Assembly: GCA_903900025.1 (NCBI GenBank)
Contig: CAIULN010000020.1
Location: forward strand, 1 to 64,000
Direction: 5' to 3'
From: an uncultured Methanomicrobiales archaeon
GTDB taxonomy: Archaea; Halobacteriota; Methanomicrobia; Methanomicrobiales; Methanospirillaceae
Length of the DNA stretch: 64,000 nucleotides
A program made the position numbers and the translations under genes. Within the stretch, counting starts at the first letter, position 1. The number at the start of each line of letters is the position of its first letter. This document shows, in pieces, positions 1-64,000 of the stretch. The notes under the pieces were generated by a model, which made no database searches, was not told where the DNA came from, and saw nothing but the letters and a program-made list of their open reading frames with translations.

Positions 1-77
1 GATATTGCCGATGCCGGACATTCATTCACGCAGGTTTCACAACCGGTACATTTTTCTTTGTCTATGACTGCCACCAA
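1..77 (-). CDS. 4Fe-4S ferredoxin-like protein (3' part cut by window edge)
   Basis: The first 77 bases, read on the minus strand, encode the N-terminus of a small ferredoxin. The visible residues contain a CxxCxxCxxxC arrangement (Cys-Thr-Gly-Cys, then Cys and Cys-Pro), the classic ligand set for a 4Fe-4S cluster. The start is TTG at 77 or GTG at 74; a GGAGTGA Shine-Dalgarno sits at 83-89, and GTG gives the better spacing. It follows dapB in the same direction with a 65-base gap. The protein probably supplies electrons in the cytoplasm; its partner cannot be told from this fragment. The rest of the gene lies outside the window. Confidence 0.8.
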   Translation of the reverse strand, partial: MVAVIDKEKCTGCETCVNECPASAI

Positions 78-142
78 AATGGTCACTCCACCGTATATGT
101 TTCACAAAATACAAAAAAAGGGTTTCGATATGTGCATGACGG

Positions 143-910
143 TTATATCTTTTTGAGGTTGAGGACGTCGTTCATACCGTACATGCCGGGTTTTTTGCCG
201 ACTACCCAGCGCGTGGCACGAAGTGCCCCGCTCGCAAAGACCGCCCGGTCATAGGCACGGTGGGAAAGCGTGATCGTTTCGTAGTTCTTTGAGAAGAGCA
301 CCGCATGGTCACCAACGATGTCTCCGCCCCGGATCACGTGGACACCGATCTCGTTTTTGCGCTCGGTCATGCCTTCCCTGCCATAGATCTTCTGGCGGGT
401 GCCCGTTTCTTCGTCAAGGATCTGGAGGATGGTCTTTGCGGTGCCGCTCGGCGCATCCTTTTTGTTCCGGTGATGCCCCTCGATCACCTCGATGTCGTAG
501 TCCTTGAGCAGCCTTGCCGCGTCGCGCAGTACCTGCCAGAAGATATTGACACCGACAGAAAAATTGCTGGAGATGACCGCAGGGGAGTGCCCGGCAACCG
601 CGTCAGCCATGATCGTTCGCTGTTCGGGTGTAAAGCCGGTGGTGCCGACAACAAGGGCAACGTTATGGCGAGCTGCCGTCTTGACATTCTCAACCGCGGC
701 GCTTGCGACGGTGAAATCAATCAGGACATCCGGTTTTTTCTTGTCTAAAAGCTGGTTGATATCCTTTGAGGCGACCAGTTCCTCACCAAAAAAGGTGCCG
801 GCTTTGAGGTCTACTCCGCCGACGATTTTCAGATCTGGGGATTCAGAAACCATCCTCCCGATCGTTTGTCCCATGCGGCCGGAGGCGCCGCATACGACGA
901 CGTTCACCAT
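143..910 (-). CDS. dapB: 4-hydroxy-tetrahydrodipicolinate reductase
   Basis: DapB reduces the DapA product with NAD(P)H in lysine/diaminopimelate synthesis. The 255-residue protein has the Rossmann glycine motif GASGRMG at residues 8-14, the GTTGF motif near 89-93, and the family signature around residues 144-158 (E-G-H-H, then K-D-A-P-S-G-T). These carry the catalytic His and Lys. Length is normal for the family. It starts three bases after the dapA stop, so the two are probably translated from one message, with rps17e upstream and a ferredoxin downstream. Confidence 0.97.
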   Translation of the reverse strand: MVNVVVCGASGRMGQTIGRMVSESPDLKIVGGVDLKAGTFFGEELVASKDINQLLDKKKPDVLIDFTVASAAVENVKTAARHNVALVVGTTGFTPEQRTIMADAVAGHSPAVISSNFSVGVNIFWQVLRDAARLLKDYDIEVIEGHHRNKKDAPSGTAKTILQILDEETGTRQKIYGREGMTERKNEIGVHVIRGGDIVGDHAVLFSKNYETITLSHRAYDRAVFASGALRATRWVVGKKPGMYGMNDVLNLKKI

Positions 911-913
911 TCC

Positions 914-1879
914 TTACCGCCTTCCTTTTTTGGGGAACTGTTTCTTCTTGGAAACGAGAGCCTTTGCAGGTGCAGTTTTTTTGGCCATGGGTTTCACTGC
1001 CCTAACGCCGGATGCCGTGAGCACTGCCTGGAGCTGTGCGGTCTTCTTTTCATCAAGGTCATCGAGTGGCAGACGTACCGGGCCACCGGCCATTCCAATC
1101 AGCTCAACCGCCTTTTTTACGGGGATCGGGTTGGTGTCGATGAACATCGCGCGTAACAGCGGGGAGAGTGCATAGTGAAGGGCAAGCGCCTTTTTGAGGT
1201 CTCCTTTTTTCATCGCCTCACACATATCCACCATGCGCCTGGGATCAACATTTGCAGCTACGGAGATCACACCTGTCCCGCCAAGTGCCATGATCGGGAA
1301 GGTCATGTTGTCATCACCGGAGATGACAGCAAAGTCTTCATCCCGTGTATCCTCAATAATCCGTGAGATCTGGCTGATATTCCCGCTTGCTTCCTTGATA
1401 GCAACGATGTTTGGATGTTTGGCCAGCTCTGCAACGAGATCGGGCTCAAGGTTCTGCCCTGTCCTGCCCGGGACATTGTACATGATTAAGGGAATATCGA
1501 GGTCAGCAAGTTTCGTGTAATGTTTGATAAGCCCTGAACGGTTGGGCTTGTTGTAGTACGGACTGATGACAAGTACGCCGTCCGCACCGGTGTTCTTTGC
1601 CGCCTTCGTCAATCGAATTGCTTCCGCAGTGTTGTTGGAACCGGTGCCGGCAACAACAGGCACCTTGCCATTTACCTTATCAACCGTAATCTCGATTACC
1701 TTTTCATGTTCCTCAAAGGTAAGCGTCGCTGATTCACCGGTCGACCCGCAGGGCACAACCCCATGGATGCCCTGAGAAAGGAGAAACTCAAGATTGTCCG
1801 CAAGACCACGTGTGTCAAGGTCCATTGAAGAGTTTCTTTTGAAAGGGGTAATGATTGCTGGAAGGACACCTGCAAACAT
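914..1879 (-). CDS. dapA: 4-hydroxy-tetrahydrodipicolinate synthase with a basic C-terminal tail
   Basis: DapA condenses pyruvate with aspartate semialdehyde, the first step committed to lysine. The 321-residue TIM barrel shows GSTGES at 45-50, Tyr134 in YNVPGRTG, and the Schiff-base Lys162 in the IKEASGN motif. The usual length is about 290-295 residues. Here roughly 26 extra C-terminal residues, from about 296, are rich in Lys, Ala and Pro and end in KKGRR. The tail is continuous with the frame and ends just before dapB, so it is not an obvious frameshift product. Its role is unknown; contact with nucleic acid or a partner protein is only a guess. The gene follows rps17e after 7 bases. Confidence 0.97.
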   Translation of the reverse strand: MFAGVLPAIITPFKRNSSMDLDTRGLADNLEFLLSQGIHGVVPCGSTGESATLTFEEHEKVIEITVDKVNGKVPVVAGTGSNNTAEAIRLTKAAKNTGADGVLVISPYYNKPNRSGLIKHYTKLADLDIPLIMYNVPGRTGQNLEPDLVAELAKHPNIVAIKEASGNISQISRIIEDTRDEDFAVISGDDNMTFPIMALGGTGVISVAANVDPRRMVDMCEAMKKGDLKKALALHYALSPLLRAMFIDTNPIPVKKAVELIGMAGGPVRLPLDDLDEKKTAQLQAVLTASGVRAVKPMAKKTAPAKALVSKKKQFPKKGRR

Positions 1880-1886
1880 AAAGCGT

Positions 1887-2078
1887 TTATTGGTGTCTGT
1901 TAGTCTTTATTTTTCGTGTGATAAAACCGGCAATCCGGTTCCTGACGCGTTTGCTGTCTATCAATGCAGTTGTGGCAAGTGCCTGTTTGTTCTCTTCATA
2001 ATTGCCGGAAAATTTTTCCCGGTTTTTTGCCAGCAGTTCAAGACCGAGAGACTTGATATATGACGGCTTGATTCCCAT
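1887..2078 (-). CDS. rps17e: 30S ribosomal protein S17e
   Basis: This small basic protein (63 residues) begins MGIKPSYIK and carries the S17e signature near its end, VRNRIAGFITRK. S17e is a small-subunit ribosomal protein found only in archaea and eukaryotes, so it fixes the archaeal origin of the DNA. A strong GGAGG ribosome-binding site lies just upstream of the ATG. The gene sits between thiN and dapA in one transcriptional direction. S17e next to dapA is an arrangement I recall from other methanogens. Confidence 0.95.
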   Translation of the reverse strand: MGIKPSYIKSLGLELLAKNREKFSGNYEENKQALATTALIDSKRVRNRIAGFITRKIKTNRHQ

Positions 2079-2098
2079 AATCGTTCCTCCAAGTTCCT

Positions 2099-2662
2099 TT
2101 ATTGTATGCGATGTGACAAGATAATAATTGTGTTGGCTATTGTTACCGCATCTTCACCGATAAGGTAGATCAGGCCTGTTGATTTTTGAGCCCCTTTATC
2201 ATAGATTACATCGGGTACGCCATCAGTGCAGCATGAGGCAATGCCCCAGTCCATCGTGCTGATGCCCGGTGATATTTTTGTGTGGTCAACACCGCAGCAC
2301 AGAATGGACACATCCTCAAGCAGTCTGAGCGTCCTCTCGCTGTACCCGATCACCGCAGCGCTGCGCATCACCGGATCAAACTTCATGACGGTGAGCACAA
2401 TGCGTGAAATATCCGTGCCGGTATCAAACGCACACGGTCCGGATGGATGGAATTTCCCGTCAAGCACAGCGATTCCCCCCTTCACTGATGCCACATCGCG
2501 GCCGTCGCGGGCATGTCGTAGTGTAAACGCGATATTGCCTCCGGATGGGGGCAGGAGGCGTATATCCATAGCGCCTGCCAGTAATTCCACGGCCGTAGTA
2601 AGCCTGAGAATGACCTCATGCCGCTCCTGCCCGGCGCTGATCATCACAAAAAGGGATGGCAC
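2099..2662 (-). CDS. ThiN-domain protein (thiamine-phosphate synthase family)
   Basis: The 187-residue product matches the ThiN domain seen at the C-terminus of archaeal ThiDN and ThiR proteins. Features include a hydrophobic N-terminal helix, a region reading NIAFTLRHA, a DVASVKGGI strand, an RIVLTVMKFDP helix, and a C-terminal part containing GVPDVIYDKG. ThiN makes thiamine phosphate when catalytic and binds it as a sensor when regulatory. Here it stands alone with no ThiD kinase and no helix-turn-helix. The start is uncertain: GTG at 2662 has no clear Shine-Dalgarno, and ATG at 2644 is an alternative. Residues around GTDISR differ from the SSH-AR pattern I recall for active enzymes, so catalysis is not certain. 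Confidence 0.7.
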   Translation of the reverse strand: MPSLFVMISAGQERHEVILRLTTAVELLAGAMDIRLLPPSGGNIAFTLRHARDGRDVASVKGGIAVLDGKFHPSGPCAFDTGTDISRIVLTVMKFDPVMRSAAVIGYSERTLRLLEDVSILCCGVDHTKISPGISTMDWGIASCCTDGVPDVIYDKGAQKSTGLIYLIGEDAVTIANTIIILSHRIQ

Positions 2663-2686
2663 ACGGGGAAAGATAAGGGTATTCTT

Positions 2687-3239
2687 TCACCCAAGACCGG
2701 GTTCCTCCTTAATGTCAAGCATACCGGAAATGGCCAGTCGGTAAAAGTCAGAAATCTGCATGATCCGTGCGATGAGGGCGATCCGATCACGGTTACATCC
2801 TGTGGCAAATCCCTTGTCTTTGGCCTTTTTTATGACCGTCGTTGGTGTGACGTCAGAAAGCCGTCCGCCTTTGACCAGCGCACAGGCAATGATAAGCCTT
2901 GATGCACTGTCTGCAGATTGTAGTGCGATCTCTACGGGACGAATATACCCGGTTGTCCTGCAGGTAATCGTTGTGCCGCCGCACGATCGCCGCCGTACCC
3001 GGATCGATACCGTGCTCCAGCAGGATCCGTTCCCCCTCAACCCCGTGGCGCTGCATATCGCCCTGCACCAGCTCATAATCAATATCATGAAAGATGCCGA
3101 TCTCCTCCCATGTAAGGGGCGGTTCATTGAGATGGAGGGCGGTTGCCTTCATCATTGCTCCCGTCGCAAGACAGTGTTGTACCAGGTGGCCATCCTTCAA
3201 GCACTCCATGAGCAGCTGGACCGTGTCTTCCCGTCCCAT
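2687..3239 (-). pseudogene. HD-domain hydrolase, interrupted by a frameshift
   Basis: Two overlapping frames together make one HD-superfamily protein of about 183 residues. The first frame, from ATG at 3239, has the metal-binding pattern: an early His (LVQHCLATG), HDIDYE, then a His before RHNDYLQ. It runs out of homology near 2949. The second frame carries the expected C-terminal half, from IRPVEIALQSADSASRLI to the stop at 2687. Removing one G from the GGG run at 2948-2950 restores a single frame. HD proteins are metal-dependent phosphohydrolases; the substrate is not known. It heads the thiN-rps17e-dapA-dapB operon. A sequencing error is as likely as real inactivation, because the downstream half is well preserved. 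Confidence 0.75.
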
Positions 3240-3328
3240 ATTCCAAGATACAGTGCATAACCTCATCGGTATTTGCAGGACCGGTGATGTGGATATTGAT
3301 TTAATGGTGCAGGGACAACAGGTATACA

Positions 3329-3505
3329 ATGGACGCACGACTCCTTGATGTGGTCATCAGCGTGATCTGTTTCTGCCTCCTGATCGCCCTGCTGGGCCTG
3401 CTCCCCAGGGTGATGGACGCGGGCACTGCATACGTCAGCGCAGTGTTGATATTTATTCTTGCACTTTCTGGCGCAGGGTATCTGGTCAACAAGAAGATTG
3501 CCTGA
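3329..3505 (+). CDS. Small two-helix membrane protein (58 aa)
   Basis: This short frame begins with ATG at 3329 and ends at TGA 3505. The product has two hydrophobic stretches: residues about 8-26 (rich in Val, Ile, Leu, Cys) and about 37-53, separated by a short polar loop with Arg and Asp. It ends in a basic NKKIA tail. That is the pattern of a small two-pass membrane protein. It is divergent from the HD gene and convergent with priL, filling what would otherwise be an empty gap. I do not recognise the family. Confidence 0.6.
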   Translation: MDARLLDVVISVICFCLLIALLGLLPRVMDAGTAYVSAVLIFILALSGAGYLVNKKIA

Positions 3506-3508
3506 TCT

Positions 3509-4582
3509 CTACGATTCTTTTCCCTTTTCTACCGGCTTTGCCATTTTCTTTTTATATTTGTAATAACTGAGAGGGTGGTTGACCGTCGCACAGATTGTAT
3601 CGGAATGGACGCACAACCCTGTCGTGCGCATCGCTGCGCAGGCGGGAGCACTGTACTCGGTGCCGCCGCCGCCCGTAATATGTCCGACCTGATACATGGT
3701 TTTTTCCGCATCAAAGTCAGGTGCCCGTGCAAACAATTCCGCAATCTGTGATTTTTCCATACCAATGTTGTGGAGAAACGAGGTCAGGGAAAAACGCCCG
3801 GGATGGGTGAGGGTGGCACCTGATGTGATTGCGGTAATGAGCGCCTGGATGCACGGAGGAAATGCACTCTCTTCAATTGCCCCGAGATTCTGGAGCATCC
3901 TTTCCTGATATTCCTTTTTAATTTGTTCCGCATATGGTGCGAGCTGTTCGCAGAGAGATTTCGGGATATTCCGATACGGCAGCTCACGACGAAGGATTAC
4001 ACGGATTCGCTCGCGAAGTAATTCATACCTCTCCTCCTGCCTGATCTCGACAAAACCCCGGTGCACAATCCGGTTGACAAGTTTAAAACGCGATTCATGG
4101 AGCGGTGCGATAATCTCCACGTAATCATTCAGGGGGATTCTTTCCTGGGTAATATTGATTCCGAATTCATGTGCCAGATATTTCGATATTGGGCTGAATT
4201 CATCCGCATCAAGCGTGATGTTTTCATTCCACCCTTTTTCGCCCTCTTCAGTCCCGGTCTCTGAAACGAGGAAATGGTATGCACGCTCGGCCTCATACCG
4301 GGTCAGGCGATCCAGAAGCTGCAGATCTCCAATACAGGATGCAATAATCCGGCACAAAACGTAACTTGCAATTTCATCCTCATCGCGGTTTTGAAAATGA
4401 GCAACGATTGTTTTTTTTGATGATAATGCCTGATTTATTCGTTTTACTGCAAGATTTGTTATTAATTTTCCCCGCTCCTCTTTTAATAAAACCTCAAGCG
4501 GGGGGAAGTCTTTAATGCGGTCATTGGCTTTTTTTAAAAAAGGAAAATGCGATAGTTCCCTGCCTGATGGTTCATAGTCCAT
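3509..4582 (-). CDS. priL: DNA primase large subunit
   Basis: PriL is the regulatory, iron-sulfur-containing subunit of the archaeal/eukaryotic primase that makes replication primers with PriS. The 357-residue product shows the C-terminal part of the family, with a conserved Cys in FPPCIQ, the HPGRFSLTSFLHNIGM segment, and a later Cys pair in the PACAAMRTTGLC region that would hold the 4Fe-4S cluster. The N-terminal half is helical. Its ATG overlaps the pcn stop codon (TGATG at 4580-4584), so the two replication proteins are probably made by coupled translation. Confidence 0.93.
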   Translation of the reverse strand: MDYEPSGRELSHFPFLKKANDRIKDFPPLEVLLKEERGKLITNLAVKRINQALSSKKTIVAHFQNRDEDEIASYVLCRIIASCIGDLQLLDRLTRYEAERAYHFLVSETGTEEGEKGWNENITLDADEFSPISKYLAHEFGINITQERIPLNDYVEIIAPLHESRFKLVNRIVHRGFVEIRQEERYELLRERIRVILRRELPYRNIPKSLCEQLAPYAEQIKKEYQERMLQNLGAIEESAFPPCIQALITAITSGATLTHPGRFSLTSFLHNIGMEKSQIAELFARAPDFDAEKTMYQVGHITGGGGTEYSAPACAAMRTTGLCVHSDTICATVNHPLSYYKYKKKMAKPVEKGKES

Positions 4583-5325
4583 CAGTCAGCCTCAATCCGG
4601 GGGGCGAGCAGGTATTCGACGTGCCCGTTCCCGTTTGCAATGTCAAACGAGAAGCGGACAGGGTGGTCGATGCCAAGAAAGATCTCCACTTCCGCCGCCT
4701 TGCTCATTACTTTGCCCATGTCTTTTAAGTAATCGAGCGAGAAGAGCGAGCGCGCTTCGTTCAAAGATAGTGATTTCAACTCGTCTTTTCCAAATTCCCG
4801 ACGGATGTTATCGGTATCACCCTCAGCGATCATATAGAACGTTTCATCCTTGGGGTTGATTCCTATTGCAATCTTATCGGAAATAACCGCCGCTGCCTTG
4901 ATCGCATTGTTCAGGTCATCACCGGATATCGCGACTTTTCCGGGCAGGTTAATGGTCGGAGGGTTCGGGTCTTTCCTGATGGTGTTGGTGTCAAGCAGCG
5001 TAATGGAATAGTGGTAACCATGGACGCTGACCTGCATCTTCTGGGCGTTTTCGGGGAGTTCAAGGCTGATGAGGTCCCCTTTGCCCATCATATTGAAGAT
5101 GTTCTTCATCTTGGATATATCAACCCCGACCTGGCTTTTGGTTGCCTTATAGGAATCAAAAGCCTCTTTTTTGAGCTCAAGCGAGATCATCGCTACATTT
5201 GCGGTATCCACAGCACGCGTGGAAATGCCGTTATCAGTTGTATGCAGCCGGCACTCCGGCACAAGAGCCGAAATCGCATCAATGACTTCCCTGAATATGT
5301 CTGCATCAATGGTTGCTTTTAACAT
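4582..5325 (-). CDS. pcn: DNA polymerase sliding clamp (PCNA)
   Basis: This is the archaeal ring clamp that tethers replicative polymerase, ligase and FEN1 to DNA. The 247 residues match PCNA in length and in pattern: MLKATIDADIFREVIDAI at the start, a duplicated clamp fold, an acidic DELKSLSL interdomain region, and a C-terminal YLLAPRIE segment like the eukaryotic LAP(K/R)xE end. Only one PCNA gene is visible, consistent with a homotrimer. It is the first gene of the pcn-priL pair and is divergent from rlmE. Confidence 0.97.
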   Translation of the reverse strand: MLKATIDADIFREVIDAISALVPECRLHTTDNGISTRAVDTANVAMISLELKKEAFDSYKATKSQVGVDISKMKNIFNMMGKGDLISLELPENAQKMQVSVHGYHYSITLLDTNTIRKDPNPPTINLPGKVAISGDDLNNAIKAAAVISDKIAIGINPKDETFYMIAEGDTDNIRREFGKDELKSLSLNEARSLFSLDYLKDMGKVMSKAAEVEIFLGIDHPVRFSFDIANGNGHVEYLLAPRIEAD

Positions 5326-5421
5326 CGCTTACCCCTTGACAAACTGTCTTATACAGTATATCGTCATACTTTAATTATAGCGTTTTGGGTTTGAATTCCG
5401 GCATTTTTCGAGGTTACATCG
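5326..5421. promoter_or_regulatory. Divergent promoter region pcn / rlmE
   Basis: These 96 bases separate two divergent starts and are clearly AT-rich in the middle (TATACAGTATATCG and TTTAATTATAG). They must hold the promoters for both the pcn-priL operon and the rlmE-moaA operon. No exact BRE/TATA pair is assigned. Confidence 0.4.
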
Positions 5422-6003
5422 ATGGGATCACAGTGGGGGCACGATAAGGTGTACCAGAAAGCAAAAAGTGAGGGGTACCGCTCCCGTGCCGCATACAAGC
5501 TCCAGGAAATCCAGAGGCGCTTTCATGTGATCCGTTCATCCGACAATGTTGTTGACCTCGGTGCAGCACCCGGGAGCTGGCTGCAGGTTGTGCGTACCCT
5601 CACGGATGGTCGGGTACTCGGCATTGATCTGTCACCTGTCCCGCCGATTGCTGGGGTTGAGACCATTGCGGGGGATCTTGCAGATACTGCGGTACAGGAG
5701 CAGGTTAAGACATTGCTTGGTGTGGTGAACGTGATTATCTGCGATGCCGCACCCAGGCTCTCGGGCCATAAAAGTTACGATCAGGCGCGTGCAATAGCCC
5801 TTGGAGAAGAAGCGCTCCGGTTCGCCTGCAACACCTTAAAACCCGGCGGGAACTTTGTGGTAAAATCCTTTCAGGGAACGGATTTTTCTGAATTTTACTC
5901 AGCAACAAAACGGCATTTTCACTCAGTGAAGACCTGCGTAACCCAGGCAACCCGGAAAGGCAGTACGGAACTCTATATTATCGGAAAAAATTTTGTTGGT
6001 TGA
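5422..6003 (+). CDS. rlmE: 23S rRNA 2'-O-ribose methyltransferase, RlmE/FtsJ family
   Basis: RlmE uses S-adenosylmethionine to methylate a ribose in the A-loop of large-subunit rRNA. The 193-residue product has the YKL catalytic Lys near residue 26, the SAM-binding motif DLGAAPGSW at 45-53, Asp in ICDAAP, Lys in FVVKSFQG and Glu near STELYII. These complete the K-D-K-E tetrad of the family. Length fits a stand-alone FtsJ with no extra TRAM domain. Its end overlaps the following moaA by a few bases if the TTG start is used. Confidence 0.95.
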   Translation: MGSQWGHDKVYQKAKSEGYRSRAAYKLQEIQRRFHVIRSSDNVVDLGAAPGSWLQVVRTLTDGRVLGIDLSPVPPIAGVETIAGDLADTAVQEQVKTLLGVVNVIICDAAPRLSGHKSYDQARAIALGEEALRFACNTLKPGGNFVVKSFQGTDFSEFYSATKRHFHSVKTCVTQATRKGSTELYIIGKNFVG

Positions 6004-6886
6004 TCCTGTGATCCTGAAAGACTTGTATAACCGGCCGGTCAGTAACCTTCGCATCAGCCTTACACCGAAGTGTAACCTTTCCTGCATCTACTGCCATGCT
6101 GAAGGGGAATGTAACTCAAAAGAGCAGCTAAGCGCAAAAGAGATTGGAGAAATCCTCCGAATCGCCGCGGGGTTCGATATCAGGAGTGTCAAATTCACCG
6201 GCGGCGAACCGACACTGCGGCCCGACCTTGTGGAGATTGTTGGTTCCGTGCCCCGCGGGATGGAATCATCGATGACAACCAATGGCACACTGCTCGCCGA
6301 TTGTGCTGCTGATCTCAAACGCGCCGGTCTTGCCCGGGTAAATGTAAGCCTCGACAGCCTGAACAATGAAACGTACAAAAAGATTACCGGTACCGACCGG
6401 CTCTCTGATGTCCTGGATGGAATCGCAGCGGCAGTGGATGCCGGGCTCACCCCGGTCAAACTGAACATGGTGGTGCTCAAAGGGATCAATGACAATGAGG
6501 TGGACGACTTTCTTGCATACGTAAGGGGGAACCGCAACCTGATCCTCCAGCTCATCGAACTGATGCAGTTTAATGATTGCCATTATCATGGTGATCTGAA
6601 CGCACTGGAAGGTTCCCTTGCACAACGCGCAACGCAGGTGCTCACGCGCAGGATGCACCACCGGAAGAAATACTGTCTTGACGGGGCAGAAGTAGAAGTC
6701 GTCCGCCCGCTCCACAACACCGAGTTCTGTGCGTTTTGCAACCGGTTGCGGGTTACTTCTGACGGAAAACTCAAACCCTGCCTGCTGCGCAACGACAACC
6801 ATATCGATATCAGGGGAAAGCGGGGGAAAGAGCTCGAAGATCTCTTCTGTGAAGCGGTCAGGAAACGGGAACCCTATTACCATTAG
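5993..6886 (+). CDS. moaA: GTP 3',8-cyclase (molybdopterin synthesis)
   Basis: MoaA is a radical-SAM enzyme that rearranges GTP in the first step of molybdopterin/tungstopterin synthesis, needed by formylmethanofuran and formate dehydrogenases in methanogens. The N-terminal radical-SAM cysteines are at 27, 31 and 34 (CxxxCxxC), followed by KFTGGEPTLRPDL. The second cluster site is C-terminal: CAFCNRLR, then a Cys 13 residues on (KPCLL). Length (297) is a little short but normal for archaeal forms. The start is uncertain: TTG at 5993 overlaps rlmE by 11 bases, GTG at 6008 is the alternative, and neither has a clear Shine-Dalgarno. Confidence 0.95.
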   Translation: MLVDPVILKDLYNRPVSNLRISLTPKCNLSCIYCHAEGECNSKEQLSAKEIGEILRIAAGFDIRSVKFTGGEPTLRPDLVEIVGSVPRGMESSMTTNGTLLADCAADLKRAGLARVNVSLDSLNNETYKKITGTDRLSDVLDGIAAAVDAGLTPVKLNMVVLKGINDNEVDDFLAYVRGNRNLILQLIELMQFNDCHYHGDLNALEGSLAQRATQVLTRRMHHRKKYCLDGAEVEVVRPLHNTEFCAFCNRLRVTSDGKLKPCLLRNDNHIDIRGKRGKELEDLFCEAVRKREPYYH

Positions 6887-6957
6887 GGTTCTTCCCACGG
6901 CCGGAACCGTGTGCAGGTACGGCAACGTTTTTACAATGCACTGCCCTATAGAGAGGC

Positions 6958-7467
6958 ATGGATGCAGACAAAGGGTACCTGGCTGTGCTTACTCACCTCT
7001 ACGAAAAATCACTGATCCTCCACGATATTGGGATGTTCCACAAGGTGCTCTACTTTTATTTCATTGATGCGCTTGCCCATATCGATTATACCTGCAGCAT
7101 CTATACATTCAATTACCAGTCGGTAAAAAATGTCATGGGCGGGGAGTACCTGCGCTGGCGCATTGACGAAGAGAGAAAAGGCGACCGGGCAAAGTTCCCG
7201 TCATTTATCAACTGGCTCAAATGCGAGTATCCGGAAAAATTTGCACATCTCCCCTCGCTCTGGCAGATGGTCTATGATACCGAGGACCCGGCAGGCTATC
7301 GCAGCTTCCGGATCGTCCTTGACCCGGATAGCAGGAATGAAATCCCCATCAATATGTTTTTTATCATGATCGACGAATTTTTCGACCCGGACTTTTTAAA
7401 GAGCCTGTACTCTGATGCGTCGCTTGCCACATTGTTTGATTCGTATATCAACCGCGCATCATCGTAG
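6958..7467 (+). CDS. Conserved-looking protein of unknown function (169 aa)
   Basis: I do not recognise this family. The product is soluble, rich in aromatic residues (many Phe, Tyr, Trp), and lacks a signal peptide or membrane segment. An HDIGMFHK stretch near residue 22 resembles an HD pair, but the other HD-domain His residues are not evident, so I do not assign that fold. It starts with ATG at 6958, 72 bases after moaA, and is followed 15 bases later by the M20 peptidase gene, so it probably belongs to the same operon. Codon use is like its neighbours. Confidence 0.65.
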   Translation: MDADKGYLAVLTHLYEKSLILHDIGMFHKVLYFYFIDALAHIDYTCSIYTFNYQSVKNVMGGEYLRWRIDEERKGDRAKFPSFINWLKCEYPEKFAHLPSLWQMVYDTEDPAGYRSFRIVLDPDSRNEIPINMFFIMIDEFFDPDFLKSLYSDASLATLFDSYINRASS

Positions 7468-7482
7468 GAGAAAATCTTTTTT

Positions 7483-8655
7483 ATGAATGTAGCCCGGCTT
7501 TGTTCAGACCTTGTCAGGATCAACAGCGAAAACCCGCCGGGGACTACAAAAGATATCGCCGAGTTCATCCGGTCACTTCTTGAAAGCTGGGGCATTGCGT
7601 CAGTCGTCACTGAAAACGAAGCCGGAAAGTGCAACGTTGTTACAGAACAGACCTCTCATAACCTCGTATTCTGCGGCCATGTGGATGTCGTGCCTGCACT
7701 GAATACAGGGTGGAGCCGTGACCCGTTCTCCGGCGCTGTGGAGGGGGGTTCTGTCTGGGGCAGAGGGACGACCGATATGAAAGGGGGGTGTGCCGCACTC
7801 CTCGATACCTGCCACACAACCGTCGAATCCGGTCCCGATCTTCCGGTGCAGCTTGCCTTTGTCTGTGATGAGGAGACCGGCGGCACCTCCGGGATACAAT
7901 ACCTGATTGCCCGGCACATGATCTCCCCGTGCGACTGCCTCATCGCTGAGCCTACCCCGGTCCGCAACCCCAACATCGGCCAGAAGGGGCTTGTCAGGCT
8001 CGACCTGCAGTTTTCCGGCACGCCCGCCCACGGATCACTCTACCCTGCCGTCGGCGTCAGTGCGATCATGGAGGCATGTGCCCTGCTCGAATACGTGAAG
8101 GGATTGAACGGACAGCATTACCCGGTGGGCAATGATATGGAAGAGATCATTGCAGGCTCCTCCCGCGTGCTTGGAGAGGAATTCGGGCTTGATCGGGCGA
8201 CTGACGTGCTGACGAGGATCATGTTCAATCCGGGCATTATAAACGGGGGTGAAAAATCCAATATCGTGGCACAGCACTGCGACCTTGAACTGGAGATCCG
8301 GGTCCCCTGGGGGTGTTCGATTCAGGATCTGCTCGATGATATCAGGCTCCATGCACCGCACGGGACGATCACGTCAAAAACGACCCATGAACCATCGATC
8401 ACAAGCCCCTCCTGCCGGCTTGCCACAGTCACTTGCGATGCGGTGAGACAGGTCTATGGCGGCGATGTGTTCCCCATCATCCAGTGGGCAGCGAGTGACG
8501 CCCGACACCTCCGGGCAGCCGGTTTCAATGTCATTGAGTACGGACCGGGTGAAATGCAATACCTGCACGCGGTTGACGAGCATGTAACCATTGAGTCTTT
8601 GGAAAAAGCGTCAATGGTGTATCAGTACGTAATGGAAAACCATTCCAAAGGATAA
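7483..8655 (+). CDS. M20-family metallopeptidase / acyl-diaminopimelate deacylase-like
   Basis: The 390-residue protein belongs to the ArgE/DapE/CPG2 family of two-zinc amidohydrolases. The motifs are FCGHVDVVPA (metal ligand His66, catalytic Asp68), GRGTTDMKGG (metal ligand Asp98), the CDEETGG pair near 131-137 (catalytic and metal-binding Glu), and a late His in the QYLHAVDEH region. A dimerisation domain lies in the middle. Whether the substrate is succinyl-diaminopimelate, acetyl-ornithine or a peptide cannot be told. Methanogens usually make diaminopimelate by another route, so DapE function should not be assumed. Confidence 0.88.
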   Translation: MNVARLCSDLVRINSENPPGTTKDIAEFIRSLLESWGIASVVTENEAGKCNVVTEQTSHNLVFCGHVDVVPALNTGWSRDPFSGAVEGGSVWGRGTTDMKGGCAALLDTCHTTVESGPDLPVQLAFVCDEETGGTSGIQYLIARHMISPCDCLIAEPTPVRNPNIGQKGLVRLDLQFSGTPAHGSLYPAVGVSAIMEACALLEYVKGLNGQHYPVGNDMEEIIAGSSRVLGEEFGLDRATDVLTRIMFNPGIINGGEKSNIVAQHCDLELEIRVPWGCSIQDLLDDIRLHAPHGTITSKTTHEPSITSPSCRLATVTCDAVRQVYGGDVFPIIQWAASDARHLRAAGFNVIEYGPGEMQYLHAVDEHVTIESLEKASMVYQYVMENHSKG

Positions 8656-8660
8656 TGGAA

Positions 8661-9061
8661 TTATTGCCATTTCAGGTGGAGATATTTGGTTTTAAAAATT
8701 TTATATAATAACCAGAGATAATTCCTGACTTCCTTTTTTATATTAATTTTTGAACTGCCATGTTTTCGTTTCAGGAGAGGGACAGGCACTTCAACAGCCT
8801 TCCTGCCGGAAATGAGCAATTTTGATATGATCTCTGCATTGATCTCAAAATTTTTACTTGTTATCGTAATTTCATTGAAAATTTCCCGTTTATAGAGACA
8901 AAAGATGGGGCTCACACATGAAATATTGCCACCGAGGAGGAACAGTACAATAAATTTACCGATCTGCTTAAAAAAAGGCAAAATGGCATGACTTCTTCCA
9001 TAAGCCCTTTTTCCAGGTAAGGGGACCTAGAAACGCAATCGGCACCGGTTTTCCGATAAGC
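8661..9061 (-). pseudogene. Remnant of a GT2 glycosyltransferase (C-terminal half, frameshifted)
   Basis: Two minus-strand frames align with the second half of the intact GT2 gene at 14017-14751. One frame (down from about 9061) reads TGADCVSRSPYLEKG, matching TGADCISASPYRGKD in the intact copy, then RSVNLLY. The other (to the stop at 8661) continues NISCVSPIFCLYK and a KINIKKEVRN tail. The switch between frames is near 8945. The N-terminal nucleotide-sugar-binding half is absent. It converges on the M20 gene and lies next to the damaged RIO gene, so this looks like a deletion or recombination scar at the edge of the glycan island. Confidence 0.85.
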
Positions 9062-9184
9062 ACGCCCACTCTGCTTCCGGCGATTTTTACTTTTTGCATC
9101 ATTTTTACTCTCATGTCGGATAGGGGATATAATTGTACATTTCACAGCACTGTTCTGATATATATCAAACGTGGTTCGTAGGCA

Positions 9185-9860
9185 TCATGGTTCGGCTGTA
9201 TCAAGCCCGGTTACTGCATTGAAAATTTCGACATCATTACGCACATCGCAGCGGTTTTTTAAAAACCTGTTGATATTGCGGATATCCCGCATCAGAAACT
9301 GGTAAGCACTGGGGTGATCACGGGTAACCGATTGACCCTTATCAATGAGATATGGTTTTTCGCCGTATAATATATTGAACTCGCTCAGGCCCCCATGCAC
9401 GGGTTCAGCTTTGTGGTAGAGGAGATCAATATACTTCATGATGGTTGCGTAGATTCCCGCCGGGTCATCAATATCGGCATTTTTAAGCTGCTGGCAGGGA
9501 ATTTCATCCTCCACCAAATATGACATGATCAGAATATTCCGGTCCCATACGAGTGGCTCGGGAACGGGAATGCCCGCCTCCTGAGCCCGTGCAAGATTAG
9601 AGAACTCCTTTCTTGTCCAGGCAAAAACCAGCTCTTTACGGGATTTTTTTACGCGGGAAAATCTGCGGTCTCCCGTGATGTAGGAGCTCATTGTCGTAAA
9701 ATTTGCCGTGCGGATCCGGTAAATCTTGATGGCAACCCCTGGCCCATCACGTTTACCGTAAAACACATTCGCTTCTTTGCCGGTGCTTATCGATCCGCCA
9801 ATTACCGAGATGCTTGAACAATCCTCTGCTGTGATAGGGAGGAAAGAGGAGCTTGTGCAG
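9185..9860 (-). pseudogene. Degenerate RIO1-type protein kinase
   Basis: The 9185-9799 part encodes a RIO kinase domain: ISTGKEANVFYG phosphate-binding loop, IKIYRI with the ATP-site Lys, EFSNLARAQEAGIPVP, and YLIDKGQSV with the metal-binding Asp. Two lesions are visible. First, the catalytic-loop Asp of H-(A/G)-D-L-S-E is Gly here (VHGGLSEFN), explained by a single GAC to GGC change. Second, the frame has no ATG, GTG or TTG upstream of the kinase loop before an in-frame TAG near 9900. A plausible piece of the missing N-terminus (QLHKLL and SRGLFKHLG) lies in another frame at about 9803-9860. The only ATG, at 9766, would remove the ATP-binding loop. RIO1 matures the small ribosomal subunit, so an intact copy is expected elsewhere. 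Confidence 0.75.
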
Positions 9861-10006
9861 TTGCTTGAATAAGGGAATGCCGCATCTGGAGAAAGAAACT
9901 ATCGAACGTCATAAATGTCGATCAAAGGAAGGTCACAAAACCGCGGGACTCTCTGAGTATCGAGTAATGGAAGTTATTGATAAGGAATATAAACCCCGAC
10001 ACTTCC

Positions 10007-11527
10007 CTATCTCACTTTTTTTAATAAATATATTCCCGGCACTGATGCCGATTGCTGTTGTGCATGATCCGTGAGATACTGTAAAGAATAACCGGAAGGG
10101 TCTGCTGCCTGAATATCCCATGTAACGACGAAATAAACAGAGCCGGTTTCATTCTCGAGACTTTTGAAACCTGCCTCATTGGAACCGATATACTTTATAA
10201 ATGTCTTGTCACTTTGGTTTGAATAGTAATATTGTAATGGTTGGACCATATAGCCAGGTACCGGGACAATTATATCCCCCGGTTGTGTTATCTTTTGCAG
10301 GTTTGCGGTAAAACCCCGCCAATCTTCCTTATGCAAATTTGAATAATATGCAGATAGAGGCATAATCGAAAGAAGGATAATGAGAACTAATGCGACATAA
10401 ACTCCTTTATTTTTATTCAAGAACTCAACCAAACGTCCAATTCCGATTCCAACAATTACCAGAAATATTGTGATGAGATAGATATGGTATCGTACATTGA
10501 AGGGAATCCTAAAGGACATGTACATACTTATGATCATAGGAATAAATAGGAAAATTCCCAGTGCAACTGCTGTATATTTATTCAAACGCCACGTCAGCCA
10601 AAGACCGGCAATCATTAGAATAATAAAAAAAATCGCTACGATGTCATTTAAAAAGGAAAAGTCTGAGAATGTTGCAAAAGGGACACTCCAAATATTTAAT
10701 CCCCAATTGAATGTGCTGGTTAAGAAATACTGATTTTGATGTAAAAATGAACCGATGATGGGTATTACCAGTATAAATGCAACCGTTCCGCCGGATACAT
10801 ATAATTTGAAATCGTTGGGAATTATTGCATTGATTGAGCCAATTTTTCCGCTCCACTTCGAAAAATCAAACTCTTTTATTCGTATGATGAAATAACCAAT
10901 AAACAAAGTTATTATTGCGAATGATGTGTAAAAATGCGAATAAAATGCGGCTGCACACGCGACACCGAACAGTGTCCAGTCGTACCATTGCCGGCTTTTG
11001 CATGCCTTAAAAAATGCATAATACGCGACGGTAACAAAAAGCACCGCAAATGCATAAAATCTCGCCTCCTGTGAATAATATATATGAAACGGTGAGACTG
11101 CAAGCAGCAATGCAGAAATAAGCCCGATTTTTTCATTTGCAATCTCCCGTGCAAGGAAGAAGATGACAATGATTGTTACCACTCCGGCGCAGGCTGAGGG
11201 AAATCGTAGCCAGAACTCATTCGATCCAAGTAACCTCACCCCCCAGAGGACGATAAAGTGAAGTGGTGGAGAGCGATCATTGTATGCAGCGGTCAAAACG
11301 TCCCCGATGCTTGTTGCATTTGTGCTGTAATATGTGGATGCCTCATCAAGCCAGAGCGATTCCTTGCCAAGGTCAAAGAACCTTAATATAAACCCTAATA
11401 ACACAATTGCAGAAAGGACCAGATATACCGGATTTTTATAAAATGGTTCGGTTTGAGTGAGGAACTCCTCGTTATCCCGATCAACCCTGCCACCCGGTCT
11501 CTTTTTTACAGACCCTCGTTTACCCAT
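10007..11527 (-). CDS. Membrane glycosyltransferase, GT39/PMT-like
   Basis: This 506-residue polytopic protein has about ten to twelve hydrophobic segments and the ESLWLDEAS motif at residues 57-64, in which Asp61-Glu62 are the acidic pair typical of the first extracytoplasmic loop of PMT/ArnT enzymes. HIYYSQEARFYAF is a second family signature. Such enzymes move a sugar from a polyprenyl-phosphate carrier to a lipid or protein on the outer face of the membrane. I chose ATG 11527; the frame is open to 11596, but the longer N-terminus looks non-coding and an AGGTAA site precedes 11527. It is divergent from the UDP-GlcNAc 2-epimerase gene. A truncated relative lies at 15825-16022. Confidence 0.85.
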   Translation of the reverse strand: MGKRGSVKKRPGGRVDRDNEEFLTQTEPFYKNPVYLVLSAIVLLGFILRFFDLGKESLWLDEASTYYSTNATSIGDVLTAAYNDRSPPLHFIVLWGVRLLGSNEFWLRFPSACAGVVTIIVIFFLAREIANEKIGLISALLLAVSPFHIYYSQEARFYAFAVLFVTVAYYAFFKACKSRQWYDWTLFGVACAAAFYSHFYTSFAIITLFIGYFIIRIKEFDFSKWSGKIGSINAIIPNDFKLYVSGGTVAFILVIPIIGSFLHQNQYFLTSTFNWGLNIWSVPFATFSDFSFLNDIVAIFFIILMIAGLWLTWRLNKYTAVALGIFLFIPMIISMYMSFRIPFNVRYHIYLITIFLVIVGIGIGRLVEFLNKNKGVYVALVLIILLSIMPLSAYYSNLHKEDWRGFTANLQKITQPGDIIVPVPGYMVQPLQYYYSNQSDKTFIKYIGSNEAGFKSLENETGSVYFVVTWDIQAADPSGYSLQYLTDHAQQQSASVPGIYLLKKVR

Positions 11528-11670
11528 GGAATATTTACCTGTCCAATGTAGTCTGGTAAAATTAATAATTATTCCTGTTTCAGTGACCCTACTCAATCTC
11601 TATTAATTACTTGAGAGATTAAAAGAACAACTGACGTACGGGTCGATACTCTCTCACTTCAAGGTGTTCT

Positions 11671-12735
11671 ATGAAAATTGCTGTGGCGGCAGGAACAAGA
11701 CCGGAATTTATCCAGGTCGAACCAATTATCCGTGAAATGAATGAACGGAATATTGAATATATTTTCATCCATTCTGGTCAGCACTACGATTATGAAATGG
11801 ACAAAATTTTTTTTGATGAGATGCATATGCCTGATCCCACGCATTACCTGGGAATCAGCTCTAAGCTACCCGGCGAGCAGATCGGTGAGATGATCACAAA
11901 ATCCGAATCAATCTTCCGCGAAGAAAAACCCGATATGCTCCTTGTTACAGGAGATACCAATACTGCCCTTGGCGTCTCTCTTGCAGCAAACAAATCTAAG
12001 ATTAAAGTTGGCCACTTTGAAGCCGGGATGCGAAGTTTCGATCGATCCATGCCTGAGGAAATAAACAGGATAATTATCGATAATTTTTCAGATATTCTTT
12101 TTTCGCCGACAGAGAGAGGAATAAAGAATCTTCAAGATAACGGGATTCACGACAATGTTTTTCTGGTGGGTGATGTGATGCTCGATTCAATTATTTACTA
12201 CCGGAAGTTAATTGAAAATAAATCAAGGACTCTTGAAGAATTATCCCTTGATAAAAAAACCTATCTCCTGCTAACTCTTCACCGGGAAGCAAATACTGAC
12301 AATGAGAGACGGTTAAAAAATATTCTTGAGGCTGTATCTTCTGTTCCCTATCCGGTAATTTTCCCGATTCATCCACGAACTAAACAAAGGATTCAGAGTT
12401 TTAATATCAAACTGCCAGAAAACATCCGCGTAATTTCACCCGCAGGGTATTTTGAATTCCTCAGGTTAATCTTTAATTCTGATAAACTATTGACCGATTC
12501 CGGTGGAGCACAAAAACAGGCGTTTTTCCTCTCAAAACCCTGCATCACATTACGACCAAATACCGAATGGGGGGAAACAATCGAGAACGGATGGAACATT
12601 CTTGTGGATGACAACCAGGAAAAAATAATTGAGGCGGTTTCAAGCTTTAATCCACAAGGATTTCCTGATCTCTCCCTTTTTGGTAACGGGGAAAGTTCAC
12701 ATAAAATAATTAATGCCGCCGTTTCACAAATTTAG
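11671..12735 (+). CDS. wecB: UDP-N-acetylglucosamine 2-epimerase
   Basis: WecB interconverts UDP-GlcNAc and UDP-ManNAc, giving precursors for surface glycans and N-linked glycans. The 354-residue protein begins MKIAVAAGTRPEFIQ, matching the (G/A)TRPE start of the family. It also has HSGQHYDYEM, VTGDTNTALG, GHFEAGMRSF and MPEEINRIIID, which include the conserved Asp, Glu and His residues of the active site, and a C-terminal DSGGAQKQAFF motif for UDP binding. Length is typical. It is the only plus-strand gene of the glycan island and probably uses a promoter within 11597-11670. Confidence 0.93.
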   Translation: MKIAVAAGTRPEFIQVEPIIREMNERNIEYIFIHSGQHYDYEMDKIFFDEMHMPDPTHYLGISSKLPGEQIGEMITKSESIFREEKPDMLLVTGDTNTALGVSLAANKSKIKVGHFEAGMRSFDRSMPEEINRIIIDNFSDILFSPTERGIKNLQDNGIHDNVFLVGDVMLDSIIYYRKLIENKSRTLEELSLDKKTYLLLTLHREANTDNERRLKNILEAVSSVPYPVIFPIHPRTKQRIQSFNIKLPENIRVISPAGYFEFLRLIFNSDKLLTDSGGAQKQAFFLSKPCITLRPNTEWGETIENGWNILVDDNQEKIIEAVSSFNPQGFPDLSLFGNGESSHKIINAAVSQI

Positions 12736-12791
12736 GGTTTTCCGGGTTTTTCCACTACCTAGTCTCTCTTGGAAAAAACACAAATAAAAAA

Positions 12792-13802
12792 TTAAACTGA
12801 TGATGAACCCTCTTTGATAAACCAGCGTACATATTTTACAATACCTTTCTTAATATCAATTTTTGGTGTGAACCCAAGGCTCTTTTTTGCAAGGGAAATG
12901 TCAGCTGCAAACCGCATTACTTCACCCGGGCGTTTGGGGAGGTGAATCGGGCTCATATCTGTTAGATCCCTGCCTGTTTCCTTGGCAACCGTATCGATGA
13001 TAATCCTTGCGAGATCATTGACGCTTGTTTCCTTACCGGTTCCGAAGTTGATTGCCGTACCGTACATATCCAGCTCTTCCCATTTGTTAATAATAAGTGA
13101 ATATGCTGCGATAAGATCGTCAATATAGTGGAAATCCTTTGTCTGGAGACCGCTTCCGTAGACTGTCGGAGGACAATTGTTCATTACCTGTGAAACAAAC
13201 TTCGGTATTACCGCAGAGTAGCCTTTCATTCTCTGGTTTGGGCCGTAGGTATTAAACTGCCTGAGGATTATGATGGGCAGATTGTACACGTGGTGGTATG
13301 ATGAACAGAGACGGTCTGCCGCCGCCTTGCCCGCAGCGTAGGGTGATTGCGGGTTAAACGGATGGTTTTCATCCATTGGCATGTATTGTCCCGTTCCATA
13401 AACTTCAGAGGAGGAGGCATATAACATCAGCTTGAGGGGATCCCGACGGGTCATTGCTCTCCTTACCGCTTCAAGTACGTTCTGGGTACCGCGTGTGTGC
13501 ACTTCAAAACTGGGTACTGGATTGTCTATTGATTCTTCCCAATGGACCTGCGCCGCAAGGTGGAATACCATGTCGACATTATTTACCAGCCTGTCCACGA
13601 GTTCAAAATCCATAACTGAACCGTTAACAAAATAGAAATTGGGTGAATAAATGTAGCAGGCGCGGATATTATCTGTAGTGCTTCGGGAGAGATCGTCGAG
13701 GACTATGACTTTATATTCATTCTTTAACAGAAATTCTGTTAAGTTGCTTCCGATAAATCCTGCTCCACCCGTGATTAATATGGTCTCTTTTTGCATGTTC
13801 AT
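12792..13802 (-). CDS. NAD-dependent sugar-nucleotide epimerase/dehydratase
   Basis: This is an extended short-chain dehydrogenase of 336 residues that acts on nucleotide sugars. It has the NAD-binding GGAGFIG motif at 12-18, the DDLSR strand end near 36-40, and HLAAQ near 81. The catalytic set is Ser in YASSSEVYG and Tyr155-Lys159 in SPYAAGK. A UDP- or dTDP-sugar is expected; 4-epimerase, 4,6-dehydratase or UDP-xylose/galacturonate activity cannot be separated by eye. It converges on wecB and is the last minus-strand gene of the island's central block. Confidence 0.9.
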   Translation of the reverse strand: MNMQKETILITGGAGFIGSNLTEFLLKNEYKVIVLDDLSRSTTDNIRACYIYSPNFYFVNGSVMDFELVDRLVNNVDMVFHLAAQVHWEESIDNPVPSFEVHTRGTQNVLEAVRRAMTRRDPLKLMLYASSSEVYGTGQYMPMDENHPFNPQSPYAAGKAAADRLCSSYHHVYNLPIIILRQFNTYGPNQRMKGYSAVIPKFVSQVMNNCPPTVYGSGLQTKDFHYIDDLIAAYSLIINKWEELDMYGTAINFGTGKETSVNDLARIIIDTVAKETGRDLTDMSPIHLPKRPGEVMRFAADISLAKKSLGFTPKIDIKKGIVKYVRWFIKEGSSSV

Positions 13803-14016
13803 ACCCTTTTTAATTCTTCATTTATGTATATCGTCTGGTTAATTACAATTTATTCCTACCTAAGGGAAGATAGAAATATTAATATTCTGAAATGGAAATT
13901 TCGCCAGAATTTTGGAGAAAGGCTCTAAAAAAATACCCGAAATTCTGATGATTTTCGACCGGGAAATTTCTTCCTGATCCATTCGATAAAAAAAAAGGAT
14001 TGTGGAAAAATACAGA

Positions 14017-14751
14017 TCACCCCCATTTTTTCTTCAGATACTGAGATTTGAAAATTTTACTCAGGATTTTAAGATTATTTATGACTTCTTTTTTAACATT
14101 TAATTTAGATTCCCCGAATTCCCTAACATACAGTTTTACACCGATCTCTTTTACGGTTTTTCCGTTGAGGATGAGTTTTGAAATGATTTCAGCATCGATC
14201 TCAAAATTATTACTTTCAAACGTCATTCCCTCAAGCGCCTCTTTTTTGTAAAGGCGAAAGATGGCGCTGACGCAGGTGATGTCATTTCTGAGGAGTATCT
14301 TATACAGGAAATTTACGGATTTACTGATAAAAAACCTGAATGGAGAAGTAATTTCATTTGCCAGATCTTTTCCACGGTATGGTGATGCTGAGATGCAGTC
14401 AGCCCCTGTTTCTTTATATGCTGCCAGCAGCTTATCGATATCCTCGGGTCTGTACGTGAGATCGGAATCCATCGTGATGATGAGATTTCCGCTGCTGTGT
14501 GCAAATCCGGTTTTTACCGCAGCACCCATTCCTTTATTCACGCCGTGGGGAACAACGATGACATTTCCATGTGTTTTCTGTAACTCATAGAGCACCTCAA
14601 GTGTTGCATCGCGGCTTCCATCATCGACAAGGACAAATTCACAGGTCTCGTTGTACAGTTGACCGATTGACTCAACAATGGGGAATAATTTTTCCGGGTA
14701 GAGCGCGGCATTTTCCGCTTCATTGTAAAGAGGAATTACGATGGATATCAT
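14017..14751 (-). CDS. GT2 glycosyltransferase, polyprenyl-phosphate mannose/glucose synthase-like
   Basis: The 244-residue protein starts MISIVIPLYNEAENA, the nucleotide-sugar-binding start of the GT2 family, followed by VDDGSRDATLEV, a GMGAAVKTG loop and MDSDLTYRPEDI with the DxD metal site. Its C-terminal helix lacks the long membrane tail seen in some relatives. Family members charge dolichyl phosphate with a sugar for use outside the membrane, which fits the GT39-like enzyme nearby. Its ATG overlaps the stop of the flippase-like gene upstream by four bases (14748-14751), so both are probably made together. Confidence 0.9.
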   Translation of the reverse strand: MISIVIPLYNEAENAALYPEKLFPIVESIGQLYNETCEFVLVDDGSRDATLEVLYELQKTHGNVIVVPHGVNKGMGAAVKTGFAHSSGNLIITMDSDLTYRPEDIDKLLAAYKETGADCISASPYRGKDLANEITSPFRFFISKSVNFLYKILLRNDITCVSAIFRLYKKEALEGMTFESNNFEIDAEIISKLILNGKTVKEIGVKLYVREFGESKLNVKKEVINNLKILSKIFKSQYLKKKWG

Positions 14752-15695
14752 TCAGGCACTCCATTGAACTGGTCCGCTGCATATTTGGAACATATAAGCC
14801 CAAGAATGAGAACAAAATACATGGAAATCAACCTGTCTGTCAGGACGATTGCTATTGAATCTGTCGAGGCAACACCGAGTAAGACCAGGAAATACCCAAG
14901 TGATGCCTCCATCACTCCGACACCCAGGGGGATCTGAGAGGCGAGTCCGGCAATAATCGAAATGCAGAAAAAAATCGTGAGCAGGATTGGATTTAAGGTA
15001 TATCCAAAGGCTAGTGCTACGACCCAGAGCCGCACAAATTCTAATCCGAGGGAAAATGCCGTAATAATAAAAACGGGAATGATATCCCGGAATGAAAGTT
15101 TTCTGATTTTTAAATCAGCGGGTATTTTTTTAAGAAGTGGGATTTTTGGTGAATATTTTTCCAGAATTTTTAAGATGTAATCTGCCTTGTAATAGAAAAA
15201 GAAAAGTAAAATGAGGATGACTGCAGTCACTTCAAGAATGATGACAGTAATCCCTTTCAATTGAATAAACACGATTGCCGATGCTGCAAGAAAAAGAATC
15301 ACCAGTTCGAAAAATCTCTCATAAAAAATCATCGACACACCATCAAAAAAATTCAGAGCATATCTTTTTTGCATGTAATATGCCTTGTAGAGATCCCCGA
15401 TTTTCCCAGGTGTGATATTTGCATAAAAAAGGCTTGCGATACTCACAAGGGAGGCATCATGCCAGCTGATATTGATCTTATACTTGTCACTTAAGAATTT
15501 CCAACGATAAATCCTGAATGCAATAGTACCGAGCGATAAACAAAATGCGAGAATCAAAAGGGGAATACTGACGGTAAACAGTATTTGGTAATTTTCAATT
15601 ATCCCGGATTTGATAATTACATAACCAAGGATCAATAATCCTATAATGAATAGAACAAGCTGCAGGGATTTTCGATTTTTTTTTGTTGATTCCAT
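14748..15695 (-). CDS. Flippase-like membrane protein (LPG synthase TM / UPF0104 family)
   Basis: The 315-residue protein has about eight membrane segments and matches the UPF0104 / lysylphosphatidylglycerol-synthase transmembrane family. Landmarks are FRIYRWKFLSDKY, NITPGKIGDLYKAYYM and GLASQIPLGVGVMEASLGYF, the last two being hallmark loops with the conserved Pro-Gly and Gly-x-x-Glu. Members sit beside polyprenyl-phosphate glycosyltransferases in many archaea, and transport of lipid-linked sugar is often proposed. That role is inference. Here it is translationally coupled to the GT2 gene. Confidence 0.87.
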   Translation of the reverse strand: MESTKKNRKSLQLVLFIIGLLILGYVIIKSGIIENYQILFTVSIPLLILAFCLSLGTIAFRIYRWKFLSDKYKINISWHDASLVSIASLFYANITPGKIGDLYKAYYMQKRYALNFFDGVSMIFYERFFELVILFLAASAIVFIQLKGITVIILEVTAVILILLFFFYYKADYILKILEKYSPKIPLLKKIPADLKIRKLSFRDIIPVFIITAFSLGLEFVRLWVVALAFGYTLNPILLTIFFCISIIAGLASQIPLGVGVMEASLGYFLVLLGVASTDSIAIVLTDRLISMYFVLILGLICSKYAADQFNGVPE

Positions 15696-15783
15696 AGATC
15701 ACCTTGGGTATGAATGAAGAACAACTCATTATTGTTTACATCCTGTTATTATATCTGGATCGGTATGGCGATTCAATAGTATT

Positions 15784-15801
15784 AGGACTTACAGGACTTA
15801 C
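15784..15801. repeat. Tandem 9-bp repeat at a truncation boundary
   Basis: AGGACTTAC occurs twice head to tail (15784-15792 and 15793-15801) and is followed by GCACTTGACTCC. It lies about 24 bases beyond the broken end of the GT39 fragment. The GGACTTACGCA string resembles terminal inverted repeats I recall from some insertion sequences, so this may be the leftover end of an excised element. No partner end is seen nearby. Confidence 0.4.
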
Positions 15802-15824
15802 GCACTTGACTCCGACCGAAAGAT

Positions 15825-16022
15825 CTAATAGCTAAGAGCCTCATCAATCCAGAGCGGCTTTCTGCCTCGTTCAAAAATCTTCAGAGACAACCCGAGGATG
15901 AAAAGGGCTGATAAGATAATGTAATTTTTATGGGTTCGGGGGAGAACCCTGCGTTCCAGTGGTATTGCGTTTTCCCCGGACTCATTCCCGGCATTTTTTC
16001 TGTGCTTTTTTTCCCTACCCAT
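15825..16022 (-). pseudogene. N-terminal fragment of a GT39-like glycosyltransferase
   Basis: The 65-residue frame begins MGREKKHRKN, parallel to MGKRGSVKKR of the full gene at 10007-11527. It continues through one membrane helix and the motif KPLWIDEALSY, matching ESLWLDEASTYY, and then hits a TAG stop. The remaining 440 or so residues of the family are missing. The break is sharp and is followed by a tandem 9-bp repeat at 15784-15801. It was once a second GT39 paralogue at the other edge of the glycan island. Confidence 0.85.
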
Positions 16023-16137
16023 ATGGCACTCTTTTTACAGATATTTGTGAAATATCCACGATATGCATTCCGATAAACCTCACAGGGATTGGATCCAGAC
16101 ACACAATAATAAATATTAACATCTGAAATACTCTTTA

Positions 16138-16797
16138 ATGAAAAAAGCATTCGATAAAATTATCCCAATCGTTCTCGTTTTACTGGTCATGGTATGTGCC
16201 TGCGTTGCTCCGCCAAAACCTGTTTCAAACACCTCATCATCCGCGAATACATCCCAATCCGGAGCGAATCCGTCAGCCGTCACAACGACACCGACTCCCC
16301 AGTATGTTACCATCGAGACACCCTATCTGACACCGACAACTCAAATTACTAAGACGCCCACAGCAACCCCCACCCCCCCGGAAGTGTGGGTTGAAATTTA
16401 CCGGACAAAACAGTTTTTTTCTTACAATACAACGGCATTCTCATTTGATCTGAAAAATCCACCGATGGTCATCCATTATGATGTTGTTCCTGTAAACGTA
16501 ACGGGAACCAAAACAATCTGGACGCATTGGGATACCCCGGGAGGCCCGACAATAGAAGAGATACCCTATGATTATTATAATCCTTACGCGTGGTTTGAGG
16601 TGACCGTTCGTAACAAAAATACCGGGCAGATTATTCTTATGGATGGCTTTGGAAACAGCTATGGAAAGCAGTATTCGCAAGATGTCAATCGGACGCTTAA
16701 AGTGTTAAACCGGGGGGAATTACTTATTCATCTTGATGGAAACCTGGTAACGGTAACGGTGGATCTGAAAGTGAAAAAAGGTGAAAATATTGTCTGA
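16138..16797 (+). CDS. Secreted lipoprotein with Thr/Pro-rich linker
   Basis: The 219-residue product has a lysine-containing N-terminus, a hydrophobic signal sequence and a lipobox-like LVMVCAC near residues 16-22, so it is probably lipid-anchored to the outer face of the membrane. A Ser/Thr/Pro-rich linker (about 26-83) is followed by a domain of about 130 residues with alternating hydrophobic residues and many aromatics (VWVEIYRTKQFF, IWTHWDTPGG, YNPYAWFEVTV), likely beta-sandwich. I do not recognise the domain. The linker is a likely glycosylation target of the neighbouring glycan genes, which is inference. Confidence 0.78.
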   Translation: MKKAFDKIIPIVLVLLVMVCACVAPPKPVSNTSSSANTSQSGANPSAVTTTPTPQYVTIETPYLTPTTQITKTPTATPTPPEVWVEIYRTKQFFSYNTTAFSFDLKNPPMVIHYDVVPVNVTGTKTIWTHWDTPGGPTIEEIPYDYYNPYAWFEVTVRNKNTGQIILMDGFGNSYGKQYSQDVNRTLKVLNRGELLIHLDGNLVTVTVDLKVKKGENIV

Positions 16798-16821
16798 TGA
16801 ACCGATGCCTTCGGGAAATAG

Positions 16822-16830
16822 TTTTTTTTT
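16822..16830 (+). terminator. Poly-T tract after the lipoprotein gene
   Basis: Nine consecutive T residues begin 25 bases after the stop codon. Archaeal polymerases commonly terminate at such U-rich tracts without a hairpin. No stable stem is evident just upstream. Confidence 0.45.
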
Positions 16831-17428
16831 ATAATATTTTCGCTCTGCAGAAATGCTTTATAAAATATCATATGACGTTCTTGGGGGAATCAATTGTCGC
16901 TGTAAGCGAGGATTGATGAGAGAAATCATGAAATGGTTTCGATTTGTTTGACTGTTCCGTAAGGAAGAGCAAACAGGAGAAGATGTAAAAAATCTTCGAC
17001 TTTTCTGCCGTTCTGTCAAGAAGGGCTGAATTGAGAAACTATTCAAAAAGGAATAGTTTTGAGCCTCCGCCCCTGCCGCTTTGGCATCCCCCAGAATGCA
17101 CCAGCCATGGAACAAAGTTCGTGAAAATACAAAAATGAGATGAGGTTTTCTCGAGAGCCAATCGTTTCATATTGTGATCAGATAAGTCAGGCGATTCACC
17201 TCCCTTATTATAGCTGATGAAGATATCAAAAGGTCTTTTAAGAGTACCGTTTTCCTCTGGTTGCACACGTATTATTATCGATACGTTCTTTACCAATCGG
17301 CACAGTGTTATTATGGAATTTATGCACTTCCTTTCGGTGAGGACGTGCGCATGCCAGGCCCCGATACAACGCCTTTGCCCTGCACGTGAATCCCTGCAAG
17401 AGATCAGGAAGCCATAAGTTTCATGTGG
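16831..17428. other. Long stretch without a recognisable gene
   Basis: About 600 bases lie between the lipoprotein and tRNA-Arg. The open frames on the minus strand here run into the tRNA or have poor composition, and I do not believe them. The base composition is mixed, with scattered TTGATGA and CTGATGA strings that faintly recall C/D-box motifs but have no convincing paired D box. The last 50 bases presumably hold the tRNA promoter. I see nothing else I can name. Confidence 0.4.
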
Positions 17429-17500
17429 GTCCCGGTGGGGTAGTGGACATCCTAGAAGCCTGCGGAGCTTTTGACCCGGGTTCAAGTCCCGGCCGGGGCG
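17429..17500 (+). tRNA. tRNA-Arg (anticodon GCG)
   Basis: A 72-base cloverleaf folds here. The acceptor stem is GTCCCGG with CCGGGGC (one T-G pair). The D arm starts at 17438 and has the GTGG loop core. The anticodon stem is GAAGC/GCTTT with loop CTGCGGA, giving T33 then anticodon GCG at 17462-17464. The T arm is CCGGG/CCCGG with loop TTCAAGT. The discriminator is G17500. CCA is not encoded (TCA follows), as is common in archaea. Anticodon GCG reads CGC/CGU arginine codons. Confidence 0.9.
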
Positions 17501-17699
17501 TCAATTTTTTTATCAATGCTTTGGAATAAATGGGTGATCTTTGAGGACCCCCGCCAACTATCAGTCAGGATGAAAGTTTTTTAAAAATATCAACAAATGT
17601 AAAAAAATTCTGTATATAATAATAATCATTTTTAAAGATTATTCAAGAGATCGGATTTTTGATGGTCTTTATACAATCAACAAAAAATGTATTAATTTT

Positions 17700-18737
17700 T
17701 TAAAGCCTTGGCTTAACTTTCAAGGCGGCAACGAGCACCGCGATACCCGCTTCGATATCACCGATGTCAAGAACTTCAACCGGAGAATGGATATAGCGGG
17801 TAGGGGGACTTATCGTGGTGCTCGGCACCCCGCCTTTGTTCAGGTGAATAGCGGTCGCATCGGTCGTTCCTCCTGTTCCGACTTCCATCTGAACAGGGAT
17901 GCCGTTGGCATCTGCAGTATCCTTTAGCCATTTTACAATCGCACGGCTTGCAATCAGACCCCGCCCACTGGAATCGATAAGTGTAATGACCGGCCCCTTC
18001 CCCATTTCAACCGCCGCATCCTTCATTTCGATACCCGGGTGGTCACCTGGAATGGTCACATCAGTGGCAATCGCACAATCGGGATCGAGCATATAGGCAC
18101 TGGTCCGTGCTCCTTTGAGGCCGACCTCTTCCTGCACGGTAAAGACCCCATAGACCGTGAACGGCGAGTCGAGTTGCTGCATGGTCTGGATCAGCAGGGC
18201 AACCCCCGCACGGTTGTCGAATGCCTTGCCCGTAACACGGTTATTCGCAAGCTCTGTGAACTCACGGTCAACGGTGACCGGTGTCCCGACCTCGATGCCG
18301 AGTTGGGCGACATCATCGCGGTTGCATGCACCGACATCGATGAACATATCATCGACCTTCACCCCTTTCTTGCGCTCCTCCTCATCCATCATGTGCGGTG
18401 GTTTGCCGCCGATGACACCATAACACTGCCCCTTTGTGCCGTGGAGGACAACACGCTGGTTGTAGAGGGTCGGGGCATACCACCCGCCGAGTGCAACGAA
18501 CCGTAAGAAACCCTTTTCATCGATAAATTTCACCATGAGCCCGATCTCGTCCATGTGGGCGGCAAGCATCACCCTGAACTTATTCCCCTTTTTCACCGCA
18601 ATCAGGTTGCCCATGGTATCTTCCGAGATCTCGTCAACATGTCCTTTGAGTTCCCGTTTTATGATAGAGAACACGCTTCCTTCGCTTCCGGAGACACCAT
18701 GGGCGTTGGACAATTTCCTTAAAAGTTCTTTGACCAT
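17700..18737 (-). CDS. M42-family metallo-aminopeptidase
   Basis: M42 enzymes (TET aminopeptidases, once annotated as endoglucanases) trim peptides in the cytosol as large self-compartmentalised complexes. The 345-residue protein shows AAHMDEIGLMV (metal His and Asp), KAFDNRAG (bridging Asp), VQEEVGLKGA (catalytic and metal Glu), ATDVTIPGDHP and the C-terminal SPPTRYIHSPVE with the last metal His. I place the start at ATG 18737, preceded by AGGTGAG; the frame extends upstream only through the end of the aminotransferase gene. It follows that gene by one base. Confidence 0.93.
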   Translation of the reverse strand: MVKELLRKLSNAHGVSGSEGSVFSIIKRELKGHVDEISEDTMGNLIAVKKGNKFRVMLAAHMDEIGLMVKFIDEKGFLRFVALGGWYAPTLYNQRVVLHGTKGQCYGVIGGKPPHMMDEEERKKGVKVDDMFIDVGACNRDDVAQLGIEVGTPVTVDREFTELANNRVTGKAFDNRAGVALLIQTMQQLDSPFTVYGVFTVQEEVGLKGARTSAYMLDPDCAIATDVTIPGDHPGIEMKDAAVEMGKGPVITLIDSSGRGLIASRAIVKWLKDTADANGIPVQMEVGTGGTTDATAIHLNKGGVPSTTISPPTRYIHSPVEVLDIGDIEAGIAVLVAALKVKPRL

Positions 18738-18738
18738 G

Positions 18739-19845
18739 CTACTCACCTGTTGCCTTTTGGATCCTATCAAGAGCTCTCGTGATGTTCTCGCGCGACGTTG
18801 CATAACTCATCCGGGTATATTCAGGGGCATTGACGCCGAATGCGGTGCCTGGAACAACAATCACGCCTTTTTCTATAATCTTCTGCGTGAGGGCGGGCTT
18901 CATCGGGACAAATGTATAGAATGCCCCTTCAGGTGTTGGGAAGGAGAAGCCAAGGTCTGCCAGTCCCCTGCAGATAAGGTCGCGGCGGGCCCGGTATTCA
19001 TCGCGCATCACCTTCACCATCTGCTGGTCCCCGGTATATGCAGCAACCGCCGCGTACTGCGAGATAGAAGTCGCGCATGCCTGGCAGTACTGGTGCACCT
19101 TCAGGCATTGCCCCACGATATCCGCTGGTGCCGCGAGATACCCCAGCCTCCAGCCCGTCATCGCGTACGTCTTGCTTGTCGCATTGATCGTGATCACATC
19201 CTCCCCGAACCGCGCGGCGCTCCAGTGTTTTTTCCCGTAGATGAAGTGCTCGTAGACTTCATCAGAGACAACCGTTACTCCGTGGTCGTTTGCAAATTCC
19301 ACGAGCGCCTGAATCGATTCCCTGCTCTCGACGGCACCAGTCGGGTTTCCCGGTGAGTTGAGGACCAGCAACCGTGCACCTTTCATCAGGGCCTTTGCCT
19401 GTTCTACATCAATATGGAGATTCTTATCGAGAGGGACGCTGACGGGGCGCCCACCTGCCATGGTGGCAAGTGCCGCATAGGACACAAAACCCGGGTCCTG
19501 GCAGAGGACCCGATCCCCCTGTTCGACCAGTGCCTGCATCACAATATGCAGCGCTTCGCTTGCACCCGCAGTCACAATGAGCTGGTCAGGTTGATAAGTA
19601 ATCCCGTTCTCGCTGTTAAATTTTTCACAGATAGCGGTACGGAGTTCCGAAATACCGTTATTTGTGGTATAGCCGGTCTTTCCCTCCCGTATCGCCTGGA
19701 TCGCTGCATCCTTGATATGCTGGGGCGTGTCAAAGTCGGGCTGGCCGAGCCCGAGGTTGATTGAGTCCGGGCCTGCCGCCTCAAAAATCCGGCGGATGCC
19801 GGATATTTCAATCCCCTGCACACGTTGCGCAAACCGCTCCTGCAT
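18739..19845 (-). CDS. PLP-dependent aminotransferase, class I (aspartate/aromatic type)
   Basis: The 368-residue protein is a fold-type I aminotransferase. It has NLGLGQPDFDTP near the start, YTTNNGISELR, the NSPGNPTGA strand with substrate contacts, SDEVYEHFIY, and the SKTYAMTGWRLGY motif holding the PLP Schiff-base Lys. A conserved Arg for the substrate carboxylate is in TRMSYATS. Aspartate, aromatic or branched-chain specificity cannot be told by eye. It is upstream of the M42 peptidase gene and downstream of hxlB on the same strand. Confidence 0.92.
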   Translation of the reverse strand: MQERFAQRVQGIEISGIRRIFEAAGPDSINLGLGQPDFDTPQHIKDAAIQAIREGKTGYTTNNGISELRTAICEKFNSENGITYQPDQLIVTAGASEALHIVMQALVEQGDRVLCQDPGFVSYAALATMAGGRPVSVPLDKNLHIDVEQAKALMKGARLLVLNSPGNPTGAVESRESIQALVEFANDHGVTVVSDEVYEHFIYGKKHWSAARFGEDVITINATSKTYAMTGWRLGYLAAPADIVGQCLKVHQYCQACATSISQYAAVAAYTGDQQMVKVMRDEYRARRDLICRGLADLGFSFPTPEGAFYTFVPMKPALTQKIIEKGVIVVPGTAFGVNAPEYTRMSYATSRENITRALDRIQKATGE

Positions 19846-19863
19846 TTTTTTGCCTCCGTTCGA

Positions 19864-20463
19864 TTACTCAATATTCGCATGACGGTTCTTCAGGGCATTC
19901 TCATCGGTCTTGGTAATTTCCATGAGCCGTGAGATAATGGCATCGGCAAACATGATCGATGCGGTTTCAAAGAGAGTCCCGAGAGGAGCAAATGACTTAT
20001 GCTCTCCCAGCATCTGCCTGATCTCAAATTCGACCGCATCATCATCCACCTCATCCCGCTGGTGTTCAATGATCACGATGCAGTCAGCAATTTTACCGAT
20101 CCGTGAATCGGCGTTCGAGGTAATCAGGCAGATATGGGCTCCGATCTCCCGTGCCGTCTCTGCAATGTCAGCAACGGTTTTTGTTTTGCCGGATCCGGAG
20201 AACACGACCATCACATCATCCCTGTTGAGCGCCGGCGTGATCGTTTCGCCGACAACAAATGCGGCAAGACCGAGATGCATCAGGCGCATGGCAAACGCCT
20301 TTGCCACCAGCCCGGATCGTCCCGCCCCGATCACATAGATCCTTTTTGCATGCAGCAGTTGGGCGAGAAAGTTTTCCACATCATCATCAGAAATTGCCTT
20401 GGAGATCGCCCGTATCTTTGATGCCATCAGCTGCATCATTTCCTGTACCCTCTTGTCTGCCAT
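19864..20463 (-). CDS. hxlB: 6-phospho-3-hexuloisomerase (SIS domain)
   Basis: The 199-residue protein is a single SIS domain with YVIGAGRSGLVAKAFAMRLMHLG, VFSGSGKTKTV and a C-terminal helix, matching archaeal 6-phospho-3-hexuloisomerase. In archaea this enzyme works with hexulose-phosphate synthase to interconvert fructose 6-phosphate and ribulose 5-phosphate plus formaldehyde, which supplies pentose phosphates. The start at 20463 is supported by GGGAGG nine bases upstream; the open frame further upstream is not coding. The partner synthase is not in this window. Confidence 0.88.
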   Translation of the reverse strand: MADKRVQEMMQLMASKIRAISKAISDDDVENFLAQLLHAKRIYVIGAGRSGLVAKAFAMRLMHLGLAAFVVGETITPALNRDDVMVVFSGSGKTKTVADIAETAREIGAHICLITSNADSRIGKIADCIVIIEHQRDEVDDDAVEFEIRQMLGEHKSFAPLGTLFETASIMFADAIISRLMEITKTDENALKNRHANIE

Positions 20464-20622
20464 AATCCTCCCAGAAAGAATATTATCCCATAGTAAAAGA
20501 GAATTTCGTAGAAAGAACAATCATCATATGCCGGGATTTTACATCAGGCAGAATATCCTTTGAGTAACACACAACAACCCCGCCCACAATGACCATAATG
20601 AACAGGAATTACCGCACCGATC

Positions 20623-21444
20623 ATGACTGATAACAACCTGATACCGCCGTTCTTTTCCAGCAATGATTGTATCTTGTACCATGCCGACTGCCTTGATCTC
20701 CTCTCCCGGCTGGAGGAACATTCAGTGGACCTGATCTTTGCCGATCCTCCCTACAACCTCTCAAACGGGGGGTTCACCTGCAAAAGCGGGCGGCGTGCGC
20801 CGGTTCACAAGGGGACATGGGATGAGAGCCGCGGCATCGAATCGGATTTTCAATTCCATACCGCATGGATCACCGCGTGCCGCAGGGTACTCAATGAAAA
20901 CGGCACGATCTGGATCTCCGGCACCTATCATTCGGTCTATGCCTCCGGGTACGCACTCCAGTGCACCGGCTACCATATCCTCAATGACATCTGCTGGTTC
21001 AAACCCAATGCACCGCCGAATTTGAGCGGGCGCTATTTCACGGCAAGTCATGAAACGCTCATCTGGGCACGGAAAAGCAGGGATGCACGTCATACATTCA
21101 ACTATGACATCACCAAAAATGGTGAATGGAGCGAAGATGCCTTCAAACGACCGGAAAGACAGATGCGTTCGGTTTGGAGCATCCCTTCACCAAAGAGAGC
21201 CGAGAAGAGATACGGAAGCCACCCCACCCAGAAACCAAGGGCACTGTTAAAAAGGATAATTTTGTCCTGTACCCGGGAAGGGGATACCGTGCTCGACCCT
21301 TTCTGCGGGAGCGGGACAACCGGTCTTGTTGCATATGAATTTCATCGCAGGTTCATCGGGATTGATTCTGAAAAGAAATATCTGGACCTTGCCCGTAAAC
21401 GGTTCCTCAACCTTGTGGATTCAGGCGAGGGGAATATCCGATAG
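20623..21444 (+). CDS. Orphan DNA methyltransferase, DpnA-like (beta class)
   Basis: The 273-residue protein methylates a base amino group in DNA using SAM. The catalytic motif DPPYN at 41-45 comes before the SAM motif DPFCGSGTTG at 225-234, the order typical of beta-class N6-adenine/N4-cytosine enzymes. The SNGGFTCKSG-KGTWDES segment and APPNLSGRYFTASHETLIWARK closely recall DpnA (M2.DpnII) and MboII-type enzymes. HPTQKP is present. No restriction nuclease or specificity subunit lies beside it, so it looks like an orphan. The target sequence cannot be read from the protein by eye. Confidence 0.9.
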   Translation: MTDNNLIPPFFSSNDCILYHADCLDLLSRLEEHSVDLIFADPPYNLSNGGFTCKSGRRAPVHKGTWDESRGIESDFQFHTAWITACRRVLNENGTIWISGTYHSVYASGYALQCTGYHILNDICWFKPNAPPNLSGRYFTASHETLIWARKSRDARHTFNYDITKNGEWSEDAFKRPERQMRSVWSIPSPKRAEKRYGSHPTQKPRALLKRIILSCTREGDTVLDPFCGSGTTGLVAYEFHRRFIGIDSEKKYLDLARKRFLNLVDSGEGNIR

Positions 21445-21585
21445 ATCACGGACTTTTTATACTTTTCAAAAAAGATTGTTCAGTAATTATCCAGATCTGA
21501 TGCCAGGCGGAGATCTCGATATAGGTTATGATGAGTCCCCGCAATTGCAGCGGATCCTTAATCAAAAAAAGGTTGAAATGCGTTA

Positions 21586-22467
21586 TTAGTTCCTTTTGAT
21601 GCCAGAACGGACAATCAGGAGGACACCAACGACACAGAGGGCCAGGATAATTGTTGTGGATGCAATGCCGGTACGGGACGGGGTCTCTTGGTTTGTGGTG
21701 ACCGTGGCAGCCTCAATGGTCTGGGTTGGAACCGGTGTAGTGGGAACGGGTGCGGGTTGTGTGGTTGTCAGATTCTTTGGTTCACCTACCGTAAGTCCGA
21801 CAGCAAGGTTGTTTTTCATGGAAGGGTTTGACCCGATAATATTGTATTGTCCAGGACTCATGTCTGCGTGAAAGCTGTATGCGAAGGATCCGTCGTTGCC
21901 CACCGGAGACATGAAGGTGTGAAGCACGGTTCCTGATGTATCAAGGACCTCGATCTTCACATAGCTGACACCTTTTTCTGCCATCCCCTGAAGTTCGACA
22001 TAGTCCCCAACTCCCGTGGAGGCAGGTTGTGCGATCATATAAAATTCCGGTTTTTTCAACAGAATCGATGTTGTTGCCGTTTGTTCAGGACGGGATAGAT
22101 CCGATGCGATGAACGTATATCGGGCAGTCTGCAATTTCGATACATCAACGCGCGAGCTGTCCCAGGAAAAGATCCATTTGCCGTTTGCATCAACCCGTGC
22201 TGTGTTTGCAGCCCCCTGAGTCCCGCCAAGATCAGACGGGGGGACTCCTTCCTGAGGAAGCCCGGGACCGGTGATTTTGATCAGGGTGGTATTTCCGATC
22301 GTATTTTTTCCGTCGAAGATAATCGTATCACCGATATAATTTCCGCCGGATCCCCGGTATGTGATAGTGATTGTTTCAGTAGCCGCACCGACCGGTGTCG
22401 CAAGGCATATCACTGCGCAGAGCAGAAAAAGTGCCAAAAAGAGGGATTTTACCCAGGTTGTTACCAT
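21586..22467 (-). CDS. Membrane-anchored surface protein (DUF3821-like)
   Basis: The 293-residue protein has a signal peptide (MVTTWVKSLFLALFLLCAV then ATPVGAA), then two beta-rich repeats that include ITYRGSGGNYIGDTIIFDG and a GPGLP turn, which I associate with DUF3821 surface proteins of Methanomicrobia. A Thr/Pro-rich stalk (about 235-265) and a C-terminal membrane helix with a basic RSGIKRN end follow. The start at 22467 has GAGGAAG upstream; the longer frame is discounted. It is probably displayed on the cell surface and glycosylated, which is inference. It is divergent from the acs operon. Confidence 0.75.
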   Translation of the reverse strand: MVTTWVKSLFLALFLLCAVICLATPVGAATETITITYRGSGGNYIGDTIIFDGKNTIGNTTLIKITGPGLPQEGVPPSDLGGTQGAANTARVDANGKWIFSWDSSRVDVSKLQTARYTFIASDLSRPEQTATTSILLKKPEFYMIAQPASTGVGDYVELQGMAEKGVSYVKIEVLDTSGTVLHTFMSPVGNDGSFAYSFHADMSPGQYNIIGSNPSMKNNLAVGLTVGEPKNLTTTQPAPVPTTPVPTQTIEAATVTTNQETPSRTGIASTTIILALCVVGVLLIVRSGIKRN

Positions 22468-22627
22468 ATTCTTCCTCTGTTTATAAAGAATATCATTAAG
22501 TCGGGATAAATATTTTTGTAATTTTTGCATGTCTATACAGTAAAAAAGACGGAGAATGCAGGAAATATCCCGTTCCGAAACTATATCTGATGTACAGACC
22601 AATGGAGTGATCAGAGGATTATCAGCA
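22468..22627. promoter_or_regulatory. Divergent promoter region: surface protein / acs operon
   Basis: These 160 bases separate two divergent genes. ATAAATATTTTTGTAA at about 22506-22521 is a good TATA-like stretch. A GGAG lies one base before an ATG at 22556, and AGAGG lies at 22613-22617 before the ATG I favour at 22628. No operator repeat is seen. Confidence 0.4.
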
Positions 22628-24658
22628 ATGACCGACGTAAAAATCGCAGTAACATCCGGTGAAAAACGCCTACAAAACCGGATATTATCGATTTCTACAC
22701 CACGTGCCTATGATGAAACCGCCTATCATCTCCCTGTCTCGTACGCACTGACCGGACTTGCTGTGCATGATCGTGCAACTGCGCAGGAGGCCTATGCCCG
22801 GTCAGGGAACAACACGATCGTCGCAGCAGAATGCCTCCTTTCAGAACAGTTTGCCATAGGGGGAAAAGAACATGCACCGTACACGGGATTTATCGGGGAT
22901 ACGGTGCTGCGCAAGCTGGGGTATTCCCTTGTTGACGGGAGCATTCTGGGCCTCGCCCTAGTGATCGGCACACCGGACAACGCAGGTCTGGCAGCCGGTA
23001 TCTGCAGGGAGCTGCAGGAAAAATACATGCTCACCTTTCTCTCCGGGGGTGTCGTTCCTGCACTCTCCGGCACTGGCGTGAAACTGGGGCTTGAATACCG
23101 CCTCATTCCGCTGGGTTCCACGAATACGCACGGGATACACTTCGCAGACATTGTAGCACGGGTTGCGATGATGTTTGGCGGCGTGACTCCGGGTGACTCC
23201 GGACGGCTCCTGAAATATGCCACCGAACGGGCAAAGGCAATCGTGATTGTCTTTTCCGGCCTTTCCGATGAGGACATTGCTTTGGTGGACGCGATGAGAG
23301 CCCTTGGTTTTCCCATTGTTTCCCTTGGACCATACAGCGGCGATGCATGGATTACTGCCATCCCGGAAGATGCGGTGCGCGTGGGAATGGAGGCAAAAGG
23401 CATCCGGGTCACCGTTACTGCCATACCAATCCCGATGGCGTGTTCCCCGGCGTTTGAGGGAAAAAGCATCAGGAAAGAGGAGATGTACGTCGAATTCGGG
23501 GGCGGGAGGTCGCCGGCATTTGAACTGTTAAGGATGCGGAGACCTGGCGAGATCAAGGACGGGCAGATAACCGTGATCGGCCCCGAGATCGATGCGATGA
23601 CGGAAGGGTCTGCAAACCCTCTTGGCATCATTATCGAGGTCGCCGGCAAATCCATGAAAAAGGATTATGAACCGATACTGGAGCGCAGGATCCATAACTT
23701 TGTCAATTACGGGGAAGGATCATGGCATGTTGCCCAGAGGGATCTCATCTGGGTCAGGATCTCAAAGGAAGCGGTTGCAAAAGGCGTAAGGATCGAGCAT
23801 ATCGGAAAACTTCTTGCAGGCAAGTTCCGGATGGACTTCTCAGCGCTCCTCGATGCGGTCGCCGTCACCCTGATCACGGATGAGAAAAAAGTACTTGCAG
23901 CAAAGGATGAGGCAGAAAAAGTCTATGAAGAACGCGATGCACGGATACAGGGGATGCGGGATGAGGACGTAGACACGTATTATTCCTGCACACTCTGCCA
24001 GACATTCGCACCCAATCATGTATGCGTCATCACTCCCGAACGCCCCGCTCTCTGCGGAGCCATCAGCTGGCTCGATGGAAAAATTGCCTACGAAATCTCG
24101 CCCGCGGGCCCGAACCAACCTGTAAAGAAAGGGGCGTTAATCAACGCACAGAACGGGGAGTACGAGGGAGTCAACCGGTTTGTGAAAAAAACAAGCCACG
24201 GCGAGATCGACCGGTGCTCGCTGTACAGCGTCATGGAATACCCGATGACCTGCTGCGGGTGTTTCGAGTGCATCGCCCTCATGCTCCCGGAAGTGAACGG
24301 GATTATGGTCGTGAACCGTGAGTTCAAAGGAGTCACGCCGTCAGGGATGACGTTCTCCACGCTTGCCGGGACAATCGGCGGGGGGGCACAGACGCCCGGT
24401 TTTGCGGGTATTTCCAAGAACTATATTCTCTCAGACCGGTTCCTCCAGGGGGAAGGGGGTATTGAGCGCCTCGTCTGGATGCCGATCCAGCTTAAGGACG
24501 AATTAAAAAATCGGCTGCAGAAAAAACTCAGTGAACAGGGTCATGCTGACCTCTTTGAAAAGATCGCCGATGAAACAAAGGCAGCTACCATTGAAGAACT
24601 CACAACGTATCTCGCCGGCGTGGATCACCCAGCCCTCTCAATGAAACCGCTGGTGTGA
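22628..24658 (+). CDS. acsB: Acetyl-CoA synthase catalytic subunit, bacterial AcsB-type
   Basis: AcsB joins a methyl group, CO and CoA into acetyl-CoA at a nickel-iron-sulfur A-cluster. In this 676-residue protein the 4Fe-4S ligands are Cys454, 457, 466 and 476 (YSCTLCQTFAPNHVC then PALCG). The two-nickel ligands are the Cys543-Gly544-Cys545 motif in TCCGCFEC, with extra Cys on each side. GGVTPG, YVEFGGGRSPAFELLR and GPNQP segments also match the acetogen enzyme. Archaeal CdhC is about 470 residues and lacks the N-terminal domain; this one keeps it, though it is shorter than the 729-residue Moorella enzyme at the extreme N-terminus. Start: ATG 22628 with AGAGG ten bases upstream; ATG 22556 is possible. 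First gene of a six-gene operon. No carbon monoxide dehydrogenase catalytic gene is adjacent. Confidence 0.95.
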   Translation: MTDVKIAVTSGEKRLQNRILSISTPRAYDETAYHLPVSYALTGLAVHDRATAQEAYARSGNNTIVAAECLLSEQFAIGGKEHAPYTGFIGDTVLRKLGYSLVDGSILGLALVIGTPDNAGLAAGICRELQEKYMLTFLSGGVVPALSGTGVKLGLEYRLIPLGSTNTHGIHFADIVARVAMMFGGVTPGDSGRLLKYATERAKAIVIVFSGLSDEDIALVDAMRALGFPIVSLGPYSGDAWITAIPEDAVRVGMEAKGIRVTVTAIPIPMACSPAFEGKSIRKEEMYVEFGGGRSPAFELLRMRRPGEIKDGQITVIGPEIDAMTEGSANPLGIIIEVAGKSMKKDYEPILERRIHNFVNYGEGSWHVAQRDLIWVRISKEAVAKGVRIEHIGKLLAGKFRMDFSALLDAVAVTLITDEKKVLAAKDEAEKVYEERDARIQGMRDEDVDTYYSCTLCQTFAPNHVCVITPERPALCGAISWLDGKIAYEISPAGPNQPVKKGALINAQNGEYEGVNRFVKKTSHGEIDRCSLYSVMEYPMTCCGCFECIALMLPEVNGIMVVNREFKGVTPSGMTFSTLAGTIGGGAQTPGFAGISKNYILSDRFLQGEGGIERLVWMPIQLKDELKNRLQKKLSEQGHADLFEKIADETKAATIEELTTYLAGVDHPALSMKPLV

Positions 24659-24667
24659 GGGCAGACG

Positions 24668-25627
24668 ATGGCACCTGATATCCGATTTGACTGGACAGGT
24701 ACGGTTGGCAGCGTCGTTCTTGGTGCTACAAAAACGGAGGGGGGAACACGAAAAATTTCATACCGGATTGGGGGCGGGAGTACCCTGCCGTTTCTTTCCG
24801 GCAATGCTTCCTCACCTTCGCCCCTCGTTGCGCTGGAGATCTGCGATACATCCGAGTACTGGTCTCCCGTCATACGGAATTACTGTGGTGATCTTGTTGA
24901 CGATATCCATGCTTGGTCGCAGGCTGCAGAGACTCTCTATGGGGCTGACCTTGTCCGCCTGTACCTGACAAGCACAAAGGAACGGAATTTTTCCGATATT
25001 GTGTCGGTGAAAACGAGCATTGAGGACGTGCTGTCGGCTACAGGTCTCCCTCTTATTATTGAAGGGAGCAATGAGCCAAAGATCGACAGTGAAGTGTTCC
25101 TGAAATGTGGTGAGGCGGGGGAGGGCGAGCGTTTGCTTCTTGGGACCGCAGAAGCCAGCAGGTACCGCAGTATCGCTGCCGCTGCACTTGCCTACAACCA
25201 TTCGCTTATTGCCCAGTCGCCGATCGATATCAACCTCGCAAAACAGCTCAATATCCTGCTGCGCGAGATAGGAGTCCCGCGCGATCATATCGTCATCGAT
25301 CCGTACACCGGCACACTCGGATATGGTTTTGAGTACTCGTACTCTGCAATCGAACGCATCCGGTTCTCCGCTCTCAAAGGTGATGCCGACCTTGCGATGC
25401 CCATGATCTCTTCTGCAACCGACACACTTACAGTAAAGGAGGTCAGGGAAGCAGATCCAAAATGGCAGGATGAGATAGCTGTACAGTGGGAATTCTATAC
25501 CGGCATCGCAGCGGCAGTCGCCGGCGCTGAGATCATCTGTGTACGTCATCCAAGGACCATCCCCATGTTGCGGAAGGCTTTCCTGGACCTCAAAACCGGT
25601 ACTGCAGGTCCCGCGGGGTTGACGTGA
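24668..25627 (+). CDS. acsD: Corrinoid iron-sulfur protein small subunit
   Basis: AcsD (CdhD) is the TIM-barrel subunit of the corrinoid iron-sulfur protein that carries the methyl group to acetyl-CoA synthase. The 319-residue product shows the family pattern VALEICDTSEYWS, DLVRLYLTST, IIEGSNEPKIDSEV, LIAQSPIDINLAKQLN and IVIDPYTGTLGYGFEY. Length matches the bacterial AcsD form rather than the longer archaeal CdhD. A GAGGGCAG site precedes the ATG, ten bases after the acsB stop. It pairs with AcsC, encoded directly downstream with a one-base gap. Confidence 0.95.
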   Translation: MAPDIRFDWTGTVGSVVLGATKTEGGTRKISYRIGGGSTLPFLSGNASSPSPLVALEICDTSEYWSPVIRNYCGDLVDDIHAWSQAAETLYGADLVRLYLTSTKERNFSDIVSVKTSIEDVLSATGLPLIIEGSNEPKIDSEVFLKCGEAGEGERLLLGTAEASRYRSIAAAALAYNHSLIAQSPIDINLAKQLNILLREIGVPRDHIVIDPYTGTLGYGFEYSYSAIERIRFSALKGDADLAMPMISSATDTLTVKEVREADPKWQDEIAVQWEFYTGIAAAVAGAEIICVRHPRTIPMLRKAFLDLKTGTAGPAGLT

Positions 25628-25628
25628 G

Positions 25629-26999
25629 ATGGCACTCAAGGCACTCGACATTTACAAACTCCTGCCAAAGAAAAACTGCAAGGAGTGTGGCGATCCCACC
25701 TGTCTTACCTTTGCCATGAAGCTTGCCGGAGGAAAAGCGGATATTGATCTCTGTCCCTATCTTGACGAACAGGCGAAATCAGTGCTCGGTGCAACGACCC
25801 GCCCGCCAATCCGGCTGGTAAGGATGGGGGTTGGAGAACGTTCGTTTGCAGTTGGTGAGGAATTTGTGCTCTACCGTCACGAGAAAACGTTTTACCACCC
25901 GCCCGGTATTTTTTTCAAAGTGTCCGATACCCAGTCCGCAGAAGAGATCGCTGCAGTGACAAACCGGGTCAGGGATGAATCGTTTGTCCGTGTCGGTGCA
26001 GATCTCCAGGTCAATGGTATTGCTGTTGAAAACGTCAGCAATTCGAGGGAGACCTATGCAAACGCTGTTGCAACGGTTGAGAAAACGGCCGATCTCCCGC
26101 TTGTGCTCATGGGAAAAAACGTTGATGTTCTCACCGCTGCCCTCGTCCACTGTGGGACGTACCGTCCCCTAATCCATGCAGCGACATTAGAAAATTTTAG
26201 GGAGATGTATGCACTCGCAAAACAGCATGGCTGTCCTCTCGTGATCAAGGCAAAGGGCCTGGATGAACTCGCCGGTCTTGCCAGAACATGCTCAAATGAA
26301 GGGATCCGGGATATCATCTTGGACCCTGCACCGCAGTCCCTCCGTGACTTTATCACAACATCAACGTCTGTCCGCCAGCTCGCGATAACTAGAACAGTGC
26401 CGGATCTCGGGTATCCGGTATTTCTCGATGCCACATTGTCTGCCATGCAGGATGCCGCCGTGGCGCTGGGCATCGTAAAATATGCATCCGTGATCGTTGC
26501 TGCCCCGCTTTCACCGGCGTCCACCAGGGCAGCACTTACGCTTCGCCAGAATATCTATACCGATCCCCAGAAACCGATCCAGATGAACCCCGGCCTGTAC
26601 CGCATCGGCTCACCCGGTAAAGATGCACCGGTGCTCATGACCGTGAACTTTTCCCTCACATTCTTTACCCTTGAAGGGTACCTCGAGGCAACCCGCATCC
26701 CCTGCTTTATGCTGATTGTCGATACGGAGGGATTATCGGTGCTGACCTCAGTTGCGGCGGGAAAACTCAACGAAACACTGGTCAGGGATTCGATGAAAAA
26801 ATTCGCTGTAGAAAACGAAGTTTCCCACCGGAACCTGATCATCCCCGGCTATGCGTCACCGCTTTCCGGCAGGATTGAGGAGGCGACCGGCTGGAAGGTA
26901 CTCGTCGGGCCGCGCGATGCTGCCGAGATTGGAGATTTTCTACAAAAAGGAGTGGAAAAAGTAGATGCCGACTGTCACGTTCTTCCCGAGTTACCGTAA
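25629..26999 (+). CDS. acsC: Corrinoid iron-sulfur protein large subunit
   Basis: AcsC (CdhE) holds a low-potential 4Fe-4S cluster and the cobamide that accepts methyl from the pterin. The N-terminal cluster ligands are Cys17, 20, 25 and 42 (KKNCKECGDPTC, then LCPYL). A TIM barrel follows, then a C-terminal cobamide-binding region with TDP-like spacing, including VNFSLTFFTLEGYLE and VDTEGLSVLTSVAAGKL. Length (456) is standard. The stop lies 35 bases inside the following acsV gene, so expression is coupled. Confidence 0.95.
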   Translation: MALKALDIYKLLPKKNCKECGDPTCLTFAMKLAGGKADIDLCPYLDEQAKSVLGATTRPPIRLVRMGVGERSFAVGEEFVLYRHEKTFYHPPGIFFKVSDTQSAEEIAAVTNRVRDESFVRVGADLQVNGIAVENVSNSRETYANAVATVEKTADLPLVLMGKNVDVLTAALVHCGTYRPLIHAATLENFREMYALAKQHGCPLVIKAKGLDELAGLARTCSNEGIRDIILDPAPQSLRDFITTSTSVRQLAITRTVPDLGYPVFLDATLSAMQDAAVALGIVKYASVIVAAPLSPASTRAALTLRQNIYTDPQKPIQMNPGLYRIGSPGKDAPVLMTVNFSLTFFTLEGYLEATRIPCFMLIVDTEGLSVLTSVAAGKLNETLVRDSMKKFAVENEVSHRNLIIPGYASPLSGRIEEATGWKVLVGPRDAAEIGDFLQKGVEKVDADCHVLPELP

Positions 27000-28866
27000 G
27001 ATCGAGGTTGAATCCGGATGCACCGTACTTGAAGCATCACAGCGGGCCGGGTTTAATGTAAATGTCGTCTGCGGGGGGCAGGGGAAGTGCGGCAAGTGTG
27101 TTGTCTTCATCGTATCAGGCAAAACAGAATTTGACAGTCAGAAATTTTTACGGTTTTTCACATCTGAGGAACTCTCACGGGGTGCCTGTCTTGCATGCCA
27201 GACAACAGTACAGGGAAATGTGAAGGTCACTATTCCCGACAGCACCCTGATCCAGGAGCAGAAGATCTTAATCGAAGGAACTGAGATCGGGATAGAGTTC
27301 CGGCCTTCAGTGAAAAAATACTATATCGAGCTTTCTGCCCCCACCCTTGCTGACCCGTCACCTGATCTGTCACGACTTCTCTGGGGGATCCAGAAAAGCG
27401 GGGGTCCGGTGGCGGAAAAGATTTACGCTCCCCTCGAGGTGCTTCGCGACATCCCTGCAATCCTGCGCCATAGTAACTGGAAGGTCACTGGCACCATAGC
27501 CCTTGTACCTGGTGGCTACCGTCTCATCGACCTTCAGGAATTTGACACATCGAAAAAGCTGTACGGTGTGGCGGTCGACCTGGGTACTACAACCATCGTT
27601 GTATACCTCTGGGACCTTGTCAGCGGAAAGGTGCTGGGTGTTGCCTCGAACTACAACCGGCAGATCAGCTGCGGCGAGGATATCCTTGCAAGGGTGAACT
27701 TTGCCCGGAAAAACGGGCTTACAAAACTGCAGGCATTAGCGGTTGATAGTATCAACACCGCAATTACCATGGTTTCAGACGCAACTTCAATCGACCTCGA
27801 TGACATCTACGAGGTTGTGGTCGCGGGAAATACGGTCATGACCCATATGCTACTGGGAATCGACCCCGAGTACATGATTGCCGAACCGTACGTCCCGGTC
27901 GTTCGCCGGGCACTGTCAGTCGCTTCGAACCGGATCGGGATTGCCTGTAACCCCAACAGTGGACTTTTTGCGTTCCCTGCTGTAAGCGACTTTATCGGGG
28001 GGGATATTATTGCTGACATCCTTGCCTGCGGCATGGGTGAACGGGACGATATTTCGCTTCTCATCGACATTGGAACGAATTTTGAAGTGGTCCTCGGCAA
28101 CCGCGAATGGATGTTTTCCTGTGCCGGGGCTGCCGGTCCCGCACTTGAGGGAGGTGAGGTGCTCTATGGCATGCGTGCAAACCCCGGGGCCATTGAAAAG
28201 ATCACGATCGATCCCGGGACACTCAACCCTGTGTATGCCACCATTAATGACATTCAACCAAAGGGGATCTGTGGTTCGGGGCTGATAGACTTTTTAGCCG
28301 GACTCCTCACCGCCTGTGTCATTGACCGCACAGGCCGCATCAATATGGAAATTAAAAACCCACGGATCCGGCAGGGACGCTTTGGGCCCGAGTTTGTTGT
28401 TGCATGGGCATCAGAGACGGATATCGGAAAAGATATCGTTATCACACAAAATGATGTCAAGAGCCTGATTATGAGCAAGGCATCGGTTCATGCAGCATGT
28501 ATCACGCTTATGAAAGCTGCCGGCGTGACATGCGATGATATCGCCACCATCTACTTTTCCGGGGCGTTTGGCAACTATATAAACAAAACAAACGCCATCA
28601 CAATAGGTCTGATTCCGGAAATTTCGATCGACCATATTACAAATATTGGAAATGGGGCTGTTACCGGCGCAAATATCGCGTTAATCGACCGTAAGAAACG
28701 CAAGATTCTTGACAATATTGCTACAAAGATCGCCTATATTGAACTGAACGCTGAACCATCATTCATGGATGAATACACGTCCAGCACATTCCTCCCGCAT
28801 ACAGACCTTTCGCTGTTCCCCCGTGTGCAGAAGATGCTTGACGAATGCCGGCTCCGCAGGAACTGA
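26965..28866 (+). CDS. acsV: Reductive activator of the corrinoid protein (RACo/AcsV)
   Basis: RACo uses ATP to re-reduce accidentally oxidised Co(II) of the corrinoid iron-sulfur protein. The 633-residue product has an N-terminal 2Fe-2S ferredoxin domain with Cys36, 42, 45 and 78 (CGGQGKCGKC, then CLAC), a linker, and a large ASKHA ATPase domain with AVDLGTTTIVVYLWDL, LIDIGTNFEVVLG, CAGAAGPALEGGE, GICGSGLIDFL and FSGAFGNYI. This organisation is that of acetogen AcsV. Methanogens with the standard Cdh complex usually rely on a different, shorter activator, so its presence supports a bacterial-type module. GGAG precedes the ATG inside acsC. Confidence 0.93.
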   Translation: MPTVTFFPSYRKIEVESGCTVLEASQRAGFNVNVVCGGQGKCGKCVVFIVSGKTEFDSQKFLRFFTSEELSRGACLACQTTVQGNVKVTIPDSTLIQEQKILIEGTEIGIEFRPSVKKYYIELSAPTLADPSPDLSRLLWGIQKSGGPVAEKIYAPLEVLRDIPAILRHSNWKVTGTIALVPGGYRLIDLQEFDTSKKLYGVAVDLGTTTIVVYLWDLVSGKVLGVASNYNRQISCGEDILARVNFARKNGLTKLQALAVDSINTAITMVSDATSIDLDDIYEVVVAGNTVMTHMLLGIDPEYMIAEPYVPVVRRALSVASNRIGIACNPNSGLFAFPAVSDFIGGDIIADILACGMGERDDISLLIDIGTNFEVVLGNREWMFSCAGAAGPALEGGEVLYGMRANPGAIEKITIDPGTLNPVYATINDIQPKGICGSGLIDFLAGLLTACVIDRTGRINMEIKNPRIRQGRFGPEFVVAWASETDIGKDIVITQNDVKSLIMSKASVHAACITLMKAAGVTCDDIATIYFSGAFGNYINKTNAITIGLIPEISIDHITNIGNGAVTGANIALIDRKKRKILDNIATKIAYIELNAEPSFMDEYTSSTFLPHTDLSLFPRVQKMLDECRLRRN

Positions 28867-28870
28867 TTTT

Positions 28871-29905
28871 ATGGCAAAAATGATCTCATCGCCCCACTCC
28901 AGAGCAACCGGAGTTGGTGCACTCCCCCACACAGATCCGGTGCAGGCATGCTCCGATGTTCTCTCGATTTTTGGTGACTTCCCCTACGTCCCAACGCTCC
29001 CGGACCATGGACAACTGGAAAGCATCGTCTACAACGATTCGGAACAGCTGCCCGGGAGGATCATGCGTGACGACCGGCTTGTCTTTGACAGCAGTGCTGA
29101 TACCACTGTAGCGATGGAAAAGATCTACGCTGATTACATGGAGGGAAATTTCTCCCCCTATGCACTCCATAAAAAATACGGGTCCGGTTTTATCGAGATG
29201 ATGAAGCAGGATCTCTCGATAGCTCCCATCCTCAAATGTCAGGTAACGGGTCCGGTCACATTTGGCATGCAGGTGGTCGATGCCGGCAAACGGCCGATGT
29301 ATTATGACACTCAGCTTGCCGACATGCTCTCCAAGCTGCTTGCACTGCGTGCCCGCTGGTGTGAGATAGAGATGCAGACAAGAACCGGTGTGAAAGAGAC
29401 GCTGGTTGTCCTGAATGAACCCTACCTTGCATCATTGGGTTCTTCAGTCGTCCCAATCGACCGCGATTCCGTCAGGTCAGGCTGGCAGGATATCGCTGCC
29501 TTCGTTGACGGGGGACTGGGGATCCATTGCTGCTCGAACACAGACTGGGAATTTGTCATTGGCCTGAACCCCTCCGTTATCTCGATTGATGCCTACACAA
29601 CAGCAAAGGAATTTTTGCTGTACAGTGATTCCATCTGCGGGTATCTTGAAGCGGGCGGGGCAGTTGCCTGGGGCATTGTACCTGCTGACTTCCGGGTATT
29701 CTCCCAGGAAACCATCGGTTCACTCTACCGAAGGTATGGTGCAATCCGGGAAGAGATCTGCACCTTGATTCCTGAGTCACTTTTCGACCGGCAGTCCCTG
29801 ATTACCCCGAGCTGCGGGATTAGGTTTGCCGACCGCAACGGGGCAATTGCGATCATGCAGGCAGCTGCAGAAATTTCCTTGCGCATCAGGAAACAGGCGG
29901 GGTGA
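28871..29905 (+). CDS. MetE-like core methionine synthase (MesB candidate)
   Basis: The 344-residue protein matches the C-terminal catalytic half of cobalamin-independent methionine synthase and lacks the folate-binding N-terminal half. The zinc ligands are all present: His219 and Cys221 (GIHCCSN), Glu260 (GYLEAGG) and Cys315 (PSCGIRF). KCQVTGPVTFG and VVLNEPYLAS are substrate-site segments. Published core methionine synthases of the MesB and MesC families are found in anaerobes with the Wood-Ljungdahl pathway and are thought to take methyl from the corrinoid iron-sulfur protein. Sitting between acsV and cooC, this gene fits that role. A methyltransferase for pterin to corrinoid is the alternative. 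ATG 28871 has AGGAAC upstream. Confidence 0.78.
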   Translation: MAKMISSPHSRATGVGALPHTDPVQACSDVLSIFGDFPYVPTLPDHGQLESIVYNDSEQLPGRIMRDDRLVFDSSADTTVAMEKIYADYMEGNFSPYALHKKYGSGFIEMMKQDLSIAPILKCQVTGPVTFGMQVVDAGKRPMYYDTQLADMLSKLLALRARWCEIEMQTRTGVKETLVVLNEPYLASLGSSVVPIDRDSVRSGWQDIAAFVDGGLGIHCCSNTDWEFVIGLNPSVISIDAYTTAKEFLLYSDSICGYLEAGGAVAWGIVPADFRVFSQETIGSLYRRYGAIREEICTLIPESLFDRQSLITPSCGIRFADRNGAIAIMQAAAEISLRIRKQAG

Positions 29906-29909
29906 AACC

Positions 29910-30674
29910 ATCGCAAAACCGTCATTCACGATAGCAATTTCCGGCAAAGGCGGCACGGGAAAGACCACGTTAAGTTCCCTGCTCATCCGCTCCCTGATCG
30001 AAGAGGGGGAAAGACCAATCCTCGCTGTCGATGCAGACCCGAATGCCAACCTCCACGAGGCACTCGGTGTGGAGGTACGTGAAACGCTTGGCAGCATGCG
30101 GGAGGAGGCATTCACAAAAAATATCCCTCCGGGCATGTCCCGCCACGATTATATCAGGTACAGGTTCCGGCAGGCCATCGTTGAATCGGACGGGTTTGAT
30201 CTCCTTGCGATGGGACGCCCTGAGGGGAGCGGGTGCTACTGTTTTGCAAACGATCTTCTCTCTGAATCCATGCAGCAGCTCGGGCGTGAGTACCGGTTCA
30301 TCGTCATCGATACCGAGGCAGGCATGGAACACATCAGCCGTGGGACAATCGGGAGACCGGATGTCCTGCTCATCGTCAGCGACCCGGGTGCACGGGGGTT
30401 GCGCACCGTCATTCGGATCCGGGCAATCGCCATTTCGCTCGGACTCGGTGAAGAGAAGATCCACGTGGTCTTCAATCGCTTTAAAACCGGCGCGGCACAG
30501 GTGGACATCGGCAAGCAGGTCCCGTTTGCCATAATTCCTGAAGACCCTGCAGTTGAAGCAGCAGACCTTGCTGCGATACCGGTCGCACAGATCCCACCTG
30601 ACAGTCCGGCGCGGGTTGCAGTGCGGGAACTTGCAGTGAAGCTGGCGGGCATGGCAGAACGCAGGGAGACCTGA
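29910..30674 (+). CDS. cooC: CooC/AcsF-type nickel-insertion ATPase, with an apparent ATC start
   Basis: This MinD-like ATPase (254 residues) matures nickel enzymes such as carbon monoxide dehydrogenase and acetyl-CoA synthase. It has the deviant P-loop SGKGGTGKTT at residues 11-20, DADPNANL, the CxC metal-binding pair at Cys109 and Cys111 (GSGCYCFAND) and VIDTEAGMEHISRG. No ATG, GTG or TTG lies in frame near the homologous start; the nearest is ATG 29826, deep inside the upstream gene. ATC at 29910, five bases after the metE-like stop and behind GGCGGGGTGA, gives the natural N-terminus AKPSFTIAISG. This suggests a rare initiation codon or a sequence error. Confidence 0.88.
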   Translation: MAKPSFTIAISGKGGTGKTTLSSLLIRSLIEEGERPILAVDADPNANLHEALGVEVRETLGSMREEAFTKNIPPGMSRHDYIRYRFRQAIVESDGFDLLAMGRPEGSGCYCFANDLLSESMQQLGREYRFIVIDTEAGMEHISRGTIGRPDVLLIVSDPGARGLRTVIRIRAIAISLGLGEEKIHVVFNRFKTGAAQVDIGKQVPFAIIPEDPAVEAADLAAIPVAQIPPDSPARVAVRELAVKLAGMAERRET

Positions 30675-30705
30675 AATTAAAAGGGGAGAAGGTACGCGCC
30701 ATGGA

Positions 30706-30742
30706 AAGCCCGGCCTCGACACGTCGATGTGCCGGGTTTTTC
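30706..30742 (+). terminator. Hairpin and T-tract after the acs operon
   Basis: GCCCGGC at 30708-30714 can pair with GCCGGGT at 30731-30737, and the interior TCGAC/GTCGA forms a second stem with a two-base loop. A T-rich tail follows at once (30737-30741, then CC and more T). It lies about 32 bases after the cooC stop, a sensible place for termination or 3'-end formation of the six-gene message. Confidence 0.6.
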
Positions 30743-31123
30743 CTTCCTGATTTTCCACATTGCCAGACCATGCCATAACGAGGATGATGTGGGTCTGCCT
30801 GTCAAAGTTCCCTCCAAAGAGATCTTTTTTTTGTCACCTGCCTTTTGTCATGAATGCTGTCCCTGATGTACCGAAGTGATCGGGGCAAAGGCGCCATGCG
30901 TCCGACCTCATATCGTCCTGGCATGAGCGGGTCTGCCACAAGGACGGGAGCAAAGGCTTTGAAGGAGGTCGTATTTTACCCGGGTGCCGTATAATTTTGA
31001 GATGATCCGATGAAAAACAAAATAAGCAGATGTCATGGGAGAATCACCATATTTTTTTTTAATAATAGATATCGTCGAGAAAAACGGAGAGTTACCCTGT
31101 TTTTAAGAGGATTATAAAGAAAT
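30743..31123. other. Gene-free region of unknown content
   Basis: About 380 bases lie between convergent cooC and the arginine decarboxylase gene. The part from about 30860 to 31000 is GC-rich with several purine-rich blocks (GATCGGGGCAAAGGCGCC, GGACGGGAGCAAAGGC, GAAGGAGGTCG), unlike the AT-rich 31050-31120 end. It has no good open frame. The repeated GGGnnCAAAGGC element at about 30891-30905 and 30946-30959 might be a structured RNA or a decayed gene; I cannot name it. Confidence 0.35.
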
Positions 31124-31666
31124 TTATAAAAATACCGCAACAGCAATAACCGTCGTCCAGAGCCCGCTCTTGTCGCCTTCCGCGGACTGGCACACGTGTT
31201 TTGTCTTGATGATCTTTCCACTCGCCTTGTAGATCTGCTCACGGTCTGACCAGGCCGCGTTCAGGTCGAATTCAATTCCTAGCGTTGTGGCAAGCATCGT
31301 TGCCGCAAGGTCTTCTGCATATTCACCAGTCTTCTCTTTTGTTTCACCGTAGGCATGATGTTCGGAGAGGTACCCGTACTCCTCCGCTTCCTTGGGAAGG
31401 GCCAGGCCGATTGCCGCGGATACCAGCCGGTTGGGTTCGTTCGTCTCGTTGCGTGCCATGACGCAGTACGTGATCCCGCCAGATTTCAGAGACTCCAATC
31501 CCTGTGCAGTGGATATCTCTTTGCAGTTGGGTGGAAAGATGCTGGACACATACACAAGATTACAACGCTCGATTCCGGCTTTGCGTAACGCAAGTTCAAA
31601 AGAGGCAAGACGGTCTTTGTGGATTCCCACACCTTTGGTGAAGAAGATCCTTGTTGGAACGAACAT
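31124..31666 (-). CDS. pdaD: Pyruvoyl-dependent arginine decarboxylase
   Basis: PvlArgDC decarboxylates arginine to agmatine for polyamine synthesis. The proenzyme cleaves itself to create a pyruvoyl group. The 180-residue product shows the cleavage site Ser41-Ser42 in [10 protein letters not shown], followed by [22 protein letters not shown] and [13 protein letters not shown] with a conserved Glu. Length matches the Methanocaldococcus enzyme. I start at ATG 31666, which gives [13 protein letters not shown] as in the family; the longer open frame runs through a Phe/Lys-rich non-coding leader. Confidence 0.93.
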
Positions 31667-32001
31667 GATCTTTAATGTATCCTCTTTTTTTATTAAGGTT
31701 CTTTTGATAGGTGGTAAATCGCAAATTTTCCAAATTTTTTTTAAGCAACATGGAAAAAAACGTGACATGTAATTCCGATTGAGAAATGAGGAGATTTATT
31801 GTATTTTTTGTCATTTATCGCTTTAATAATTGTGAATTAAACCCCTTATCATGACCTTCGATGGATGTGATCCTTTCCCATTTGGCGTGTGCATTTCAAT
31901 CACCACCGTCGCAGAAATATATGCCAACGCAGCAGGAGAAGCAATTATGTGGGAAGATTTAACCATGTTCGGACAAAAAAATACATCACTGGACGGTGGT
32001 C
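31667..32001. promoter_or_regulatory. Divergent intergenic region upstream of pdaD and the phosphoesterase fusion
   Basis: This 335-base region is AT-rich on the pdaD side (31680-31845), with TTTTTTTATTAAGG and CGCTTTAATAATTGTG as TATA-like strings. The open frames in 31851-31995 overlap each other in different phases and have no convincing protein pattern, so I treat the stretch as untranslated leader. No operator repeat is seen. Confidence 0.35.
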
Positions 32002-33321
32002 ATGGCAGACACATTTCCGGAGGATATGTTCCTTGTCGAGATTCGACTGGGAAGGACAAAATGGAGGATCAAAAAGACCACTGCCGAAATCGTCCGGATG
32101 TTCCAGATTGAAGAATTTGTTGAACAACACCCCCACATTACACTTTTTGGACCTTTTACAATAAAAAACGGGGTTTCCACTCAGCACCTGTTGAAATCCG
32201 TAAAAGATGCGGCACACCCATTCGGAGCCATCCCGTTCCTTCTCTATGGATATGATATGAATCAGGGACTGAACGGTTCAGTGATCGCTTACCGGGTCAT
32301 CCCCACCCATCAGCTCGTTGACCTGACAGAAGCAATTGCCACAGCGGTTGGCAGACTTACAGAAACCTTTACCACATGGGACAGGGACCCTGACCAGAAA
32401 TGGTTCCATGTGACCATCGCAAACAGGCTTGAACAAGGGAGGGCTGCCTGGATCTACCGTCACCTGGAGGATCAGTCACCGTTTGCGTCCCAAATTTTGG
32501 AAAAAAAGAACGGATTTCTCGGCATTATGCAAAATCCGTTCAGTACCACTAAACCGGAAGTTCATGAAGTCCCGCCGCGACCACCGCTGTACGATGAAGA
32601 CGGTCTGCGGATTACGGTTATCAGGGGTGGAAATATCCTTGCCGAATATGATTTAGAACAGCACTGCTGGTTTTCACCTGACAGCACCACTGCCGCTCTT
32701 GACTGGCAACATTCACTGCAACAATATCGCAAAAAAAGTGAAATAGAACTGTTCCATCCGCTGTATAAAAACGACCATGATATTTTTGTCATCAGCGACC
32801 TTCATCTCGGCCATGCAAATATCATACGATACTGCTCACGCCCGTTCCCCCATGACGCCACTGACGAGATGGATCAGGTACTGATCAAAAACTGGAATTA
32901 CACAGTAAAACCCGGTGACAGGATCTACCATATAGGAGATCTCTGCTATGGGCCGTATGCAAAAACTCCGTATGAATACCTCCGGCAATTAAACGGGGCT
33001 ATTTCGCTGATCCGGGGAAACCATGATGAAGGTTCAAAAACTGCCAGCCAAAAGGAAACATTGGTACACAAGGGCATCCCCTTTGCCCTCATCCATAATC
33101 CGAATGATATTCCGGAAACATTTTCTGGGTGGGTAATCCACGGGCATCACCACAACAATAATCTGGCAGATTTCCCCTTCATCAATTTTGAAAAACGCCG
33201 GATCAATGTCAGTGCTGAAGTTGTCAGATACCAGCCGGTGAGCCTTTCCGATCTCTGTAATATCATCAAAGACCACCAGTTGAAACCGAAAATAAAAACC
33301 ATCCTGTTACGTGGTGAATAG
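32002..33321 (+). CDS. Fusion of 2H phosphoesterase (LigT-like) and calcineurin-type metallophosphoesterase
   Basis: The 439-residue protein joins two RNA/nucleotide-processing folds. The N-terminal 2H domain (about 1-180) has the two His-x-Thr motifs His45-Ile-Thr47 and His136-Val-Thr138 of LigT and cyclic phosphodiesterases. The C-terminal domain (about 260-420) has the full metallophosphoesterase set: ISDLHLGHANII (Asp266, His268), GDLCYG (312-317), RGNHDE (338-343) and IHGHHHN (379-385). A proline-rich linker and a small beta segment separate them. A 2',3'-cyclic phosphate could be opened by one half and the phosphate removed by the other, which is inference. No ligase or kinase is adjacent. 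Start ATG 32002; GTG 31996 is possible. Confidence 0.85.
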   Translation: MADTFPEDMFLVEIRLGRTKWRIKKTTAEIVRMFQIEEFVEQHPHITLFGPFTIKNGVSTQHLLKSVKDAAHPFGAIPFLLYGYDMNQGLNGSVIAYRVIPTHQLVDLTEAIATAVGRLTETFTTWDRDPDQKWFHVTIANRLEQGRAAWIYRHLEDQSPFASQILEKKNGFLGIMQNPFSTTKPEVHEVPPRPPLYDEDGLRITVIRGGNILAEYDLEQHCWFSPDSTTAALDWQHSLQQYRKKSEIELFHPLYKNDHDIFVISDLHLGHANIIRYCSRPFPHDATDEMDQVLIKNWNYTVKPGDRIYHIGDLCYGPYAKTPYEYLRQLNGAISLIRGNHDEGSKTASQKETLVHKGIPFALIHNPNDIPETFSGWVIHGHHHNNNLADFPFINFEKRRINVSAEVVRYQPVSLSDLCNIIKDHQLKPKIKTILLRGE

Positions 33322-33385
33322 GGCATCACCCCATTCATAACATATATAACGCCATAGTGTTCAATCCCCGGTAAGTGTTAGGAAA

Positions 33386-34759
33386 ATGCTGTTTGAAATG
33401 GTCGTTTCAGAGGGTATCGCTCACAACTCGTATATCATAGGTTCCGGAGGGAATGCAGCGGTCATCGATCCCCGCCGCGATTGTGATGCGTTCCTGAAAA
33501 TTGCGGATAAAGCAGAGGTGGTGATTAGTCATATCTTTGAGACTCACCGGAACGAGGACTATGTAATTGGGTCACTAGAGCTATCTGCACAGTGCGGTGC
33601 CGAAATTTTTCACGGTGCGAATTTGCCATTTTCTTATGGCACCACGGCAAGAGAGGGGGATGTATTCAGGTTCGGTTCAATAGAACTATCAGTACTTGAG
33701 ACCCCCGGCCATACGGAAGAGAGTATATCACTTGTCCTACGGGATCTGGATATTTCACCGGACCAGTACATGATCTTTTCCGGGGACACACTCTTTTCCG
33801 GGGATATCGCCCGTACCGATTTTTACGGCGCTGACCGCAGGGCTGAAATGGCGGCAAAGATCCATGATTCCATCACAAAAAAGATCCTGCCGCTGGGTGA
33901 TGGAGTTATTATCTGTCCGGCGCATGGTGCCGGTTCGGTCTGCGGCGGGGAGATTGCGGATCACCCCTTCACAACGATTGGATATGAGCGGAAAACGAAC
34001 CGCATGCTTCTGATGGGAAGGGAAGTATTCATCGAACAGCGCATCCACGAATCCCCCTATGTCCCGCCATATTTCCGTCAGATGGAGCAGTATAACACAA
34101 CCGGGGCGCCTGTTCTCGGGCGACTCCCACGTTTACATCCTCTGGGCATCGCACAGGTTCGTCAGCTTATCAAGGCAGGTGCGCAGGTGATTGACATCAG
34201 GTCACCGACTGCTTTTGGAGCGGGTCATATTCCGGGAAGCCTTTCGATCTGGCGGGATGGCATCCCTGCATTTGCCGGCTGGTTCCTTACCTATGAGCAC
34301 CCAATTCTTCTCATCGATGACTTTAATCTCAGTCTCGAAGTGGTCGTGCAGCGTCTTATCCGGCTCGGGTATGACAACATCGCCGGTTACCTTGCCGGGG
34401 GTTTTCCCGCATGGTTCAAGGGCGCGCAGGAGGTCGAAACAATTGGCACCTGTTCGGTACAGCAGCTTCAGGAACGTTTGCGGACAGAAGTACCGTTCAT
34501 ACTCGATGTGCGCGATATCAGGAATTACCGCGCGATCGGGCACATCAGGGGAGCGCACCACACGTATGTCGGTGAGGTACCCCAATTCCTTCCAAAAATT
34601 CCACGCGGTGACCCCATTGTCGTATACTGTGATGCGGGGTGGAAGGGCAGCCTTGCTGCAAGCTATCTGAAAAAAAACAGGTTCCGTGACGTCACAAACG
34701 TGCTGGGCGGGATGCAGGCATGGAAGAATGCCGGGTTCCGCATTGAAAAATCCCTTTAA
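33386..34759 (+). CDS. MBL-fold hydrolase with two rhodanese domains
   Basis: The 457-residue protein begins with a metallo-beta-lactamase domain (about 1-240) carrying IFETHRNEDYVIG, the modified THxHxDH motif usual for MBL-rhodanese fusions, then GHTEESISL, SGDTLF and PAHGAGS. Two rhodanese domains follow. The first (about 255-350) lacks the active Cys (LLIDDFN at that position). The second (about 360-455) has VVYCDAGWKGSLAA with the persulfide-forming Cys. Family members are persulfide dioxygenase-like or sulfur-transfer enzymes; the exact reaction in a strict anaerobe is unclear. Confidence 0.9.
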   Translation: MLFEMVVSEGIAHNSYIIGSGGNAAVIDPRRDCDAFLKIADKAEVVISHIFETHRNEDYVIGSLELSAQCGAEIFHGANLPFSYGTTAREGDVFRFGSIELSVLETPGHTEESISLVLRDLDISPDQYMIFSGDTLFSGDIARTDFYGADRRAEMAAKIHDSITKKILPLGDGVIICPAHGAGSVCGGEIADHPFTTIGYERKTNRMLLMGREVFIEQRIHESPYVPPYFRQMEQYNTTGAPVLGRLPRLHPLGIAQVRQLIKAGAQVIDIRSPTAFGAGHIPGSLSIWRDGIPAFAGWFLTYEHPILLIDDFNLSLEVVVQRLIRLGYDNIAGYLAGGFPAWFKGAQEVETIGTCSVQQLQERLRTEVPFILDVRDIRNYRAIGHIRGAHHTYVGEVPQFLPKIPRGDPIVVYCDAGWKGSLAASYLKKNRFRDVTNVLGGMQAWKNAGFRIEKSL

Positions 34760-34768
34760 TTTTTTTTT
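34760..34768 (+). terminator. Poly-T tract after the MBL-rhodanese gene
   Basis: Nine T residues start immediately at the stop codon of the MBL-rhodanese gene. This is a typical archaeal U-tract terminator. No hairpin is needed or seen. Confidence 0.5.
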
Positions 34769-34850
34769 CGCTCCTTAATGTATCAGCGTCTGACCGGCGG
34801 CAATTTAATAAAGTTTATCATGTCCTGTTCAAATCAGATGGTGAGCATCC

Positions 34851-35327
34851 ATGGACATTGTGAAAATCCCTCGCATGGAAAAAAAGGAATACGACAAACT
34901 GATCGACAAAGGTTATATCTGCCGTATCGCATTTCAGGGAGAGAAATACCCGTACATCGCACCGTTCCTTTATGTCTTCGACGGTTCATTCCTGTATTTC
35001 CTTTCAACAAAATATGGAAAGAAACTGGAATATTTCAGGAAAAGCCCGTATGTCTCGGTTGAGATCGAACGGTACTCAAAGGATCTCTCCTCATTCATGT
35101 TTGTCACGCTGCAGGGATACCTGGAAGAGGTGCATGACTCGATTGAGAAGAAGATGATACGTGAAAAATTCGTCGATCTGATCGTCGACCGTGATCTTTC
35201 CTGCAACATCCTTGCGGCGCTGGGACATTCACCCGAGGACCCTCCCGCGGCAATCGCAAAAGAAGAGCGCTCGCTGGTATGGAAGCTGGTCGGCGTAAAA
35301 GACCTCGTTGCGTTAAAAAACCTGTAA
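34851..35327 (+). CDS. Pyridoxamine 5'-phosphate oxidase-fold flavin-binding protein
   Basis: The 158-residue product matches the split-barrel flavin-binding family: MEKKEYDKLIDKGYICRIAF, then PYIAPFLYVFDGSFLYFLSTKYGKKLEY and VSVEIER. These strands make up the FMN or F420 site. Family members are small oxidoreductases or heme-binding proteins; the substrate is unknown. It lies alone between the MBL-rhodanese gene and the convergent DUF255 gene. The C-terminal half is helical and ends LVGVKDLVALKNL. Confidence 0.8.
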   Translation: MDIVKIPRMEKKEYDKLIDKGYICRIAFQGEKYPYIAPFLYVFDGSFLYFLSTKYGKKLEYFRKSPYVSVEIERYSKDLSSFMFVTLQGYLEEVHDSIEKKMIREKFVDLIVDRDLSCNILAALGHSPEDPPAAIAKEERSLVWKLVGVKDLVALKNL

Positions 35328-35386
35328 ATTCCCCGCACTTTTTTTTATGTAATCTTTTCCATCTTTTTCGATACGTTTTTTTGGGT

Positions 35387-37540
35387 TCACAGCACAGGAT
35401 GGTCTTCCGATTGCCTGACACCCAGCACACCAGGCAGGTCGACCGGGTTCGTGACAGGTGATATGCAGGCATGCCGGGAACAGACATATGCAGTCGCTTT
35501 TCCATCAACAGTAGGGTACACTGTGGATCCAACCGGCATGGAAGGGGTTGTAATGGGATCCCCTGAAGGTTGGAAAAGGATCATAACTGATGGCAGGAAA
35601 TGCGTATGGCATACATGAATCAGCGCCCGGGTATCAGGTTGCTGCAGGTCTCCTGCGATGATAACTTCATGGGAAGGACCAAACGCGTAATCAAGGGCAC
35701 AGAGAAAGAACGTATATCCTGAAGGGGCATGGTTCACCGTTGCTGAAAAGGACCTGGAAAGTGCCGCTGCGGTTTTTTCCAGATGGTACTCACCAGGTAC
35801 CCCTGCCAGTCTTAAAAGGTTCAACAGCGCGACTGAATTGCATGACGGGATTGCACCATCATAGACCTCCTTCTTGCGAACCGGAAGCTGCTCTGAGGTG
35901 TCTGCGATTGTAAAAAAACCGCCGTTCTCAGTATCGTGAAAATGGGTCATGAAATACCGGTTCAGTTCAAGTGCAGCGGTGAGGTAATTATCTTTAAATG
36001 TCGTTTCATACAGCTCAACAAGGCCCCAGACCATGCTGGTATAATCATCTGCAAACGCTGGTATTGCTGCCTCACCATCACGGAAACGGTGGAACAGCCC
36101 CCCATCCGGATTACGCATGAATTTAAGGATGAAACTGGCTGCACGCTGACCTGCATCAGCGTACTTTTGCTCATCAAATGCCTGCGCTGCTTTCGCTAGT
36201 GCGACAATGGCAAACCCGTTCCAGTCAGCAAGGACTTTATCATCCCGCTGTGGACGGGGTCGTTTTTGCCGTGCTGAGAACAGGGTGCTGCGGATTTCCT
36301 CAATCTTTGCTGTTAATTCGTCGCCCGTCATTCGGTGCTTCAGCGCAATCTCATCCGGCGCCCCTGTGCACCGCAGGATAGTGCTGGCGGTGCGACTCAT
36401 GGGATCGGAATAATTTCCTGTGCCAGTGACACCCAACACTGAACCGGCAAGCGCTGCACCCTCACTCCCCAGTACGTTCTCCAGGTCTGCAGCGTTCCAG
36501 AGGTAGAACGCCCCCTCCCGTCCCTCACTGTCAGCGTCCTCTGCCGAATAAAATGCACCCTGCGGGGATGCCATGTCGCGGAGTATATAGGCAAGGATCT
36601 CTTCGGCGGTCCTGCGATACTCCGGATTTTTTGTTGCCTGATAGGCCTCGGTATATACGATCGCAAGGAGCGCCTGATCGTACAGCATCTTCTCAAAATG
36701 CGGCACCCGCCATTGGGAGTCTGTAGAATACCGGTGAACCCCGAACCCGATCTGGTCGTAGATCCCCCCCATCCTGATCTCATCAAGTGTCTTTGTTACC
36801 ATGGCAAGGGCACGCGAATTTCCCGTCCGATTCCAGTAACGGAGGAGAAACATCAAGACATGGGCAGACGGGAACTTCGGGGCGTTACCGAATCCCCCGT
36901 ACTCATTATCAAACCGGATCAACAGATCTTCATATGCTGAAGCAAGCACCCGTTCATCCAAAACAGGTACCCCATCTGATGGTGATGGGGAGATAAGCGC
37001 GTTGTGGATCTCCTCTGCAGACCCGACAAGGTCACTTTTGCGCTCCCTCCAGATTCGCGAGATATCCATTAGCAGACTGAGCAGCCCTGTAATTCCGAAC
37101 CGCCCATCCCGTGGTAAATATGTCCCGGCAAAAAACGGCTTTTTATCCGGTGTCATAATGATGGTAAGCGGCCAGCCACCGGTACCTGTCATCATCTGGC
37201 AGACACTCATATACATACTGTCAATATCGGGACGCTCCTCCCGGTCGACCTTGATGCATACAAAAGAATCATTCAGGATACATGCAACGGCTTCATCTTC
37301 AAACGATTCGTGCGCCATCACATGACACCAGTGACAGGTCGCATATCCTATTGAAAGAAATACAGGTTTATCCTCCTGGATTGCCCGCTCAAATGCCTCA
37401 TCACTCCAGGGGTACCAGTCAACTGGATTATGGGCGTGCTGAATCAGATACGGGCTCTTTTCAAAAATAAGGTGGTTTGCCTGCCGTTGCCTGGCAGAAG
37501 ATGCGTCTTGTGCCCGGTCTGATTTATCGCCGCGAACCAT
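35387..37540 (-). CDS. DUF255 thioredoxin-domain protein (YyaL/SPATA20 family)
   Basis: The 717-residue protein has an N-terminal thioredoxin-like domain with [20 protein letters not shown], the active-site-like ATCHWCHVM (Cys-His-Trp-Cys), and [14 protein letters not shown]. An (alpha/alpha)6 barrel resembling N-acylglucosamine epimerases follows, with [21 protein letters not shown] and [16 protein letters not shown]. The family is widespread but its substrate is unproven. Length is normal. It faces away from the membrane protease gene and converges on the flavin-binding gene. Confidence 0.93.
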
Positions 37541-37666
37541 GAGTGCTCATTGGCGCCATGGCATTATGTGTGTTTCACCAATGACAATGCAGGTTCACAT
37601 TTGATGATTCATGTTTAAACACCAGGGTTTTTGCTATTTAGAACAAACCATAATCAGAAAAGTATC

Positions 37667-38398
37667 ATGATGGATATTTCAGGATTTTTCAGCTTTGTGA
37701 TTCTTGCCGTCATTGTCGTGTTGATCTCTGGGGGACTCGCCCGCCTCTTTGCCAAAGTCGCACCATTCCGGCTCTTTTATTATGCAATCCGGTTGCCTGG
37801 TATCGTCCTTCATGAGATCGCCCACGTGGCGGGTTGTGTAATCTCGGGTGCAGAAATTAAAAGGGTAGTGCTCTTTTCCAAAACCGGGGGATCGGTTACG
37901 TACACCAAACCAAAAATTCCACTCTTTGGAACTGTGATCATCAGCACTGCCCCGCTTTTCGTTCTGCCGCTTGTCCTTGCAGGACTGACATGGGTATTCG
38001 GAACGTATTTCGGGTGTTATGTTCCCCCTGTTTTCCCGTCAGGATGGGGCACGGTTGCGGGATTTTATGAGATGCTGCATGAGGTTATCAGCATATTTTT
38101 AATCAACCTTGTCTCCCGTTTCAATGGGTGGTTTCTTGTGTATCTCTATCTGGCGGGAAGCATCATCCTCTCCCTTTCCCCCAGCGGACAGGATCTTAAA
38201 AATGCGGCAGTCGGGATTGTTGTCATTTTTCCCCTCTGTCTGCTTGTCATATGGGGCGGTTTTCAAGGCGCCATGACAGTGATGAGCCTGATTGTCACAC
38301 CCATGAACACCGCTTTTTCCATAGGACTTATATATGAGATGATCGCGGCTTTGATGTCCGTTCCATTTATCCTTATTCACGGGATGATGAGAGTATAA
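37667..38398 (+). CDS. Membrane metalloprotease-like protein with HExxH
   Basis: This 243-residue polytopic protein has an HEIAH zinc motif inside a hydrophobic segment (GIVLHEIAHVAGC), preceded by a helix and followed by four or five more. That fits an M50/site-2-like intramembrane protease. A second ligand such as NxxPxxDG is not obvious; TAPLFVLP lies in a comparable place. Proteolytic activity is therefore plausible but not shown. ATG 37667 is preferred, as the short upstream extension is not hydrophobic or conserved-looking. Confidence 0.72.
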   Translation: MMDISGFFSFVILAVIVVLISGGLARLFAKVAPFRLFYYAIRLPGIVLHEIAHVAGCVISGAEIKRVVLFSKTGGSVTYTKPKIPLFGTVIISTAPLFVLPLVLAGLTWVFGTYFGCYVPPVFPSGWGTVAGFYEMLHEVISIFLINLVSRFNGWFLVYLYLAGSIILSLSPSGQDLKNAAVGIVVIFPLCLLVIWGGFQGAMTVMSLIVTPMNTAFSIGLIYEMIAALMSVPFILIHGMMRV

Positions 38399-38526
38399 GA
38401 AAAATTGAAGGATAAGAAACACCTCTCACCTGATGATAATTTTTTTTCCCGTCCCTAGGGATCAACGATACATGGTATCAGATTAGATCGGTATTAATTC
38501 TGCAAAATTAATACATTTCTGCAGTC

Positions 38527-41205
38527 ATGCATGATGAATCCGCAATCGGGCAGCCGGGCGGGGATGCAAATGAAAAGGTTTCCCCCGGCATGCGCCAGTA
38601 CCTCTCTATTAAAGCGCGTTATCCTGATGCGATCCTCTTTTTCCATATCGGTGATTTCTACGAGACATTTGGTGCCGACGCTGAGCTGGTGTCAAAAGAG
38701 TTAGACATCGTCCTCACCTCGCGATCCCGTGGCTCAGAAAACCGTGTGCCACTGGCCGGGGTCCCCTATCATGCGGCAGAAGGGTACATTGCAAAGCTTG
38801 TGAATAAGGGATATAAGGTGGCAGTCTGCGACCAGCTGGAGGATGCAAAAGACGCAAAAGGTATTGTAAAAAGGGATGTCGTGCGCGTCATCACCCCGGG
38901 CACTGTCATCGATCCCTCCATGATCCCTTCGCCAGATCCACGGTACCTGATGGCACTCTGTCCGGCTCCTGACAACGGAGAATGGGGAATTGCATTTCTT
39001 GATATCTCGACAGGGGAGTTTTTTGTCACCTGCTGTTCTCCAGATACCGTAGTCCAGGAAATCATTTCTGAGATCGCCCGTTATCGTCCGGCAGAATGCG
39101 TCATCCCGTCAGCCATCTCACCTGATGTCGCCAGTACTCTTAAGAACCGCGGGGTAATTGTCAACCCGTACCGTGATGATGCATTCGATCCGGAGCGCGC
39201 GAGAAGATCACTTCTTGATCATTTCCACGTTACATCCCTCGCAGGGTTTGGGTGCGAAAGTATTCCAGCAGCAGCAGGAGCTGCAGCCGCTGCACTCCAG
39301 TACGCAAAAGAGAACCAGAACTCGCTGCTCACCCACATCAGCGGGCTTGCAACCCGTACAACCGCGCAGTGCATGATGCTAGACGCAACGACCCTGCGTA
39401 ATCTCGAGATAACCGAAAGCATCCGTACATCGGCACACGGTGCAACACTGCTCTCCTGCCTTGACCTTACAAAAACGCCAATGGGGCGACGGCTTCTCCA
39501 CCGCAGGGTTATCAGGCCGCTCATCGATGTTGATGAAATCAACCATCGGCTCGATTCGGTGGAATTTTTTGTCAGGAGACCCACGGTCCGTCTTGCATTG
39601 CGTTCGCTCCTTTCCCGCATGGCTGATATGGAACGTATCGCAGGACGGATCGCGTATGGAAACGCTAACCCGCGCGATCTCATAGCGCTTGCGTCATCCC
39701 TTGTCATCATCCCGCAGATAAAAATACTGGTCGCCGAATCCGGAGGGGATGGAGCACCCTGTTTTGTAACAGATGCGGTCGCTGACATCCGTGAATTACC
39801 GGATACAGCACAGCTCATCAACACAGCTATGATTGAGGATCCGCCGCCTACTGCAAGGAACGGCGGAGTCATTAAAAAAGGATACTCTTCTGAACTGGAT
39901 GAACTCAGGACCCTCCTCACGTCCGGAAAAGACTGGATCGCAAACCTGCAGGAAAAGGAGCGCGAGCGCACCGGTATCAAATCGTTGAAGATCGGGTACA
40001 ACAAAATTTTCGGTTATTATATCGATGTTACGCGTGCCAACCTTGCTCTTGTCCCCCCTCACTACGAACGCAGACAGACCACGGCAGGCGGGGAACGGTA
40101 TACCCTGCCGGAATTGCGGGAAAAGGAAGCCATCATCACGAATGCGGATGAACGTGTGCTCTCCTGTGAACGGGAGCTCTATGGAGCCCTGATTGATATT
40201 CTGAAGGAACGGATTCCGGACCTGCAGGCCACTGCACGGGGCATCGCATCACTCGATGTATATTCTGCCATTGCTGAGGTGGCGCAGGCCAACAACTATC
40301 TCAGGCCAGTGCTTAACGGAGGTGACCGGATTGTTATCCGTGACGGAAGGCACCCTGTGGTTGAACGGAGTGTGCACGGGGGTTTTGTGCCGAATGATAC
40401 CGATCTTTCCGGGTCAGGCACCCAGATCATGATCATCACCGGTGCAAACATGGCAGGAAAATCCACCTATATGCGGGCTGTGGCACTCACCTGCATCATG
40501 GCACAGACCGGATGCTTTGTTCCGGCCACCCATGCAACCATCGGGATTCTGGACCGTATCTTTACCCGCGTCGGCGCCTTTGATGACCTTGCGAGCGGGC
40601 AGAGCACATTCATGGTCGAGATGCTCGAACTGGCAAATATCCTGAACAATGTGACCGAAAAAAGCCTGGTGATCCTGGATGAGATCGGCAGGGGAACGAG
40701 TACCATCGATGGATATGCGATCGCCCAGTCGGTTCTGGAATTCCTGCACGGGAGATCCGAGTCAGGACCAAAGACACTCTTTGCAACACACTTCCATGAC
40801 CTTGTCGCCATAGAGTCCCACCTCAAGCGGGTGCGGAATTTTCATTTTGCCGTCAGGGAAACAAAACATGATGTGATCTTTTTGCGAAAACTGATCCCCG
40901 GGGCAACAGACAAAAGTTATGGGATCCATGTCGCGCAGCTTGCAGGCATTCCAAAAAAAGTCACAGACCGCGCGGAAGCCGTTCTTACAAATACACTGAA
41001 CCGGACGTCGGCACCTGCACAAAAAGTCCAGCGATACACGCAGCTGCTCCTTGCTGATGACAGCATATCCGCACCGGTTCTGCTGACACATCCCGTCCTT
41101 GATGAGATCAGGGGGCTCAATCCTGATGGTATGACCCCCCTTCAGGCGCTCCAAAAACTCCATGAACTTAAGGATCGCTTAAAAGAGGGAGAGAAACCTG
41201 AATGA
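38527..41205 (+). CDS. mutS: DNA mismatch repair protein MutS
   Basis: MutS recognises mismatches and small loops in DNA. The 892-residue protein has the mismatch-binding Phe-x-Glu in HIGDFYETFG, a connector and clamp region, and an ABC-type ATPase domain with ITGANMAGKSTYMR (Walker A), FDDLASGQSTFMVEM (signature), ILDEIGRGTSTIDG (Walker B) and FATHFHDL. This is the bacterial MutS1 form. Many archaea lack MutS-MutL, so the pair was probably acquired from bacteria. Its stop overlaps the mutL start by four bases. Confidence 0.97.
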   Translation: MHDESAIGQPGGDANEKVSPGMRQYLSIKARYPDAILFFHIGDFYETFGADAELVSKELDIVLTSRSRGSENRVPLAGVPYHAAEGYIAKLVNKGYKVAVCDQLEDAKDAKGIVKRDVVRVITPGTVIDPSMIPSPDPRYLMALCPAPDNGEWGIAFLDISTGEFFVTCCSPDTVVQEIISEIARYRPAECVIPSAISPDVASTLKNRGVIVNPYRDDAFDPERARRSLLDHFHVTSLAGFGCESIPAAAGAAAAALQYAKENQNSLLTHISGLATRTTAQCMMLDATTLRNLEITESIRTSAHGATLLSCLDLTKTPMGRRLLHRRVIRPLIDVDEINHRLDSVEFFVRRPTVRLALRSLLSRMADMERIAGRIAYGNANPRDLIALASSLVIIPQIKILVAESGGDGAPCFVTDAVADIRELPDTAQLINTAMIEDPPPTARNGGVIKKGYSSELDELRTLLTSGKDWIANLQEKERERTGIKSLKIGYNKIFGYYIDVTRANLALVPPHYERRQTTAGGERYTLPELREKEAIITNADERVLSCERELYGALIDILKERIPDLQATARGIASLDVYSAIAEVAQANNYLRPVLNGGDRIVIRDGRHPVVERSVHGGFVPNDTDLSGSGTQIMIITGANMAGKSTYMRAVALTCIMAQTGCFVPATHATIGILDRIFTRVGAFDDLASGQSTFMVEMLELANILNNVTEKSLVILDEIGRGTSTIDGYAIAQSVLEFLHGRSESGPKTLFATHFHDLVAIESHLKRVRNFHFAVRETKHDVIFLRKLIPGATDKSYGIHVAQLAGIPKKVTDRAEAVLTNTLNRTSAPAQKVQRYTQLLLADDSISAPVLLTHPVLDEIRGLNPDGMTPLQALQKLHELKDRLKEGEKPE

Positions 41206-42995
41206 CAGATCCTCCTGACAACCGGACGATCCGCATTCTCGATCCGATGACTGTCAACAAGATCGCTGCCGGTGAAGTTGTGGAGCGCCCCGCTTCCGTT
41301 GTCAAAGAGCTCGTTGAAAATGCGATCGATGCAGGTGCACGGACAATACGGGTTGAAGTTTCATCTTCCGGAGGCAGGATCACAGCCATTGGCGCCACCG
41401 ACAATGGGATCGGAATGACGGCTGATGACGCTATCCTGGCATTTGCTCCCCATGCGACCAGTAAAATTTCGAGTATCGCAGACCTGGACTCCCTTATGAC
41501 CCTCGGATTTCGCGGTGAAGCGCTCGCGAGCATTGCTGCCATCTCAAAAGTCACGCTCTGTACAAAACCAAGAGGAGGCAGGGCTGATGAAGGCACGCGG
41601 GTAGTGATCGAAGGGGGGACAATCATGGAGCATTCGGAAACCGGTACCCCTGAGGGCACATATATTCTTGTAACGGATCTCTTCTTCAACACCCCCGCAC
41701 GGAAAAAGTTCCAGAAAAGTCTCGCCGCAGAAATCGCTCATATTACCGGAATAATTGAAGGTCTTGCACTCGCCCATCCGGAAATCTCAGTGCACCTGAT
41801 CCACAATGCAAAAGAGCTGGTGATGACAGAACAGTCCCCCCGGCTCCTTGACACCATTGCACGCCTGTTTGGAAATCAAGTTTCTGCTGACCTGATACCT
41901 GTTGATCGCACCATGCTGTACGTCTCTGTAAGCGGCTATATCTCCCGTCCTTCACTATTCAGGAAAAACCAACGCCGCATGTTTATCTCCATCAACAGCC
42001 GCTATGTCTCGTCAGCACCAATTACTTCGGCTATTATCGAAGGGTATGGGACACTCCTTTCAAAAGAGCGGTTCCCGGTCGTATTTCTGTCCCTGACAAT
42101 CAATCCCACGCTCATTGATGTGAATGTCCACCCGGCAAAAAAACTGGTGAAGCTGAGCCATGAACGCGAGATATGCACTGCGGTGTGGGAGGCAGTAAAA
42201 AACGCGCTACTGATAACAGACCTGATCCCTGCCGGAACTGTGAAAGGATCCAAAATTAGTACCGGACGATCGCCTGGTGCACCCTCCTCTACCACGTACG
42301 GTCATGCACCGATCCAATCATCGGTCGTCAGCGAACCAACACATGCGGGCATCATCACTACCGACCGCCAGCTCCGCCAGACAGAACTCCCTACCGGAAT
42401 CCAGCCTGATACAAGCGTCGTCCCTGAAATGGAGGTGATCGGTCAGGTCGGCGGGATTTACATCCTTGCCACAACAGATTCCGGGGACCTCATTCTTGTA
42501 GACCAGCACGCTGTCCATGAACGGATTATGTATGAACTGGTCAGCAGGAAGTCAGACAGCGCGGACCAATCACAGGAGTTGATTGTCCCTGTAATCCTGC
42601 ACCGTTCTGCAGGGGATGCTGCCCTCATACGTGAACTCCTCCCGGTACTGGAAGAAGAAGGATTTGTAATCGAGGACTTTGGTAAAAACTCGTTTCTGGT
42701 TCGTGCCGTACCTGTTGTGCTTGGTAAGCTCGAACAGACTGATCTGGTTGATGAAATCCTTGCTGACCTCACCAGGGAAGAGCCGGAGCGTTTTGTGAGC
42801 AGCCGCGAACGGCTCGCGCGGATCATCGCATGCAGAAGTGCGATTAAAGCCGGCACGGTCTGCACACATGAACAATCCAAGCGCCTGCTCCAGCAGCTCA
42901 GGAACGTGAAAAATCCGTTTTCCTGCCCCCATGGGAGACCGACAATGGTGAGATTTTCCCGTGATCAGATGGATGGAATGTTCAGGCGGACGTGA
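41202..42995 (+). CDS. mutL: DNA mismatch repair protein MutL with endonuclease motif
   Basis: MutL links mismatch recognition to strand cutting. The N-terminal GHKL ATPase (about 1-330) has NKIAAGEVVERPASVVKEL, ATDNGIGM and TLGFRGEAL. The C-terminal domain has the metal-dependent nuclease motif DQHA-x2-E-x4-E (DQHAVHERIMYE), ACRSAIKAG and the CPHGRP motif. This form nicks DNA itself, as expected where MutH and Dam-directed repair are absent. The 597 residues are standard length. The gene overlaps the convergent uvsE by 14 bases. Confidence 0.96.
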   Translation: MTDPPDNRTIRILDPMTVNKIAAGEVVERPASVVKELVENAIDAGARTIRVEVSSSGGRITAIGATDNGIGMTADDAILAFAPHATSKISSIADLDSLMTLGFRGEALASIAAISKVTLCTKPRGGRADEGTRVVIEGGTIMEHSETGTPEGTYILVTDLFFNTPARKKFQKSLAAEIAHITGIIEGLALAHPEISVHLIHNAKELVMTEQSPRLLDTIARLFGNQVSADLIPVDRTMLYVSVSGYISRPSLFRKNQRRMFISINSRYVSSAPITSAIIEGYGTLLSKERFPVVFLSLTINPTLIDVNVHPAKKLVKLSHEREICTAVWEAVKNALLITDLIPAGTVKGSKISTGRSPGAPSSTTYGHAPIQSSVVSEPTHAGIITTDRQLRQTELPTGIQPDTSVVPEMEVIGQVGGIYILATTDSGDLILVDQHAVHERIMYELVSRKSDSADQSQELIVPVILHRSAGDAALIRELLPVLEEEGFVIEDFGKNSFLVRAVPVVLGKLEQTDLVDEILADLTREEPERFVSSRERLARIIACRSAIKAGTVCTHEQSKRLLQQLRNVKNPFSCPHGRPTMVRFSRDQMDGMFRRT

Positions 42996-43926
42996 TGTGC
43001 CTGGAACCTGAGATTTCTTGAAGATTAATCAAAAAAATCCTTTCATCATTGCGCCCGATCTCAAGTGCCCTGTTCGCAGCCCGCTCCTTCTCCTTGATCT
43101 CAAATATAACGTCAAAATCAAACGGTCTGCTCCTGTCAAGAAATGCCTTGAAATGGTTCGGGTCGAGCCGCGCTGCATGATTACCCCTCCGCCCACCGGG
43201 TTCCTGCGAGCTGTAATCAACCATTGGGATACCATCATTTTTTTTCCAGCTCAGTGCAACCGTGGACAAAACCTCATCGATGAGTTCACCGGCGCCGTTG
43301 AGCTCGTGATGAAATATATCGAAGAGCACCGGGATACCGGTCTGGTCAGAAACCGGAATGCAATCCTTCACCGTGAAATTCCGGTCATCGTTTTCGATGA
43401 CAAGCCTTCTCTGCACAGAAGGAGGCAGGTTGCCATATTGTTTGATAAACCGTCCGACACTTCCCGAACGGTTCCCGTACACACCTCCGATATGGATCTG
43501 GATCTTTGCGGAATTATCCAGCCCCATCAGGTCGAGTACTGAAGCGTGGTACTCGAGCTCGTGTACGCTCCGTTGAACGATATCCGGGTCAAGCGCACTG
43601 ATAAGGACGAACTGGTCAGGGTGCATGGAGATCCTCATCTCATGCATCCGGATGAGCTCACCAATTGCCTTGAATTCAGGTAAAAAGTATTCCTTCCAGT
43701 CAAATACGCAAACCGAATGGGATGCGAATGGTACAAGGTCGGAAGTGATCCGGAAAAAAAGGATACCGTGCGCTGCATTATATTCAAGTATCATGCGAAG
43801 ACATGCGAGATTTCTCCCCACAGTACTGATGATATTTGCTTCAGAATAGGAGGCGAGCCAAAATGTCCTGTTTCCCCGGCAGGGGACGGAAAGGTTGATG
43901 CACGGATACCCGATCCTCACAGGCAT
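42982..43926 (-). CDS. uvsE: UV damage endonuclease
   Basis: UvsE (UVDE) nicks DNA 5' to pyrimidine dimers and other lesions. The 314-residue TIM barrel shows RIGYPCINLS at the start, FRITSDLVPFASH, RISMHPDQFVLI, HIGGVYGNR, RLVIENDD, PVLFDIFHHELN and MVDYSSQEPGGRRGNHA. These carry the three-metal-site Asp, His and Glu residues. The family is patchy in bacteria, fungi and a few archaea, which again suggests transfer. It ends inside the mutL 3' end on the opposite strand. Confidence 0.93.
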   Translation of the reverse strand: MPVRIGYPCINLSVPCRGNRTFWLASYSEANIISTVGRNLACLRMILEYNAAHGILFFRITSDLVPFASHSVCVFDWKEYFLPEFKAIGELIRMHEMRISMHPDQFVLISALDPDIVQRSVHELEYHASVLDLMGLDNSAKIQIHIGGVYGNRSGSVGRFIKQYGNLPPSVQRRLVIENDDRNFTVKDCIPVSDQTGIPVLFDIFHHELNGAGELIDEVLSTVALSWKKNDGIPMVDYSSQEPGGRRGNHAARLDPNHFKAFLDRSRPFDFDVIFEIKEKERAANRALEIGRNDERIFLINLQEISGSRHITSA

Positions 43927-44073
43927 ACTTCGGTCGGATGTATAAAAAAGGTGTGTGGTGCGGCGCGATTACCGATAAATATGGTGATGGGACCAATGAA
44001 TCGTCGCCCCGATCAGAACCTGTCTTGTTCTTCTGGACAGGAAAGGAAACGAATTGCAGGGATCTGAACGCTT

Positions 44074-45021
44074 ATGGCGATGAGCGGACAATCAAGAGAA
44101 AAGGATATCCCCGCTCCAGGAATGATCAAGAAACGCACTATCAAAAAAAATCCCGATCTGCTGATTGTTGAAAAGTTCAAGGAAGTGCTTGCAGACTGGA
44201 AACTGGAACCAGACCTGTTTGTCCTGTTCCGGAAGATCGTTCTTACCTACTATGAACATGCAGGAAGGGATCTTGCATGGCGCCACACAAACGATCCCTA
44301 CCATATCCTCGTATCGGAGATCATGCTCCAGCAGACGCAGGTCGGTCGGGTCAATGGGAAATATCCGGAATTTATTGATGCATTCCCCACCTTTGCTGCC
44401 CTCGCCGCGGCTCCATTTCACGAGGTTTTGGCGAAATGGCAGGGTTTGGGTTACAACCGGCGCGCACTCGCCATTCATCAATGTGCCAAAGAGGTGATGA
44501 CTGCCTTTGGCGGCGAGCTCCCGCAGGACGTTGAAATACTGGCGACGTTACCCGGCATCGGGCATGCGACTGCCCGTTCGATCGCCGCATTTGCGTTCAA
44601 TATGCCCGTCGCCTTTATCGAGACCAATATCCGTCGCGTCTTTATCCATCTCTTTTTTGGGGACAGTCTATCTGTTACGGATCGGGAGATCCTTCCTCTT
44701 GTAGAGCAGTCGCTCGATACCACAAACCCCCGCGTGTGGTACTGGGCACTCATGGATTATGGGTCCGCACTGAAAAATGCAATCCCTAACCTCAACAGGA
44801 AGAGCGCCCATTATATGAAACAATCAAAATTTGTTGGATCTGACCGTGAGATCCGGGGTATTATCCTCAAATCGTTCGTGCAGAATCCCCGACAGAATCT
44901 GTATACCCTGGTCACGAATATACCCGTTGAGCCCCAACGGATCAAACGGATTATTGATAATTTGGTAAAAGAGGGGTTCCTTTTCATGGATCGAGAAACA
45001 CTGGCGATCCGGGACAGATGA
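44074..45021 (+). CDS. MutY-like HhH-GPD DNA glycosylase lacking the iron-sulfur cluster
   Basis: The 315-residue protein has the helix-hairpin-helix core of MutY/MIG glycosylases. SEIMLQQTQV supplies Glu82, WQGLGYNRRA and LPGIGHATARS form the HhH, and FIETNIRRVF is the catalytic strand. Two features are unusual. The strand carries Glu183 where MutY and EndoIII have the catalytic Asp (ILDGNV pattern). The C-terminal four-Cys cluster loop is missing: no Cys occurs after the DYGSALKNA segment. A winged-helix-like tail (about 270-315) replaces the MutT-like domain of bacterial MutY. Adenine removal opposite 8-oxoG is possible but not certain. Confidence 0.82.
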   Translation: MAMSGQSREKDIPAPGMIKKRTIKKNPDLLIVEKFKEVLADWKLEPDLFVLFRKIVLTYYEHAGRDLAWRHTNDPYHILVSEIMLQQTQVGRVNGKYPEFIDAFPTFAALAAAPFHEVLAKWQGLGYNRRALAIHQCAKEVMTAFGGELPQDVEILATLPGIGHATARSIAAFAFNMPVAFIETNIRRVFIHLFFGDSLSVTDREILPLVEQSLDTTNPRVWYWALMDYGSALKNAIPNLNRKSAHYMKQSKFVGSDREIRGIILKSFVQNPRQNLYTLVTNIPVEPQRIKRIIDNLVKEGFLFMDRETLAIRDR

Positions 45022-45101
45022 ATGGGAAGGGGGTTATTCCCCGACCCATGGATTGATATTCCTCCCGCAACCATACAGACGATCAGCAAGGGAGAGCAGC
45101 A

Positions 45102-45635
45102 ATGCCCGATATTAGATCCATTCATGATGATGTGAAATGGAAGCTTGCCGCTCAGTGCGCTGCCAGACTGCCTGCAATGTATGAACTTGTCTTCTCCCCA
45201 GCCGTCGGGGAGAAGTATGATGAACTGGAGCAGCAGATCTGGGTCGAACTTTCACACTATGCGTTCAATATCGCGCGTTCACTCCAGCTACCAGTGAACA
45301 ATGCACGGCATCTTGCAGACAGCATGAGATTGGTACTGCAGATCCTGTTCGGGCCTGACTATAAGGGCGAAGTAATGGATGTCGGTGAGGATGGCGCGGT
45401 GATAATGGTAAAACATTGCCCGTTTGTGACTGAGGCAACCGCGATTGGAGCGTCGCCTGACCGTGCATTCAAACGCTGTCTTGCATTCAATCTGAGCACC
45501 CAAAAGAACCTCAACCCACATTACAAATTCCGGTACGTAAGGGCGCTGTGCATGGGCGACCGGCAGTGCGAGATCAAGGTTGATCGTGAGCCGGAACATG
45601 GAAAAAAAACGGATTCAAAAAATAAACCTGAATAA
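45102..45635 (+). CDS. Uncharacterised protein with Cys-containing C-terminal domain (177 aa)
   Basis: I do not firmly recognise this protein. An N-terminal helical half is followed by a domain with spaced cysteines: KHCPFVTEA, KRCLAFNLS and MGDRQCEIKV. That spacing faintly resembles the L-2-amino-thiazoline-4-carboxylate hydrolase-like or V4R-type small-molecule-binding domains. No membrane segment or signal is present. The C-terminal 20 residues are Lys-rich and disordered. ATG 45102 is 80 bases after the glycosylase gene on the same strand, with GGAGAGCAGCA upstream. Confidence 0.65.
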   Translation: MPDIRSIHDDVKWKLAAQCAARLPAMYELVFSPAVGEKYDELEQQIWVELSHYAFNIARSLQLPVNNARHLADSMRLVLQILFGPDYKGEVMDVGEDGAVIMVKHCPFVTEATAIGASPDRAFKRCLAFNLSTQKNLNPHYKFRYVRALCMGDRQCEIKVDREPEHGKKTDSKNKPE

Positions 45636-45921
45636 AAAACCATTTCTTTCACCCCTTATTTTACACCATGAGTAACATCAATCTGAATTCCGACATATTT
45701 GTGGTTCCTGCGGGATCTGCTTTTTTCCGGGTTTATCTGCGGGGTAAAACCAGGACATCATTTACAATCGATTACATTGTTGGAATCACATTTTTAAAAA
45801 ATTGAAATTCAAATTTTTTTAAATTTCTGGAGAGAAATTCCTATCATTATCAAACCATTTATGACACTTTTCGTTGTATTCGGACTGTTTCTCAGGGGAT
45901 CTGACGAGCGGATTTGATCTT

Positions 45922-46098
45922 TTATTTGAGGTAATATCCTATTATTATAAATATCAATCCGAGGTAGAAAAAAATATAAAAATATTGAGAGATCCCGACA
46001 AGTATTGTTTCAAGACCTTTTAAATATTGAATAATCAAGCAAATAAGACCAATCACGAATAAACCAATACTCATCTGAGTTTTTGTTACCTTGTCCAT
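45922..46098 (-). CDS. Small two-helix membrane protein (58 aa)
   Basis: A 58-residue frame starts at ATG 46098, preceded by GGAG, and ends at TAA 45922-45924. The first hydrophobic helix spans about residues 10-25 (rich in Ile, Leu, Val, Gly). A short KGLETIL linker follows, then a second aromatic helix at about 38-56 (several Tyr, Phe, Ile). The N-terminus MDKVTKTQ is polar. It is the only likely gene in the 550-base gap before cbiE; the rest of that gap is AT-rich and looks non-coding. Family unknown. Confidence 0.6.
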   Translation of the reverse strand: MDKVTKTQMSIGLFVIGLICLIIQYLKGLETILVGISQYFYIFFYLGLIFIIIGYYLK

Positions 46099-46185
46099 GT
46101 TTCACTGCTCCATTATACACTGTTAACCCGCGAAAAAAAAGACTTTTGGTTTCCGGTTCTTTTAAAAAGAATGTCAGGGGCGAAT

Positions 46186-46767
46186 TCAGAAGTCTCCAAT
46201 TATCAGCGAATACATACCGGATGTGACCTGAGGGGGTGACTCAACAGCACCTACTTCAATCCGCTCGGCAGGATATCCGAGATTCTCGCAGACTGCCACC
46301 TTCAACGGGATTTCAAGTGCCAGAAGTTTTTTGAAGAGTTCCCCGGTATTGAATTTCGGATCGGTGAGAAGAAATACAATCTTTCTGCGCCGCACTTCGT
46401 CAACAGTGTCGTTCATTCCCTTGTTGTGACCTGTACCATGGGCCACGACCGGCACGATCCGCGCAAGCGGAATGTGCAGGCGCGCTGCCGCAATTTGCAA
46501 GGATGAGATGCCCGGCACAACCTCACCTTTGAGGTATCCCAGCCCGGCAAGCATCGGGTCCCCTGTGGAGAGGATCACTGCTTTCTGCGGGAGCTTATTT
46601 AAAGCTTTGAAATCATCGATAGTCCTTACGGTGCATCCTTGCGGGATGTGCGAACGGGCGATCTCAATTGCCCGGTCTGATCCATAGATGAGTATTGCCG
46701 ATCCAATCACACGGATTGCCTCCTCAGTCAGCATCCCCGGACCACATCCAACACCAACGATCTTCAT
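46186..46767 (-). CDS. cbiE: Cobalt-precorrin-7 (C5)-methyltransferase
   Basis: CbiE methylates C5 of the corrin ring with SAM in anaerobic B12 synthesis. The 193-residue product has the tetrapyrrole-methylase start IVGVGCGPGMLTEEA, then VILSTGDPMLAGLG and VVPGISSLQIAAARL, with a C-terminal MYSLIIGDF. Length is typical for stand-alone CbiE. Its partner CbiT, often fused to it as CobL, is at the other end of the same operon. Its ATG overlaps the cbiD stop by four bases. It is the last gene of the eight-gene run. Confidence 0.92.
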   Translation of the reverse strand: MKIVGVGCGPGMLTEEAIRVIGSAILIYGSDRAIEIARSHIPQGCTVRTIDDFKALNKLPQKAVILSTGDPMLAGLGYLKGEVVPGISSLQIAAARLHIPLARIVPVVAHGTGHNKGMNDTVDEVRRRKIVFLLTDPKFNTGELFKKLLALEIPLKVAVCENLGYPAERIEVGAVESPPQVTSGMYSLIIGDF

Positions 46768-47768
46768 GGAGTCTCCCCGATAACACTGCCGTCCCTGTTC
46801 ACGATTACAACAACAATGGACGGATGTTCTCGTTTGAACGATAAAAGAGCATTTTTGACCCTGTCAGCAAAACCTGGTGAAATGCTCATTTCCTCAATGG
46901 TCAAATAGCCGGTCCCATCAAGAAAATCCGGCCTGATATATTTGAGGATCAGGGCAGGCAGTCCGAACAGGATCACTTCACCCCGCGCGGCATTCAGTGC
47001 CTTGTCAATCCCTGATCCGACCAGAACAACATCATATTCAGGATATCGAAGCTGTGCATACCGGAGCCCGATCCTGCCTGTCGTCACGACTACGTGGTGT
47101 GATGCGGAGATCCGGTCAATCACCGATTCTGTCATGTGCTCATCCCACGGTTCAACAAGCCCGGTCGTGCCGAGCACTGAAATGCCCGCGTCAATCCCCA
47201 CGCGTGGGTTGAGTGTGGTCTTTGCCACCTCGGCACCACGCGGGATGCTGAGTGTCACCCTGACTCCCGTCAAAGAAGTTGTTTCAAGCGCTTCCTCCAT
47301 AGACCGGAGTATGCAGGCAAGCGGGGCCGGATTGATCGCGGGTGTACCCTTGGCAAAACGCGGCGTATCCCGCGTAAAAATCCCGATCCCGGTTCCAGGC
47401 ACGAGAGTGATCCCGCTGTTTTCCGGTGATGCCCGGGCAACAAACTCAAGATCCGCAGTCACATCGGAAATGTAATCGCCTGAGAATTTTTTGCAGCGGG
47501 CGGTTCCATCCCGTCCCGTAACAGGTACATCGATTTCGAGCCCGCAGGGGATTGTAATTCGAACCGATGACACACCGGAATCCAAAGAGAGGATCGCCGC
47601 CTTGCATGCGGCAGCTGCGGTCGTGCCAGTCGTAAATCCGCGGCGCAGGACAGTACCTGACGCGGTGAGCACACACAACCCGCGTGCGACATCCCCAAGG
47701 GACTCCGGCGACCTGCACTTCTCCTGCCAGGTTTTCGGGTACTCAAACCCGGTGACCGGATCCCTCAT
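46764..47768 (-). CDS. cbiD: Cobalt-precorrin-5B (C1)-methyltransferase
   Basis: CbiD methylates C1 of cobalt-precorrin-5B. The 334-residue protein shows LRRGFTTGTTAAAACKAAI, the family's N-terminal signature, then GRDGTARCKK, PGTGIGIFTRDTPRFAKGTPAINPAP and VLGTTGLVEPWDEHM. These segments are diagnostic of CbiD, which is unrelated to the other methylases of the pathway. GAGGAATC precedes the ATG. It overlaps cbiC upstream by 26 bases. Confidence 0.95.
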   Translation of the reverse strand: MRDPVTGFEYPKTWQEKCRSPESLGDVARGLCVLTASGTVLRRGFTTGTTAAAACKAAILSLDSGVSSVRITIPCGLEIDVPVTGRDGTARCKKFSGDYISDVTADLEFVARASPENSGITLVPGTGIGIFTRDTPRFAKGTPAINPAPLACILRSMEEALETTSLTGVRVTLSIPRGAEVAKTTLNPRVGIDAGISVLGTTGLVEPWDEHMTESVIDRISASHHVVVTTGRIGLRYAQLRYPEYDVVLVGSGIDKALNAARGEVILFGLPALILKYIRPDFLDGTGYLTIEEMSISPGFADRVKNALLSFKREHPSIVVVIVNRDGSVIGETP

Positions 47769-48387
47769 GAAAAGATTCCTCGGAATAGATGGTGATACAC
47801 TCGTTTATTGCTGCGACGGCAACCGGTGTTCCCCCCCGCGTCCCCTCATTGGATATGGAAGGGATGGAAAGTGTCCGAAGGAGTTCCTTGGATTCCGCTG
47901 CATTGACAAAACCCACGGGGGTGCCAACGATAACTGCAGGTCTGATACCGCGGCTGACCATATCACATACCGCAAGGAGCGCTGAGGGGGCATTGCCGAT
48001 AACAACAACCGAACCCCTGATGCGATCCTCCAGCGCAATGATACCTGCCGATGTCCGGGTGATCCCCCGGTTATGCGCAAGGTCACTGCCGGAATCAAGC
48101 GCACATATCACCTCGCACTCATGTCCTTTCTTCTGGATGCCCACCTGTACCATCCGGATATCGGTGATGATCGGTGATGTGCGGGAGAGGGCATTGAGGG
48201 TTGCAGAGACCGGGTCATGACAGAACCGCATAAGCGGTGCCATCGAAAAATCCCCAACCGCGACCGAGCACCGCTGCCGGATCCGGTCTTCGGGTGATAC
48301 ATTGCCGATTACCGATCGGGCAAGCATCCGTGACTTCCTGGAGATGGTGTAGGCGTCCTTTGTTTCTGCGCCCAGGTCAGTATACAT
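47743..48387 (-). CDS. cbiC: Cobalt-precorrin-8 methylmutase
   Basis: CbiC moves a methyl group from C11 to C12 to form cobyrinate. The product shows AYTISRKSRMLARSVIG near the start, CSVAVGDFSMAPLMRF, EVICALDSGSDLAHNRGITRTSAG with the catalytic His, and VIGNAPSALLAVCDM and GTPVGFVNAAESKELL. I place the start at ATG 48387, giving 214 residues, which is normal for the family. ATG 48429 with GGAGG upstream would add 14 residues and remains possible. It overlaps cbiH by about 11 bases. Confidence 0.92.
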   Translation of the reverse strand: MYTDLGAETKDAYTISRKSRMLARSVIGNVSPEDRIRQRCSVAVGDFSMAPLMRFCHDPVSATLNALSRTSPIITDIRMVQVGIQKKGHECEVICALDSGSDLAHNRGITRTSAGIIALEDRIRGSVVVIGNAPSALLAVCDMVSRGIRPAVIVGTPVGFVNAAESKELLRTLSIPSISNEGTRGGTPVAVAAINECITIYSEESFHEGSGHRV

Positions 48388-49159
48388 ATTTCCGGTGGTA
48401 TCCCCGTTGCGTGATGATTCCCTTGACATCCTGTCCCATCCTCCAGATCCTGCTCTCAAAACCCCCGATGATAACCGTGGTGTGCATGTCCACCTTCCCG
48501 TAATACTCTTCAACATCACACAGCGTGGTGATAATGATTTCCTCACCCTCACGGTATGCATTCTTTACCAGCGCCAATGGCGTGTTTTCACCCAGATATT
48601 TTCGTGCGATTGAGATCGCACCCGAAAAATTATGAGGTCTTCCGCGGCTTTTAGGATTGTAGAGCACAACCGGAATCCCAATGGAAAATACTGCTTCAAG
48701 CCTCTTTTCGATGACATCGAGAGGGGTTAAGAGATCCGAGAGGCTTATGACTGCAAAATCACCCGAGAGGGGGGAACCGACGCGGGATGCCGCAGCATTT
48801 GCCGCAGTCACACCCGGTACGATCTCTACTTTAATTTCTGCTTTTTCATGCTCTAACACCTCGAGCACAATCCCTGCCATGCCATACACTCCTGCGTCCC
48901 CACCGGATACCATCGCCACATGACGTTTCTGCGCAAGTCTGATCGCAGTTTTTGCACGCTCCACTTCCTTACCCATTGAGCTCCGGATAACATTTTTTCC
49001 GACCAGCAGCGGTTCGAGCTGGTCCAGGTAGGTGTTATTTCCGATCACGATCTCGGCACCCGCGATCACTTTCAGTGCGCGGGCGGTCATCTGGTCGCGG
49101 CTGCCCGGGCCAATGCCGACGATAACAAGTGACCCGGTATATTCAGCGGGCGATGGCAA
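48377..49159 (-). CDS. cbiH: Cobalt-factor III (C17)-methyltransferase, ring contraction
   Basis: CbiH methylates C17 and contracts the macrocycle. The 260-residue methylase has LVIVGIGPGSRDQMT at its start, the VSGGDAGVYGMAG loop, VEIVPGVTAANAAASRVGSPLSGDFAVISLSD (two adjoining family signatures), and NPKSRGRP. It is the single-domain form, with no fused iron-sulfur or cbiG part. Its start overlaps the cbiG stop. Confidence 0.93.
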   Translation of the reverse strand: MPSPAEYTGSLVIVGIGPGSRDQMTARALKVIAGAEIVIGNNTYLDQLEPLLVGKNVIRSSMGKEVERAKTAIRLAQKRHVAMVSGGDAGVYGMAGIVLEVLEHEKAEIKVEIVPGVTAANAAASRVGSPLSGDFAVISLSDLLTPLDVIEKRLEAVFSIGIPVVLYNPKSRGRPHNFSGAISIARKYLGENTPLALVKNAYREGEEIIITTLCDVEEYYGKVDMHTTVIIGGFESRIWRMGQDVKGIITQRGYHRKYVY

Positions 49160-50015
49160 TGGTCACCCTCCCGTAAACGGTCTTTTTCATGACAAGTTCC
49201 CTCTGTTTTGATATGGCAAGGGCACTGGGTTCGGCAACGCCCAAAAGCCCGATGCGCCCGGCCTTCGATGGCGAGCGCAAAGGTTGTGCATTAATTGTTT
49301 CATCATCGAGAAATATCAACCCGGCAGAGAGTGACACAATTGCATCAGTGAGCCCGGATTCCCCGATTTTTTTTGCGGTGGTCGCAAAGGCAAAGACATC
49401 CCCCCCCGAAATCCGACACGCATGAAGCGCCTGTTGGATCGCATCGAGGACTTCTTCCTTGCGCACCCCTTTCCGGCACCCGATGCCGACTATATAGATT
49501 CCTTTCTTCAGAAGGACTGATACATCGGGTCCTGCAACCACGATTGCCGGACCGTTGATTGCATGGACTTGCACTTCGCCGTCAAGAATTGCGGCATTCA
49601 CACGGCGGGTGGAATCGCGGTTCAGGACATCGCACCCGTGCCGCTGCGCAACCACTTCCACTGATTTTTTGCCTGCTACTTCAGTAGCTGTCGTGACTAC
49701 CGGCTGGATACCAAGGGGAGCGAGCTGAAGGGCGAGCTCGTTGGCGCCATGGTGCCCCCCGATAAGAGGGATGGCATAGGACAGATCCGGGCTTACCACT
49801 ACCACCGCAGGATCGATCCACTTATCCACAAGGAGCGGTGCGACCGATCGCACGACAATGCCGGTCGACATCAATGCAACAATCCGACGGGCTGATCCAA
49901 AAACGCGGGCAAACACCTCAGCATCGTACGGGAGCAGGGTTGCATCAAGGTGCTCTGCGATCCTCTGCGCCTGGGGAAACGACCTCGGGAACGCGATGAC
50001 AACGGTCTCGTTCAT
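49143..50015 (-). CDS. cbiG: Cobalt-precorrin-5A hydrolase
   Basis: CbiG opens the lactone of cobalt-precorrin-5A and releases acetaldehyde. The 290-residue protein shows VALMSTGIVVRSVAPLLVDKW, AIPLIGGHHGANELAL in the N-terminal domain, a middle domain with VNAAILDGEV, and the C-terminal VGIGCRKGVRKEEV and FLDDETINAQPL. ATG 50015 is chosen since it overlaps the cbiF stop as ATGA; the open frame further upstream is the shadow of cbiF. Confidence 0.93.
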   Translation of the reverse strand: MNETVVIAFPRSFPQAQRIAEHLDATLLPYDAEVFARVFGSARRIVALMSTGIVVRSVAPLLVDKWIDPAVVVVSPDLSYAIPLIGGHHGANELALQLAPLGIQPVVTTATEVAGKKSVEVVAQRHGCDVLNRDSTRRVNAAILDGEVQVHAINGPAIVVAGPDVSVLLKKGIYIVGIGCRKGVRKEEVLDAIQQALHACRISGGDVFAFATTAKKIGESGLTDAIVSLSAGLIFLDDETINAQPLRSPSKAGRIGLLGVAEPSALAISKQRELVMKKTVYGRVTIAIAR

Positions 50016-50740
50016 GAATAGAGGTGCGACCTCCTGTACGGTTCCTGCGGGTCGAGCACATGCCCCACAATCAACAGGGCTGTCTTTTCGATACCTGCAT
50101 CGCGTGCTTTTTGTGCAATATCTGCTACCGTACCACGGATTACTTTCTGGTCGTCCCACGAAGCATGGAAGACAACTGCTGCAGGGGTGTCCGGAGGGCA
50201 GGTGAGTTTTCCTGTCACTTCTGAAAACCGGTCAGTGCCAAGGAATACTGCCATCGTTGCACCGAGTCCTGAAAGTTCCGGTATGTGGTCTTGTGCAAGC
50301 GTCTTTCCCGCGGGTCGCGTAATGATCAGCGAATCAGTAATACCGTTAAGGACCAGCTCGATCTGGAGTTCTGCTGCTGCGGCAAACAGGGATGACACCC
50401 CGGGTACGATGTGCACCGCAACACCCCGCTTTTTGAGTTCTGTGATCTGCTCCACGATCGCACCGAACAGGGATGGATCACCGGAGTGGAGCCGGACGAC
50501 GGTTTTCCCTTCTTTTGCATGCAGATCCATTGCAGCGACGATCTTCTCAAGATTCATCCCCCAGCTGTCAAACCTGACGGGTGCCGGTGATTGTGCGACA
50601 AGTGCAGGGTTGACAAGTGAACCGGCGTATATCAGGACATCGGCACGTTCGAGCAGTCTACGTCCTTTGACCGTGATCAGGTCGGGATCCCCGGGCCCTG
50701 CACCAACAAAATAGACATGTGGCTGTGTTGGGTTCTGCAT
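50012..50740 (-). CDS. cbiF: Cobalt-precorrin-4 (C11)-methyltransferase
   Basis: CbiF methylates C11 of cobalt-precorrin-4. The 242-residue product has VYFVGAGPGDPDLITVKGRRLLERADVL at the N-terminus, VRLHSGDPSLFGA, VHIVPGVSSLFAAAAEL, and a tail with VFHASWDDQKVIRGT, all usual for CbiF/CobM. ATG 50740 is preferred with GAGGCGG just upstream inside the end of cbiL; the longer frame is unlikely. Confidence 0.95.
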   Translation of the reverse strand: MQNPTQPHVYFVGAGPGDPDLITVKGRRLLERADVLIYAGSLVNPALVAQSPAPVRFDSWGMNLEKIVAAMDLHAKEGKTVVRLHSGDPSLFGAIVEQITELKKRGVAVHIVPGVSSLFAAAAELQIELVLNGITDSLIITRPAGKTLAQDHIPELSGLGATMAVFLGTDRFSEVTGKLTCPPDTPAAVVFHASWDDQKVIRGTVADIAQKARDAGIEKTALLIVGHVLDPQEPYRRSHLYS

Positions 50741-50741
50741 C

Positions 50742-51347
50742 TTACCGCCTCGCATACATGACGCTGAGGTAATCACTCTTGTCCGGGAGTTCCCCGTTCC
50801 TGTATACCTTCATATCGGGAAAGTACATCCTTTCCACAAGCACGAATTCATGATACCCCTCTTTCCTGAGAGCCTCCGCACGCTCTTTCGGGTGCCTCAC
50901 CTTAAGCAGGATCCGAACATCAGGCATCCCGCCATCAGAGACAATGAACCCGTTTGCGAGCGAGAGGTTTGCGGCTGCGGCAAAGGCGGTGATGGCACTG
51001 ATACCGGGCTCGGTCCGGCACTCAATATCGGGATACTCTTCTGCCATCACCGCACAGAGCCGTGAGAATGTGGAAAAAAAATTCGGGTCACCGAGAATAC
51101 CGAAGACCGCGACCCCCGTGTGTGCAGCAGCTGCAATCACACCCGCGTTCTCCTTCATGCTCGCCATGATCCGCGATTCGTCATCAATCATGGGAAACTC
51201 GAGCATCACGGGTTCGCGGTACGGTGTGACAAGGTTGTATGCAATCCTACCAGGTACAAAAACTGCATCCGCTTCCTGTAACAACCGGACTGCCCGCAGT
51301 GTGAGCAGCTCAGGGTTTCCCGGCCCAAGACCAAGGCCGATCAGCAT
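50742..51347 (-). CDS. cbiL: Cobalt-factor II (C20)-methyltransferase
   Basis: CbiL methylates C20 after cobalt insertion. The 201-residue protein has GLGLGPGNPELLTLRAVRLLQEADAVFVPG at its start, VFGILGDPNFFSTFSRL and TEPGISAITAFAAAAN. It is a little shorter than typical (about 230), mainly in the C-terminal part, but retains the SAM-binding methylase core. Its ATG overlaps the cbiT stop by seven bases. Confidence 0.92.
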   Translation of the reverse strand: MLIGLGLGPGNPELLTLRAVRLLQEADAVFVPGRIAYNLVTPYREPVMLEFPMIDDESRIMASMKENAGVIAAAAHTGVAVFGILGDPNFFSTFSRLCAVMAEEYPDIECRTEPGISAITAFAAAANLSLANGFIVSDGGMPDVRILLKVRHPKERAEALRKEGYHEFVLVERMYFPDMKVYRNGELPDKSDYLSVMYARR

Positions 51348-51883
51348 GCTGCACCGTTCCCGACAATCACATACACCGGGTCGATCGGCTTGAACATGAT
51401 GCTCTTCCCGATCTCCTGCGAGCGCGCGATCTGGACATGCACGACCTCGCAGAAGATCCCGATCTCCTGCATGGTCGCAACGGCAGTCTGCAGGGTGGTA
51501 ACAAGCACTGCATTCACAACGATGCGTCGCCTCACACCCTTCGCGAGCAATGGAAGCACCTCGTTAAGCTGGTGGGATCCGCCAACAAATGCACAATCAA
51601 AAATACGGCTATCGGTTTTGAGAAATTCTGTTGCTTCAGCACAGAAAAAATCAATGTTTCCCACGCCCTTATGTGCCGCCTCTTTTTTTGCGTACCGGAT
51701 CGCCTCATTTCTCCGGTCAATCGCACAGACGTGTGTCGCAGTCTGTGCTGCTGCGATCGAAACCTTTCCCGTCCCACAACCGATATCGAGCATCAGATCT
51801 CCGGCACGCAGGCCGAGTTTGGAGAGGGCTATGGCCATGACCTCGTCCTGTGTAGGACCACCGGGAAGCTTCGAGGGGGGCAT
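51341..51883 (-). CDS. cbiT: Cobalt-precorrin-6B (C15)-methyltransferase, decarboxylating
   Basis: CbiT methylates C15 and removes the C12 acetate carboxyl. Unlike the others it is a Rossmann-fold methyltransferase: GGPTQDEVMAIALSKLGL, then the SAM motif LDIGCGTGKVSIAAA, VCAIDRRNEAIRYAKK and CAFVGGSHQLNEVL. The 180-residue length fits the stand-alone archaeal enzyme. It is the first gene of the eight-gene operon cbiT-L-F-G-H-C-D-E; the promoter should lie in 51884-51990, which is AT-rich. Confidence 0.94.
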   Translation of the reverse strand: MPPSKLPGGPTQDEVMAIALSKLGLRAGDLMLDIGCGTGKVSIAAAQTATHVCAIDRRNEAIRYAKKEAAHKGVGNIDFFCAEATEFLKTDSRIFDCAFVGGSHQLNEVLPLLAKGVRRRIVVNAVLVTTLQTAVATMQEIGIFCEVVHVQIARSQEIGKSIMFKPIDPVYVIVGNGAAC

Positions 51884-52017
51884 CTCCTAAACTTTAGTTG
51901 TGTTAACGTATTAAGACTTGTTTTAAAGGCGAATTTGTAGTATGGTTAAGGTCTGGTGACCAATCATATACAATTCTGATCATTAGTCAATACTGGAAAA
52001 AAATGTCTATATCTTTT

Positions 52018-52467
52018 CTACACATTGCCTTCTTCATGATCCCCAATTACAATTCCCCCGGCCTTCTTGATCAGGAAATATGCGCCGGCAAGCCCGAGTA
52101 TGACCACGCCTATACCAACCAATTCAAATCCAATGAATTCCGGTTTTGGTGCTGATGACGGATCGAGAAGTATTACCTTACGGGAGATGGCGACAATCGC
52201 AAGTAAGATGACGATCTCGAAATGGATGGCATTTTCCTTGAAATACGCCTTGATCGTGTCAAGGAGTTCGACGCCGATCAGGATTAACAAAAAGACACCC
52301 AGCACATTCGTGAGTTCGTGGTTTTCAAGAAGCATGGGAGGGGAGTTGGTCAGGTTTATCACAAGAAGCCAGCAAAGCTCTACAATCGAAAAACCCAGTA
52401 CGATCATGAGCAGGAGCATCAGTGCTGCATAAACGATTCGTTCGAACTTATTTACAAGTTCCAGCAT
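52018..52467 (-). CDS. PsiE-family small membrane protein
   Basis: The 149-residue product has four membrane helices and matches the phosphate-starvation-inducible PsiE family: FERIVYAALMLLLMIVLGFSIVEL, LGVFLLILIGVELLDTIKAYFKEN, HFEIVILLAIVAISRKVILLD. The last loop with Arg-Lys is characteristic. The function of PsiE is not known. It lies immediately after cobA on the same strand with a six-base gap, so it may be carried on the tetrapyrrole message by position alone. Confidence 0.82.
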   Translation of the reverse strand: MLELVNKFERIVYAALMLLLMIVLGFSIVELCWLLVINLTNSPPMLLENHELTNVLGVFLLILIGVELLDTIKAYFKENAIHFEIVILLAIVAISRKVILLDPSSAPKPEFIGFELVGIGVVILGLAGAYFLIKKAGGIVIGDHEEGNV

Positions 52468-52473
52468 CGTAGA

Positions 52474-53235
52474 TCATCCCTCATCTACCGGTATTAAATC
52501 CGGCGCATCCGGATTATATAACTTCACCACATCTCCGATGACAATAACGGCAGGTGGGATGACGCCGGCATTTTTTGCTTTTCGTGCGATGGTTGCGAGC
52601 GTGCCGGCAGTCACCCTGCGATCTTTTCGCAACCCCCGCTCGATGATTGCCACCGGTGTCTTTTTGCTCTTGCCGTTTGCGATCAGTGCATCGGCAATTT
52701 TTGGCAGATTGGCCACCCCCATCAGGATCACGATCGTGCCCCGGCTCTGCGCCAAGAGCTTCCAGTCCAGTGCCGGAGCCGGTTTGGCCGGGTCTTCATG
52801 CCCGGTCAGGATTGTCACCTGTGAGGCATACTTCCTGTGAGTGAGCGGAATACCAACCGATGCCGGGACAGCGAGCGCGCTGGAGATTCCCGGTACCATT
52901 TCGACTTTTATACCGGCTGCCCTCACGGCTTCCAGCTCCTCACCGCCCCTGCCAAACAGGAACGGATCCCCCCCTTTCAGGCGGACAACGATCTTTCCCT
53001 GTTTCGCGTGGTCGACCATCATCTGCTCGATCTCGTCCTGTTCGAGAGTATGTCTGCCGCCAAACTTCCCACAGTCAACCAGCTCTGCATGCGAAGGCAG
53101 GGAGGAAAGGATTTCGTATCCGGGCAGCTGGTCAAACAGTATAACATCTGCACCGTCAATCACTTCCCGGGCCCGCTGTGCAACGAGCCCGATGCCCCCG
53201 GGACCTGAACCCACAAGATACACTTTACCATTCAT
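52474..53235 (-). CDS. cobA: Uroporphyrinogen-III C-methyltransferase
   Basis: CobA (SUMT) methylates C2 and C7 to give precorrin-2, the branch point to siroheme, F430 and B12. The 253-residue protein has VYLVGSGPGGIGLVAQRAREVI, VVRLKGGDPFLFGRGGEE and EMVPGISSALAVPASVGIPLTHR, the complete signature. It is the plain form with no fused CysG or HemD domain. The start overlaps hemC by four bases, so the two are coupled. No hemD lies between them. Confidence 0.95.
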   Translation of the reverse strand: MNGKVYLVGSGPGGIGLVAQRAREVIDGADVILFDQLPGYEILSSLPSHAELVDCGKFGGRHTLEQDEIEQMMVDHAKQGKIVVRLKGGDPFLFGRGGEELEAVRAAGIKVEMVPGISSALAVPASVGIPLTHRKYASQVTILTGHEDPAKPAPALDWKLLAQSRGTIVILMGVANLPKIADALIANGKSKKTPVAIIERGLRKDRRVTAGTLATIARKAKNAGVIPPAVIVIGDVVKLYNPDAPDLIPVDEG

Positions 53236-54116
53236 GGAGTAATCCTCAGCGCCGCATATGCGTCATTGATCAGGTCCTGCGCACGCCCCCGCAGAATCCG
53301 CCCCTGTTCACGTGCCTTTTCGATGCTGTGCACATCGGTCTCGATGCGTTCGGTCCGTCTGCCATCAAGCGAGAGCACTTCGGCGATCAGATGACCCGCC
53401 CGGCAGTAAATGCCCAGCGGTGTGAAGCAGCCTCCACCCAGCTGTTCCATGACCCCCCGTTCAATCGCGACATCTGTCCGGGTCTGCGGGTGGTCAAGGG
53501 CTGACAGGCTTTCCATGAGCGGGGGGTCAGCCCGGCTCACAACGGCGATGGTACCCTGGTTGGGTGACGGGACAAATATGTCAGGCGGCAGGCGTTCACC
53601 AGGAATCCGGATCCCGAGGCGAATCAACCCTGCCTCGGCAAGGATAATCGCATCGTACTCCCCCGCATTCAGTTTCCTGATCCGGGTATCTATATTCCCC
53701 CTCAAATCTTTGATGGAGATGTCCGGATCGTGCCGGAGCAGTTGTGCGCGCCGTCTTGTGCTGGAGGTACCGATCACGTTCACGGCAGGAAGTGCTGAAG
53801 TATACGCAATATAATCAGCGGGCGGGTCCCGTTTCAGGACAGCAGCGGTGAACAGCCCTGACGGTCGCATGGCGGGGATGTCCTTCATGCTGTGCACCGC
53901 ACAATCGATCTCGCCGCCAAGGATCGCATCATCCAGCGCCCGGACAAAAACCCCCTGACCCCCGATCTCATGGAGCGGCACACCATTATTGGTGTCGCCC
54001 TGCGTCGTGATGACGACTTGCTCCACCCCGATCCCCATCGCCGTAAGCTTCCTGCAGACAGTATCAGCCTGTGCAAGTGCCAGCTTACTGCCCCGGGTGC
54101 CAACTTTTAACGACAT
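53232..54116 (-). CDS. hemC: Hydroxymethylbilane synthase (porphobilinogen deaminase)
   Basis: HemC polymerises four porphobilinogens into a linear tetrapyrrole. The 294-residue product has [14 protein letters not shown] at its start, [10 protein letters not shown] with the catalytic Asp, [14 protein letters not shown] and [11 protein letters not shown] (arginines for the carboxylates), and the dipyrromethane-binding Cys in GGGCFTPLG. Length is normal. The end of hemL overlaps its start by ten bases. Confidence 0.96.
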
Positions 54117-55348
54117 GAATTGTACGCCGTAATGATTGTTTCAATATCCTGATCGGTGTGTGCCACTGACAGGAAGTTTGTCTCAAACTGCGAGGGGGGG
54201 AGAAAGATGCCCGCCTCCAGCATACGGATCCAGAACCGCTGGAACGAGAGGGTGTCGCATTCCTTCACCTCACAGTAGTTGCGCGGCGGTGTATTCCGGA
54301 AGAAATACTTGAACATCGAACCGAGCCGTACAAATGAGCCCTTGCCTCTATCTGAGAGGTTTTCTTCAATCGTACGCGTTTTTTCCTCAAGCTTATTGTA
54401 CACATGCCTGTGATCGTGTAGCCAGCGCACCGTGGCAATGCCGGCAGCAAGTGAGAGGGGGTTTCCCGAAAACGTCCCTGCCTGATACACAGGCCCTGCC
54501 GGTGCCACCAGATCCATGATTTCTCTCCTGCCAAGGAACGCACCGATGGGGAGTCCGCCTCCGATAATTTTACCCAGCGTTGTCAGATCCGGCTTCACTC
54601 CGTACTTCACCTGTGCCCCGCCGATCCCCAGCCGGTAACCGGTGATCACTTCATCAAAGATAAGCAGCACATCGTACGATTGGGTGATCGAACGGATTTC
54701 CTGCAGATAGTTTTTTTCCGGGAGGACGGGGCCGATATTGCCGAGCACCGGCTCGATAATCATAGCGGCAACATCGGAATTTTTTGAGAGCAGGGATTCG
54801 AGCACCTCCGGGTCATTATATGGGATCTGCCGCGTATGCGCAACTACATCCGCAAGCACCCCGGCGGAATCCGGAATGCCAAGTGTCGTTGCACCGGAGC
54901 CGGCTTTTACGAGAACCGCATCATGGGCACCGTGAAACCCCCCCTCGATCTTTACGATATCCCTCTTTTGAGTGAACCCCCGGGCGAGCCGGATCGCCGC
55001 CATTGTTGATTCCGAACCGCTTGAAACGAACCGGACCATGCCCATGCCTGGATGGTCAGCAGTGATTATGTTGGCAAATTCGGGTTCAATGGGAACCGGG
55101 GTCCCGTAGAGCCATCCGCTCTCGAGTTGTGCCTTAATTGCCTTTTTTATTGCCGGGTGGGTGTGACCGAGGATAAGAGGCCCATATGCCAGGCAGCAGT
55201 CAATCAGATCATATCCATCAACAGTAAAAAGGTGCGAACCGTTTGCATATGAGGTGTAAAAAGGGTAGGGTTCAATTGCACGAACCGGGCTGCTGACACC
55301 CCCGGGCATCAGCTGCCGCGCGTTCGCAAACAGCTCACTGCTTTTCAT
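54107..55348 (-). CDS. hemL: Glutamate-1-semialdehyde 2,1-aminomutase
   Basis: HemL converts glutamate semialdehyde to 5-aminolevulinate. The 413-residue PLP enzyme shows [67 protein letters not shown] and [19 protein letters not shown], in which Lys of LGKIIGGG binds PLP. I start at ATG 55348 (AGGTGG just upstream); the frame extends only five codons further. It overlaps the end of hemB. Confidence 0.96.
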
Positions 55349-56318
55349 CCATCCACCTCGCAACGTCCGGTGCGAAATAGGAGATGATCAGGTCGGCACC
55401 TGCCCGTTTGATTGAGATGAGGCTCTCTGTCACCGCTTCCCTCTCTTTAATCCAGCCCCGCTGCGCCGCGGCCTTGATCATCGCGTATTCTCCGCTGACC
55501 TGGTACCCGGCTACCGGCAGCCCGAGTGTTGCGATCTCTGCGAGGATGTCAAGGTAAAACCCCGCCGGTTTGACCATCAGGATATCGGCACCTTCCCCGG
55601 CATCGAGCTGGGACTCTAAAAAAGCCTCTCTTGCATTTGCCGGATTTATCTGGTAGGTTGAACGGTCACCAAAAGCGTACCCGGATTCCGCTGCTTCGCG
55701 GAAAGGACCATAGAAAGCGGAGTCAAACTTGGTTGAGTACGACATAATCAGCACCTCTTCAAGCCCCTCATCATCGAGCACAGACCGGATTGAACCGACC
55801 ATTCCGTCAAGCATGCATGAGGGGGCAACGACATCAGCTCCCGCGAGTGCATGGCTGACTGCTATACGATTCATCAGCTCAAGAGAGGGATCATTCAGCA
55901 GATCAGTACCGTAGCGCGTCTTTCCCACGATACCGCAGTGCCCGTGATCGGTATATTCGCAGGCACAGACATCGGTGATAACCGCCATCTCGGGAACGAC
56001 GCTTTTAATCGTACGCACAGCTCCCTGCACAACCCCATTGGTTTCAAAGGCTCCGGACGCAGAAGCATCCTTTTTCCTCGGGATGCCCAACAGGAGAACA
56101 GCCCGAAGACCGCAATCCCAGAGATCCTCTGCAAGTGTCCCTATTTGGTTAAGAGGATACCGCACCTGCCCGGGCATCGATGCAATTGCCCGTGTTCTCG
56201 AAAGGTTTTCGTCAACAAAAAGTGGGACAACCAAATCGGTCTTTGCAAGCTGGATCTGTTGCAGCATTGGTCGGATCGTGCGTGACCTTGACCTTCTCAT
56301 CCGGCGCGCGGGAAACAC
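55335..56318 (-). CDS. hemB: Porphobilinogen synthase
   Basis: HemB joins two aminolevulinates. The 327-residue product has [32 protein letters not shown], the Cys zinc site [46 protein letters not shown] (first Schiff-base Lys) and [10 protein letters not shown] (second). The Cys set indicates a zinc-type enzyme. The likely start is GTG 56318 behind GGTGA; ATG 56300 is the alternative. It starts the hemB-hemL-hemC-cobA block. Confidence 0.95.
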
Positions 56319-56371
56319 ACTCAGTCACCAGCCCAAAAAGAATTCATTCTGTTAGCATTTGAGGAGCAATG

Positions 56372-57121
56372 CTATTTATTGTTTACAATGTGTGACGGGA
56401 TTTTTTCGTCGGAACAGGCGTTTTTGAGCTGATATGCCAGCTGCAGTGCACCGGTGATCAAATTGGAGAGGTCTTCCTGCGTGTAGGGGTTCTGATCAAT
56501 AAGTCCCCAGTCCTTGGTCGTGTCCTCATCGTTCTCCCCCACCCAAGACGCAATTGCATCCTCGGGAATATGGAACCCGAGCCATGACAAGAAATTGAGA
56601 AGGTTGCCGGCGACGTGCTGGACACCATCCACATGTCCGATGATAATCAGCCCCGCGACCTTGTTCTTGATCATCTCTACACCGTACCATGCGTACTGGT
56701 TCTCGATGGCATTCATCCGCTCCACAAACTTCTGCACCAGCGCCGAGTGGTTGTTCCAGCGGATGGGAGTGGCTAGGATCAGGATGTCGCTTTCGAGGAT
56801 CGCATCGTAGACGACCTGCATCTGGTCATCATCATATTTCAGGGAACTCTGACAGGGATAGGTACAGTATGCAGGATTTTCCGAGTAGTTACCCTCACAG
56901 TCATGAATGATGAGATCTTTTAACCGGATGAAGTCCGTCCTGCACCCGAATTCCCTGTATTTATCAAGCGCACGCAGGAGAAGCCGTTCCGATTTGCTCA
57001 TGCCAGGCTGCTGCCGGCTCGAACCCGAAATCCCGACGACTTTTATGGTTTTGCATTGCTCTTTTGAAAGTGGTAGAATAACATGTATTCCAAATTTCCT
57101 TCCGATCATTGGTGCAGGCAT
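56372..57121 (-). CDS. NADPH-dependent FMN reductase-like flavoprotein
   Basis: The 249-residue product has a flavodoxin-like fold with VVGISGSSRQQPGMSKSERLLLRAL (FMN phosphate loop), DILILATPIRWNNHSALVQKFVERM, and GHVDGVQHVAGNLLNFLSWLGFHIP, matching NAD(P)H-dependent FMN reductase / iron-sulfur flavoprotein relatives. The middle has DCEGNYSENPAYCTYPC with three Cys that might hold a cluster, though the usual CxxCxxCx4-7C spacing is not exact. Divergent from the DUF2769 gene. Confidence 0.83.
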   Translation of the reverse strand: MPAPMIGRKFGIHVILPLSKEQCKTIKVVGISGSSRQQPGMSKSERLLLRALDKYREFGCRTDFIRLKDLIIHDCEGNYSENPAYCTYPCQSSLKYDDDQMQVVYDAILESDILILATPIRWNNHSALVQKFVERMNAIENQYAWYGVEMIKNKVAGLIIIGHVDGVQHVAGNLLNFLSWLGFHIPEDAIASWVGENDEDTTKDWGLIDQNPYTQEDLSNLITGALQLAYQLKNACSDEKIPSHIVNNK

Positions 57122-57179
57122 GCATTAAAATATGCCTTATTTTGGATTATGTACTTATTCCAGAACAAAGGGTGGAAGC

Positions 57180-57491
57180 ATGGATACGTTTGAAGAATTC
57201 AGTCAGAAACTGGCATCGATGGAAGCAAAGGGACGGGGCAGAATGATCGCTGAGCAAAAAGATCACTGTGTATGCAGCGGCTGCCCGACCTATAATGAGT
57301 GTATGCGTGAGAAAAGCGAACTGTGCTATTGCATCCTTGGTCGCAGCCCAACATGCGCATTTGAAAAGAAAGGGTGTATATGCCCGATATGCCCGCTGAA
57401 AATGACACTGGGGCTTTCCAGATCCTATTATTGTATTAAAGGTTCAGAACAAGAGCAAAGAGTGCACACCCACTTAAAAAAAGATACCTGA
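57180..57491 (+). CDS. Cys-rich DUF2769-like protein
   Basis: The 103-residue protein contains eleven Cys in paired motifs: CVCSGCPTYNEC, ELCYC, TCAFEKKGCICPICPLK and a late YYC. This matches the DUF2769 pattern seen in methanogens. The arrangement suggests binding of metal or iron-sulfur clusters, but no function is known. The start ATG 57180 has GGTGGAAG upstream; the longer frame from 57132 is less likely. It is divergent from the flavoprotein gene, and the two may be functionally linked. Confidence 0.75.
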   Translation: MDTFEEFSQKLASMEAKGRGRMIAEQKDHCVCSGCPTYNECMREKSELCYCILGRSPTCAFEKKGCICPICPLKMTLGLSRSYYCIKGSEQEQRVHTHLKKDT

Positions 57492-57552
57492 CCTCTGAGG
57501 CGGCGGATCACATTTCTGCAGGCATATAACGGATTATGGAGGCACTAGGCAT

Positions 57553-58842
57553 TCATGCTTTTTTATTTCTCACGGAACTGTCGCAGGGTAACCGTTCACC
57601 CTGCGTGATCGCCTTTAGGAGTGCCTCTGCCGCTCTCAGGTCCCCCGCTTCGGCACTAGCGCGTATGGCAAACGTGGCATCAGTCAGTAGTTTTTTTGAA
57701 AGCACATGGGTAAGGTCATCGATGACCTCGGCAGTCTTTTCATCGGCGCTTCCCAGCCGTGCAACCGCTTTATCCCGTTCCCGGGTCCGGACCGCCTTTG
57801 CCCACGTATGCAGCGCCGCAAGGATATCATCCGCGGTTTTACGGTTCAGCTGACGGATGAAGACAACAAGTTCTTCTTCTATGAACTGCCGAGCCCGTTC
57901 AGCTTCTGCTTTCCGGTTGGTCATCGTCTGCTCATTGATTATGCGCAGGTTGTCAATGTTAAAAAGCCGCACGCCGTCAATTTTTTCTGCCCCCTCTTCG
58001 ACATCACGGGGCTGGGCGATATCGATGATGATGAGATGGCGCGGGTGCCCTTCCAGCGGCCAGCAGCGTGCCTTCATTGCTTCTTTTAATTCGTTGCAAT
58101 GGATAATCGGGTGGGGCGCGGAGGTGCAGGAGATGACGACATCTGAAAGCGTGATATAATGGTACAATTCAGAAAGCCGTACTGCCTTGCCGCCAATCTT
58201 TTCGGCAAGCACTTTTGCCCTTAAAAATGTACGGTTCGCCACGTATATTGCAGTCAGGTTTTTTGCCGCCAGCGCCTGTGCAACAAGGAGCCCCATTTCG
58301 CCACTGCCAATCACGAGGATATGTCTGCCTTCAAGACTTCCAAGCTGCGACTCGGCAAGGAGCACCGCTGCCGATCCGACTGACACCGCCCCGCGGTTGA
58401 TCTCGGTGCGCTTCCGGACTTCGATTCCCACATGCACTGCTTTATTGATACAGAGTTCAAGAAAACTGCTGCACGTCTTTGCCACCTGAGCGTCCGCAAC
58501 CGATTTTTTTAGCTGCCCGATAATCTGGTCCTCGCCAACAATCATCGAGTCCACCCCTGACGCAAGCAACAGGAGGTGGCGAAGTGCTTCGATACCTTCC
58601 TTGACAAAAAACCCGTACCGGTCCTGTTCTTCGAGAAAATCAGAGAGCGCGGCTGCATCGCCCTGCACAATCACTTCCACCCGGTTGCAGGTCTGGAGGA
58701 GCACCACACCCTTGAACCGCTCCGCGGCACGTGAGAGGAAACTGCCCTCATCGGGAAACCGGAACACCTCGAGTGCAGTTGCATTGGCCGTATGGTGGGT
58801 GATGCCGGCGATTGCGATCTGAACCGAGCCCGTCTCACTCAT
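57553..58842 (-). CDS. hemA: Glutamyl-tRNA reductase
   Basis: HemA reduces glutamyl-tRNA to glutamate semialdehyde, the first step of tetrapyrrole synthesis in archaea. The 429-residue protein has VLLQTCNRVE with the catalytic Cys, SGVDSMIVGEDQIIGQLK, VLVIGSGEMGLLVAQAL-type NADPH motif (HILVIGSGEMG), and a C-terminal dimerisation helix. Length is standard. It overlaps sirC by eight bases and is separated from hemB by the flavoprotein and DUF2769 genes. Confidence 0.95.
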   Translation of the reverse strand: MSETGSVQIAIAGITHHTANATALEVFRFPDEGSFLSRAAERFKGVVLLQTCNRVEVIVQGDAAALSDFLEEQDRYGFFVKEGIEALRHLLLLASGVDSMIVGEDQIIGQLKKSVADAQVAKTCSSFLELCINKAVHVGIEVRKRTEINRGAVSVGSAAVLLAESQLGSLEGRHILVIGSGEMGLLVAQALAAKNLTAIYVANRTFLRAKVLAEKIGGKAVRLSELYHYITLSDVVISCTSAPHPIIHCNELKEAMKARCWPLEGHPRHLIIIDIAQPRDVEEGAEKIDGVRLFNIDNLRIINEQTMTNRKAEAERARQFIEEELVVFIRQLNRKTADDILAALHTWAKAVRTRERDKAVARLGSADEKTAEVIDDLTHVLSKKLLTDATFAIRASAEAGDLRAAEALLKAITQGERLPCDSSVRNKKA

Positions 58843-59461
58843 GCAGATACCTCCGTTTCACGATCCCTTCCGCCTCCTTTCGTGAACGTGAAAGTGCTTC
58901 CCAGACACCCGGATCATGCAACACTTCCCAAAGTATTTGCCTGCGCTTCTTTTGCGATGGTTCGACAGATTTCAGTTGTTGCCGCAGGCGTTCCTGCAGG
59001 GCAATCATCTTATCCATGCCTGAGAACTTTGTCCCAAGGTGTTCTCTGATAAACCGGGATACAGCAGGGCTTTTCCCACCTGTGCTCACAGCGATCGTGT
59101 AATACTTCCCGCATAGAATTGACGGAATGATGAGGTCCCCCCGTTCACCGTCAGCGTTATTGAACAATATCCCCAAGCGCTGGCAGATTATTCCAATCCG
59201 GTTATTCTGTTTACGATCAGAGAGCGCGGCAATCCCAATGAATGACTCCTGTAATAGATCCTCGAGATCCGTGTCGGATGCACGTGCCACGTCCATTTCC
59301 GTCCGTTTAACGGGGAGTGCGGTTACCCTTTTTGAGAAGGACCGGCTGACCACCCGTACGTCTGCTTTGTGTGCAAAATATGCTGCTTTGCGGGCAGCAA
59401 CCACCCCTCCTCCAAAGATCACAATGCGTTTTGTATTCAGATCAACAAAGAGAGGAATCAT
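58835..59461 (-). CDS. Precorrin-2 dehydrogenase / sirohydrochlorin-forming (CysG N-terminal, Met8-like)
   Basis: The enzyme oxidises precorrin-2 to sirohydrochlorin with NAD, feeding siroheme, F430 and anaerobic B12 synthesis. The 208-residue product starts MIPLFVDLNTKRIVIFGGGVVAARKA, with the Gly-rich NAD loop at 17-22, and has NNADGERGDLIIPSI and the VSTGGKSPAVSRFIREHL segment, all diagnostic of the SirC/CysG-N/Met8 family. It is a stand-alone enzyme, upstream of and overlapping hemA. Confidence 0.92.
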   Translation of the reverse strand: MIPLFVDLNTKRIVIFGGGVVAARKAAYFAHKADVRVVSRSFSKRVTALPVKRTEMDVARASDTDLEDLLQESFIGIAALSDRKQNNRIGIICQRLGILFNNADGERGDLIIPSILCGKYYTIAVSTGGKSPAVSRFIREHLGTKFSGMDKMIALQERLRQQLKSVEPSQKKRRQILWEVLHDPGVWEALSRSRKEAEGIVKRRYLHE

Positions 59462-59608
59462 CTGTTCTTAGATTCGCAATTGCGTTACATTAAGGTGTTG
59501 GATTATCCACCTGAGATAAGCAATCAAAAAAACCATCACCCTGATCCGGAGAAATTAAGTCATCTATTTCCCCTTTTAGTTCAGACAATTCGCTCATTGT
59601 TTTCGGAT

Positions 59609-59630
59609 TACGATATACTTTTATTCTTTG
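59609..59630 (+). promoter_or_regulatory. TATA-like element upstream of tRNA-Gly
   Basis: The string CGATATACTTTTATTC at 59611-59626 is a plausible archaeal BRE/TATA element about 40-50 bases before the tRNA-Gly 5' end. No mapped start supports it. Confidence 0.35.
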
Positions 59631-59663
59631 AATGCCCACCATTGGAAACGCGAAGCAAACCGT

Positions 59664-59735
59664 GCGCCGATAGTGTAGTGGTTATCACTAGGCGTTGCCA
59701 ACGCCTAGACCCGGGTTCGAGTCCCGGTCGGCGCA
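59664..59735 (+). tRNA. tRNA-Gly (anticodon GCC)
   Basis: A 72-base cloverleaf is clear. The acceptor stem is GCGCCGA with TCGGCGC. The D arm contains GTGTAGTGGTTATCAC. The anticodon stem AGGCG/CGCCT has loop TTGCCAA, giving anticodon GCC. The T arm is CCGGG/CCCGG with loop TTCGAGT, and the discriminator is A59735. CCA is not encoded (TTG follows). It reads GGC and GGU glycine codons. Confidence 0.96.
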
Positions 59736-59830
59736 TTGTAAAAATTTTTCCTTTTTTTGAGAGTGTCCTCAAAAAAAAGGATGTACATTGTAAAATTCAG
59801 GAAATTTAAAAAAAAGAAGGACAGATTTTT

Positions 59831-59911
59831 TCACTTCTTCTTTGCTGCCTTCTTTGCGGCTGGTTTCTTGGCTGCGGCCTTCTTTGCCGCAGGTTTCTTT
59901 GCTGCTGCCAT
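59831..59911 (-). CDS. 26-residue Lys/Ala/Pro-rich protein (histone H1-tail-like)
   Basis: A tiny frame from ATG 59911 to TGA 59831 encodes 26 residues made only of Met, Ala, Lys and Pro in a regular pattern, AAKKPAAKKAAAKKPAAKKA and variants. That is the composition of eukaryotic H1 tails and bacterial HctA/AlgP-type DNA-binding tails. A strong GGAGGTG Shine-Dalgarno is placed eight bases upstream, and AT-rich promoter-like sequence lies beyond. The product should be very basic and unstructured, and could bind DNA or RNA. It has no partner in an operon. The good ribosome-binding site argues that it is real. Confidence 0.65.
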   Translation of the reverse strand: MAAAKKPAAKKAAAKKPAAKKAAKKK

Positions 59912-59949
59912 TACGAATCCACCTCCTGCCACATTTCGTTATTTAACTG

Positions 59950-59975
59950 ATTAATTTAATTATTTAAAATATTTG
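59950..59975 (-). promoter_or_regulatory. TATA-like element for the Lys/Ala-rich mini gene
   Basis: Read on the minus strand, ATTTTAAATAATTAAATTAA lies about 40-60 bases upstream of ATG 59911, in a good position for a TATA box followed by a short leader with the GGAGGTG site. This rests on composition and spacing only. Confidence 0.4.
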
Positions 59976-60118
59976 TGGTAAATTTATCGTATGAGTGCAA
60001 TTCCGGTTCGTTTTATTGATACATTTCCCTGATTTTCCCCATTTAAAAAAGAGGTGAGTCCGGTCTACCGGGTCATAATGATAAATAATTTATGTTGTAT
60101 CCACAAACGAAAGAGTAT

Positions 60119-60454
60119 ATGAAAAAGCCTTTTATTATCGGCGTTGCCGGAGGGATTTTTGGGCTGGTTGCAGCATTCTATATCATTGTTACCGCAACAA
60201 CAAATGAATTTACGCTATCAGGAGTTCAGGCTGCACTCTTTTCGAGTATGGGGCTGATGGGAGCCGCAATTTCATCAGGCGAAACGAAGTTTGCGGGCTG
60301 GATGCTGATATCCTCATCAGTCTGGATTCTTATCACCGCTCCCCTTGCCGGCACACTCTCCGTCATATATCTCTATGCCCCGTCCATTATCTGCCTTGGT
60401 GCTGCTGGTGTCATTGCCCTTCTTGAACGGGAACCGGAAAATCAAACCCTTTGA
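60119..60454 (+). CDS. Small polytopic membrane protein (111 aa)
   Basis: The product has four hydrophobic helices: FIIGVAGGIFGLVAAFYIIV, a segment around GVQAALFSSMGLMGAAI, GWMLISSSVWILITAPLAG and YLYAPSIICLGAAGVIALL. Short polar loops and an acidic-basic EREPENQTL tail join them. It resembles small Gly/Ala-rich membrane proteins of unknown function in archaea. ATG 60119 (MKKPF) is preferred over 60092 because it gives a usual Lys-Lys N-terminus. Function not recognised. Confidence 0.65.
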   Translation: MKKPFIIGVAGGIFGLVAAFYIIVTATTNEFTLSGVQAALFSSMGLMGAAISSGETKFAGWMLISSSVWILITAPLAGTLSVIYLYAPSIICLGAAGVIALLEREPENQTL

Positions 60455-60564
60455 TGCATACTATTTGAAACAACAGCATTTTTTTTATTCAATTTATGGT
60501 GGATTCTGCAGGGAGAACTGCTTAAAACATGCAATCCCCGGCGTTTTTTATCCTCCCAATGCAT

Positions 60565-61987
60565 ATGAATGAAGCAATGGGTCCATCCTATCTTGGCAGG
60601 ATCTTGCTGCACTGGTGTGAAAAGTGCCATGTCCCTGTTCTTGCAGAACGGTGCAATTGTGGTACTGCCACCAGAGCAGTGCCAGTGACACCCTCGGGGG
60701 ATGCCAGACGCGCATTCAAGGAAGATATTGAATCCATCAATACAATCTACATGAATCATTTTGGTGCCCCGCTCATTCCTTCGGGGCATATTGCTCTCCT
60801 GAACAAAATTCCAGGTAGAGATCGGATGGAAGAGGTTGTTGTAGGGGTAGGGATTTCAGGTTCGATCCGGTATATCCCAGAAGAGCAAAGGTGGGAACCC
60901 TACCCACGCCCGGAAGCGATTGCGCAGCTCACCCCAAAAAAAACGCTTTGTGATGGTCGATAAGGGGGTTGTCGCGCCAGTCCGTGACACGGGGGCACGT
61001 GTACTTGCACCGGGGCTGGTTTATATTGATGATGCAGTACATTGCGGTGATGAGGTATTCATCCTTTCAAAAGACGGAACGTGTGTCGGTGCCCGGAGAT
61101 CCCGAGTCGATGCGGTAACTGCACGCACCATGAAACGCGGTGGTATCATCAGGACGCGCAGGAATGTGCCCTCATCTACAATCCCGGGGCGCGCAACATG
61201 GGGAGATGCTGTCAGGGCAAACGAGGATGTACTGAACCGGGCAGAATCTGCTGCAGTCAAATTCGTACAGGAAGTTGCAGGACCCACAACCCTGCCAAAG
61301 AATGTCTCGTACTCAGATGGCAAAGACAGTCTTGCCACGCTCCTTGTGGTTTTCAAGGCAGTCGGCACAACCCCCCTGCTCTTTGCAGATACCGGAATGG
61401 AATTTCCTGAAACCTGTGCCAATGTCGACGCGGTTTCCCAGCACTATAATGCGGAAGTGGTGAGAACCTCCACTCAGAACCAGTTCTGGGAAATGGTTGA
61501 ACACGACGGTCCTCCTGCGGTTAATGCCCGCTGGTGTTGTAAAACCGGCAAACTCGATCCGGACCAGCACCTGATCCTTTCGCGCCGGGGGGAATGCCTT
61601 TCGTTTATCGGTCAGCGCAGGTATGAGTCCATAAGCCGGGCAAAGCGCAAACGAATCTGGAAAAATCCCAATGTCCGGGCGCAGCTCTGTGCTGCACCGA
61701 TTCACAACTGGACGGCGTTGCATGTGTGGCTGTACCTGATGAGGAAACTGGCCCCCAACAACACTTTGTATGAACACCGGCTTGACAGGATCGGTTGTTT
61801 CATGTGCCCTTCCAGCGATATGGCATTGATCCGGATGATTGAGAAAGACTACCCGTCTCTCTGGAGAGGGTGGTGCCAGCACCCGGAAGTGTGGCAGGAA
61901 TCCCATGGCCTCCAAAAGGAGTGGGTATGGGAGGGGCACTGGAGACACTTGGAAGTTCGAAAAAATGAAGAAAATCAAAATTGTTGA
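60565..61987 (+). pseudogene. PAPS-reductase-family protein with zinc finger and PUA domain, split by a frameshift
   Basis: Two frames make one archaeal PAPS reductase-like protein of about 473 residues. The first frame has the N-terminal zinc ribbon (LHWCEKC, RCNCG) and runs to a stop at 60963. The second carries a PUA-like domain (VMVDKGVVAP to CVGARRSRVDA), the PP-loop ATPase motif SYSDGKDSLA, WCCKTGK and CFMCPSSDMAL. Deleting one A from the A8 run at 60937-60944 gives a continuous KKRFVMVDKG. This domain order recalls the archaeal MJ0066-like proteins. Function may be sulfur or thiolation chemistry on RNA rather than sulfate reduction, given the PUA domain; that is inference. Start uncertain (ATG 60559, 60565 or 60577). 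Confidence 0.82.
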
Positions 61988-62570
61988 CTACGGCCTTGGT
62001 AACCTCCGCAGTGTCATCAGGGGATTGGAGAACGCAGGTGCGACGGCGGTTATCACCGCAGATGCCGATGAGGTTGCCTCTGCAGAAGCGATTGTGCTGC
62101 CCGGGGTCGGAGCTTTTCATGAAGGGATGGATCAGCTGGGACCGTTAAAAACAACGGTTGTGAATGCAGCAAAGGGAATTCCGTTGCTGGGGATCTGCCT
62201 TGGAATGCAGATGCTCATGGACCTGAGCGAGGAGCATGGTATGCACCAAGGGCTCGGTTTAATCCCGGGTCATGTCAAAAAATTTCCATCGGTTTCTGGC
62301 ATGAAAGTGCCCCATATGGGCTGGAATTCCATCTGTCTTGAGAGCCCTGACCACCCTCTCTTTGAGGGTTTTGCTATGGAAGAATACGTATATTTCGTGC
62401 ACTCGTATTATGCTGATACCACGTCTGACTATACTCTCACATCCACATCGTACAGCTGCCCATTTGCCTCCACGGTCTGGAACAATAATGCGTACGGGGT
62501 TCAGTTCCATCCAGAAAAAAGCGGTGCGGTGGGTCTGAGACTGCTGAAAAATTTTATTGATATGATTTAG
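61965..62570 (+). CDS. hisH: Imidazole glycerol phosphate synthase, glutaminase subunit
   Basis: HisH hydrolyses glutamine to supply ammonia to HisF in histidine synthesis. The 201-residue class I amidotransferase has KIVDYGLGNLRSV, LPGVGAFHEGM, the nucleophile Cys in LLGICLGMQML, and the His and Glu of the triad in GVQFHPEKS. ATG 61965 overlaps the previous gene's end by 23 bases; the longer open frame is the shadow of that gene. hisF is not in the window. Confidence 0.95.
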   Translation: MKKIKIVDYGLGNLRSVIRGLENAGATAVITADADEVASAEAIVLPGVGAFHEGMDQLGPLKTTVVNAAKGIPLLGICLGMQMLMDLSEEHGMHQGLGLIPGHVKKFPSVSGMKVPHMGWNSICLESPDHPLFEGFAMEEYVYFVHSYYADTTSDYTLTSTSYSCPFASTVWNNNAYGVQFHPEKSGAVGLRLLKNFIDMI

Positions 62571-62777
62571 TGTTTTTTCACGAATCAGAACGATTGCATA
62601 AATTTCCATGGTTTTTCCCGATTCAATCGTCGGTTTGGGATCCATAACAATTGATCATATTTAAATCAACGATTAGGGGCAGAAGCAACCTGATGGTTCT
62701 CTCAATAACTCATGGGATCTGGCCCCCGTTTTCACCCACTAACATTTTTTACTTACATGTCGCTTATTATTATTACT

Positions 62778-63617
62778 ATGAAATCATCCGTCTGGCTGGT
62801 TATATTCTGCCTTTTATTGATTGCGCCGGTTTCGGCCTACCAACTATTAATGGAGACTCCTGCTGAGATCAATGTAGGGCAGACACTCAAAGTAATCGGA
62901 AACAGCACTCTTCCGGCTGGTACCAGTTTTGACCTTGTAATGTACTATGCCCAGTATACCGCAACCGAGATTGAACGAAGAACAGTCACACTCCAGGATT
63001 ATAATAACAAGACATTTTTAATACCCTTCTCAACCCGCGGTCTGAAAAGCGGTTTGTACCGAATTGAGGTGCAATCCGATTCCAGGATCGAGGAACGACT
63101 GAGTTCTGACTCGGTCATCCAGAAACTGGTCAAGGTAGTGGACCGTTCCGGTGAAATTACCATCACCTCGGCCATGACTCAGGATATCAAAGGTGCCCTG
63201 ATGATCGAAGGCTCGATAGCAAAATTGGGCAATGATGGTGTCAAACTTGAGGTCAGGGGACCTGAAGGGCCAGTCTTTGGACCGACATGGATTGAGACAA
63301 AAAAGGAGATGAAACAGGGTGCAGGGGAATATACAAAAACGATCAATGTGAACGTGCCGGGTGATTATGATGTTCATTTCACCGATGCAAAAGGATATAT
63401 TGGCGTTGTGACATTCCATGTTACTGCCCCGACCCCAAATCCTACTCCTGCACAGACACCCCCCCCGACTCAGATCACAACGCGGGTTCCAACAACATCT
63501 GTTCCCACACCAACCCCTACCCCGACAAAATCGCCACTCTCTCCGGCACACCTCCTGCTCTCACTCTCCATTATCGGGGGGGTCATAATCCTGTCAAAGA
63601 AAAAGAAAAAGGATTAA
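62778..63617 (+). CDS. Membrane-anchored surface protein with Thr/Pro stalk
   Basis: The 279-residue protein has a signal peptide (MKSSVWLVIFCLLLIAPVSA), two beta-rich domains (about 22-135 and 140-225; the first has AEINVGQTLKVIGNSTLPAG), a Thr/Pro stalk (about 227-255) and a C-terminal hydrophobic helix ending in KKKKKD. The design mirrors the protein at 21586-22467. It is probably an exported, glycosylated surface protein. The upstream ATG codons at 62712 and 62757 are less likely; no clear Shine-Dalgarno is seen, so it may be leaderless or start elsewhere. Confidence 0.75.
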   Translation: MKSSVWLVIFCLLLIAPVSAYQLLMETPAEINVGQTLKVIGNSTLPAGTSFDLVMYYAQYTATEIERRTVTLQDYNNKTFLIPFSTRGLKSGLYRIEVQSDSRIEERLSSDSVIQKLVKVVDRSGEITITSAMTQDIKGALMIEGSIAKLGNDGVKLEVRGPEGPVFGPTWIETKKEMKQGAGEYTKTINVNVPGDYDVHFTDAKGYIGVVTFHVTAPTPNPTPAQTPPPTQITTRVPTTSVPTPTPTPTKSPLSPAHLLLSLSIIGGVIILSKKKKKD

Positions 63618-63649
63618 TCCCACTTTTCTTCCATTAAAATAATATTTCA

Positions 63650-64000
63650 TTATAGTTTTTTCCAGAGATACACTTCATAGCAGACCAGGCACAGGATGAC
63701 CAGTGCACCTCCAAAAAAGAATGCAACGGCCGGGTCGAGCACATGGGAAGGGGGGGATGTCATCAGATCTGATGCCACTTTTGCATAGGCAATTCCGGCT
63801 TCCTGGGATGGCGTACGCAGTGCGGCATTTAACCCTTCCGCAAGACCACCCGAGATTCCGATGAACGGTGAAAGAATGGCAAGCACCAGTGTAACAAACG
63901 CCACAATGCCAAAGAGAGACGTGTATTTTAAGAGCATCGTACGGATATTCGACTGCCTCGGTGCGACAATGAGGAGCTGGTTGGTCAGGGAATAGACCTT
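63650..64000 (-). CDS. Membrane protein, 5' part outside the window
   Basis: The frame is open from the window's right edge through to the stop at 63650, so the visible 116 or so residues are a C-terminal fragment. They include YSLTNQLLIVAPRQSNIR, then a hydrophobic helix (SLFGIVAFVTLVLAILSPFIGIS), a periplasm-like loop with Ala and Ser, and a second helix (AFFFGGALVILCLVCYEVYLW) ending in KKL. An ATG at 63937 could start a 95-residue protein, but the upstream continuation reads as protein. Family not recognised. Confidence 0.6.
   Translation of the reverse strand, partial: KVYSLTNQLLIVAPRQSNIRTMLLKYTSLFGIVAFVTLVLAILSPFIGISGGLAEGLNAALRTPSQEAGIAYAKVASDLMTSPPSHVLDPAVAFFFGGALVILCLVCYEVYLWKKL

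Follow-up and report, generated by a model that had tools for sequence, protein, structure and literature searches.

Acetyl-CoA synthase (ACS) and carbon monoxide dehydrogenase (CODH) are normally treated as a fixed pair, because a channel carries CO between the two. The operon described here, at positions 22628 to 30674 of a window of 64,000 nucleotides from an uncultured archaeon of the Methanomicrobiales, encodes an ACS (AcsB) of bacterial style and, as the first-pass annotation had stated, contains no CODH gene. Since the AcsB operon occurs order-wide and the CO-handling parts of the protein are altered, we consider that AcsB probably operates without the partner CODH that is usually deemed essential.

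Layout and products of the operon

The six genes acsB-acsD-acsC-acsV-mesB-cooC/acsF are tightly packed on one strand of the source genome (G000; 1.75 Mb, 103 contigs, 90.4% complete). Gaps of 9 bp (acsB-acsD), 1 bp (acsD-acsC), and 4 bp (acsV-mesB), a 35-bp overlap between acsC and acsV, an overlap of cooC with mesB, and the hairpin that follows bear out the close packing and terminal hairpin noticed initially. The only usual in-frame start codons for cooC are TTG at 29826 and 29847.

Table 1. Features of the operon, with positions in the window
Feature	Position	Strand	Description and evidence
acsB	22628..24658	+	676 aa; acetyl-CoA synthase/decarbonylase, A1+A2+A3; NF040764, PF03598, PF19436
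Codon of AcsB Tyr99	22922..22924	+	CO alcove position
acsD	24668..25627	+	319 aa; small CoFeSP subunit; PRK04452.1-2, PF03599
acsC	25629..26999	+	456 aa; large CoFeSP subunit; PRK04165, PDB 2h9a match
acsV	26965..28866	+	633 aa; RACo-type reductive activator of CoFeSP (2Fe-2S + ASKHA)
mesB-type core methionine synthase	28871..29905	+	MetE fold, without folate-binding half; AF2, PDB MetE matches
cooC/acsF-type nickel-insertion ATPase	29847..30674, start uncertain	+	P-loop, CxC; PDB CooC 3kje, E = 2.9e-18; PF01656
Hairpin + T-run, operon terminator-like	30704..30742 (approx.)	+	fold z-score −2.4

AcsC scored 559 bits against PRK04165 (cut-off, 306), matched PDB 2h9a with an E value of 1.8e-119, and has an intact Fe4S4 Cys motif. 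AcsD had been described as having the short bacterial length; the protein fits the short subfamily (PRK04452, 344 bits; cut-off, 280) better than the bacterial model (WLP_AcsD, 182 bits; cut-off, 430). Similarly, the description of AcsV as the reductive activator of acetogens holds for its architecture, with all RACo domains present (Fer2, linker, middle, and C-terminal; PF00111, PF17650, PF17651, and PF14574) and a match to PDB 3zyy (E = 8.8e-148), but not for the NCBIfam AcsV model NF040756, against which it scored 551 bits, under the cut-off of 800. Trees were run for AcsB, AcsC, and AcsD, and all three lie outside the archaeal Cdh clades; with few bacterial sequences sampled, these trees are compatible with the lateral acquisition that had been suggested for the module.

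The MetE-like protein encoded by the fifth gene had no match in Pfam, NCBIfam, or PDB sequence searches. Its AlphaFold model (pLDDT, 86.6) gave MetE structures as the top Foldseek matches, and the zinc ligands H253, C255, D274, and C349 (a His-x-Cys, Asp/Glu, Cys pattern) are near-invariant across 65 orthologues. A long AcsB was accompanied by mesB in 83 of 84 genomes, and mesB was missing from 16 genomes with canonical CdhA that have no long AcsB, indicating that MesB tracks the ACS module and not Cdh; this co-occurrence lends further weight to the earlier suggestion that the module is linked to methionine methylation. Price et al. 2021 already describe mesB with acsC/acsD in methanogen operons and predict that MesB receives methyl groups from CoFeSP. 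A MesA-type methionine synthase is encoded in nearly every genome of the Methanomicrobiales, including G000, so we discarded the idea that methionine synthesis depends on MesB alone.

Domains and CO alcove of AcsB

AcsB scored 918.6 bits against NF040764, above the whole-protein equivalog cut-off of 800, and shares 49% identity with the C. hydrogenoformans ACS across 592 residues. It is a long-type protein that carries an A1 domain at its N terminus, and the tree separates it from the archaeal CdhC clade (split support, 100). The AF2 model matches two N-terminal domains of ACS solved in isolation, 9g03_D and 6yua_A (289 to 290 columns; TMt, 0.79 to 0.80). The initial view of acsB as a bacterial-style gene with its N-terminal domain was confirmed. 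Overall confidence in this model is modest (pTM, 0.46), and its A-cluster region is too uncertain for side-chain conclusions; across 89 orthologues, all seven A-cluster residues (Cys506, 509, 518, 528, 595, and 597 and Gly596) are invariant. A 2024 cryo-EM structural paper bases an evolutionary argument on the statement that no methanogen has the A1 domain of ACS, which is contradicted by the presence of this domain in 84 of 199 Methanomicrobiales genomes. A scan of viral contigs found no further bacterial AcsB.

In acetogens, A1 is the CODH-binding part of ACS (PMC11474084). The A1 helical bundle falls below the PF18537 cut-off of 32.2 bits (18.4 bits here and 16 to 31 bits in four relatives), compared with 90 to 98 bits in the CODH-linked ACS of Bipolaricaulota, Acetoanaerobium, and f7 archaea, and it is short in all orthologues examined, including ones with an adjoining CooS. 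Tyr99 aligns with the alcove residue Ile146 of Moorella (Ile149 of Carboxydothermus); this position is Tyr in 87/87 Methanomicrobiales AcsB proteins and Ile, Leu, or Val in the comparators, and the other alcove residues, Val149, Phe229, and Phe512, are kept. Truncation work showed that the N-terminal domain is required for C-C bond breakage in the reverse reaction (PMC12289521), and this domain is retained in the Methanomicrobiales AcsB.

CODH genes and the module across Methanomicrobiales

CODH genes and a second CdhC were sought throughout G000, and neither was found: PF03063 had zero matches up to an E value of 1 in this 90.4% complete genome, no CdhA scored over the cut-off, and a single CdhC-domain gene was detected. 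AcsE was likewise not found in G000, where the sole strong Pterin_bind (PF00809) match is dihydropteroate synthase. Acetyl-CoA synthetase is present as two complementary pieces on separate contigs. CODH was called with TIGR01702 and TIGR00314, and Prismane matches alone were not counted, since that family takes in hybrid cluster proteins as well.

The module is not peculiar to its source genome: it is present in 84/199 Methanomicrobiales genomes, its gene order is fixed across the Methanomicrobiales, and many carriers also have canonical cdh genes. Among the 61 good carriers (at least 90% complete), some CODH (CooS and/or CdhA) is encoded in 51, with CooS in 37, and canonical Cdh coexists with the module in about half. 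At none of the loci examined does a CODH gene lie inside the six-gene order; a CooS gene is located ∼2 kb downstream of the operon in G053, G101, G186, and G190. The remaining 10 good carriers encode no CODH of any kind, which rules out an assembly gap of one metagenome-assembled genome as the whole explanation. The closest relative of G000, G165, is without CODH, and the same holds for another eight carriers that are 93% or more complete, one of them G004 (99% complete, one contig).

Module genes are under purifying selection in CODH-less carriers, with dN/dS values of 0.05 to 0.16 between G000 and CODH-less G165 and of 0.09 to 0.21 between CODH-less G112 and G092; a decaying relic is rejected by these low values. 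In one genome, G058, a true scar was observed, in which the first ∼72 acsB codons are fused to the cooC tail.

Proposed function, alternatives, and known systems

The best reading of these genes, which we put forward tentatively, is that AcsB acts as an acetyl-CoA decarbonylase independently of CODH and so supplies methyl-CoFeSP to MesB. Acetate would be converted to acetyl-CoA by acetyl-CoA synthetase, and the nickel A-cluster of AcsB would split acetyl-CoA into CoA, CO, and a methyl group; the methyl group would pass to the AcsC/AcsD corrinoid protein, kept reduced by AcsV, and MesB would transfer it to homocysteine, yielding methionine, while the CooC/AcsF-type ATPase would insert nickel into AcsB. 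Gene content, intact A-cluster and MesB zinc ligands, the close AcsB-MesB co-occurrence, the recurrent lack of CODH, purifying selection, and the changed A1 domain and CO alcove are observed, whereas reaction direction, the methyl donor of MesB, the role of the ATPase, and the fate of CO are all inferred here. Two observations count against the decarbonylase reading, namely, that the near-universal MesA makes MesB dispensable as sole methionine synthase and that most good carriers do possess a CODH, in four genomes with CooS near the operon. In addition, methyl-H4MPT is abundant in methanogens, so that the gain from an acetate-derived methyl group is not obvious.

The main rival, which we consider rather unlikely, holds that AcsB is a synthase acting on free CO, either dissolved or from an unlinked CooS, with CoFeSP methylated from methyl-H4MPT, the alcove Tyr giving CO affinity without channelling, and MesB as a side branch. 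In Moorella, CO affinity rose about 80-fold when a different alcove residue was enlarged (F229W; PMC11321310), so that a similar gain could come from the bulky Tyr in place of Ile146; monomeric ACS is known as a structure from C. hydrogenoformans (PDB 1ru3), and CooS occurs in the majority of good carriers noted above. However, an unlinked CooS as a rule works outside the Wood-Ljungdahl pathway (PMC12827605), CODH is entirely missing in ten good carriers, the AcsE-type methyltransferase was not found in G000, the synthase would be drained by the MesB that each such operon encodes, and M. hungatei, of the same order, requires acetate as a carbon source (PMC4704411). An ordinary CODH/ACS, with A1 contacting a trans-encoded CooS and CODH encoded elsewhere or lost through incomplete assembly, is improbable: the fragmented, incomplete state of G000, the CooS or CdhA genes elsewhere in relatives, and the downstream CooS of four genomes speak for it, but the nearly complete CODH-less carriers, the A1 bundle that stays short even beside CooS, and the six-gene order without CODH speak against it. 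Least probable is a second methionine synthase of CoFeSP and MesB fed from methyl-H4MPT, with AcsB as a mere maturation or redox passenger; it is in line with the methyl transfer predicted by Price et al., but AcsB is retained and conserved as strictly as the other module genes, and the ligands of its catalytic metals do not vary.

With still more reserve than for the decarbonylase route itself, we suggest a distinct, CODH-independent class of A1-bearing ACS, in which the alcove (Ile to Tyr) and the CODH-docking bundle may have been remodelled for free CO, most likely releasing CO and passing an acetate-derived methyl group to a dedicated methionine synthase. This CODH-less variant appears to be new within the literature consulted; bacterial-type ACS in Methanomicrobiales may have been noticed earlier. 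An ACS selected without CODH and with an invariant alcove Tyr is a natural experiment on the roles of CODH and the alcove, and the module may also account for the as yet undefined part that ACS plays in those Methanomicrobiales that need acetate. The decarbonylase reading also predicts a biological source of CO.

Like the CODH/ACS of acetogens (Moorella, Carboxydothermus, and Clostridium autoethanogenum), the module has an A1+A2+A3 ACS with the A-cluster ligands (45 to 49% identity to the Moorella and Carboxydothermus enzymes), AcsC, AcsD, AcsV, and a CooC-type gene; unlike it, the methanogen operon is without acsA and acsE, has a truncated A1 bundle and the alcove Tyr, and contains mesB in addition. 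The archaeal CdhABCDE complex (ACDS) performs the same chemistry and occurs alongside the module in about half of the good carriers, but it has CdhA, CdhB, and a short CdhC without A1. The operon shares with the mesB-acsC-acsD operons of Price et al. 2021 the adjoining of mesB and CoFeSP genes and methyl-CoFeSP as the proposed donor, whereas A1-type AcsB, CODH absence, and the alcove change are not described in the accessible part of that account. Closest is the incomplete Wood-Ljungdahl route of Dehalococcoides mccartyi, with AcsB, AcsCD, and core-MetE/MesB but without CODH and AcsE, for which acetyl-CoA cleavage feeding MesB has already been proposed (PMC7005905, PMC7857596). In gene content, G000 resembles it in having ACS, CoFeSP, and a MesB-type synthase with neither CODH nor AcsE found; unlike in Dehalococcoides, the host is an archaeon with MesA and methyl-H4MPT, and the module forms one fixed operon.

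Organization and conservation of the operon

The six genes acsB-acsD-acsC-acsV-mesB-cooC are arranged head to tail on the forward strand, with a hairpin and T-run 3′ of the operon. Upstream of the P-loop of cooC, TTG is the only one of the usual start codons found in frame (window 29826-29930), and the gene of a relative (locus L220) starts with ATG; the window gene may use a non-standard start or contain a sequencing mistake. The CooC-type ATPase presumably serves nickel insertion into ACS, as AcsF does in acetogens.

Genes of the operon and a further open reading frame (ORF) of the window
Feature	Position	Strand	Evidence
acsB	22628-24658	+	NF040764, 918.6 bits (cut-off 800): long bacterial-type ACS
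acsD	24668-25627	+	Family scores: CoFeSP subunit
acsC	25629-26999	+	Family scores: CoFeSP subunit
acsV	26965-28866	+	Family scores: RACo/AcsV activators
mesB (MetE-like gene)	28871-29905	+	AlphaFold model and zinc ligands
cooC (CooC-type ATPase)	ends 30674	+	
ORF	31996-33321		2′-5′ RNA ligase-like domain (PF13563) and calcineurin-like phosphoesterase domain (PF12850, slightly under cut-off)

Sequence-based searches with the fifth gene gave no match. Its AlphaFold model (from 31 orthologues; pLDDT 86.6) had cobalamin-independent methionine synthases as best PDB matches, and its zinc ligand set (His, Cys, Asp, Cys), near-invariant among 65 orthologues, is the pattern reported for MesB (PMC7857596).

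A scan of named genomes returned 79 loci, 77 of which were from Methanomicrobiales or unnamed Euryarchaeota (65 to 88% identity; labeled mostly Methanoregula, Methanolinea, and Methanoculleus), and gene order was identical wherever the contig was long enough. Median intergenic gaps were 10, 2, 0, −28, and −4 bp at the 68 loci with all six genes, a set that may contain a few non-Methanomicrobiales comparators. Among 199 Methanomicrobiales genomes, long AcsB and mesB were each found in 84 and occurred together in 83; mesB was not found in 16 genomes with CdhA but without long AcsB and therefore tracks the module, not the archaeal Cdh complex. Genome G058 has only a scar (L224:8154-8586), a frameshifted acsB start fused directly to the cooC end, indicating loss of the entire module in one piece. 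The dN/dS ratio was far under 1 for all six genes, including between genomes that both lack CODH (0.05 to 0.16 for the window versus G165; 0.09 to 0.21 for G112 versus G092, at a dS of ∼0.2).

Ancestry and signatures of AcsB

The first-pass annotation had called the module bacterial in style, and trees of AcsB, AcsC, and AcsD bear this out in that all three fall apart from archaeal Cdh, with few sequences on the bacterial side. On 408 columns common to AcsB and its archaeal counterpart CdhC, CdhC was split from all AcsB (support, 100; branch, 1.3), and the Methanomicrobiales AcsB, which are monophyletic (support, 99), grouped with those of Moorella, Carboxydothermus, Bipolaricaulota, and the archaeal comparator family f7. 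In most canonical cdh clusters of Methanomicrobiales (L248-L259), the CdhE gene is followed by one for an AcsV-like RACo protein with ∼30 to 38% identity to the window AcsV.

All A-cluster ligands are present, and two traits distinguish the clade. First, the A1 helical bundle is short, with ∼85 residues ahead of the Rossmann motif versus 131 in Moorella and an internal deletion of ∼23 residues; PF18537 scored 16 to 31 bits (cut-off 32.2) in the five members tested and 90 to 98 in CODH-linked ACS. In acetogens, A1 is the CODH-binding part, and it was said to be missing from all methanogens (PMC11474084), which the Methanomicrobiales AcsB contradicts. Second, the CO alcove Ile (Ile146 in Moorella, Ile149 in Carboxydothermus) is Tyr in 87/87 clade sequences, with Ile or Val in comparators, and the following Lys is Ser or Thr. 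Published residues at the alcove position are Ile, Leu, Val, or Thr (PMC12289521), and in the Methanosarcina complex it is a Leu contributed by CODH (PMC11474084).

The literature covered yielded no account of an A1-type ACS in Methanomicrobiales, of its occurrence without CODH, or of Tyr in the alcove; within that literature, these features appear new. The adjacency of methanogen mesB to acsC/acsD is already known (Price et al. 2021).

In f7, another lineage of the same phylum, one 1,395-amino-acid ORF (G217, L226:2591-6778) comprises a CooS-type CODH and an A1-type AcsB with full PF18537, apparently a natural CODH-ACS fusion. Behind it come acsD and acsC, cooC and acsV are divergently oriented, and no mesB was detected at the locus; G234 and G199 have 1,378-amino-acid frames of the same kind.

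CODH in the host and related genomes

The first-pass annotation had reported no CODH gene beside the module, and the search of the whole host genome (G000; 1.75 Mb, 103 contigs, 90.4% complete) extended this: it gave no Prismane/CODH match, even at an E value of 1, no CdhA above cut-off, and no CdhC-domain gene other than acsB of this operon. The sole strong Pterin_bind match was dihydropteroate synthase, and the genome thus has no AcsE. Acetyl-CoA synthetase is present as two complementary pieces on separate contigs.

Among 61 module-carrying genomes of at least 90% completeness, 20 had CooS only, 17 CooS and CdhA, 14 CdhA only, and 10 neither (G000, G165, G143, G152, G035, G071, G080, G092, G112, and G004, the last a single 1.98-Mb contig of 99% completeness). 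In G053, G101, G186, and G190, a CooS-type CODH gene lies ∼2 kb downstream of the operon (L218:12860-14974, L219, L220, and L236), with unrelated genes that encode predicted membrane proteins in between; a second CooC gene stands behind CooS at three of these loci. The role of Cdh in Methanospirillum hungatei has been called undefined (PMC4704411).

Proposed direction of the reaction

As the best explanation, AcsB would cleave acetyl-CoA to CO and a methyl group, which would pass to methionine via MesB. The alternative is that AcsB acts as a synthase using free CO; the near-complete co-occurrence of AcsB and MesB is simplest under cleavage, since MesB would divert methyl groups from a synthase. 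The Methanomicrobiales AcsB keeps the N-terminal ACS domain, which is reportedly critical for C-C bond breakage (PMC12289521). The alcove Tyr may weaken CO binding, easing CO exit, or strengthen it, as the F229W substitution raises CO affinity (PMC11321310), and which of these holds distinguishes cleavage from free-CO synthesis. MesA is near-universal in the order, including the host genome, which suggests that methionine synthesis does not depend on MesB and reduces our confidence in the cleavage mechanism. By analogy, the operon probably works in the direction proposed for Dehalococcoides mccartyi, in which the same set of AcsB, CoFeSP, activator, and MesB, without CODH and AcsE, would split acetyl-CoA into CO and a methyl group destined for methionine (PMC7005905).
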